Position numbers and translations under genes: made by a program
Source: an uncultured Spirochaetia bacterium
Lineage (GTDB): Bacteria; Spirochaetota; Spirochaetia; JABEVK01
Direction of reading: 5' to 3'
DNA: 36,720 nucleotides
Assembly (NCBI GenBank): GCA_937960645.1
Contig: CALGPJ010000013.1
Coordinates: 1-36,720 of the forward strand
Notes under the pieces: model-generated
The model's database searches: none
The model's input: the letters and a program-made list of their open reading frames with translations, nothing else
Told to the model about the DNA's origin: nothing
Shown here: positions 1-36,720 of the stretch, piece after piece
Numbering within the stretch: the stretch's first letter is position 1
How the letters are laid out: each line of letters starts with the position of its first letter

Positions 1-1
1 G

Positions 2-349
2 TTTCGCAAGGACAAGTCGGAGTACGTGCGGGAGACCACGCGGTGGGCCCAGCGGCCGGATCGGATGATGGAAAGGGTGGCGGTGTACGTGGCGTGGCAC
101 AACCTGAACAAGCCCGTGCGGGTGCGGGACAAGAAGTTGAAACGGGTCACGCATGCCCAGCTGGCGGGGCTGAGTAAGAGCTGGGTAGAAGAGGAGTGGC
201 AGCGGCTGGGCAGGGAGCGGGTGTTCCCCAAGCGGGAGCCCTTGAGGGAGTTTCACCGGCGGGTGTGGAACCGCGAGGATGTGCTGTTACGCAAAGATGG
301 CAGCGATGTGTTTGGCCCCGCCGAGCCGCTGTGGCGGATGCGGGCGTAA
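2..349 (+). CDS. C-terminal fragment of a probable transposase (5' end outside window)
   Basis: The frame is open from base 2 to the TAA at 347-349, so this is the last ~115 residues of a longer gene; the GTG at 26 is internal. The piece is very basic. Its centre has a tyrosine-valine-alanine-tryptophan-histidine-asparagine segment followed by KPVRV and a threonine-containing QLAGLS segment. That layout resembles the tail of many DDE transposases, where a helix with a (Y/W)HN core precedes a conserved proline/arginine turn and an 'A-x-x-A-G-L' motif. No catalytic residues lie in the visible part and no terminal inverted repeat is recognisable downstream. Base composition is visibly richer in G and C at third positions than the neighbouring LysM gene, consistent with foreign origin. 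The family assignment is a resemblance only; it could be another basic DNA-binding protein. Confidence 0.5.
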   Translation, partial: FRKDKSEYVRETTRWAQRPDRMMERVAVYVAWHNLNKPVRVRDKKLKRVTHAQLAGLSKSWVEEEWQRLGRERVFPKREPLREFHRRVWNREDVLLRKDGSDVFGPAEPLWRMRA

Positions 350-432
350 AAAAAGAGGGGGAGAGCCACCGCGATGGGGCACAGGCATCGAGGGTGCAAT
401 TGCCGCGGCACTAGACTATTGATTACAGCTAC

Positions 433-1209
433 CTACGGGTAATACAGGTCGTTGGTAAGAACACGTTCGCTGGTATAAATAAAAAACAACAAACTCCCCG
501 GGGGATCGCGCGCCAATTTTCCCAAGACATCTCCCCTGTCGATGCGCTGCCCTGGGCTGACCTGGGCGGAAGACCAACCGGCATACCCAAAAATCATCCC
601 GGATTCCGATTCGATCAGGATCAAATTTCCCAGACCGCTGAACACGTCGCGATACACTACCCTCCCCTTTTCTACGGCACGGAACTCCTGACCTGGGGAT
701 CGGAACAAAAGGCCACTGACCGGCCGGTTGACCGGCACCGGACGATTTCCTAAAGGGAAAATTTCCAACTTCACAATTTTGACGCGTGGGGAGTCTCTTT
801 GGTGTGTTTCCGAGATGGAAGCCGCCTGATTCGGTACGATGAGTTTTTGTCCTATTCGAATTCTTGAGGTGTGGTCCAAACCATTTCTCTGTCGCAATGT
901 TTCGACACTGACCTGATACCGTCGGGCCAAAGAAAACAGGGTATCCCCGGGTTGAATTTCGACAACACGTTCGTCTGCGGTAGTCACGGGGGGTTTGTGT
1001 TCGGAAATCCGTAACCGCTGACCCGCGCGCAACATCCGAGGATCGTCCAGATTGTTCTGACCGAGGATTTGATCCACGGGAACACCGTAGCGTCTGGCGA
1101 TTCCATAAACGGTCTCGCCAGGTTGAACCACGTGTTCCACAGTTTGACCATGTAAAATTGCCGGAAACAAAAAGGACAGAGCGAGCAGGAGGAAAATCCC
1201 CATACTCAC
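433..1209 (-). CDS. Exported LysM protein with degenerate LytM/M23 domain
   Basis: A 258-residue exported protein. A signal peptide (about residues 1-22, ending HGQ) is followed by two LysM peptidoglycan-binding domains (about 25-68 and 82-126), each starting with the typical V-x-PGET/PGDT turn. The C-terminal ~95 residues follow the beta-sheet pattern of LytM/M23 endopeptidases (AVEKGRVVY, a GLGN turn, SPGQRIDRGDVLGKL). However, the zinc ligands are gone: the usual H-x3-D is absent and the usual HLHF is replaced by SLLFFIY. It is therefore probably a non-enzymatic regulator or anchor at the cell wall, as for EnvC/NlpD-type proteins, which activate amidases. GTG at 1209 and ATG at 1203 are both possible starts. 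It follows the giant Ig-repeat gene by 19 bases on the same strand and is probably co-transcribed with it. Confidence 0.8.
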   Translation of the reverse strand: MSMGIFLLLALSFLFPAILHGQTVEHVVQPGETVYGIARRYGVPVDQILGQNNLDDPRMLRAGQRLRISEHKPPVTTADERVVEIQPGDTLFSLARRYQVSVETLRQRNGLDHTSRIRIGQKLIVPNQAASISETHQRDSPRVKIVKLEIFPLGNRPVPVNRPVSGLLFRSPGQEFRAVEKGRVVYRDVFSGLGNLILIESESGMIFGYAGWSSAQVSPGQRIDRGDVLGKLARDPPGSLLFFIYTSERVLTNDLYYP

Positions 1210-1228
1210 TCTATCGGCAGTACTGTTT

Positions 1229-4200
1229 TTAACGTTGATCCCGAATTTGATTCCAGAGGTTGAACCTCGCCCCCAGACTAAACTTGCTGATCACTGTGGG
1301 ACTGAGATCGGAGCTGATGATCCAGCCCGAGTATTCACCATAGATTCCCAGGCTGTTGAAGAAGGCGAATCTCTTGTTCTTGATCTGGATAAATTCCACC
1401 TGACCCAGGAAACTCGTCAACAACACCCCGCTACCAAAGGCCGCAATATTGGAAGGATCCTGGGTGAAGTAGGTGAAATTCGCCCCGATCAAGGCGCTGG
1501 TGCTGAAAGCTTCGGCATCCGGTCCAAAGATACTTTCCCACTCCAGACTGAACACCTTGGCCATCAGTTTCACCCCGTGCGCATAGCCATAGAAGCGGGA
1601 ATTTTCCTCGCTTTTTGCGATAAAGCCCGTCTGGGCCTGAAGACGGACTGCTTCCTGGAAGAAGAAGAAACCAAGACCAGCGCTCCACAAGGTAGCTCCC
1701 AAACCATAACCATCCACGTAGAGTCCATCGATGAAGCTGGGCGGGGTGTAGCGTCCTCGATTGAGCATGACCTGAACTGCAGTGAGTTTGCTCTCGTCCA
1801 TGGCAGTCCCCGCCAGGCGAATGACCTCGTTGAAGCTTCCTTCCGCCTGATCGGGCACGAGGATTTCAACCCTCGGTGCGACTGTATCGGTAAACAGAAT
1901 CATTCGGCTTGTCGTGACACTACCATCGGCAAATCCGGTACGGATCAGTACGGTGATGGGCCCCTGGCTAAACGTATGCGTTTGCAAGCGGTAACGCCAT
2001 TCACGATCCCCCTTGACAAGTCCCGATCCCTCGGTAACCCGAGCTTCCCATTGCTCGACCTTTTCGAAGGTCATGCCATTGTTCAAGCTCACTTCGATGT
2101 TGATCGGTTGCCTTCGGATTTCCTCCAGGGTAAGCTGGAATTCACCGTAACGCGGCGCGGCAGGCACACCGCCCTCTGTTGCGGCAGCTTCCGCGGAGGG
2201 GGTTTCGAGCGGCTCGGTGTAGTACCCGACGAAACCTGTCAGGTAAGGTCGATTCGAAATGAAATCTCCATGCTTGTGGCTTGTCACTCGGATCCAGGGC
2301 CCCTGAAGCATGTATTCGATCTGCCGGGGAAGACTGGTCACCTTTTTATTATCGATTTGGATTTCGACCTGAAGGTTGAGGGTTTGGGTCTTACCGGGCT
2401 TGCGTGAGTCGGCCGTGAGCAGGGGAATGATATCGGAGGCTAACACCGTACCGTTGAAGTACCCCTCGGTGCTGACATCGATGGTGGAAATGATTCGGCC
2501 ATTGATCAGGACCACGGCCTTCTCCGGTATCTGGCGTGCAAACACGCGGCCATTGATGGCGATGGGACCACTGATCTGCTGTCCCAGGGCCGGAAAACTC
2601 ACTTCCACCTTATCGGCCACGGCTTGTTCCATTACCTGTACATTCCGAGTCACGAGGGTGACATTCCCGGCATCGTCAATGGCCTCGAGACTCATGTTGT
2701 ACCAACCGGGCTGAAGGCCACTGATGTCTACCTGACTTGTCAAACCGGCCCCGCTCAGGGGAAAATCGCCGGTCAACGGCGGCCGTACCGCGCCGATGGG
2801 CCGAATACTGTAACGCAGACTGCGGAGAATCATGTTATCTTCGGCCCGTCCTTCAAAGACCAGATTTCCGATCACCTGATCTCCATCGACAGGACTCGTC
2901 AAATTGACATGCGGCTTCGTATTGTCGACAGAGAACAATACGTTGTAATCTGCGGAAGCCCCGGTCTTGTCGAAGGCGCGAATCAACAGGGTGTAGATTC
3001 CATCCTGAATCAAACTGGTATCGAGGTCGTAAGACCAGGTTTCCTGCCCCTTCATTTTGAAGAAGGTGTTTCCGTTATCGATACTGATAAACACCGACTC
3101 GACACCGTTGGGGTCCTCACTTTTCCCTTGAAGATTCACCTTGCCCCGCTGTGTGACCCGCACATCAGGTGCGGTTAACTGGCTGGTCGGACCAGATCTT
3201 GACACGGTGAAATTTCGTTTGATGATTTCACTCTTGGTGCCGTTGATATCCTCAGCGTAGACCTCGACGAAGTGGTCGGTGTCTTTGATGTCGTTCAGAG
3301 AGATGGGCAGGGAGAAAGAATTCCCGCCCTCCAACTTGGTGAAGCTGCCCTGACCGTTCAATCGCACGTACACTGCCCCGACACCGTCATCGTCGATGAC
3401 CAGACCGCTGATGGCAAAATCGCTGCGCAGAATTTCTTTTTCTGCAGGAATTTGCATATTCACGACAGGAATATCCTTTTGCCTGTCGACAGTAAACTTG
3501 ACCTCCTGCACATTGGTGACCCCGCTCGCCGTGGTGATACGGAATCGATAAACATCCGGCATGGGGTTCTTGGAAAAATCGATGAACCTTTGGAATATGG
3601 CGCTGAACTCCATCGGCTCCCAGTTTCTGTTATCCTCGCTGTATTCCAACTTGAGAATAGGAGCCTGAGATTGCAGACGTCCCACGACCAGGGTTTTACC
3701 ATCGACAGCGACTCCCTGCGGAGGCGCCAGGATCGTCAATTGTGCCCCGGCGGTGCTCTTGAAAACGGGTTGGTAAACGAGACGGGCATTTCCCGAGGAA
3801 TCCGTCGCCCGAATCCTTAAAAGAAGGTCCCCATCGGGAATGTTGGCGAGTGGGATTTGGGAATTGACCAGGCGGTTGGCCGGGTTGAAGCCGGGCACGA
3901 CTTTGAAGTCTTCCTGATTGAGTGCATACTCTAAGGTTTGGATTCCGCCGGCATCCGCCAGTTCCAGGCTCAGGCCCAGGGTGGTGGCGTTCCAACTGCT
4001 AATTTCGGGGTTCTTCAGGGTAACTGCCGGCCCCTCCAGATCCGTCACGAAGGTATAAGTTCCCAGGTTCGCACCCGTGTTCGCCACGAGTCGGACACTC
4101 CGGGCGATGCCGGGGGTCGAGCCGGTTTTGACCTTGACGAGGGTCACCGTTCCCAGGGGAAGCACCTCGGTGGTAACGACCTGCGTGGCAGGCTGCAAGC

Positions 4201-6043
4201 TAACAGATGCGATTTCGCCAGGGACAACTATTTGGAAGGGATGGTTTTCCGTAACGATCATGCGTTCGTTGTTCCCCAACCCCTGGCTGAACAGGGGTTC
4301 TGTCCCCTCTCCTACCGAGGGATCCTCACGAAGAATAAAAATAGAGTAAGGAACCTCACTGCCCACACTGCCGCGGACACTGAGGTTGATGGTCAAGGGT
4401 CCCTTGAGATTGACGTTTCCGGTGTTGGGCCGCACGATGTCCGAAAGCGGTATTTCAAACCGATAAGCCTCTCCTTCTTTTCGGGCACTCACCCGGCCGC
4501 CGCGGCCGCCGGACACGGTATAGATCACTTCTCCCAGGCGGGCATCATCGGTGAGGATCCGGCCGGTGAACGAGGGTGGCCGGGCGTTCTGGCCCTCTGC
4601 CGGAAGGAACATACCGGGCTGATAGGGTTCGTTGCGTGCCGTATTTCCGCTTCCAAACGTGAAAGCGAAGCTCGACACATCCCAAACGGGGGGCTTGGGA
4701 GCCGTCTCGATATCCAACCGTACAGGCGTTGAATCGATGCCCTTCGCATCCTTTGCCGTCAGCGTGATTTTTCTCTTACCCGGGGGCAGGTTGGCGAGCT
4801 CGATCAAAAAAGCCCCCTTGGATTCCACCTCGCCACTGGGTCCGCCTTCGACAGTGTAGACGATTTTCGCGACCCCATCGGGATCACGAGCAAACCCCAC
4901 AATGCGAATCGGATACCCCGGGTCGCTGATCACCGAGGCGGTGAGGGTCGGCCGATCAGCCTCGAGACTCAGGGTAAAGAAATGTTCGAAACTCTTGACG
5001 TTTCCGATTTTATCCTCGATTTGAAAACGAATCCTTTTTCGTCCATTCTGATTCACGTACGTTAGGGGCACATGGAAAAACGGATTACCTGGAACCAATT
5101 CGAGCTCTCCGCGTACGTTGCCCTCCGCTTCCCAGCTCACCTTTTGAATACCGACCTGGTCGTTGACAGCTCCGATCACACTGACAAACCCGGGCAGGTT
5201 CTCCTCGGTCTTGGGTTCAAAAAATTCGATGGTAGGCGGGGTATTGTCGACAAAGTATAGAAAGCTATCATTACCGACGTTTCCGAGGGGGTTGACGCTT
5301 CGAAACCACAGGATGTTGGGACCGTCCTGCTGCTTTGTCGTGTCGATTTCGTAATCGAAGCGGAACACTCCCTGGTCATTGACCTTGCTAAAGGAGACCT
5401 CCCGGTAATTTTCCTGTCCCCCCTCGCTGACCAAAAACCGCTGAATACCGTTGGGTTCCAAAATGGTCCCCTGAATCCGAAATCTTCCCTTGACCAGGGC
5501 ACCGGTAGGATGGCTTTCCACCCTGGCTACGGGCTTTTTTTGATCCAGGTGAAAGGATACCTCACTCCAGGGACTTTGCTTGCCATTCGTGTCCGTTGCC
5601 CTGGCCCTGACTTTGTAGACCCCGTCGGGCAGGTTTTCCAGGTTAAAAAAGTAGCTCCAATAGCGCTGGCCATTGGCTTTCAACACTTCCCCATCGTCGC
5701 CGAGTTGAACCTCGACAAAGTCGATCGCGTCGTCATCGACGGCCGTCCCGACCACGTTGATATTGCCGGTGGAGCGGGCGCCCGGTAGTGGACTCCCGAT
5801 CCTGATGGAGGGTATGTCGGATTGCGGATCGACCTTGAAATTGATGGGACCGGCAATCGATACGTTTCCAGCACCGTCTTTTGCCCTCAGGACCAGGTTA
5901 TATGTGTCCGGCTTGAGTTGGGAAATATCAAAGTCGTAGTGCCAGTTCTCCAGTCCATTGACATTTTTCCATTCTTCCTTTTGCCCTCCGGCAAACACGA
6001 GGGTAGCCGGCATCAGGAGGATCATCAAAACTGTTTTTTTCAT
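1229..6043 (-). CDS. Giant secreted Ig-repeat protein with C-terminal beta-barrel-like domain
   Basis: A 1604-residue protein with an N-terminal signal peptide (KK, hydrophobic core, ending VFAG at ~19). Nearly the whole length is a chain of bacterial Ig/Fn3-like domains of ~90-100 residues with the recurring pattern 'P-x-(I/V) ... G-x-(A/V)-x-D-D-x-(G/A)-(I/V) ... W-x-Y-x-(F/L)-(D/N) ... DG-x-Y-x-(L/V)-x-x-R-A-x-D'. From about residue 1431 to the end the sequence changes to alternating aromatic/hydrophobic strands (GLGFFFF, ALIGANFTYF, FSLGARFNLW) and ends in a short charged tail, as expected for a small outer-membrane beta-barrel. The first Ig unit (about 20-76) lacks its first half and the last (about 1386-1430) lacks its second half. 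The start is supported by GGAG upstream and a TTGACA-N18-TAAAAT promoter. It is probably a surface-exposed or periplasm-spanning structural or adhesive protein; the exact function is unknown. Confidence 0.8.
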   Translation of the reverse strand: MKKTVLMILLMPATLVFAGGQKEEWKNVNGLENWHYDFDISQLKPDTYNLVLRAKDGAGNVSIAGPINFKVDPQSDIPSIRIGSPLPGARSTGNINVVGTAVDDDAIDFVEVQLGDDGEVLKANGQRYWSYFFNLENLPDGVYKVRARATDTNGKQSPWSEVSFHLDQKKPVARVESHPTGALVKGRFRIQGTILEPNGIQRFLVSEGGQENYREVSFSKVNDQGVFRFDYEIDTTKQQDGPNILWFRSVNPLGNVGNDSFLYFVDNTPPTIEFFEPKTEENLPGFVSVIGAVNDQVGIQKVSWEAEGNVRGELELVPGNPFFHVPLTYVNQNGRKRIRFQIEDKIGNVKSFEHFFTLSLEADRPTLTASVISDPGYPIRIVGFARDPDGVAKIVYTVEGGPSGEVESKGAFLIELANLPPGKRKITLTAKDAKGIDSTPVRLDIETAPKPPVWDVSSFAFTFGSGNTARNEPYQPGMFLPAEGQNARPPSFTGRILTDDARLGEVIYTVSGGRGGRVSARKEGEAYRFEIPLSDIVRPNTGNVNLKGPLTINLSVRGSVGSEVPYSIFILREDPSVGEGTEPLFSQGLGNNERMIVTENHPFQIVVPGEIASVSLQPATQVVTTEVLPLGTVTLVKVKTGSTPGIARSVRLVANTGANLGTYTFVTDLEGPAVTLKNPEISSWNATTLGLSLELADAGGIQTLEYALNQEDFKVVPGFNPANRLVNSQIPLANIPDGDLLLRIRATDSSGNARLVYQPVFKSTAGAQLTILAPPQGVAVDGKTLVVGRLQSQAPILKLEYSEDNRNWEPMEFSAIFQRFIDFSKNPMPDVYRFRITTASGVTNVQEVKFTVDRQKDIPVVNMQIPAEKEILRSDFAISGLVIDDDGVGAVYVRLNGQGSFTKLEGGNSFSLPISLNDIKDTDHFVEVYAEDINGTKSEIIKRNFTVSRSGPTSQLTAPDVRVTQRGKVNLQGKSEDPNGVESVFISIDNGNTFFKMKGQETWSYDLDTSLIQDGIYTLLIRAFDKTGASADYNVLFSVDNTKPHVNLTSPVDGDQVIGNLVFEGRAEDNMILRSLRYSIRPIGAVRPPLTGDFPLSGAGLTSQVDISGLQPGWYNMSLEAIDDAGNVTLVTRNVQVMEQAVADKVEVSFPALGQQISGPIAINGRVFARQIPEKAVVLINGRIISTIDVSTEGYFNGTVLASDIIPLLTADSRKPGKTQTLNLQVEIQIDNKKVTSLPRQIEYMLQGPWIRVTSHKHGDFISNRPYLTGFVGYYTEPLETPSAEAAATEGGVPAAPRYGEFQLTLEEIRRQPINIEVSLNNGMTFEKVEQWEARVTEGSGLVKGDREWRYRLQTHTFSQGPITVLIRTGFADGSVTTSRMILFTDTVAPRVEILVPDQAEGSFNEVIRLAGTAMDESKLTAVQVMLNRGRYTPPSFIDGLYVDGYGLGATLWSAGLGFFFFQEAVRLQAQTGFIAKSEENSRFYGYAHGVKLMAKVFSLEWESIFGPDAEAFSTSALIGANFTYFTQDPSNIAAFGSGVLLTSFLGQVEFIQIKNKRFAFFNSLGIYGEYSGWIISSDLSPTVISKFSLGARFNLWNQIRDQR

Positions 6044-6061
6044 AAGTTTCTCCTACTCCGT

Positions 6062-6091
6062 ATTTTAGTATCAATTAGAGATTTTTGTCAA
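6062..6091 (-). promoter_or_regulatory. Promoter of the Ig-repeat gene
   Basis: On the minus strand TTGACA (6091-6086) and TAAAAT (6067-6062) are separated by 18 bases. The start codon follows 18 bases after the -10, with a GGAG Shine-Dalgarno between them. Predicted leader is about 11 bases. Confidence 0.6.
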
Positions 6092-6111
6092 TTTTAATTT
6101 GTTTGAGAGGC

Positions 6112-6158
6112 AAAAAAATCAGGATCATGATCTTTTATCGGTAAAATAACGACCGATA
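6112..6158 (-). terminator. Possible terminator downstream of ilvD
   Basis: In the 169-base gap between ilvD and the Ig-repeat gene there is a perfect 7-bp inverted repeat, TATCGGT / ACCGATA (6158-6152 and 6142-6136), with a 9-base loop. On the minus strand it is followed, after about 17 bases containing a short ATCA/TGAT stem, by a run of seven T (6118-6112). The T-run is not directly against the long stem, so efficiency is uncertain. The rest of the gap holds a GC-rich imperfect inverted repeat (AGGCT ... AGCCT, 6184-6219) that overlaps the ilvD stop codon. Confidence 0.4.
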
Positions 6159-6212
6159 TCGAAGAGTTTTCTCGATCGCAGATAGGCTCCGGGGCCCGAT
6201 TCGGATCCCGGA

Positions 6213-7889
6213 CTAGCCTGAGGTCACTGCCCCATGACTGGCATCGACGCAAAGTTTGGCAAATTTTGCCAGGGCACCGGTATGATAGCCCGTATCCCGA
6301 GGTTTCCAGTCCCGAAGCCGCTGCTGGATTTCGGCGGGAGTCAGATGGACTTCGAGGGTCTTCCGAGACAAAGAGATGGTGATGGTGTCGCCATCCCTCA
6401 AGGCAGCGATCGGCCCACCCGTCTGAGCCTCGGGGGTGATGTGGCCGACGATCATACCATGGCTTCCACCGCTGAAACGGCCGTCGGTGATCAGGGCCAC
6501 GTCCCTGGAAAGCCCTGCCCCGGCGATGGCGGCCGTGGGACTGAGCATCTCCCGCATGCCAGGGCCGCCCTTGGGACCTTCGTATCGGATGACGACCACG
6601 TCGCCCTTGACAACCTTTCCCTGGAGAATGGCGTCGAGGGCCTCGTATTCGCTTTCGTAGACCTTTGCCGGGCCCGTGTGCTCGACCACGCTCAGGCCGC
6701 AGGTCTTGAGCACGGCACCCTCGGGAGCGAGGTTGCCCTTCAAAATACAGAAGGGACCGGTTTTTTTCTGCGGTGATTCGAAGGGATAAATCACGTCGGG
6801 GATGCTGGGAGATCGGGAAACATCCCGAAGGTTTTCCGCAACGGTTTTGCCGGTCACCGTCAAACAGTCGCCGTGGAGGAGCCCCTCTTCCAGAAGAATC
6901 TTCATGACCACGGGAACACCGCCGGCGCGATGGAGGTCCTCCATGACGTACCGCCCTGCCGGCTTCATGTCGGTCAGGGTGGGCGTCGTGTCGTGGAAAT
7001 TATTGAAATCATCGATCGACAGGGGCACCTCGGCCTCATGAGCCAAAGCAAGGAGATGCAAGACAGCATTGGTGCTTCCCCCCAGGGCCATCACGACCCG
7101 AATGGCGTTTTCGAAGGCCTGGCGGGTCATGATATGACGGGGCAGGATGTTGTTTTGGATGCAATGCATCAGGGCCCGGGCGCTGTCGATCATGTGCTGT
7201 TTTTTGGCGGGTTCGACCGCCGGAATCGAGGCACTGCCGGGTAGGCTCATTCCGAGCGCTTCCACCGCGCTGGCCATGGTGTTGGCGGTGTACATTCCGC
7301 CACAGGCCCCCGGCCCCGGGCAGGCAGCACATTCGATATCGTGAAGCTCCTTCTCGTCGATCAGCCCCTTGGAATAGGCGCCAACCGCCTCGAAGGCACT
7401 GACGATATCGACGGCCTTACCCCGGTGCATTCCTGCCTTGATCGTCCCACCATAGCAAAAAATGCTCGGTATGTTCAGCCGGGCCATGGGCATCACAGTT
7501 CCGGGAATGGTCTTGTCGCACCCACCGATGCCCAAAAGGGCATCCATTTGATGCCCATGAACCACCAATTCAATGACGTCGCTGATCCAATCGCGGCTGA
7601 CAAGGCTGGCCTTCATTCCTTCATGGCCCATGGCCTGCCCGTCGGTAACCAGGAAGGTGTTGAACTTCATTGGCTTGCCGCCTTCCCCCTCCAGAGCCTG
7701 CTTGGCGATGGCGGCGAGCTCGTCGTGATGGATGTTGCACGGCGATACCTCGGCCCCGGCGCTGGCAATACCCACCAGAGGCTTCTCGAAGTCCTCGTCC
7801 TGGAAACCGATGGCCCGAAGCATGGCCCTGTTGGGACTCCGCTCGAGTCCACCCGTCATGTTTTTGCTGCGCCGATTATAGCCGTTCAT
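6213..7889 (-). CDS. ilvD: Dihydroxy-acid dehydratase
   Basis: A 558-residue IlvD, the standard length. It removes water from 2,3-dihydroxy-isovalerate or -methylvalerate to give the 2-keto acids that become valine, leucine and isoleucine. The three cysteines expected to hold the iron-sulfur cluster are in place: C51, C124 in GGCDKTIPG, and C196 in [15 protein letters not shown]. The C-terminal GRFSGGSHG segment of the family is present. Its ATG overlaps the leuD stop codon by four bases (ATGA, 7886-7889), so translation is probably coupled. It is the last gene of the ilvB-ilvN-leuC-leuD-ilvD operon. The enzyme is cytoplasmic and typically oxygen-sensitive if it carries a 4Fe-4S cluster. Annotation is secure. 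Confidence 0.97.
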
Positions 7890-8497
7890 GCCACGAACCC
7901 CTTGATGTAGGCCAGGTTTCGATACACTTCTTCGATCTTTTCCTTGTTCTGAAGAAGGGCGGCCGTCGTGTCCCAGGTTCCCTCGGCCAGACTTTTGCGG
8001 AAGCTCTCGTTGATTTCCAGATAAAAGTTCTCTTCGGGGGTGCGTACCTGTTTGTTGACGAGGTCGATCTGGATCTCCGTGCCCGGGTTTTCCTGAACGA
8101 GCTGGGCCAGGGACTCGACGTCTTCTTTGTTGAGGCTCACACAGGGAATGCCGATCGAGGTGCAGTTACCGATGAAGATCTCGGCAAAACTTTCCCCAAT
8201 GATGGCCTCGATCCCGTATTTTTGCAGGGCCTGGGGCGCATGCTCACGGCTGGAGCCACACCCGAAATTGCGCCCGGTGATCAAGATGCTGCCGCCGCGA
8301 TATCGAGGATCGTCGAAGGGATGCCCCTTGGAACTGCCGTCCTCGTGGAAACGGGCATCGTAAAAAGCGTAATTTCCCAGACCGTCGAAGGTCACGGTCT
8401 TCATGAAACGTGCCGGGATGATCCGATCTGTGTCGATATCGTTTTCCATGACAGGAATTCCGGTTCCCTTGATAAGATCTTTTTTCGGTAAGCTCAT
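7886..8497 (-). CDS. leuD: 3-isopropylmalate dehydratase small subunit
   Basis: A 203-residue swivel-domain subunit of isopropylmalate isomerase, which with LeuC converts 2-isopropylmalate to 3-isopropylmalate in leucine synthesis. The diagnostic segment GRNFGCGSSREHAPQAL is complete, and the N-terminal D-T-D-R-I-I-P-A-R segment is present. It begins 9 bases after leuC with a GGGGG Shine-Dalgarno-like stretch and ends inside the ilvD start codon (ATGA overlap). The length and LeuC pairing fit leucine biosynthesis rather than homoaconitase, although small subunits alone cannot be separated with certainty. Confidence 0.95.
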   Translation of the reverse strand: MSLPKKDLIKGTGIPVMENDIDTDRIIPARFMKTVTFDGLGNYAFYDARFHEDGSSKGHPFDDPRYRGGSILITGRNFGCGSSREHAPQALQKYGIEAIIGESFAEIFIGNCTSIGIPCVSLNKEDVESLAQLVQENPGTEIQIDLVNKQVRTPEENFYLEINESFRKSLAEGTWDTTAALLQNKEKIEEVYRNLAYIKGFVA

Positions 8498-8506
8498 GGT
8501 TTCCCC

Positions 8507-9907
8507 CTAAAGATATTCGCGAACATCGACGACGCGTCCGTTGACCGCAGCAGCTGCCACCATGGCAGGGCTCATCAGCAGGGTTCGGCCCCGAGGCGAC
8601 CCTTGCCGTCCGATAAAATTCCTGTTCGAGCTGGAAGCGCTGATTTCATCGTCTTTGAGCTTGTCGGGGTTCATCGCCAGACACATGGAGCACCCCGCCC
8701 CCCGGAACTCGAAACCTGCCTCCTGAAAAATTCGGTCCAACCCCTCCTCCCTGGCCTGTCGTGCCACCTGTTTGGATCCGGGAACCACAAAGGCCCGCAC
8801 CCCGCTGGCAACCTTGCGCCCCTTGACAACCCGGGCCGCATCGCGGAGGTCGGATATCCTTCCATTGGTACAGCTGCCGATGAAGGCAACGTCGATTTTT
8901 TGCCCGAGGATGGGGGCGCCCTCCTTAAAATTCATGTGGGCGTAGGCCTTTTTGATCCCCTCGCGCTCGTGCTCCGGCGCGTCGGCGACGCGGGGCATGT
9001 TTTGGGTCACGCCGATGCCATGGCCGGGATTGATCCCCCAGGTCACCATGGGCTCGATGCTCGAGGCATCGAGTTCAAACCGGTCATCGTACTCGGCATC
9101 CGGCGGACTCGCGAGATCCTTCCAAAACTGAACGGCGCGGTCGAATTCGGCACCCTTGGGAGAATAGCGGCGTCCCTGCAAATAATCGAAGGTGGTCTGG
9201 TCGGGGTTCATGTACCCCACCCGAGCCCCGCCCTCGATGCTCATGTTGCAGATGGTCATCCGCTCTTCCATGGTCAGCCGGGATACGGTGGGTCCTGTGT
9301 ACTCGTAGGCGTACCCCAGACCGCCCTCTACGCCCAAATCGGCCATGATACGCAGGATGATATCCTTGGCAAAGACACCTTTCTGCAGCTCGCCTTTGAT
9401 ATAAATCTGGCGTACCTTGGGCCGGTTGATGGCCATGGTCTGGGTGGCGAGGACATCACGGATTTGGCTGGTCCCGATGCCGAAGGCAATGGCCCCAAAA
9501 GCGCCGTGGGTTGCGGTATGGCTGTCTCCACAGGCGATGGTCATGCCCGGCTGGGTCAGCCCCAACTCGGGCCCGATGATGTGCACGATGCCTTGATAAT
9601 CCGTGTCCAGGCTGAAAAATTCGATGCCGAACTCTTTCGTGTTTTTTTCCAGGGCCTGCATCATGGCTTCCGCAAGCGGGTCGCTGAAGGGGCGAGATTG
9701 GCTGGCAGTCGGGACGATGTGATCGACAGTCGCGAAGGTTCTCTCGGGATGCAACACTCCCAGCCCGCGCTCACGCAGCATTTGAAAGGCCTGAGGACTG
9801 GTGACCTCATGAATGAGGTGCAGCCCGATAAAAAGCTGGTCCTGACCGCTGGACAACCGGCCGACACAATGCATGTCCCAAACTTTGTTGAAAAGATTCT
9901 TCGCCAT
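8507..9907 (-). CDS. leuC: 3-isopropylmalate dehydratase large subunit
   Basis: A 466-residue aconitase-superfamily subunit of the long bacterial LeuC class, which carries the 4Fe-4S cluster. The cluster cysteines are visible in [12 protein letters not shown] and in the [13 protein letters not shown] segment (C-x-x-C). The N-terminal [20 protein letters not shown] segment binds substrate. A GAGGAG ribosome-binding site precedes the ATG. It sits between ilvN (23-base gap) and leuD (9-base gap). leuA and leuB, needed for the steps on either side, are not in this window. Confidence 0.96.
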
Positions 9908-9930
9908 AACTCCTCTTTTGGGTGTTTCCC

Positions 9931-10446
9931 CTAGGTGGATTCCAATCCGCGCGCCATGAGCAGTTTACCGGACCTGACAACCTCCAGGATTCCGAAAGGC
10001 ACGAGAACCTTCTGAAAAGCGTCGAGCTTTTCGGACTGTCCCGAGATCTCGAAAATCAAGGATTCTTGACCCACATCGATGGTCTTGGCTTTGAACACCT
10101 GGGCGATCTGTAAGGCCTGGTTCCGCTGCTCCGCACTGCACGATATTTTGATCAAACCCAACTCTTTTTGCAAGATATCGCTGTCGGTGTAGTCCTGGGC
10201 GTGGACCACATCCACCAGCTTGTTCAGCTGGGCCAGAATGAGATGGAGCGTATCGGGATCCCCGGACGCCGTGATACTCATCATCGAGAACCTCGGGTCC
10301 TGGCTCTCGCTAACGACCAGGCTATCGATGTTATAACCACGCCGAGAGAAGACCAGGGCAATGCGAATCAAGACACCGGGCTTGTTGGAGACTTTCAGGC
10401 TAATGACGTGTTTTTTTTGGGTCAGGATGTCTTTCGTATTGTTCAT
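9931..10446 (-). CDS. ilvN: Acetolactate synthase regulatory (small) subunit
   Basis: A 171-residue small subunit of acetohydroxyacid synthase. The N-terminal ACT domain (about residues 12-85) contains the classic opening 'L-x-V-x-N-K-P-G-V-L-x-R' and the GYNIDSL segment, and is followed by the IlvN C-terminal domain. In the family this subunit stimulates the catalytic subunit and gives feedback inhibition by valine or other branched-chain amino acids. Its ATG shares one base with the stop codon of ilvB (TGATG), which points to coupled translation at fixed stoichiometry. The length matches the IlvH/IlvN long form with a complete C-terminal domain. Confidence 0.95.
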
Positions 10447-12173
10447 CAGGTGCTCCCCGTCGGCTTATCCATTTTTTTCCTTGGGGGACCCAGGAGGATT
10501 TGCTCCAGGGAGGCCCCGGCCGGAATCATGGGGAATACGTTGTCGTGTTTTTCCACCTCGGCATCGATGATGCACGGCCCCTCGTGGTATTCGAGAGCGG
10601 ACTGAAGGATACGGCGGACATCGGCCGGCCTGCGGATTCGAAACCCCTTCATTCCGTAGGCTTCCGCCAATTTGACGAAGTCGGGGCTTCCTTCCAGATC
10701 CACACCGGATAGCCGGTCTTCGTAGAAGAGGTTCTGCCACTGACGCACCATACCGAGGTAGCGATTGTTGATGATCAGAATTTTGATGGGAATTTTGAGC
10801 ACGCAGGCGGTCGCCAGCTCGGACATGGTCATCTGAAAGCCGCCATCCCCGACCACCGCGACCACGAGTTCGCCTGGCCGGGCAAGTTGGGCCCCGATCG
10901 CCGAAGGGAGCCCAAACCCCATGGTCCCTGCCCCACCGGAGCTGATCCAGTCACGAGGATTTTCTGTCAACAGGAACTGAGCCGCCCACATCTGGTGCTG
11001 GCCCACGTCGGTGGTCACGATGGCCCGGCCCTGGGTCAATTTGTAAAACTCGTCCAAAACGTGCTGGGCCCTCAGTTTCCCCTCTTTTTTGTATTTCAGG
11101 GGCATCTCCCGGCGCCACCTCTTGATCTGTCGTAGCCAGGGACCGGTGTCCGGTCTTTTGCCCGGGTCTTGAAAATGTTCGATGAGCAGCCTCAGGCCTT
11201 CGGCGGCATCTCCGTTGATGGCAACGTCCACGGGAACCACCTTGTTCAATTCGGCGGCGTCGATGTCGCAGTGGATCTTTTTCGCCCTCTTTCCGAAGGT
11301 GGCATAATTCCCCACGATGCGATCGTCGAAGCGGCTCCCAAAATTGATGATCAGATCGGTTTCCACCATGGCCTTGTTGGCATAACCCGTGCCGTGCATG
11401 CCCAGCATCCCCAGACTCAGTTCATGGCTTTCGGGAAAGGCCCCCTTGCCCAGGAGGGTGTTGACGACCGGAACCCGTAAAAGCTCGGCAAACTTTCTGA
11501 GGTTTTCCGAAGCGTTGGCGATGATGGCCCCGTGCCCCACCAGGAGGACGGGCTGGCGGGATTGACGGATCAGATCTGCCGCCTCCCGGACCGAATTGGT
11601 ATCGATGTGATTTGTCGGGTTATACCCCGGGAGGTGAAAGCTCTCCCGGGTGTCCCGGACCAGGGCGGCGCTCGAAACATCCTTGGGAATATCGATGAGG
11701 ACGGGCCCCGGCCTTCCGGAGGAAGCGATGTAGAAGGCCTCCCGTACGATTCGAGGCAAATCCAGGGGATTTTTCACCAGGTAACTGTGTTTGACGACCG
11801 GATAGGTGATCCCGGAAACATCGGCCTCCTGAAAGGCGTCCAGACCCAGGTTCCTGGTATTGGTTTGGCCCGTGATCACGACCAAAGGCACGGAGTCCAT
11901 GAGGGCAGTCAACAGACCGGTCACCGTGTTGGTGGCACCAGGACCCGAGGTGACCAGCACCACCCCGGTTTTTCCGCTCGCTCGGGCATAGCCATCGGCC
12001 ATATGAGTGGCGCCCTGCTCGTGCCGGGTCAAAACGAGTTGGATGGGACGCCCGACCAGCGCGTCGTAGATGGGGATGGCAGCGCCGCCAGGATGCCCAA
12101 AGATGTACTCGACACCCTGCTCGATGAGAATATCGATCAGGACATCGGCCGCAGTTCTGACTTGAGTACTCAT
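10446..12173 (-). CDS. ilvB: Acetolactate synthase catalytic (large) subunit
   Basis: A 575-residue ThDP/FAD enzyme that condenses two pyruvates, or pyruvate with 2-ketobutyrate, as the first committed step of branched-chain amino acid synthesis. The catalytic glutamate lies in RHEQGATHMADGYAR (E52). The ThDP-binding motif GDGGFQMTMSEL ending in NN is near the C terminus. The open frame extends 17 codons further to 12224, but ATG at 12173 is preferred: it has GGAGG six to seven bases upstream and lies just after a good promoter, and family members begin near this point. It is the first gene of the operon. Confidence 0.96.
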   Translation of the reverse strand: MSTQVRTAADVLIDILIEQGVEYIFGHPGGAAIPIYDALVGRPIQLVLTRHEQGATHMADGYARASGKTGVVLVTSGPGATNTVTGLLTALMDSVPLVVITGQTNTRNLGLDAFQEADVSGITYPVVKHSYLVKNPLDLPRIVREAFYIASSGRPGPVLIDIPKDVSSAALVRDTRESFHLPGYNPTNHIDTNSVREAADLIRQSRQPVLLVGHGAIIANASENLRKFAELLRVPVVNTLLGKGAFPESHELSLGMLGMHGTGYANKAMVETDLIINFGSRFDDRIVGNYATFGKRAKKIHCDIDAAELNKVVPVDVAINGDAAEGLRLLIEHFQDPGKRPDTGPWLRQIKRWRREMPLKYKKEGKLRAQHVLDEFYKLTQGRAIVTTDVGQHQMWAAQFLLTENPRDWISSGGAGTMGFGLPSAIGAQLARPGELVVAVVGDGGFQMTMSELATACVLKIPIKILIINNRYLGMVRQWQNLFYEDRLSGVDLEGSPDFVKLAEAYGMKGFRIRRPADVRRILQSALEYHEGPCIIDAEVEKHDNVFPMIPAGASLEQILLGPPRKKMDKPTGST

Positions 12174-12188
12174 ATGACCTCCACTTGC

Positions 12189-12217
12189 AACATAGATGAA
12201 AATAAAACATTTGTCAA
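12189..12217 (-). promoter_or_regulatory. Promoter of the ilvB operon
   Basis: On the minus strand TTGACA (12217-12212), 17 bases, TATGTT (12194-12189). The start codon of ilvB follows after 15 bases, including GGAGG. The predicted leader is only about 9 bases, which leaves no room for a T-box riboswitch or attenuator leader peptide downstream of this promoter. Confidence 0.65.
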
Positions 12218-12298
12218 GTATCAAGGTATTTGTGGAGATTTTAGATTTATTTTTTTACAAAATTTACTGGCAAATAAGGGATAACGGCGTTTTTTAAC

Positions 12299-12320
12299 AA
12301 AAAAAATTAAAATTTTTAAT
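12299..12320 (-). terminator. AT-rich terminator-like hairpin after the PilZ gene
   Basis: Immediately downstream of the PilZ gene on the minus strand is an ATTAAA/TTTAAT inverted repeat with a three-base loop (12320-12306), directly followed by eight T (complement of 12299-12306). The stem contains no G-C pair, so it is weak; the long T-run is the main support. Confidence 0.4.
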
Positions 12321-12325
12321 CAAAA

Positions 12326-13204
12326 TCAAAGCCGTTCTTTTCGGAGCTCGATAATTTTATGCAAAAAAGAGTACATAAAATTGGAAATGTGCGTGGCGTT
12401 GAGATCATTGATCATGGAGGGATTCATGAGGTCATAATAGACACAGACCTCATGGTCCTCGGGCAAGACTCGACTGACGATCGAGCGAGCGATTCGAACG
12501 GGCAGACTTTGAAGATGAAATTCCATGTAAACGTTATCCCCCTCGACAAAACATTCCGCATGGTTTTTTTCCTTAAAAATGACACTGAGTCCATTCAGGC
12601 TGATGTCCTTGAGCTGCCCTTCCAATGACGGCCCCCAACTCAGACCGTCGTGGATGTTTTGGATCTTGACCAGGATTTTTTGGGCGGACACATTGATGCG
12701 CAGGTAATTTCGGATAAGACGGTTCCTTTCCGAGAAAAAGGGTGGGACAACGTTCAAAATGGTATTCTGAAAATCGCGCTGATCAAAAATCCGTTTTTCG
12801 ATGTAGCCGATCCCCTCGGAACGAAAGAGGTGGGCGACCTCGGGGTAGATGTAGCTCGTGATAACGAGCGTTCTTCCGGGGTTTACAGTGTTGATCCTCT
12901 GGATGAGGTCGAGGGAAAAGATCTTCAGGGCCCGATGGTTGGAACGAATCTCCCGAAAGGTGTTGTCCAGATTGACGATGATCGCCGTGTAGGGATCCAC
13001 GATTTTCTTGAGCTTTTCCAAATATCGATCCAGGTCGTTGAGTTCCTCGACCAGGACATCTTTTTTCAGCAGGTCGAGCAGTTCTTCACGACGCAGCTGG
13101 ACGTTCATATCGAAACTGAAAATCAGTTTGGGAGAAGCGGCAATTTCATCTTTGTACAGTCTCATGGTATTATCAGTATAAGACACATTAGATATTTCAA
13201 GCAT
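12326..13204 (-). CDS. PilZ-domain (c-di-GMP) protein with degenerate receiver-like N-terminal domain
   Basis: A 292-residue cytoplasmic protein (no signal peptide or membrane segment). The C-terminal part (about 160-260) is a PilZ domain with both c-di-GMP-binding motifs: R-x3-R at 165-169 (RNYLR) and D-x-S-x-x-G at 200-205 (DISLNG). The first ~150 residues have an alternating beta/alpha pattern (AIIVNLD, RTLVITSY, YIEKRIF) that resembles a receiver domain but lacks a clear acidic pocket, so phosphorylation is doubtful. A plausible role is to connect c-di-GMP to motility or adhesion, given the divergent chemoreceptor gene next door. The start is uncertain: ATG at 13204 is used here, ATG at 13165 is the alternative, and the frame stays open to a TTG at 13261. 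Confidence 0.8.
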   Translation of the reverse strand: MLEISNVSYTDNTMRLYKDEIAASPKLIFSFDMNVQLRREELLDLLKKDVLVEELNDLDRYLEKLKKIVDPYTAIIVNLDNTFREIRSNHRALKIFSLDLIQRINTVNPGRTLVITSYIYPEVAHLFRSEGIGYIEKRIFDQRDFQNTILNVVPPFFSERNRLIRNYLRINVSAQKILVKIQNIHDGLSWGPSLEGQLKDISLNGLSVIFKEKNHAECFVEGDNVYMEFHLQSLPVRIARSIVSRVLPEDHEVCVYYDLMNPSMINDLNATHISNFMYSFLHKIIELRKERL

Positions 13205-13241
13205 ACTTTCCCGGGACGCGGCTATCGTTAAAAAGCACAGG

Positions 13242-13378
13242 TTATCCACAGCTGTCTGCAACCCCTGTTCTCGATCAGCGCAGGTATTTTCACCAAAAAT
13301 CCCGCATTTTTTCGCTACATATCAACAACATATCCACATTTCCACATTACCGCTGGAATTTTTCACAGTTATTCCACA
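13242..13378 (+). other. Cluster of DnaA-box-like sequences between divergent genes
   Basis: The 231-base gap between the PilZ and chemoreceptor genes contains a perfect TTATCCACA box (13242-13250). It also holds, in the same orientation, ATATCCACA (13330-13338, one mismatch), ATTTCCACA (13338-13346, two), TTTTTCACA (13359-13367, one mismatch to TTATNCACA) and TATTCCACA (13370-13378, two). A T-rich stretch follows (13389-13410). This could be a DnaA-regulated or DnaA-titrating region, or part of a replication origin. No dnaA, dnaN or gyrase gene is nearby to support an origin. Confidence 0.5.
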
Positions 13379-13400
13379 TCCAGTATTGAACAAATTTTTC

Positions 13401-13429
13401 TTGATTTTAGACAAGGTCCATGCTAATTT
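13401..13429 (+). promoter_or_regulatory. Promoter of the chemoreceptor gene, start-codon proximal
   Basis: TTGATT (13401-13406), 17 bases, TAATTT (13424-13429), then GGAGTA and the GTG start at 13436. Transcription would begin at or next to the start codon, so the GGAG between the -10 and the GTG would mostly lie outside the mRNA. Confidence 0.5.
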
Positions 13430-13435
13430 GGAGTA

Positions 13436-15289
13436 GTGAATAAAAAATCGGGCAACTCCGTATTACTTGCCTTGTTCGGATCTTTTACCCTGGTCACCAC
13501 CCTTCAGATTTTGGTAACGATTCAACTGGTTCAATCTTTCTACCAAAGCGCCCTCGATTCGGAAATGCAGCATGCGCACAATGTGTTCAATACCTATCTC
13601 GATGTCATGAAAGCGGAGTTGGCCCGGGCCCATCAGGGATACACCTGGTGGACGGAGATTTCTGAAAGTCTCGCACAGCTTGGTCCCGGGGAAAATCTGC
13701 CTGACGACCTTCTGGAAAGTTGGTCCGCGGGAAATGCCGACAACAATTCCCTGGCTTTAATCGCTAAGGGGGGAGTGTTGAGAGCCCTGGTTGGAAAAGA
13801 AAGTGGTTTTTGGGGCCAGGCATTGAAACCCGACGAATGGGAACGCATCTTTTCGCGCTTTCTCCGCGATAACAGCCTGAGCCAGATCGATTTCCTGGCC
13901 CGCGAAGGCCGGTTGCTCGTGGTGATGGGTTGTCCCTCCTGCGATGACTCAGGAAACGTTATGGGAACGGCTCTCCATCTCTTTGGTCTGGAGCTCGATG
14001 AAGGCCGCCTCCTGATTCTCGATCGCCTCTCCGAAGGAAAATACATCCATCAGGATGGACCTTTCAACGTCTCCTCGGTGGATGAAAAGGAGGTTTACAG
14101 GCTCAACTACATCCCGAAGATCGATCCCCAGCCCTATTTTTCGCTCAGTTTTGGTTCGATGGGCGTTCAGATCCTGCTGAACATGGTGATCATGACGGTT
14201 CTCATGATCTTGATTCAACAACGCACGAAAAAACTTTTGAGCAGCCAGGAAAACGCCTGGAAACTGCAGCAAAACCAAGAGAGAGCGATCAAAACCGTCC
14301 AAATCGATTCCGATGATGTGGAAAACGCCGAGCGGTATGTTGCCAAAATGCTGGATTTGGAAGAGTTGTTCAAAAAAATCACCAAGCACTCCCACACCAT
14401 CATCGAAAATTCGGCCCTCGTTACCGGCCAAATCGACGATACCTTCGATGAAATCAAACAAACAGAAAAAAGAATTCAGACAATCAGCGAGCACATCCAT
14501 TACACCTCATCCAACATCCGGGATAGTGCCCATCAGGCTCAAGAGATGATGACGGTCGTGGAAAATCTTCAGAAAAAGGTGATTCAATTTGAAGATGTCG
14601 CCAATGAGCTCAATCAAAATGCCCTGGAAGGTCTGGTATCGCTTCGGGAAAACGTGACAGGCATCAAGGCCGTCGGCCAGGCCAGCCAGCGTGTTCTGGA
14701 GATTCTCAAAGTTATCAACGACATCAGTGACCGAACCCACCTCCTGGCCATCAACGCGGCCATCGAGGCCAGCCGGGCGGGATCCCACGGAAAGGGTTTC
14801 AGTGTCGTGGCCTCCGAGATACGGACCCTGAGCGAAACGGTGGCCGCCAATACCCGAGAAATTGAGGGGGTAGTTCAGGATATCTTCGGCAAAATCAACC
14901 AGGCGGTCTCCAACACCCAAATGCTGGGAACCATCTTCGACACCATTGCCGATCGCAGCGAGGAGAACCTGCAATTCGTCGAAAGCATCAACGCCCTGAT
15001 GCAACAACAGAGCAGTTTTTCGAGCCAGCTCGTCGCCCAGAACAACCTCATGGCCGGGATCATCGAAGAGTTGGAGACGGCGATCAAACAAAACGTCGGA
15101 GGGCTCGAGAAAATCGTTCGCTCTCTGGATGATCTCAACAAAATCGCCGATCAAAACGCCCAAACCGTGGAGGATCTGGACAAAAACGATCAGGAAATTC
15201 TCAGCCTGCTCCACAGCATCCGAGACCTTCCGCGACGCCTCCTTGCCCAGATTCGCGCCGTCCTGGCAAACCTGGAACAGGCCCCTTGA
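13436..15289 (+). CDS. Methyl-accepting chemotaxis protein with CHASE4-like sensor domain
   Basis: A 617-residue membrane chemoreceptor. TM1 is at about 9-30, a periplasmic domain at ~35-240, and TM2 at ~240-262. The periplasmic part has a long N-terminal helix followed by a YTWW segment, as in CHASE4 domains, where an aromatic W-rich turn follows the first helix. The cytoplasmic part is a long coiled coil with the MCP hairpin tip at ~421-470 (INDISDRTHLLAINAAIEAS, then GKGFSVVASEIRTLSE), which binds CheA/CheW. No HAMP domain is obvious after TM2 and no CheR-tethering pentapeptide is at the C terminus. The start is GTG with GGAG five bases upstream. It probably controls flagellar motility and lies divergently from a PilZ gene. 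Confidence 0.9.
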   Translation: MNKKSGNSVLLALFGSFTLVTTLQILVTIQLVQSFYQSALDSEMQHAHNVFNTYLDVMKAELARAHQGYTWWTEISESLAQLGPGENLPDDLLESWSAGNADNNSLALIAKGGVLRALVGKESGFWGQALKPDEWERIFSRFLRDNSLSQIDFLAREGRLLVVMGCPSCDDSGNVMGTALHLFGLELDEGRLLILDRLSEGKYIHQDGPFNVSSVDEKEVYRLNYIPKIDPQPYFSLSFGSMGVQILLNMVIMTVLMILIQQRTKKLLSSQENAWKLQQNQERAIKTVQIDSDDVENAERYVAKMLDLEELFKKITKHSHTIIENSALVTGQIDDTFDEIKQTEKRIQTISEHIHYTSSNIRDSAHQAQEMMTVVENLQKKVIQFEDVANELNQNALEGLVSLRENVTGIKAVGQASQRVLEILKVINDISDRTHLLAINAAIEASRAGSHGKGFSVVASEIRTLSETVAANTREIEGVVQDIFGKINQAVSNTQMLGTIFDTIADRSEENLQFVESINALMQQQSSFSSQLVAQNNLMAGIIEELETAIKQNVGGLEKIVRSLDDLNKIADQNAQTVEDLDKNDQEILSLLHSIRDLPRRLLAQIRAVLANLEQAP

Positions 15290-15296
15290 GGGGGCC
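15280..15296. terminator. GC hairpin between convergent genes
   Basis: A perfect 6-bp inverted repeat GGCCCC-TTGAG-GGGGCC lies at the chemoreceptor stop codon and just before the convergent phosphofructokinase gene end. It has no T-run on either side, so it may be a Rho-assisted or bidirectional stop or simply an mRNA 3'-end stabiliser. Confidence 0.4.
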
Positions 15297-15308
15297 TTCA
15301 GGCTCGAA

Positions 15309-16976
15309 TCAGCCTTCCTGCTCGAGGATCAGGGTTCGGGTGGGCTGATCGCAGACCTCGCTTGGACCGTAATATTGAATAGCTCCGGGAAAAAGGTAGG
15401 CCGTTTCGACAGCCCACGCCTCCCTGTTAGCCGCGAAGGTCTTGAAGGGCTTGCCCCCCAGGTCCACGAGAGCTTTGCGAATCACCGGCTTTGGTTTTCC
15501 ATGGCGCTGTTCGATGTTCATCATCATGGTGATGGGGATGCCGCCACAGGTCCATTCATCGGCGCTTCGGTGGGTATTCCGAACGCTGGACAAGTATCCT
15601 GTCAGACCGTTGCGAAAGAGCACGTAGGCGGTATACCCCAGGCTGTAACAATAATCCGCATCGAAGTTGGAGGGAAAGGCGCAGCGCCCCTCGTAACCGA
15701 AAAAGTGGGTCAGAGCGGAAAATTTACCCTTGTAACGCCCCTCCTGAGCCCAAACCTTGAGCTTGCGCTTGACCATCTCCACGATGAGTTTTTCGGTTTC
15801 GATGAGGGAGACCTGGACATTCCCGTGGCTGTCGCGGTCCAGCAATAATTGTTTTTGGATTTCGGTGGGCAGACTTTCGAACACCGCAAAGTTTTCCGGC
15901 GGCAGGTGCCCCTTGAGCCATGTCAATTGGCCCTCCAGGCCGCTGATCTTATCGAACTCTGCGGGCCCCTCGGCGTCGTGGGCGAGCACATCGCTGAGTC
16001 TGGCGATCAGGCTTCCTACCTCGGGAATGAACTCGATCAAACCTTCGGGGATCAGGGCAACACCGAAATTCAATCCTTTTTCCGCTCGGCGGGAAATCAC
16101 CTCGGCCACCGCTTCCACGATCTGATTCAGGGTGAGCTTCTTTTCCGCTACCTCCTCCCCGATCAAACAGATGTTGGGTTGGGTTTGCAGGGCACACTCC
16201 AGGGCGATGTGGCTCGCCGAGCGTCCCATGAGCTTGATGAAGTGCCAATATTTTTTCGCACTGAGGGCATCGCGGCAGATATTGCCGATCAATTCGCTGT
16301 AAGTTTTGCAGGCCGTATCGAACCCAAAGCTGGTTTCGATGTGTGCGTTCTTGAGGTCCCCATCGATGGTCTTGGGACAGCCGACCACCTGGGTCGAAGA
16401 GCCGATTTTTTTGAAGTATTCGGCCAGGACAGCGGCGTTGGTGTTGGAATCGTCCCCGCCGATGATGACGACACCATCGAGGCCGATTTGCTGGCACACG
16501 GCTACCACCTTGTCCAACTGCTCCTGGGTCTCGATCTTGTCCCGACCGCTGCCGATGATGTCGAAACCACCGGTATTGCGGTAACGGTCCATCATCTCCG
16601 CGGTGATTTCCACGTACTTACCATTGATGAGCCCGATCGGACCGCCTAAAAATCCGAGAAGCCGGGACTCCGAATGGCCTTTTTTCAAGCCGTCGAAAAG
16701 ACCGGCGATCACGTTGTGGCCGCCGGGTGCCTGACCGCCGGACAAGATGACCCCCACCGTGAGCGGCCGTTGAGCCGCAGGGTTTTTGCCCGAAACGATA
16801 TGTGCCACGGGCTGGCCGTAGGTGTTCGGAAACAGGGCCTTAAGCTCCTCCTGGTTGGCGACGGACTGGGTGGGTTCTCCCAATTTGACCTCGATGGCGT
16901 CGAGCTGCTGACGTAACACCGGGGGGAGTTTGGGTTGGTACTTGTAACGCTCTTTTTGCAAGGCGGAAAGTGACAT
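15309..16976 (-). CDS. pfp: Pyrophosphate-dependent 6-phosphofructokinase (long form)
   Basis: A 555-residue PPi-dependent phosphofructokinase, the length of the Borrelia/Treponema long-type enzyme and plant PFP-beta. It interconverts fructose 6-phosphate and fructose 1,6-bisphosphate using pyrophosphate. Key segments are GGQAPGGHN (80-88), GGDDSNTN (173-180, where the second aspartate is the residue that favours PPi over ATP), PKTIDGD with the catalytic aspartate (201-207) and MGRSASH (250-256). The frame is open upstream to 17213, but ATG at 16976 has a GAGGAG site seven bases before it and begins the conserved N terminus, so it is chosen. It is transcribed divergently from the DUF188 gene and convergently with the chemoreceptor gene. 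Confidence 0.95.
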
Positions 16977-17028
16977 GGGTTTCTCCTCGATTGGACTTGA
17001 CGGTATTTTATCGGTCCCGAATGTTTGG

Positions 17029-17034
17029 TACAAT
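17029..17034 (+). promoter_or_regulatory. Possible -10 element abutting the DUF188 start codon
   Basis: TACAAT lies five bases before the ATG at 17040, the same geometry as other start-proximal promoters in this window. The -35 at the expected distance is poor (TTTTAT), so this is a weak call. Confidence 0.35.
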
Positions 17035-17039
17035 ACCGC

Positions 17040-17516
17040 ATGGTTTTCTGGATCGATGCGGATTCCTGCCCCCGCCCTGTCCGCCGGATCGTGGCCCGTC
17101 GGGCGGGCAAGCTCGGATTTTCGTGCTACTTCGTTTCCTGCCGTCCCCTTCCCGTGGAAGAAGGCGCGCAGCTCAGTTTGGTTCCCAACGAGGACCAGGC
17201 CGCCGATCGGCACATCCTATCGCAGCTCGCTTCGGATGACCTTGTCATCACACGGGATCTAGGGTTGGCGCAAAAGGTCCTGAGCGCTGGGGCAAGCGCC
17301 ATGAACGACCGCGGCATCCTCTGGCAGGCCGACACCCTTCGCGAACGGCTGTCCCTGGCCCTGGCAGCCAGGGAAATCTACACATCCGGCCTTGAAAAGC
17401 GGCCGACGAAAAGTTTTGGCAAAAGGGAAATCGATGACTTTTCAGGGGGTTTTGACCGCTGGGTTCAAGGCAGAATCAGGGGCCAGGAGAGAAGTGGCGG
17501 AGCAGGGCCGAATTGA
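17040..17516 (+). CDS. YaiI/YqxD family protein (DUF188, UPF0178)
   Basis: A 158-residue protein with the family's opening 'W-I-D-A-D-S-C-P-x-P-V-R', a central 'A-D-x-x-I' segment and an 'L-V-I-T-R-D-L-x-L-A' segment, a pattern shared with PIN-like nuclease folds. No biochemical role is established for the family. ATG at 17040 is preferred over an in-frame TTG at 17025 because it begins two residues before the conserved motif; there is no Shine-Dalgarno sequence, but a TACAAT sits just upstream. The 3' end overlaps the convergent SPOR-like gene by 41 bases, and the C-terminal tail is probably variable. Confidence 0.85.
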
Positions 17517-17904
17517 ATCCGGCCTGTCGGATGCGCTGAAGCGTGCTCTGCAGCTGTGAAGGAGTCAGCGGGCCGGCACTGAGCCGGTAAGATTCGCCAA
17601 GGCGTATCAAGTAGATGTTGATGCTCCCCAACAGGGGACGAAGTTTTTCCGCCGCCGATGATGCCTGGTCGCTATTCATGTTTTCAAGGGGAATTTGAAG
17701 GTGCCACCCAGAGGGGAGGGTCGTCTGAACGGTCAAAGTTTGCCGGACAGGGCTGTTGGTTGCCGGCCTGGCAGACTCTGCAGGGGCAGGCGGGAATCGG
17801 TTCTGGGAACTAGGCTCGATCAGAAAAATCGTCTCCCCGGATTGAGCTCCAAGGTTTAGAATGAGCAGGAGAAAGGAAATCAGGAAAGATGCGTATCGAT
17901 TCAT
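17476..17904 (-). CDS. Small exported SPOR-like protein
   Basis: A 142-residue protein with a clear signal peptide (NRYASF, then a leucine-rich core, ending LGAQS), a proline/serine-rich linker (~30-60) and a C-terminal ~70-residue domain. That domain (GWHLQIPLENM ... YRLSAGPL ... [11 protein letters not shown]) has the beta-alpha-beta-beta-alpha-beta pattern of SPOR domains, which bind peptidoglycan stripped of stem peptides, often at division sites. The match is by pattern, not by strict motif. ATG at 17904 is preferred over GTG at 17913: an AGAGGTGG site lies upstream and the signal peptide starts there. Its 5' end overlaps the 5' end of the divergent 7TM gene by 16 bases, and its 3' end overlaps the DUF188 gene by 41. 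Confidence 0.65.
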   Translation of the reverse strand: MNRYASFLISFLLLILNLGAQSGETIFLIEPSSQNRFPPAPAESARPATNSPVRQTLTVQTTLPSGWHLQIPLENMNSDQASSAAEKLRPLLGSINIYLIRLGESYRLSAGPLTPSQLQSTLQRIRQAGFNSALLRHFSPGP

Positions 17905-19280
17905 CAAGACCACCTCTTACAGTCTCGGCAAAAAAAGTCTTTACCACAAGTATACTCCTCATCGGCATGATCACCCCGCTTTGGAGCCAGGGGCTCGTCC
18001 GCTTGCACGAGGGATGGGAGGTTGTTCACGACCGTTTGCTTTCCCCTCTCGCCTTTCCCGAAGAGGGGTCCCCTCTCGAGTTTCCCGAGAACAATTACCT
18101 GGATAAGGAAGGGAAACGATCCTCCCAGTGCAAGGTGGGAACTTACCGGCTGCGCATTGCCTCCCTCAAAAGCGACGAAATGTGGGGACTGATCGTTCCC
18201 GAGATTTTTTCTGCGTACAATCTCTTTATCAACGGTGTCCGAATCGGAGAAATGGGCGCACCCTCGAGCTCTCCGGGTTCTTACCGTGCCAGGGTACGGC
18301 CCGAAGCGTACTTTTTTCCCGGCAGGGAAGGAACCGAAATCCTTTTGCAAGTCGCCAACTTCCATGTCATCGGCGACAAAATCCGACAGGTTCCCCTCCT
18401 GGGAAAGGCTGACGAGGTCCAACGCTACCTTCTGGGGAAATGGGGGGTGGAACTATTCCTTATCGTTTTTCTTTTTTTCATCGGGATCGCCCTTCTTGTG
18501 CTGCCCGAGACCTACAAACCCCGAGGTTCCCGCTTCCTCGGGCTCTTTTTCTTGACATTGGCCATACGCATGGGATTCACGGGGTGGCGGCTTTTTCTTC
18601 AGGTGATCCCCTTTCTGGACTTCGAACTGGTTTCGGACCTCGGTTACGTCACCGCAAGTCTGGCCGCTTTATTCTTCGTGGCTGCGATGTTGGTCCGCTT
18701 TCGAGACATTGTCGATTTCCACCTCACCCACGTCGTTCTCACGATCAATGTGCTGGGTTTTTTCAGCGTCCTCGTCTTTCCAACGCCGAACTTTGAACCC
18801 TATTCCCTGATGTTCGATTTGGGCCTGGGCCTGGCGATCGCTTGGTCCCTTCTCCTTCCACTAGGGCTATTATTGGCAAAAAAACCTTTCGAACCCGTTT
18901 TCTGGCTATCTTACAGCGCCCTCCCCCTCGCCGCCCTCTTGGATTATGTCATTTACGGCGGCCTCGTTCGAGACGAGTGGTTTTTTCTTTGGGGAGTTTT
19001 CTTCTTCGCCCTGGGTCAGCTGGTGCACCTGGCCTACTCCAATGCACGCCATGAGAAAAAACAGATTGAACTCTTTTTAGAGCTCAGCGAGACGACGGAG
19101 CGGCGAGCGGAATTTGTCAGTTTGTTTCAGCACCATCTTCGCACACCCATTCACACCCTTCTCTCCTTTCTGGAGAGGAGGAGTTTCCTCCCATCGGACA
19201 CCATGAACGCCAGGTCCCTCACCCGCTCCCTGAAAGAATTGAACCTCGAACTCGAAAAACTTTTCAAAGAGAAAAATTAA
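17889..19280 (+). CDS. 7TMR-DISM sensor with isolated DHp (HisKA-like) tail, no ATPase domain
   Basis: A 463-residue membrane sensor. A signal peptide (about 1-34) leads to a periplasmic jelly-roll 7TMR-DISMED2-like domain (about 34-180, with the NLFINGVRIGEMG segment), then seven hydrophobic segments (about 182-395). The cytoplasmic tail (403-463) matches a HisKA dimerisation hairpin: RRAEFVSLFQHHLRTPI puts H415 at the phospho-acceptor site, followed by a second helix. The protein then stops: there is no N/G1/G2-box ATPase domain, and the acidic residue that normally follows the histidine is H416. It cannot be a complete kinase. It may accept phosphate from elsewhere or pair with a partner kinase. 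The gene ends in a TTAA shared with the convergent dapL stop. The start is ATG 17889, inside the SPOR-like gene's first codons. Confidence 0.8.
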   Translation: MRIDSSRPPLTVSAKKVFTTSILLIGMITPLWSQGLVRLHEGWEVVHDRLLSPLAFPEEGSPLEFPENNYLDKEGKRSSQCKVGTYRLRIASLKSDEMWGLIVPEIFSAYNLFINGVRIGEMGAPSSSPGSYRARVRPEAYFFPGREGTEILLQVANFHVIGDKIRQVPLLGKADEVQRYLLGKWGVELFLIVFLFFIGIALLVLPETYKPRGSRFLGLFFLTLAIRMGFTGWRLFLQVIPFLDFELVSDLGYVTASLAALFFVAAMLVRFRDIVDFHLTHVVLTINVLGFFSVLVFPTPNFEPYSLMFDLGLGLAIAWSLLLPLGLLLAKKPFEPVFWLSYSALPLAALLDYVIYGGLVRDEWFFLWGVFFFALGQLVHLAYSNARHEKKQIELFLELSETTERRAEFVSLFQHHLRTPIHTLLSFLERRSFLPSDTMNARSLTRSLKELNLELEKLFKEKN

Positions 19281-20470
19281 AGGAGGTCTTTCAACGCATC
19301 GACCGCCTGTTGCACCTTTTCCGGCGTCTGGAAGGCGCTGAAACGCACGAAGCCCTGGCCCTGGTCCCCGAACCCGGAACCCGGTGTCACCACCACGGCG
19401 GCCTTGTTCAAAAACAAATCGAAGGCTTCCCAGCTATCCCGCCCAAGGTAAACCCAAACATACGGGGCGTTGTCGCCGCCGTACACTTCGTAGCCCCGAT
19501 CTCGGAAGAAGTTCGCCAGCATTCGCGCGTTCTCGAGATAAGCGGCCACCTGGGAACCGGTCTCGTGCTGGCCCTGTTCGGAATAAACCGCCAGGGCCGC
19601 TGCCTGGACAGGCCAGCTCACCCCGTTGAACAGGGTACTTTGGCGTCGGTTCCAGAGGTCCCAGACCCGAACCGTGCTGTCCTGGGACGCGATCCTGAGT
19701 TCTTTGGGCACGACCGTGTAGGCACAGCGAACCCCGGTGAAGCCGGCACTTTTGGAAAGGCTGCGAAACTCCAGAGCACAATCCCGCGCCCCCGGGATCT
19801 CGAAAATGCTTCGTGGCAGCTCGCTATCCTGAATGTAGGCGGCGTAGGCGGCATCGAAAAGAAGCAGAGCCTTGTTTCGGAGTGCGTACTCGACCCAGGA
19901 GGCGAGCTGATCCCGGCTCAGCACCGCCCCGGTGGGATTGTTCGGACTGCAGAGGTAAACCAAATCGAGGGGCTCGGATGGCGGAAGGGGAACCATGCCG
20001 TTCTGCCGTGTCGCCGGAATCAGGTGGATAAAGTCCTTGCGCCCTGCCATGATGTTGCTGTCCCGGTAGACAGGGTAGACCGGGTCCGGGATGCCCACGT
20101 GAATTTCCGGTGCGAAAAGCTCCTGAATGTGGCCGACATCGCACTTCGAACCGTCGCTGATGAAGATCTCCGAAGGATCGACATCGACGCCCTTGTCGCG
20201 ATAATCGATCCGAGCGATCGCCTCCCTGAGCTCCGAGTACCCCTGTTCGGGTCCGTAACCTCGGAAGCCCTCGGGTGTGGCCATGGCCAGGGCCGCTTCG
20301 GAAAATGCCCGCGCGACGCTGGGAGCGAGCGGAAACACCACATCGCCAATGCCCATGCGGATCAGTGGCCGATCCGGGTTAACTTTTTTGAATTCTTCGA
20401 CCTTTCGTGCAATGGTGACAAAGAGGTAGGTGTCGCTGAGTTCGCTGTAATGCGGGTTTGCCTGGATCAT
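19277..20470 (-). CDS. dapL: LL-diaminopimelate aminotransferase
   Basis: A 397-residue fold-type I PLP enzyme that converts tetrahydrodipicolinate directly to LL-diaminopimelate, bypassing DapD/C/E, for lysine and peptidoglycan. The N terminus (NPHYSELSDTYLFVTIARKV, then IRMGIGDVVFPLAPSV) is diagnostic of DapL rather than other aminotransferases. The PLP lysine is K240 in SLSKSAGFTGVR, and SPNNPTGAVL marks the cofactor/substrate site. This route is known in spirochaetes, chlamydiae, plants and some anaerobes. The ATG lies six bases after a TTGACA-N17-TTAAGT promoter and has only a GGA upstream, so the mRNA is probably leaderless. It ends four bases into the convergent 7TM gene. Confidence 0.94.
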   Translation of the reverse strand: MIQANPHYSELSDTYLFVTIARKVEEFKKVNPDRPLIRMGIGDVVFPLAPSVARAFSEAALAMATPEGFRGYGPEQGYSELREAIARIDYRDKGVDVDPSEIFISDGSKCDVGHIQELFAPEIHVGIPDPVYPVYRDSNIMAGRKDFIHLIPATRQNGMVPLPPSEPLDLVYLCSPNNPTGAVLSRDQLASWVEYALRNKALLLFDAAYAAYIQDSELPRSIFEIPGARDCALEFRSLSKSAGFTGVRCAYTVVPKELRIASQDSTVRVWDLWNRRQSTLFNGVSWPVQAAALAVYSEQGQHETGSQVAAYLENARMLANFFRDRGYEVYGGDNAPYVWVYLGRDSWEAFDLFLNKAAVVVTPGSGFGDQGQGFVRFSAFQTPEKVQQAVDALKDLL

Positions 20471-20476
20471 GCGTCC

Positions 20477-20505
20477 ACTTAATCAAACCCGCCGTTCCGT
20501 GTCAA
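20477..20505 (-). promoter_or_regulatory. dapL promoter, start-codon proximal
   Basis: On the minus strand TTGACA (20505-20500), exactly 17 bases, TTAAGT (20482-20477), then six bases (GGACGC) and the ATG. With normal initiation seven or so bases after the -10, the transcript would begin at the start codon. Confidence 0.65.
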
Positions 20506-20512
20506 TCTTGCC

Positions 20513-21028
20513 CTAATAAAAGACGTTTCCCAGGGAGAGATTGAAGTGGGGAAAGAAGAACGAGGTGGTGGGCAATTTCACGAAACGCGGTCCGATTTCG
20601 AGCGTGAGCCGCGTGTTCTTCTGGTCCCCGAAAGCGACACTGTATCCCAGGGCAAGGTTGTAATTGAACAACTCGGGATCGATGGTAAAGGAAATGCTGT
20701 TTATTTCCCCGTAAACCCTGAAATAGCTTAATCCCAAACCAACGTAGAGAGAATTCAGTGGACCAAAGGGGTAGAATCTCAGATTCGCGCCCGGTTCATA
20801 AAACAGAAGGAATCCGTCGCTGCCGCCCAGGGGCAAGAAGGTGAACTGCCCACCCAGTCCCAGGTTTCCGAGAAAAAGTTCTCCACCGACACCGATCACG
20901 GCAAAAGAGCCATGGAGCATGAGGCTCAGTCCCCCGATGGGCATTTTTCTCACCATTTCCGGAGAATTTGCGAAGGACCCCTGACTCAACACACCACCAA
21001 GAACTAAAAACACAATAAAACGTCTCAT
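20513..21028 (-). CDS. Small outer-membrane beta-barrel-like protein
   Basis: A 171-residue protein with a signal peptide (RRF, hydrophobic core, cleavage near FANS) and a mature part made of alternating hydrophobic/aromatic strands with Gly-rich turns (GGELFLGNLGLGGQFTF, LYVGLGLSYFRVYG). It ends in ...GNVFY, with aromatic C-terminal residues typical of barrel insertion signals. This suggests an 8-strand outer-membrane or porin-like protein. No specific family is recognised. An AGGAGG ribosome-binding site lies five to six bases before the ATG. It is upstream of dapL on the same strand, but dapL has its own promoter in the 42-base gap. Confidence 0.65.
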   Translation of the reverse strand: MRRFIVFLVLGGVLSQGSFANSPEMVRKMPIGGLSLMLHGSFAVIGVGGELFLGNLGLGGQFTFLPLGGSDGFLLFYEPGANLRFYPFGPLNSLYVGLGLSYFRVYGEINSISFTIDPELFNYNLALGYSVAFGDQKNTRLTLEIGPRFVKLPTTSFFFPHFNLSLGNVFY

Positions 21029-21159
21029 AATATCCTCCTGTTCACATTAAATCTATTTTTATTGTATCACCCTTCGTCAAAAAAACCAGGTTAGCCTCCT
21101 AACAAAAATCTGACATTCAAGTAATTTATTGAAGTCAAAACATTCCGGAGGCTCCGAAC

Positions 21160-22506
21160 ATGAGGATAATTCATTATCATTTTTTGGTGATCCTGCTTGC
21201 GTCCTGCGCCACCTACTCCACCAGCTATCAGGACCATCTCCAGGCCGGAAGGCTCGGACGCTATCTCAACAACTGGCCCACCGTCCGTTTTGTCCATTTA
21301 ACCGACATCCACGTCTTCCCTCAGGAGTGGGCACAAGGGGCGACCTACCAGAAATACATCGAGGACGACCCCAAGCTACTCAAGGAAAGTCAGGAGATCT
21401 TTTTGACTGCCCTGGAAAAGGTGAGATCCCTCAAGCCCGATTTTTTGATCCTGTCCGGGGATTTGACCAAGGACGGTGAAATTGCCTCTCACGAGTGGCT
21501 GGCCCAGAAGCTCGGCGAACTGAAGGACCTTGGCATCCCCTCCTACGTGATTCCGGGAAACCACGACCTGAACAATCCGGATGCGGTCCGCTACTTCGAC
21601 GACCGTACCGAACGCGTACCGACAGCCTCCCCCGAAGACTTCGCTAGAATCTACGCCGGGCACGGTTACGACAAGTCCCTCGATCGGGATGCCGCCTCGT
21701 TGAGCTACCTTGTGGAACCGGTGCCGGGGCTTTGGCTTTTGGCCCTGGACTCCTGTGTCTACGAGAACAATTTCCGCGACAAAGTCCCGTACACGGGCGG
21801 CCGCATCCGCCCCCAAACTCTCAAATGGATGGAAAACATCCTTCTCCGGGCCCAGGGTGAGGGCAAGGCCGTCATCGCCATGCTGCACCACCCGCCCAAC
21901 GAGCAGTGGAAAAACCGGGAACGCTACATGAAGGACTTCGTCCTGGAACACCACCGGGAGATCACACGCGTCCTCACCGCCTATGGCGTCCCCCTGGTTT
22001 TCAGCGGGCACACCCACAGTCAGGACATCACCCTTATCCGCCACGAGAAGGGTTTCCCGTTGTATTCCGTGGTCACCGGGAGCACCGTGAGCTACAACAA
22101 CGCCTTCCGACTGATCAGCCTCGATGCCGAGGCGGCCCGTATCGAAAGCTTTTTCATCACCGACATCCCCTCTTTTACCCGGGAGGGCAGGTCCTTTGCA
22201 CAAATTTCCCGAGACTTTTCTTACTCCGGGGTGGACATCATCGCTCGCAAGACCCTGAACCGCTTCGGCATTGGCAAGGAGGAGGCTGACCGCATCGCCC
22301 CTCGGGTGGCCGAAGCCTTTTTGGCCTTCTGGGCTGGGGACGAGAAGTTTAGCGGAACCGAGAAGGTCCCCACCCAAAACCTCAGCTTCATGGGAGGGAT
22401 CGTGGTGGGCCAATCCCGGGAAATGGTCGAGAACCTTTGGGAAGATTTGGAGCCGGTCGATAACCGACTCAAGATCCTCAAAGACGGGAGCTGGCAAACC
22501 TTCTGA
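21160..22506 (+). CDS. Lipoprotein metallophosphoesterase (calcineurin-like)
   Basis: A 448-residue exported lipoprotein: lipobox LLASC with the acylated cysteine at 16. The binuclear-metal phosphoesterase motifs are all present in order: D-x-H (LTDIH, 49-51), GD (SGDLTKDG), GNHD (PGNHDLN), the single histidine in MLHHPP, and GHTH (SGHTHS). About 150 residues follow the catalytic core with no recognised domain. It is probably an inner- or outer-membrane-anchored hydrolase of phosphodiesters or nucleotides; the substrate cannot be told. A CGGAGG ribosome-binding site precedes the ATG. The MATE gene follows after 36 bases, in which it has its own promoter. Confidence 0.88.
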   Translation: MRIIHYHFLVILLASCATYSTSYQDHLQAGRLGRYLNNWPTVRFVHLTDIHVFPQEWAQGATYQKYIEDDPKLLKESQEIFLTALEKVRSLKPDFLILSGDLTKDGEIASHEWLAQKLGELKDLGIPSYVIPGNHDLNNPDAVRYFDDRTERVPTASPEDFARIYAGHGYDKSLDRDAASLSYLVEPVPGLWLLALDSCVYENNFRDKVPYTGGRIRPQTLKWMENILLRAQGEGKAVIAMLHHPPNEQWKNRERYMKDFVLEHHREITRVLTAYGVPLVFSGHTHSQDITLIRHEKGFPLYSVVTGSTVSYNNAFRLISLDAEAARIESFFITDIPSFTREGRSFAQISRDFSYSGVDIIARKTLNRFGIGKEEADRIAPRVAEAFLAFWAGDEKFSGTEKVPTQNLSFMGGIVVGQSREMVENLWEDLEPVDNRLKILKDGSWQTF

Positions 22507-22507
22507 G

Positions 22508-22536
22508 TTGACAGGGAGTGAGTGCCGCCGTAACTT
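22508..22536 (+). promoter_or_regulatory. MATE gene promoter, start-codon proximal
   Basis: TTGACA (22508-22513), exactly 17 bases, TAACTT (22531-22536), then six bases (CACTCC) and ATG at 22543. There is no Shine-Dalgarno sequence. It starts one base after the stop codon of the preceding gene and predicts a leaderless mRNA. Confidence 0.65.
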
Positions 22537-22542
22537 CACTCC

Positions 22543-23967
22543 ATGAAAGACATCCATCGACTGGGGAGCCATTCGCTTCCAAGACTGGTTTTGGCCTTCA
22601 GCCTTCCCGCCATCGTGGGGATGGTGAGCCAGGCCCTTTACAACATCGTCGACCGATTTTTTTTGGGGCGGGCCCTCGGGGATGCTGCCGTATCGGCCGT
22701 GGTGGTGAGTTTCCCCCTCATGCTGGTCTTCATGGCCTTTGGTATGCTGACCGGCATTGGGGGTGGAGCCGCCTTCTCGATTTTTCTGGGACAAAAACGA
22801 GCGGACGAGGCCCGGCACACGCTTGGAAATGCCATTCACCTGACCGCTGTCCTTGGCCTTGTTCTGATGGTCATCGGCCTGGTTTTTCAGAAGCCCCTCC
22901 TGCGGCTTTTCGGAGCTACCCCCGATATTCTGGATGCAGCGGCGGAGTATTATGTTTTCATCCTCTTTGGGGGACTGTTTTCCAGCCTGAGTATGTCGCT
23001 GAACAATTTTCTGCGCGCCCAGGCGGCCCCCGTCCTGGCCATGACCACCCTCCTCCTGGGAGCAGGGTTGAACACCGTACTCGATCCCATCCTGATTTCG
23101 GGATTCAACATGGGTGTCCGCGGGGCCGGGCTGGCCACCCTGATCAGTATGGCGGCTTCCTCGATCTGGGTTCTCTTCAGCCTGTCTCGAACGCCGATGG
23201 GGAAACAACTCAGCCTGAAGGACCTTCGGCTGCGTGCTCCCATCGTCCAGCGCATCATCGGCATCGGTCTTTCGCCCTTCTTCATGCAGTTGGCGGCCGC
23301 TCTGGTCAATGTGGCTTTGAACAGTCAGCTCGTCGCCTACGGCGGTCCCCGGGCTCTGAGCCATATCGGAGTGCTCTACGCCACCTCGATGATATTTCTA
23401 ATGCCGCTTTTCGGTTTGAACCAGGGAACACAGCCCATCATCGGCTACAATTTCGGTGCAGGTCTCACCCATCGGGTCCGTCACGTGTTAGCGCTCACTT
23501 CCACGTTGGCGACCCTGGTGACAGGACTGGCCTTCGTTCTGACCCGTATCGATCCCGAGGGTCTCTTTGCCCTCTTTCTGCCCCATCAACCGGAATTATG
23601 GAAGGAGGGAGGCAGGGCGGCCTCCCTTTTCTTCCTGGCTTATCCCGTCTTGGGGCTTCAAATCGCCGGCGTCGGCTATTTTCAATCCATCGGACAGGCA
23701 CGCAAGTCCTTGATTCTGACCCTGAGCCGTCAGGTGCTTTTTCTTCTCCCCCTGCTGTATATCCTCCCCCTCGTTTTTGGCCTCGACGGGATATGGTTCG
23801 CGGCCGCCGCCTCAGATGCTTTGGCCTTCCTGATCACGGCCTTTTTTTTGATACGCGAGTGGTCACGACTGAACTCCGCTGCCTCTTCGCCTCCTAAAGT
23901 CGCGTTTTCCGCCAAACTCGAATCTGATCCAGCCGAACAGGGCCTCCTGAAACCAGATGCCACCTGA
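22543..23967 (+). CDS. MATE family multidrug/sodium antiporter
   Basis: A 474-residue inner-membrane transporter with about 12 hydrophobic segments in two related halves. The first half has the family pattern 'L-x-L-P-A-I-V-G-M-x-x-x-x-L-Y-N-I-V-D-R-F-F-L-G' and a GIGGGAAFSIFLGQ segment. The second half has GLNQGTQPIIGYNFGAG, the matching N-Q-G-x-x-P-I motif. These fit the DinF/NorM-like MATE exporters that expel cationic drugs in exchange for Na+ or H+. The last 74 bases overlap the convergent lipoprotein gene at 23894. The substrate is unknown. Confidence 0.92.
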   Translation: MKDIHRLGSHSLPRLVLAFSLPAIVGMVSQALYNIVDRFFLGRALGDAAVSAVVVSFPLMLVFMAFGMLTGIGGGAAFSIFLGQKRADEARHTLGNAIHLTAVLGLVLMVIGLVFQKPLLRLFGATPDILDAAAEYYVFILFGGLFSSLSMSLNNFLRAQAAPVLAMTTLLLGAGLNTVLDPILISGFNMGVRGAGLATLISMAASSIWVLFSLSRTPMGKQLSLKDLRLRAPIVQRIIGIGLSPFFMQLAAALVNVALNSQLVAYGGPRALSHIGVLYATSMIFLMPLFGLNQGTQPIIGYNFGAGLTHRVRHVLALTSTLATLVTGLAFVLTRIDPEGLFALFLPHQPELWKEGGRAASLFFLAYPVLGLQIAGVGYFQSIGQARKSLILTLSRQVLFLLPLLYILPLVFGLDGIWFAAAASDALAFLITAFFLIREWSRLNSAASSPPKVAFSAKLESDPAEQGLLKPDAT

Positions 23968-24913
23968 GGTATCCCGAAAAGTTTTCGGGAAGCTTTAGGA
24001 CGTACTTCCACCCCCCCTTGGCGTGAGGTTCCTTGATCGGATCGAGCCTCTGCCATCGAACTCCGTCCCGTGACCAGGCCAAACCGAGGTTTGCCAGGTT
24101 CTCCTCCTGGGTGCGAAAGGTCAGTCTTGTGCCGTTGGGGAGCCAACGAGAAATGAAGACCCCGCCGGTTTCGAGGTTCAGGCCAAACTGCCCTTCCAGA
24201 GCGGCCTCTTCTCCCACCCAGCCGTTTTGTATCGTCCATGTCCCATCCTTGAGATTGTACCCTCGGTACTTCGAGGACTGCTCGGGTTCCTCCGGAAACA
24301 CGAAGGGTTTGTCCAGGGGACAATCTTCTCCCTCGAAACCATGGCGGGTCTGGAAATCGCCCCCGGTCACCACGAGGTAGGCCCCGGCGGTTCCCAGGGA
24401 GACTGTACCGGCTCCCGCTGCCGCGTAGATCTTGAGGTTTTGCGAGGGGGCATCCTCGGGAATGGTCAAAAAATAGGTAAACACTCCGTCCCCTGACTGG
24501 AGGTCACCGCCCTGCCCGTCGTCGCGCATCCGAACGACGATGGGAAAGACAAGGTGATTGAGGTTCAGGTAAACCTCGAGGTTACCTGCCAGGGGTCTCC
24601 AATTCCCCCCCAAAATCGCCTCAATGGTGGCTGGTTCGCCCACACGGGTCACGGCGGGGGTGACTCGAAGCTGAACGATCCTCGGCCGATCGTCTGGCCC
24701 CCCTTGTTTGGGCGGAAAGTTCGGATCCCGATCCTCTGAGGGTCCCGGCGGAAGGAGTTCCGCCCGTAACTGCTCGGCATTTGCAGGAATGGGGTCCAGG
24801 GGTTTCACCCAATCTACCGAGTCATCGGGCTTGGCTGGCTCCGGGGGAACCAATCCAGTATCACAGGCCGACAGCAGGGCCAACAATCCTAGAGCAATAG
24901 CGAATTTGTGCAT
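23894..24913 (-). CDS. Secreted lipoprotein with beta-sandwich domains
   Basis: A 339-residue lipoprotein (lipobox LLSAC, acylated cysteine at 17) followed by a Pro/Asp-rich linker (~20-75). The first domain (about 75-180) carries an acidic RDDGQGGDLQSGDGVFT segment, the calcium-binding-like turn seen in some extracellular beta-sandwich ('choice-of-anchor'-type) domains. The C-terminal ~140 residues (SKYRGYNL ... GVFISRWLPNG ... SRDGVRWQRLDP ... LRWHLVSGG) resemble a jelly-roll, carbohydrate- or surface-binding module, but no family is firm. An AGGAGG site seven bases before the ATG is buried in a perfect 10-bp hairpin. It is downstream of transaldolase and overlaps the MATE gene end by 74 bases. 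Confidence 0.7.
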   Translation of the reverse strand: MHKFAIALGLLALLSACDTGLVPPEPAKPDDSVDWVKPLDPIPANAEQLRAELLPPGPSEDRDPNFPPKQGGPDDRPRIVQLRVTPAVTRVGEPATIEAILGGNWRPLAGNLEVYLNLNHLVFPIVVRMRDDGQGGDLQSGDGVFTYFLTIPEDAPSQNLKIYAAAGAGTVSLGTAGAYLVVTGGDFQTRHGFEGEDCPLDKPFVFPEEPEQSSKYRGYNLKDGTWTIQNGWVGEEAALEGQFGLNLETGGVFISRWLPNGTRLTFRTQEENLANLGLAWSRDGVRWQRLDPIKEPHAKGGWKYVLKLPENFSGYLRWHLVSGGPVRLDQIRVWRKTRL

Positions 24914-24916
24914 GAC

Positions 24917-24954
24917 AGCACCTCCTCACTGTACTAACGCCAAAAGGAGGTGCT
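24917..24954 (-). promoter_or_regulatory. Hairpin burying the ribosome-binding site of the lipoprotein gene
   Basis: A perfect 10-bp inverted repeat AGCACCTCCT / AGGAGGTGCT (24954-24945 and 24926-24917 on the minus strand) with an 18-base loop. The 3' arm contains the AGGAGG Shine-Dalgarno sequence of the lipoprotein gene at 24913. The 5' arm, CACCTCCTTTT, is nearly the 3' tail of 16S rRNA. If transcribed together (for example by read-through from transaldolase), the RNA would hide the start from ribosomes. It could also serve as a weak terminator of transaldolase, though no T-run follows. Confidence 0.6.
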
Positions 24955-24966
24955 TTGTACCGATTT

Positions 24967-25908
24967 CTAAAGCTGGGATTCCAGTTTTTTCACTTTTTCT
25001 TCCAGTTTGGCCAGATCTGCCGCAAAGACTCTGATACCCTGGGCCAACTTTTCGGTGGCCATGGCATCTTCGTTGAGAAGCCAGCGGAAAGAGACCTCTG
25101 TGGTGTCCACATCCGGCGGGGACAGGTCTCTGGCGTCCTCGACCCGCAGTTTAGGCGCTAAATCGGCGTCCATCGTGGACAATTGCTCCAACAGCTCGGG
25201 GCTGATGGTCAAAAGATCACAACCCGCCAGCTCGAGGATCTCTCCGGTATTACGGAAACTCGCCCCCATGACCTCGGTTTCGATACCGCGTTTCTTATAA
25301 TAGTAATAGATCGATTTGACCGAGAGGACGCCCGGATCCTCGGGAGCCGGAATGTGGTCCACGCCCCGGGCCGCCTTGTACCAATCCAGAATCCTGCCAA
25401 CAAAGGGACTGATAAGCGTCGCTTTGGCCTCGGCGCAGGCGGCGGCCTGAACCAAACTGAACAGCAGGGTCATGTTGCAATGGATGCCCTCTTTTTCAAG
25501 GATTTCCGCTGCACGGATGCCTTCCCAGGTGGTGGCAATTTTGATCAGAATGCGTTCCCTGGGTATCCCGGCCTCACGATAAAGATCGATGAGGCGGCGT
25601 GCTTTTTCCACCGTGGCTTTCGTGTCGAAACTCAGGCGGGCGTTGACCTCCGTGCTGACCCGGCCAGGGATGATGTTGAGGATTTCGAGTCCGAAGGCCA
25701 CAGCCAGGCGGTCCAGCCGGTCCTCGGTATTCCGGCCGTCATGAATAGCCTTACGGATCAGATCCTGGTATTCCTCCTGAGCGCTCGCTTTCAGAATCAG
25801 GCTGGGATTGGTCGTGGCATCCTGGGGAGCGTACTTTTTCATCGCCTGAAAGTCGCCCGTATCGGCGACGACCTTGGTGTATCGTTTTAAAAGGTCCAAC
25901 GTACTCAT
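24967..25908 (-). CDS. tal: Transaldolase (TalB type)
   Basis: A 313-residue class I aldolase of the E. coli TalB subfamily (E. coli 317 residues). It transfers a three-carbon dihydroxyacetone unit between sugar phosphates in the non-oxidative pentose phosphate pathway. The Schiff-base lysine is K123 in [15 protein letters not shown], followed by the family segments [18 protein letters not shown] and [12 protein letters not shown]. The start at 25908 is preferred over the upstream frame extension to 25935, since GGAGG lies six to ten bases before this ATG and the family N terminus ([10 protein letters not shown]) begins here. Divergent from the ankyrin gene. Confidence 0.95.
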
Positions 25909-25925
25909 GCAAAACCTCCATATAT

Positions 25926-25955
25926 AGGATAACATTTTCTGACGTATCTTGACAA
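25926..25955 (-). promoter_or_regulatory. Possible transaldolase promoter
   Basis: On the minus strand TTGTCA (25955-25950), 18 bases, TATCCT (25931-25926). The start codon is 17 bases further on, with GGAGG between, giving a predicted leader of about 10 bases. Confidence 0.45.
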
Positions 25956-25997
25956 AAAGTCTATTTTACCCCTCATGATACTAGAAAGGAGATCCTG

Positions 25998-26396
25998 ATG
26001 AAAAATATCCTCTCGATTGTTGTTGTTTCCCTGCTGGCGCAAGGAATCGTTTTTGCCGATGGCATGCCCTCCTCCGCCCCGGCTCCCCGGGTGCAACAGG
26101 CTGCACAACCTACCCCCGAGCAGAGCTTTTTTGCCGCGGTGCGCCGAGGTGACGTGACCGCTGCTCGAAGCTTCCTGGACAATGGCTCGGTCAACGTGAA
26201 TGCCAAGGAACCTAACACCGGGATGAACGCGTTGATGATCGCCACAGACCGGGTCGACCTGCCGATGGTGATCGCCCTCATCGCTTACCGCCCAGACCCC
26301 CAGGCCAGGGACAACCAGGGACGCACCGTGGGCCAAATTGCGGCAGGAAAGGCAAACCCTCAGCTTTCCGCCACCCTGGCCAACGCCGGTTACTAG
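25998..26396 (+). CDS. Exported ankyrin-repeat protein
   Basis: A 132-residue protein with a signal peptide (KNILSIVVVSLLAQGIVFA) and a mature part that is a short ankyrin stack: 'FFAAVRRGDVTAARSFLDNGSVNVNAKEP' and 'GMNALMIATDRVDLPMVIALIAYRPDPQARDNQGRTVGQIAA' follow the repeat consensus (here split: G-x-T-x-L-x-x-A then D-x-x-G-x-T). It probably binds a protein partner in the periplasm. AAAGGAG lies six bases before the ATG. The DUF1667 gene follows 17 bases later, so the two may be co-transcribed. Confidence 0.85.
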   Translation: MKNILSIVVVSLLAQGIVFADGMPSSAPAPRVQQAAQPTPEQSFFAAVRRGDVTAARSFLDNGSVNVNAKEPNTGMNALMIATDRVDLPMVIALIAYRPDPQARDNQGRTVGQIAAGKANPQLSATLANAGY

Positions 26397-26413
26397 GAAA
26401 AGCCGGTCACACC

Positions 26414-26776
26414 GTGACCCAAATCCGCACCTGCCCGCGCTGTGAAAAGGCGTGCAGCCTGCAGATCGACTACCAGGGCAACGAGGTTTTGTCCGTCATC
26501 GGGCATCGTTGCCCTATCGGTATCGAATTCGCCGAGTCCCTTTTCGGCCCTCCGCAGAAAATCGTTACAGCCAGTGTCAGCGTCAAAGGCGGGGTGTACC
26601 CCTCCGTGCCTGCCCGCACCGCTAAACCCGTGCCGGCCGATAAATCGATGGCCGTGATCACTGCGGCGAACAAGCTCCACATCGAAGCGCCCGTGCGCGT
26701 GGGACAGGTCCTGTCACGGAACATCGCCGAAACGGGTGTGGAACTCATCGCCGTCAAGCCTATCGACAAAATGTGA
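26414..26776 (+). CDS. DUF1667 (zinc-finger-like) protein
   Basis: A 120-residue cytoplasmic protein that opens with C-x-x-C (TCPRCEKACSLQI), has a third cysteine in ACSL and a fourth in GHRCPIG, and ends with a segment around APVRVGQVLSRNIAETGVEL, as in DUF1667. Members usually lie next to glycerol-3-phosphate-dehydrogenase-like and pyridine-nucleotide oxidoreductase genes and are thought to be redox or metal-binding partners. Here none of those neighbours is present. The start is GTG with no clear Shine-Dalgarno sequence; the function is not known. Confidence 0.8.
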   Translation: MTQIRTCPRCEKACSLQIDYQGNEVLSVIGHRCPIGIEFAESLFGPPQKIVTASVSVKGGVYPSVPARTAKPVPADKSMAVITAANKLHIEAPVRVGQVLSRNIAETGVELIAVKPIDKM

Positions 26777-26783
26777 TTTTCTC

Positions 26784-26811
26784 TTGCTTTGGTTCATCTT
26801 TTTTATAAACT
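26784..26811 (+). promoter_or_regulatory. Possible promoter of the Hpt gene, start-codon proximal
   Basis: TTGCTT (26784-26789), 16 bases, TAAACT (26806-26811), then seven bases and the GTG at 26819. No Shine-Dalgarno sequence separates them; a leaderless mRNA is predicted. Confidence 0.4.
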
Positions 26812-26818
26812 TTACTCA

Positions 26819-27529
26819 GTGAACGATAAACTGTTGTGCATCGAAACCTATCCCTTCATTCAAACTCTTTTTGAAGACCTGACCTTGAGCCTTGGCTACG
26901 CCGGTTATCGGTTCCAGGGCGGACTTGACTACATTTACATTACCGTCCTCGCAGATCCTGTCGAACTGAAAAACAAGCTCTTTTTGGTATTTTACGACCT
27001 GGCCCGGCAAAACCCCGAGATGAACATTTTCTTCACCATCAGCCACATCGATGAAACGGTCAAATGGATCTTTCGCTCCCCCGCCCCCCTCAAAGGCCTT
27101 GGGGATCCGATTGCCGTACCCCATTGGAAACCCGAATTCTTGCCGCTGGAGAGCATAGGTTTTTACCTGGAATTACCTGCCGGTCCCCTGGAAATTCAGA
27201 ACCTCCCCTTCGACCGCAACAAGGCCAGGGAGCTCTATCTGGATGACAAGCTGATCGACGAGGTCCTCACCAAGTTTATTTTACGTTGTCAGGCCTTGAT
27301 TCGAGAACTCGAAACTGCCATCCAGATCTTGAACCGCGATCAAATTTTTAAAGTGACTCATACCATCAAGGGGTCTGCACGCAACGTCTTTGCCATTCAA
27401 ATCGCTTCCGAGGCTTTGCAACTCGAAAAAATATACAAAACAGCAGACAAAACCCAACTTGAGCATTCTTATCGCAATTTGAAAGACCGTTACAACGAAT
27501 TTTTGCAATTTTTGGAGTACAAATCATGA
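26819..27529 (+). CDS. Hpt phosphotransfer protein with receiver-like N-terminal domain
   Basis: A 236-residue cytoplasmic protein. The C-terminal ~90 residues form an Hpt helical bundle with the phospho-histidine motif HTIKGSARN (H181). The first ~100 residues have alternating strands and helices (LLCIETYPFIQTLFEDL, NIFFTIS) that recall a receiver domain but lack a recognisable acidic pocket. GTG at 26819 is preferred over a TTG at 26789, which lies inside the putative promoter. Its stop codon overlaps the ATG of the receiver gene (ATGA, 27526-27529). The two proteins are probably translated together as a phosphorelay pair. The partner kinase is not encoded here. Confidence 0.8.
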   Translation: MNDKLLCIETYPFIQTLFEDLTLSLGYAGYRFQGGLDYIYITVLADPVELKNKLFLVFYDLARQNPEMNIFFTISHIDETVKWIFRSPAPLKGLGDPIAVPHWKPEFLPLESIGFYLELPAGPLEIQNLPFDRNKARELYLDDKLIDEVLTKFILRCQALIRELETAIQILNRDQIFKVTHTIKGSARNVFAIQIASEALQLEKIYKTADKTQLEHSYRNLKDRYNEFLQFLEYKS

Positions 27530-27861
27530 CAATTCTGGTGGTCGAGGATGATTCGATGCTCCGCAGCCTCCTGACGATGAAACTTCGCCGGAGGGGATGG
27601 ACGGTCATCGAGGCGAGTTCCGGGACAGAGGCCCTCGATTTAGCTCAAAACTCACCCCTGGACATGGTGCTTACCGATATTTCACTTCCGGAAATGGATG
27701 GTAAGGAACTGCGTCGCCAACTGGGAGAGATCCATCCTGATCTAAAAGTGATTGGCATCACCGCCGATTCCGGGGCCTTCCAGGAGCTTCAGCACCTCAA
27801 ATTTTTTCAGATCTGGGAAAAGCCGGTCACGGACGATTTGCTGGATTCAATTACCCTCTAA
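27526..27861 (+). CDS. Single-domain response regulator (CheY-like)
   Basis: A 111-residue receiver domain with no output domain. The acidic pair D8-D9, phospho-acceptor D51 (MVLTDISLPEMDG), T79 and K99 (EKP) are all in place, so it should be phosphorylatable. The segment between T79 and K99 is a little short and unusual (AFQELQHLKFFQIWEKP), which may reflect a specialised partner surface. It overlaps the Hpt gene by four bases, so the likely phosphate donor is H181 of that protein. Its target could be the flagellar motor or another phosphorelay. Confidence 0.88.
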   Translation: MTILVVEDDSMLRSLLTMKLRRRGWTVIEASSGTEALDLAQNSPLDMVLTDISLPEMDGKELRRQLGEIHPDLKVIGITADSGAFQELQHLKFFQIWEKPVTDDLLDSITL

Positions 27862-27872
27862 ATCCCCAAAAT

Positions 27873-27901
27873 TTGCATTTTACTTTCCAAAGTTTCATAA
27901 T
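27873..27901 (+). promoter_or_regulatory. Promoter of the GIDE-like gene
   Basis: TTGCAT (27873-27878), 17 bases, CATAAT (27896-27901). The ATG is 15 bases downstream with CGGAGG between, giving a predicted leader of about 8 bases. Confidence 0.5.
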
Positions 27902-27916
27902 TCTATCGGAGGTTTT

Positions 27917-28717
27917 ATGACATTCATCATCATCGGCGTCGTCCTGATCGCCATTTCATTGGGTTTACTCTTTGCCAGCAAGGGGCAAGCACAAATCGCG
28001 GCCATCCTGAAGATGTCCAAGGCCCATAAGGTTGCAGATATCCTGGGCCTTCAATCCCAGATTGCCCAAGAAATCGGTCCCGGAGCTTTTCGGGAACTCG
28101 TCGAAGTCCGAGGGAAGCCCATTGTTTCCAGTCCCTTGCAAGGAGAATTGAGCGGCAAGCCCTGTCTGTACTACAGGATGACGGTCACTCGGGAATACGA
28201 AGAAACCGATACCTCGACCGACAGCCAGGGGAATCGCACCACAAGCACCCGGAGAGGTAACGAAATCGTCAGCTCCAATACCCGCTTCGTCAATTTCAAG
28301 ATCGATGACGGCAGCGGCGCCATCGAAATCCGCCCCGAAGGCTGTGAAGTGGAACTGGTCAAGGCGGTCGATACCTTTCAGCAAGGTGAAGGTACGGGAT
28401 CGATCTCCTTCGGCAAATTTCATTTGGATTTCGGTAAGACGCCGAGCACTGGCCGCCGAACCATAGGCTATCGTTATGAGGAGCATATTTTACCCCTCGA
28501 TCAACCGATCTTCGTGTTCGGTGAGGCCTCAGACAACGACAATATCTTGAAAATCGGCCGACCGGAGAAAAAGGGGCTGTTTCTCATCAGTACCCGGATC
28601 AAGGAAGAAATTGTGCGCAGCAGAGAGGGGAGCTCCAAAGGATTGAAAATCGGTGCCATCGTCACCGCCGTCCTGGGAGTGGCTGGCGTGGTTCTTGGTA
28701 TTATCTTTCCTTCGTGA
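27917..28717 (+). CDS. GIDE/MULAN-like membrane protein (BAM domain, no RING)
   Basis: A 266-residue protein with one hydrophobic segment at each end (about 2-20 and 243-263). Between them is a domain of ~200 residues matching the GIDE (MULAN 'beside a membrane') family: RELVEVRGKPIVSSPLQGEL, an acidic YEETD region, and near the C-terminal side FGEASDNDN ... GLFLISTR. In eukaryotes this domain belongs to a mitochondrial E3 ligase with a C-terminal RING finger; this bacterial copy has no RING. It is probably an envelope protein with both termini in the membrane; its function is unknown. A CGGAGG site four bases before ATG 27917 sets the start, although the frame is open from 27752. Confidence 0.78.
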   Translation: MTFIIIGVVLIAISLGLLFASKGQAQIAAILKMSKAHKVADILGLQSQIAQEIGPGAFRELVEVRGKPIVSSPLQGELSGKPCLYYRMTVTREYEETDTSTDSQGNRTTSTRRGNEIVSSNTRFVNFKIDDGSGAIEIRPEGCEVELVKAVDTFQQGEGTGSISFGKFHLDFGKTPSTGRRTIGYRYEEHILPLDQPIFVFGEASDNDNILKIGRPEKKGLFLISTRIKEEIVRSREGSSKGLKIGAIVTAVLGVAGVVLGIIFPS

Positions 28718-28723
28718 TACATT
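28695..28723 (+). promoter_or_regulatory. Promoter of the peptide-binding protein gene, start-codon proximal
   Basis: TTGGTA (28695-28700), exactly 17 bases, TACATT (28718-28723), then six bases (GATTGC) and ATG at 28730. No Shine-Dalgarno sequence; a leaderless mRNA is predicted. The -35 and most of the spacer lie within the end of the GIDE-like gene. Confidence 0.5.
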
Positions 28724-28729
28724 GATTGC

Positions 28730-30283
28730 ATGAGAAAAGCAATCTCTTCAATCCTTGTATTTTGTGCGATTTTATCGGCAAATGGGCAGGCGGGTGATCG
28801 GCCCCTGAAGATTGCGATGCCTTCGGCACAGGTCCTGTTTCACCCCCATCTTGCCGACACATCCATCGCGCACCAGATCTTTACGGGCCTCTTCGATACC
28901 CTCGTGAATCTCAACCCGGAAACTCTTTTCCCCGAACCGGGTCTGGCCGAGGCATGGAACTTTTCCGACGACGGAAAAATCCTGACCCTGAACCTTCGAC
29001 GAAATTTGAAATGGTCGAACGGCGATCCCATTTCAGCCCGTGACGTCGTCGACACCTGGTTCACCCTCATCGAACCCCAATCCCGAAGCAGTTGGGTCTC
29101 GATGCTCGACGATGTCGTCAATGCCGACGCCTATCGGTCAGGCCGGGTGCGTGACCGGGGCCAGGTGGGAATCAGCGCCCAGGACAATCGGATCACTATT
29201 CGATTGAAGCGCCCCAGTCCCCATTTCATCACGGTTTTAGCGCACTACAGCCTGGCCCCCATTCACCCGTCTTACCGGCGCCAGGTCAATCCCAACCCCG
29301 TTAACCTGCCGGTAAGCGGGCCCTACAAAGTAGAAAGCTACAGCCCGACCCGCCTCGTCATGGTGAAAAACGACAACCATTGGGAAAGCTCGGAAGTTTC
29401 CGTCAACCGGATCGAAATCCAATTTACGGATGACGAGGACGCTGTCAGTCGAGCTTATTCTCGTGGTGAAATCGATTGGTTGGACCATATCGTGAATCCG
29501 GAGCTGATTCTCAATCGTGACGATGTGAAATTTAACCCCAGTTATTCGGTTTCTTACTTTTTTTTCAACTCCAAAGTGGCACCCTACAACGACGAGCGCG
29601 TCCGGCGTGCCCTTGTCCTGCTGCTTGACCATGATGCCTTGCGGGAGGAAGAAGTCTTTGCCAGCCCTACCCTGGTGCCGCCCATCCCGCCCTACCCGAC
29701 GGTCCGCGGCATTGACAAGCAAAACAAAGATGAGGCCACCAGACTTCTCCAGGCGGCAGGATACCCCCGCGGCCGGGGGCTGCCCCCGATTCGAATGGTT
29801 TTACCGGAAAGCGAATACTTCAAAAGGCGGGTGGCTATCATTCAAAAATCGTGGGAAGGATTCGTCAAAACCGAGGCTTTCTACATACCCTGGTCAGAGT
29901 TTTATGATCGCATCAAAACCGAGACCTTTACCCTCAGTTTTCACAGTTGGATTGGTGACTTTCCCGATCCCTTTACCTTCCTGATTCTTTTCGAGGCTGG
30001 ATCCTCCCTGAACATTTCCAATCTCCAGGATAATGATTATAACAATTTTCTCAATCAGGCACGAAACAAATTGGAAGCTAACGCGCGCTTTCAGAGTTAC
30101 GGCCAGGCAGAGGAACGCCTCCTGACCTCCGGCGCGGTCATTCCCCTGTCTTTCGGCTACAGCGTCCACGTCCTCGATACCAATTTCATTGGGGGTTGGA
30201 CGCCCAATCTTCTGGACTTTCATCCGTACAAAAAGATTCGATTCCTCGGCAACAGACTGGGTCCCAATTTGACTCGACGTTGA
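28730..30283 (+). CDS. Oligopeptide ABC transporter substrate-binding protein (SBP family 5)
   Basis: A 517-residue periplasmic binding protein of the OppA/DppA family. A signal peptide (about 1-21) has no lipobox. The family signature region is present: HQIFTGLFDTLVNL, then PGLAEAWNFSDDGKILTLNLRRNLKWSNGDPISARDVVDTW. It would capture peptides or related solutes. No permease or ATPase gene lies next to it, so it either serves a transporter encoded elsewhere or acts as a sensor. Downstream, carD begins 30 bases after the stop, under its own promoter. Confidence 0.92.
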   Translation: MRKAISSILVFCAILSANGQAGDRPLKIAMPSAQVLFHPHLADTSIAHQIFTGLFDTLVNLNPETLFPEPGLAEAWNFSDDGKILTLNLRRNLKWSNGDPISARDVVDTWFTLIEPQSRSSWVSMLDDVVNADAYRSGRVRDRGQVGISAQDNRITIRLKRPSPHFITVLAHYSLAPIHPSYRRQVNPNPVNLPVSGPYKVESYSPTRLVMVKNDNHWESSEVSVNRIEIQFTDDEDAVSRAYSRGEIDWLDHIVNPELILNRDDVKFNPSYSVSYFFFNSKVAPYNDERVRRALVLLLDHDALREEEVFASPTLVPPIPPYPTVRGIDKQNKDEATRLLQAAGYPRGRGLPPIRMVLPESEYFKRRVAIIQKSWEGFVKTEAFYIPWSEFYDRIKTETFTLSFHSWIGDFPDPFTFLILFEAGSSLNISNLQDNDYNNFLNQARNKLEANARFQSYGQAEERLLTSGAVIPLSFGYSVHVLDTNFIGGWTPNLLDFHPYKKIRFLGNRLGPNLTRR

Positions 30284-30308
30284 CATTTTAACAAAATCAT
30301 GATAAATT
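30280..30308 (+). promoter_or_regulatory. carD-nth promoter, start-codon proximal
   Basis: TTGACA (30280-30285; it overlaps the stop codon of the preceding gene), exactly 17 bases, TAAATT (30303-30308), then GGAGC and ATG at 30314. The start codon lies five bases after the -10, so the mRNA would be leaderless or start inside the first codon's neighbourhood. Confidence 0.65.
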
Positions 30309-30313
30309 GGAGC

Positions 30314-30832
30314 ATGCCCGCAAGTGCAAGCGGGGCTGTCAAGCCCCGCTACAAGGTCAATCAACGCATCGTGTACCCGATTCAGGGTGTCGGTAGCATC
30401 CAGGCGATCATCGAAAAAGAGTTTCAGGGACGTAAAGTTCTCTACTACAATATCTACCTCCAGGTCAATGACATGACGGTCATGGTCCCTGTCGAAAAAG
30501 CGGATGAATTAGGTCTTCGCGCCATTTCGGAGCAGTCCAAGGTCAAAGAGGCCCTCAACATCATCAGTAAGTCCAGCAATCCCGGTACCAACGACTGGAA
30601 ACTCCGCTATCAGACCAACATGAATCTGCTGAAGGAGGGAACCGTCAGCAAGATCGCCACTGTCGTGCGTGATCTTTACCACCGGAGCAAGACCAAGGAA
30701 CTGCCGATCATGGAGCGCAAACTTTACGATAATGCCCTGCGGCTCTTGATCGATGAGGTCACGTATTCCTTGAACCTGCCCTCCCATGAGGCAGAACAAA
30801 TGATTCTCTCCAAGCTGGAACTCAAGAGTTAA
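30314..30832 (+). CDS. carD: CarD/CdnL-family RNA polymerase-binding regulator
   Basis: A 172-residue protein. The N-terminal RNA-polymerase-interacting domain (about 12-70) begins 'Y-K-V-N-Q-R-I-V-Y-P-x-x-G-V-G', the standard CarD_CdnL_TRCF opening, and the C-terminal ~90 residues form the helical DNA-binding part (ending ...EAEQMILSKLE). CarD proteins stabilise the open promoter complex, notably at rRNA promoters, and are conserved in spirochaetes. ATG at 30314 is preferred over an ATG at 30299: the latter overlaps the -10 element and would add five residues (MINWS) upstream of the family start. nth follows after two bases. Confidence 0.92.
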   Translation: MPASASGAVKPRYKVNQRIVYPIQGVGSIQAIIEKEFQGRKVLYYNIYLQVNDMTVMVPVEKADELGLRAISEQSKVKEALNIISKSSNPGTNDWKLRYQTNMNLLKEGTVSKIATVVRDLYHRSKTKELPIMERKLYDNALRLLIDEVTYSLNLPSHEAEQMILSKLELKS

Positions 30833-30834
30833 CG

Positions 30835-31497
30835 ATGCCCGTCGATCGTCCTGAGTGGAATGATTTCTTTATCGAACTGCAACAGGTCGTTGAGGATGAT
30901 GCCCTTCCCTCCGTCAATACGATCAAGGGCGCCGGAGGAACGGCCTTTGCCGTTTTGGTCGCCAGTGTTCTCAGCCTTCGAACCCGTGACGATGTGACTC
31001 TCCGATCGACCAAACGCCTTTTGGAAATAGCGGACACTCCCCAAAAACTCCTCCAGCATTCGGCTGAAGAGATCGAAAAGCGCATCTACCCGGTAGGGTT
31101 TTATCGGATGAAGGCCAAGCATCTGCTGGGTATATCTTCGATCCTGGTGGAAAAGTACAAGGGACAGGTCCCGAACACCTATGACGATCTGATTTCCCTT
31201 CCAGGGGTAGGCCCCAAGGCCGCCAACCTTATTCTCAGCGTCGCCTTTGGATTGGACGCCCTGTCCGTGGACACCCACGTTCACCGAATCGTCAATCGGA
31301 TGGGCTGGGTGGCGACACCTTCCCCCGAAACAACCGAGGTCGAACTCAAAAAAATCGCCCCGCGAGAGCATTGGAACCTGATCAACGGTGCGTTTGTGCA
31401 ATTTGGTCAAAAGATATGCTTGCCCGCCAGCCCGCGATGCTCGGAATGCCCTTTTACCGATTGGTGTCCGAAAAAATCCGTTTTACACAGCCGCTAG
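30835..31497 (+). CDS. nth: Endonuclease III (DNA glycosylase/AP lyase)
   Basis: A 220-residue base-excision repair enzyme that removes oxidised pyrimidines. The helix-hairpin-helix is LPGVGPKAANLIL with the catalytic lysine K128, and the catalytic aspartate is D146 in SVDTHVHRIVNR. The four cysteines of the 4Fe-4S loop have the exact C-x6-C-x2-C-x5-C spacing (C195, C202, C205, C211). It begins two bases after carD, so it is co-transcribed with a global transcription regulator. The segment between nth and the opposing tRNA operon is 42 bases with no clear terminator, only a run of seven T. Confidence 0.95.
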   Translation: MPVDRPEWNDFFIELQQVVEDDALPSVNTIKGAGGTAFAVLVASVLSLRTRDDVTLRSTKRLLEIADTPQKLLQHSAEEIEKRIYPVGFYRMKAKHLLGISSILVEKYKGQVPNTYDDLISLPGVGPKAANLILSVAFGLDALSVDTHVHRIVNRMGWVATPSPETTEVELKKIAPREHWNLINGAFVQFGQKICLPASPRCSECPFTDWCPKKSVLHSR

Positions 31498-31539
31498 GAC
31501 GACAACCAGGATTTGTTTTTTTGGTAGGACCAGCCCTGA

Positions 31540-31611
31540 CATCTCCAACGGGAATCGAACCCGTGTTTACGCCTTGAGAGGGCGTCGTCCTGACCGCTAG
31601 ACGATGGAGAC
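31540..31611 (-). tRNA. tRNA-Glu (anticodon CTC)
   Basis: A 72-base cloverleaf on the minus strand. The acceptor stem is GTCTCCA/TGGAGAT, the anticodon stem ACGCC/GGCGT holds loop CTCTCAA (anticodon CTC), and the T arm is ACGGG-TTCGATT-CCCGT. Discriminator base is G, as usual for tRNA-Glu. The 3' CCA is not encoded. It is the last of three tandem tRNAs. Confidence 0.93.
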
Positions 31612-31617
31612 AGGTAA

Positions 31618-31689
31618 CATCTCCTAGGGGATTCGAACCCCTGTTGACGGGATGAAAACCCGTTGTCCTAACCCCTAGACGAAGGAGAC
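31618..31689 (-). tRNA. tRNA-Glu (anticodon TTC)
   Basis: A 72-base cloverleaf on the minus strand. The acceptor stem is GTCTCCT/AGGAGAT, the anticodon stem ACGGG/CCCGT holds loop TTTTCAT (anticodon TTC), and the T arm is AGGGG-TTCGAAT-CCCCT. Discriminator is G; CCA is not encoded. It is six bases from the next tRNA-Glu gene, whose first six acceptor bases are identical, suggesting an ancient duplication with anticodon change. Confidence 0.94.
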
Positions 31690-31730
31690 ACGCTGACAGG
31701 AAGGTATCAAACCCTGTCCATCCTGTCAAG

Positions 31731-31803
31731 TGAGCCGGCGCGGATTCGAACCGCGGACCCACGCCTTAAAAGGGCGTTGCTCTACCTGCTGAGCTACCGG
31801 CCC
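31731..31803 (-). tRNA. tRNA-Lys (anticodon TTT)
   Basis: A 73-base cloverleaf on the minus strand. The acceptor stem is GGGCCGG/CCGGCTC, the D arm starts TAGCTCAG, the anticodon stem ACGCC/GGCGT holds loop CTTTTAA (anticodon TTT), and the T loop is TTCGAAT. Discriminator is A; CCA is not encoded. It is the first gene of the operon, 41 bases ahead of tRNA-Glu(TTC). Confidence 0.95.
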
Positions 31804-31812
31804 GACGAGGAC

Positions 31813-31841
31813 ACTTTACCTATGGATGTCGGGAATGTCAA
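31813..31841 (-). promoter_or_regulatory. Promoter of the tRNA operon
   Basis: On the minus strand TTGACA (31841-31836), exactly 17 bases, TAAAGT (31818-31813). The first base of tRNA-Lys is nine bases further on. This promoter drives a stable RNA, so it independently shows the -35/-10 form used by the main sigma factor here. Confidence 0.65.
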
Positions 31842-31846
31842 CAGAG

Positions 31847-34800
31847 CTATTTAACGATCATAACTGTTCTAATTTCATCGATGCCCGGTGCGCTGACTCG
31901 GATGAAATAGGGTCCACGTGCCACGACGCTGCCGGCCTCGTTTCTACCGTCCCAGGTAGCCTGATACTCCCCGGCTGCTTGCCGTCCCCGATGGAGGACA
32001 CGAACGGAATTGCCGTCCAGGGTGAACACCTGAACCGTCGCGATACCGCTGTCGGACATCTGGTAGAGAAGCGTGGTCTTTTCACCGACCTCGGGATTGA
32101 TGACGTTGTTGAGGATGGTGACCCCACCCTTCTGACGTGTGACATCGCGGATTTGAAGCCGGTAAAGATCCCACTGGCGAGGATCGTTGGCACTCAGGGA
32201 TCGAGCCACCGGCAGGGTCCCCAATTGGAAGAGGAAGGCGATCTCCTTGCCGGCCTGAATTTCGCTGTCGGAAGAGGGAATACGGTAATTGTGCAGGGGG
32301 GGCGCTGACTGATAGGGCAGGAGGGTTCGCGCCTGCGCGTTTCCCTGGGCGCTCAAATCCAGGATCTGCTGGGGCAACCACCGGTTTCCCAAAAGGGCAT
32401 CGGATCCATCGACATCGAAGAAGAGCTGCGGAACCGGCGGAGATGTCAGTCCGGGGTTGACCTGGGCCTGGAGGTCGATGTTGCGCGGGGTGAGAGCCTG
32501 GCTCCCATCGAAGGAAACCGCTACCCGGTGAATGCCGGAGGTGTTTGCCTGACCCTCCGATCCATCGGTAGCCCAGAGGGGAGAGACCAAACCCAATCCC
32601 AAATTGGTCGACAAGTACTGAATGGAAGAATCCATGTCGTTTTGCGGGGCATCGGTAATGTGATTGGGCGCGGTGTTGGATTGGATGCGACCCAGGACCA
32701 AATCGTCGGGCACCAGGGCCTGGTTCAGCTCGAGGAAAATTTCTTTTACTCCCGTGGCCCAGGCCCCATCCAGGGGGGTGACGCTCGTGATCGACAAGCC
32801 CGCGGAAAAATTGCTCAAATTGAAATGGTTTGCCGTGAGCGGCGATCCGAAACTCGATCCATTGAAAACCTTCTCCGAAAACCTCAGGTAGATTCTCGTC
32901 ATACCGACACCGGCCAGCGTGTGCTGAATGCGTGGCGGGGTCTTTTCGATGCTTACCCACGGCGTAGCCGTCGATACCGTTCGCAGCAGGTTTCCAGCGA
33001 GATCGGTGACCATACCCGCAACCTCGTTGTAACTCATTTCCAAAGTGTCGACCGGAGCCCATCCGCGGGCAGCTACGGAAAGGGTAAGGGACAGGTATTG
33101 GTCATCCGGGTTGTTGATGGTGGCAGGAACGATCACGAAGGGAGGTGAAACGACATTGGTCGTCAATCCGATGAGGGTACCGGCACCGGACCAGGTTGTC
33201 TGCCCCTGTTTACGCAGCTGAAAGGCATCGAGGTTGGTAAACGAGCTGTCGCGAATCCCCTTGGGGTTGACGACGGTGCTCGCCTGACCATGATAACCCG
33301 CAGCCACCGCAGAGTGCCAGTCGGTATAGGAGTTCGGATTGTCGAAGAAATGAATCTCGAGGGTGTCGATTTCGTTGTCCAGGCTGGTGTCTTTCACGAC
33401 GAGTTCCCACAAAATCACGCCGGAAAGTGGCGAAGGCTGGGGAGCTACCGGCCAATAAGGGGCCATCTGCGGCGGATCGATGTCCCAGCCCCCATAACCG
33501 GAAATCGGCAGAGACAGGGTGGCGCCGTTGAGGTGGTTGGCGGTGTTGCCCACCAGGGTATCCTGATTTTGAATGCTCAAAACCGGTTTGGCGACCACAT
33601 AAGAATCGCTCGTGGGTTCAAGCTGATTGGCCGCTGGACTGAGGTCCTGGATATTGGCGTTGGAGGGGACCGTGACCGTTTGCCCAATGGGGTTGGTGAC
33701 ATCACGAAGATAGCCATCCCAGAGCACCGCATCGGAATATCCCGCCAGGAAAATCAGCACCCCGTGCTGGCCGGCGGGATTGGGAGCGGCCCGGTAAATG
33801 CTGTGAACCTGGGTGTGATTCACCCCGTCTCGATGAAAGCGCTCCAGAGTCCCTAAGTAGGAGAAGAATCCCGCCACGCTCACCGTGCCGCTGCCATGGG
33901 CATCTCCCCAGGTGCTGTTGGAGGCAAGATTGGCAGCCGCGGCCGGTGGCCCTCCAACAAAGGTGACCGGTTCGCTGAAACGGAGGAAGAGGTAATTGTG
34001 AGCATCGTAGTTGGTGTAGGGACCACCGGGGGTATGGGCTGCCCGACCTGCGGTGATGGCAACTAAAACCGGTCGGGTTCGATCGGCGGTGGCACTGAAC
34101 ACGGGTTGGGCGTTGTAATTGTAGTTTGCAACCAGACCCTTTCCCCCACGGGCGTAGAGGGTCCCCTTGATAAAACTCAGGTCGGGGATGTTGGTCCGAT
34201 GGACTCCCTGGCGGTCAGTGCTGATGGCGGCGCCAGAGCTCGTCCCCGTTGCGTCGGTGTTCCAGCGCCTGGCCGGCGTGGTCACCCGAAAATACAGGAC
34301 GTTGGTCTGGGGCACGCCCCCCTGATGGCTGTAAACCGGGCTGGCCGGGTTGGAAAAATCGACGATGACTTCCTCGAACGCGAGGGTGTTCCCCGAATGG
34401 GCGACATCGCCGACACGTAAGGCGAGGATGTTGGTGGCCAGGGTGTTGCCGATGTTGGCCACTCGCTGGTTGAAGGTGACCTTGACCAGATCATCGTAGA
34501 CCGTTTCCGCCGCGGTGATTTCGAGGCGGGTGAAGTTCCAGCCCGCATCGTCGGTGGTATCGTTGAACACGTCGTTGCTACCACTGTCGGTGTTGCCTTC
34601 GTCCCCGGCGGTGGGGGCGGCCACGGCGCTTCCCGGGCTCGACGTCACCTGACCGAAAGCGACCGACGAGCGGAACATCCGGGCGTAGGGCGTTCCAAAC
34701 GGGGGGTTGGCTACCGGGTTCGCCGCGCTGTTGTCCGGGATGTTCAGGGTCCAGTTGGCAGCCGCCGGGAGGTTGGCCCCATGGTGGTACCAGTTGCCGG

Positions 34801-36720
34801 TGATGTTCCAGGTGGACCCGTTCAGGTTACCGAAGGTGGCATTCACCGCCACGGAAAAAGCGCCGGTGGCCGGATTGTAGGCGCCCCCTCCGGGGTAGTA
34901 CACAAATCCTGAAGCCTCGGGGCAGGCAAAGAAGGCGTTGCCCGGGTGGCTTGTGCTGCGATCGGCATCCAGGGGGTTGTAGGCACTGCCAAAAACGGCG
35001 TAGTTGCGCGCTACGGTGACGGTCTGCCCGTTGGGGTTGAGGGTCCCTCGGTAGAAAACAAAATCACGAACACTCAGGCTGGTCTGCAGGGTCAAGGTCA
35101 ATCCATTGAAGTCCAGGTAAAGGTCGGTGGCGGGCAAGGATACCGATGTCGCCTGCCAGGTCCCGACTCCTGCGCTGCCGGTAAATCTCACCGCCTGGGG
35201 AGCCGTGAGGGCCTGGGCACCGGTGGTGCGGTAATTGAGTCCGGTGAGCTGGATCAGTCCTGCTGCGGAGGCGTTCCAGGAGGAGGCCCCCGGTCCGGCT
35301 GCGCCGAGGCTGAAAAGGCTGAGATTATTGCCCGAGATGGAGAGCGCCTGCAGGGGCACGGCGGATCCGAGGACTCCCAGGGTGGTGACATTCCCGGTGC
35401 CGGAGGTCAACGTCAAATCGAAGGCCCCATCGACGTTGGCGCTCAGCGTGATGTCCCCCGCACCCGCTCCCGTACTCAGCTGCACGTTCTGCGTCAGCGT
35501 GATCGCTGTGGCAAAGCTCAGGTTGTTGTTCGCCGTGGTGATGTTCGCCCCCAGGCTGTTCGCCCCCGCCCCGCTCTGCGTGAAGCTCCCCGTTACCGCA
35601 ATCGCCCCCACATTGTTCTTGGTGAACAGCCCCGCGTTCGTCACCGTCATGGTGCCGCCCACCGTCATGCCCGCATTCACGCTCAGCGCATTCCCCGTGA
35701 ACGCCACATTCCCCGTGTAGTCCTGCACCCCGTTGAACGTGCTCGTCCCGCTGCCCGCCGCCTGCGTGAAGCTGGTAGCCGTCACCGCCCCGTTAAAGGT
35801 GGCGTTCGCCGCACTGGTGATGCTCAACGCCCCCAGCCGCAACACGTTCCCCACCGCACCCGTCACCGTGATGCTTCCCGTCCCCGCCACCAGCGTCAGC
35901 CCCTGCGTACTGGCCGCCTGCGGGTTCACCGTCGAGCTGAAGCTGATCCCCCCGCTCGCCGTCACGCTCGTGGTGTCCTGCAGCACCGCCGCACCCGTCA
36001 CCACGAACGTCCCCGTCCCCAGGTTCACACTCGGCGTATTCGCAAAATACACCGTCCCGCCCTGCAAACTCAGATTCCGATTTATCGGGTTGTACGTGTT
36101 GCGCAGATACACATCCCCGCTCGTCACCGCACTCAAATGAAAACTCGGCGTCAAGGCCCCCAGCGTGTGCCCCACGTGCAGATCCCCGCTCTGCGCCCCG
36201 CCCCCCAGCGTAAAACTCCCCCCCACCAGCGTGAAGTTCGTGCTGTAGTGCACCACCGTCACAATCGCCGGATCGTCGCTCGGTGAAAACTCCACACTGC
36301 TGGCAGCGTTGCGCGGCCGCAGCGTGAACACCCCCGTCCCAGGGTTGATCGTGTTGCTCCCGCCCAACGTCCACCCGTTGGTCACCAGCGTGATGTCGCC
36401 GTTGCTCACCGAGGTGTCCAAATCCACCGTGTTGTCCAGCGTCACCGTCTCCGCATCCACGTCCAGCTGCGTCAGGTTGTTCGCCACATCCGATCGAAAC
36501 CGCACCCACCCCGTCCCGTGCGTCGTCAGGCTCAGGCTCTGCGCCCCCGTCACCGCCCCATAAAAGTCCAGGTTCCCGTTGTTCGCCGTCGTCTGGATAC
36601 TCACCGCGCCCCCGCTGAGCGTGATCGTGTCCGCAGCGGCATCCCCAAACTGCACGCTGCGGCCCGCCTGAAACACCAGCCCGTCCAGCTGCACCGTCCC
36701 CGACAGCACCGTGGCCGTGT
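31847..36720 (-). CDS. Giant secreted beta-repeat protein with FlgD-like C-terminal domain (N terminus outside window)
   Basis: The frame is open through the window edge, so at least 1623 residues of the C-terminal side are visible and the start is missing. The first ~520 visible residues are low-complexity beta-strand repeats rich in Gly, Thr, Ser, Asn and Val (LTLVAGTGSITVTGAVGN, FTQSGAGANSLGANITT), as in filamentous-haemagglutinin/autotransporter-like beta-helices. The middle (about 520-1540) has several Ig-like units with 'F-S-E-x-V' or 'F-N-Q-R-V' strands (FLRFSEPVTF, IYLRFSEKVFNGS), resembling SbsA-type Ig domains. The last ~75 residues are a FlgD/sorting-type Ig module with 'V-x-V-F-T-L-D-G-x-x-V-R-V-L' and TWDGRNEAG, then GPYFIRV. 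It is probably a surface adhesin or matrix protein. Third-position GC is clearly higher upstream of about 35450 than downstream. Confidence 0.8.
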   Translation of the reverse strand, partial: TATVLSGTVQLDGLVFQAGRSVQFGDAAADTITLSGGAVSIQTTANNGNLDFYGAVTGAQSLSLTTHGTGWVRFRSDVANNLTQLDVDAETVTLDNTVDLDTSVSNGDITLVTNGWTLGGSNTINPGTGVFTLRPRNAASSVEFSPSDDPAIVTVVHYSTNFTLVGGSFTLGGGAQSGDLHVGHTLGALTPSFHLSAVTSGDVYLRNTYNPINRNLSLQGGTVYFANTPSVNLGTGTFVVTGAAVLQDTTSVTASGGISFSSTVNPQAASTQGLTLVAGTGSITVTGAVGNVLRLGALSITSAANATFNGAVTATSFTQAAGSGTSTFNGVQDYTGNVAFTGNALSVNAGMTVGGTMTVTNAGLFTKNNVGAIAVTGSFTQSGAGANSLGANITTANNNLSFATAITLTQNVQLSTGAGAGDITLSANVDGAFDLTLTSGTGNVTTLGVLGSAVPLQALSISGNNLSLFSLGAAGPGASSWNASAAGLIQLTGLNYRTTGAQALTAPQAVRFTGSAGVGTWQATSVSLPATDLYLDFNGLTLTLQTSLSVRDFVFYRGTLNPNGQTVTVARNYAVFGSAYNPLDADRSTSHPGNAFFACPEASGFVYYPGGGAYNPATGAFSVAVNATFGNLNGSTWNITGNWYHHGANLPAAANWTLNIPDNSAANPVANPPFGTPYARMFRSSVAFGQVTSSPGSAVAAPTAGDEGNTDSGSNDVFNDTTDDAGWNFTRLEITAAETVYDDLVKVTFNQRVANIGNTLATNILALRVGDVAHSGNTLAFEEVIVDFSNPASPVYSHQGGVPQTNVLYFRVTTPARRWNTDATGTSSGAAISTDRQGVHRTNIPDLSFIKGTLYARGGKGLVANYNYNAQPVFSATADRTRPVLVAITAGRAAHTPGGPYTNYDAHNYLFLRFSEPVTFVGGPPAAAANLASNSTWGDAHGSGTVSVAGFFSYLGTLERFHRDGVNHTQVHSIYRAAPNPAGQHGVLIFLAGYSDAVLWDGYLRDVTNPIGQTVTVPSNANIQDLSPAANQLEPTSDSYVVAKPVLSIQNQDTLVGNTANHLNGATLSLPISGYGGWDIDPPQMAPYWPVAPQPSPLSGVILWELVVKDTSLDNEIDTLEIHFFDNPNSYTDWHSAVAAGYHGQASTVVNPKGIRDSSFTNLDAFQLRKQGQTTWSGAGTLIGLTTNVVSPPFVIVPATINNPDDQYLSLTLSVAARGWAPVDTLEMSYNEVAGMVTDLAGNLLRTVSTATPWVSIEKTPPRIQHTLAGVGMTRIYLRFSEKVFNGSSFGSPLTANHFNLSNFSAGLSITSVTPLDGAWATGVKEIFLELNQALVPDDLVLGRIQSNTAPNHITDAPQNDMDSSIQYLSTNLGLGLVSPLWATDGSEGQANTSGIHRVAVSFDGSQALTPRNIDLQAQVNPGLTSPPVPQLFFDVDGSDALLGNRWLPQQILDLSAQGNAQARTLLPYQSAPPLHNYRIPSSDSEIQAGKEIAFLFQLGTLPVARSLSANDPRQWDLYRLQIRDVTRQKGGVTILNNVINPEVGEKTTLLYQMSDSGIATVQVFTLDGNSVRVLHRGRQAAGEYQATWDGRNEAGSVVARGPYFIRVSAPGIDEIRTVMIVK

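Follow-up and report, generated by a model that had tools for sequence, protein, structure and literature searches.

A split and permuted Ig-like domain probably closes the Ig array of a giant spirochaete protein

The window analysed here, a 36,720-nucleotide stretch of DNA from an uncultured Spirochaetia bacterium, encodes a 1604-residue protein whose exported chain seems to begin in the middle of an Ig domain and whose Ig array seems to stop in the middle of one. The question raised by this locus is whether the two fragments belong together and, if they do, whether they pair within one molecule or between molecules. The relevant features, all on the minus strand, are the following:

6043 to 1229, minus strand: open reading frame of 1604 amino acids (translation)
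6043 to 5990, minus strand: cleavable signal peptide MKKTVLMILLMPATLVFA, residues 1-18, without a lipobox Cys (translation)
5986 to 5819, minus strand: N half, Ig strands E-F-G, residues 20-75 (Ig profile and relatives)
5818 to 1883, minus strand: array of about 13-14 Ig-like domains, residues 76-1387, some of them weak matches (Pfam Big_7 and Big_13; Ig profile)
1882 to 1745, minus strand: C half, Ig strands A-B-C, residues 1388-1433 (Ig profile and relatives)
1735 to 1232, minus strand: C-terminal barrel, residues 1437-1604 (eight strands predicted on a relative)
1209 to 433, minus strand: LysM and M23 peptidase gene, downstream of the gene under study (Pfam)

The two halves were delimited with an Ig profile of 91 positions made from the internal repeats of the protein family. 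Residues 22-72 match this profile solely at positions 41-91 (27.1 bits) and residues 1390-1433 solely at positions 3-45 (8.8 bits, weak taken alone), while alignment to the next complete domain assigns strands E, F, and G to the N half and strands A, B, and C to the C half. Two pieces far apart in the sequence therefore jointly cover one Ig fold, in this protein and in all 132 of the relatives described below. The half-domains are genuine, they complement each other, and chance falls far short of explaining them, so that the sequence-only reading, which had pointed out complementary half-Ig domains near both ends of the protein, was correct in this respect. A Pfam scan of the last 168 residues of the window protein returned no match.

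A scan of genome contigs with the single sequence found no relatives, and these were recovered by scanning with an alignment of the C-terminal region. The family is present in 147 of the 395 Spirochaetia genomes searched and in 66 of 133 genera, a few matches being weak or fragmentary, and its named members include Treponema and many uncultured Spirochaetales. From these genomes we extracted 132 distinct complete Spirochaetia relatives with open frames of 1348-2443 amino acids, every one of which has the N half (profile match from about position 42, median of 18.9 bits) after the signal peptide and the C half (match from about 3 to 48, median of 19.5 bits) ahead of the barrel. As in the window protein, a hydrophobic leader immediately precedes the N half in the Spirochaetia relatives. 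In the small number of frames where no N half is detected, the assembly is the cause: runs of N, a contig edge, or a lost start. Both halves also occur in all seven relatives from other spirochaete classes, none of which has a first half ahead of the N half. In these proteins (L251 to L257), a charged, coiled-coil-like stretch of 100-250 residues lies between the signal peptide and the N half. Two adjacent copies of the gene (L099:820-5083 and L099:5091-9315), which are paralogues, each keep both halves. None of the relatives examined has an additional full Ig domain at one of its ends. A local deletion in the window gene is ruled out because all complete relatives share both halves, and the split-ended architecture is old and does not result from an accident in a single gene.

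Whether the halves evolve as parts of one domain was addressed with an alignment of the C half, the N half, and six intact domains from 130 species. Direct coupling analysis (mfDCA) was run pairwise between blocks, with mutual information as a second measure, and the bands scored were the three Ig strand pairs that cross the cut, B-E, C-F, and A-G, with offsets set on the intact domains only. The C half and the N half reach a composite band score of 0.36 (z of 3.6; 0.43 for B-E, 0.52 for C-F, and 0.13 for A-G), within the 0.12-0.51 of the six intact domains, against a mean of 0.00 and a maximum of 0.25 for 42 mismatched pairs, in which a first half is set against the second half of another domain and which are not mutually independent, since they share halves. 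Mutual information concurs with mfDCA for the C-half and N-half pair (z of 3.1). No mismatched pair attains its value under any of four clade weightings, with a small margin at the two strongest, and in 22 of 25 species subsamples it exceeds all 14 mismatched pairs sampled. The A-G band is weak, 10 of the 42 mismatched pairs scoring equally high. No covariation was detected between the C half and the second half of the first intact domain (Ig1), or between the first half of Ig1 and the N half (composite of -0.10). We rely on the strand-pair bands since correlation with the full contact template is less clear (0.17 for the C-half and N-half pair; mean of 0.07 and maximum of 0.23 for mismatched pairs). 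The halves thus covary at the canonical B-E and C-F pairs as strongly as the halves of intact domains do.

Structure prediction with AlphaFold2 was carried out on a short relative, L053 (Spirochaetaceae bacterium S145_15), which is 30% identical to the window protein. A long construct of 1162 residues, containing both halves without the barrel and predicted from an alignment of 58 relatives including the window protein, gave C-half strands A (1112-1117), B (1127-1135), and C (1140-1149) at pLDDT values of 79-88 and N-half strands at 14-20, 27-37, and 42-52 at about 80-87, with an overall pTM of only 0.55. In a control construct running from 235 residues ahead of the C half to the end of the protein, thus with the barrel and without the N half, strand C is gone, strand B has five residues instead of nine, and the C-half pLDDT per ten residues reads 76, 76, 70, 59, and 65; the sequence adjoining the C half does not make it complete. 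In this same prediction, the preceding domain is at 90-98, more confident than in the long construct, and the barrel is mostly at 92-98 with eight strands. The two constructs are unequal in length and alignment depth, and contact between the halves is read from strand assignment and confidence rather than from coordinates or an aligned-error matrix. The loss of strand C and the drop in confidence when the N half is absent and the barrel is present argue strongly, if indirectly, that the C half depends on the N half and that the barrel is no substitute for it. Foldseek searches with both models returned only generic multi-Ig proteins and gave no placement of the barrel, and the C-terminal alignment had no match in a sequence search of the PDB.

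The terminal domain has the marks of an outer membrane beta-barrel: its strand number is even (eight), amphipathic alternation is clear in most strands though not all, and Phe is the last residue in 76 of 81 aligned rows, although not in the window protein, which ends in Arg. Its turns on the side of the termini are nearly constant in length (standard deviations of 0, 0.1, and 0.8), whereas the loops on the opposite side vary (1.9, 6.7, 2.9, and 2.8). In outer membrane barrels, the side of the termini is usually the periplasm. Because the constant turns lie on that side, the Ig chain probably faces the periplasm, which makes the label of surface protein given in the sequence-only reading doubtful.

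Taken together, we consider it probable that the protein is an Ig chain anchored in the outer membrane, with its two ends joined by an Ig domain that is split and circularly permuted. In such an architecture, the exported chain would start inside an Ig domain with strands E-F-G, pass through about 13-14 complete Ig domains, and end its array in strands A-B-C of the same domain type, with the eight-stranded outer membrane barrel directly after them. The N-terminal E-F-G half would dock on the C-terminal A-B-C half, and the two would form one complete Ig sandwich. This closing domain would continue from the last Ig domain through strand A and lead into the first through strand G, as in an ordinary link of a tandem array, and it is for this reason that joining the halves would close the array into a loop. 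The result would be a closed necklace whose chain break falls at the C/C'-E loop of the closing domain, which would be the site of both the unattached N terminus and the barrel linker and from which the barrel would hang. From about 4 nm per domain, we estimate the circumference of the loop in the window protein at some 60 nm.

The sequence-only reading had proposed ring closure or strand complementation between molecules as in pilins. Complementation between the halves is supported by covariation and by the paired predictions, and of its two forms we deem closure within one molecule the likelier. In the alternative, the N half of one molecule would complete the C half of the next, giving head-to-tail arches on the outer membrane, in principle like pilins. 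Covariation, which is blind to the difference between pairing within and between molecules, fits such arches equally well, as does conservation, and both of the adjacent paralogues keep both halves. Nevertheless, the local concentration of the two ends is higher within a molecule and a single chain already gives the complete strand pattern in AlphaFold2, for which reasons closure in cis is favoured; moreover, the length of the family members ranges from 1348 to 2443 residues with no visible lock for a partner. We therefore regard pairing between molecules as rather unlikely. No chaperone or usher genes were found among the Pfam-identified neighbours or the neighbour clusters viewed, in a search that was not exhaustive.

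It is improbable that the halves are unpaired, each being a degenerate cap folded either by itself or on the neighbouring domain. Such caps would be compatible with the weak score of the C half of the window protein by itself and with a contact in the model that was not seen from coordinates, but they do not account for the occurrence of both halves in every complete relative, for the specificity of the covariation between them, or for the disappearance of strand C when the N half is missing. Between the N half and the first half of Ig1, its adjacent domain, there is no covariation.

That another protein, such as a neighbouring giant Ig lipoprotein, completes the N half or the C half is deemed very improbable. 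An Ig lipoprotein of about 1700-3300 residues does adjoin the gene in many genomes, but the inspected lipoproteins with intact ends begin with a complete Ig domain and finish in a different type of sequence, and the observed covariation lies within the protein described here. No matching half-domains were seen at the ends of 14 such lipoprotein sequences, several of which are cut by the locus edge. The genome of the window encodes a giant Ig lipoprotein of 2591 residues on contig C28 (L247:6019-13791), with a lipoprotein of the same kind directly downstream (L247:14122-17001); relatives of these adjoin the gene in many other genomes, whereas here they are on a separate contig and hence unlinked to it. 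Finally, the suggestion that the halves are the trace of a circular permutation in which the barrel structurally replaced the missing half is scarcely credible. The halves do stand in the order expected from a circular permutation, but the barrel is predicted as a separate fold with its own eight strands, next to which the C half is still incomplete. A permutation in the history of the protein agrees with closure of the array into a ring; structural replacement by the barrel does not.

Split Ig-like domains are already known from other proteins, with which the present architecture can be compared. In the lipin/Pah phosphatidate phosphatases, the N-Lip and C-Lip regions, far apart in sequence, cofold into an Ig-like domain (PMC8342540). 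Here too, N- and C-terminal parts of one protein would share an Ig-like domain; lipin, however, is a cytosolic enzyme without an Ig array or a membrane barrel, while the present protein carries the second half ahead of the array and the first half after it, an order in which their joining would close the domain chain. In the RTX adhesins FrhA and MpIBP, an Ig-like domain is split by an inserted ligand-binding domain (PMC10865825). These adhesins share with our protein a long Ig array that includes a bacterial Ig-like domain made of separate sequence segments, but their interruption is local, whereas here the halves are reversed, E-F-G at the N end and A-B-C at the C end, and lie at the ends of the array. 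Beta-propellers use a Velcro closure, in which the last repeat is completed by a piece from the N terminus and the ring of repeats is thereby closed; in the present case, each repeat is an entire Ig domain, and closure would be by a split beta-sandwich. Chaperone-usher pilins have an Ig fold without strand G that is completed by the donor strand of another subunit. The likeness is that of an incomplete Ig fold completed by sequence from elsewhere, but pilins lack one strand, supplied by the next subunit, while here each half consists of three strands, the N half carries E, F, and G, and the three strands would be donated probably within one chain. The protein is also no classical (type Va) autotransporter, whose passenger is exported by a C-terminal 12-stranded barrel, since eight strands are predicted and no Pfam autotransporter match was found in it. 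The spirochaete envelope proteins of the OmpL47 or Big repeat type (NCBIfam NF047446 and NF047441) have similar Ig-like repeats, but the whole-protein Lepto_OmpL47 score of 38.1 bits is below the NCBIfam cutoff of 250, and the split ends and the terminal barrel lie outside these models, as far as the match shows. Our literature searches returned no description of the family and no split Ig domain that closes a long Ig array with permuted halves; as far as could be found, the permuted order closing a whole array is new. If the proposed architecture is true, it would show a general way in which a single chain can form a closed protein loop of very large size, one conserved throughout the phylum to which Treponema belongs, and would offer a testable architecture for the terminal barrel, so far uncharacterised, and for the giant spirochaete Ig proteins, whose topology is obscured by domain-by-domain annotation.

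As to function, a structural role as envelope scaffold or spacer is suggested with low confidence. A quite improbable extension of it is that a ring built from one chain, with at least a dozen Ig domains and its attachment to the outer membrane next to the closing domain, sits in the periplasm and surrounds or guides some envelope structure, for example the periplasmic flagella. Flagellin was counted by eye in 146 of the 147 genomes with the gene, the exception (G168) being 81% complete, but 136 flagellin-bearing genomes across the class do not have the gene, and the co-occurrence could be explained by kinship alone, related lineages sharing both.

Regarding the surroundings of the gene, the LysM and M23 peptidase gene also lies directly downstream of it in a genome of the same genus (42% identity, 65 bases downstream) and was not found near it in the other genomes examined; its relation to the protein is uncertain. 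Some Treponema genomes have two further genes after it, the first for a protein that has no Pfam match and resembles a leader, a coil, and a barrel, the second for an HD_5 membrane protein (L132:8898-10040 and L132:10009-11457). The window contains a second very large frame of 1620 amino acids (31847-36709, minus strand), with a C-terminal FlgD-type Ig domain at residues 1548-1607 (Pfam, 8.6e-10).
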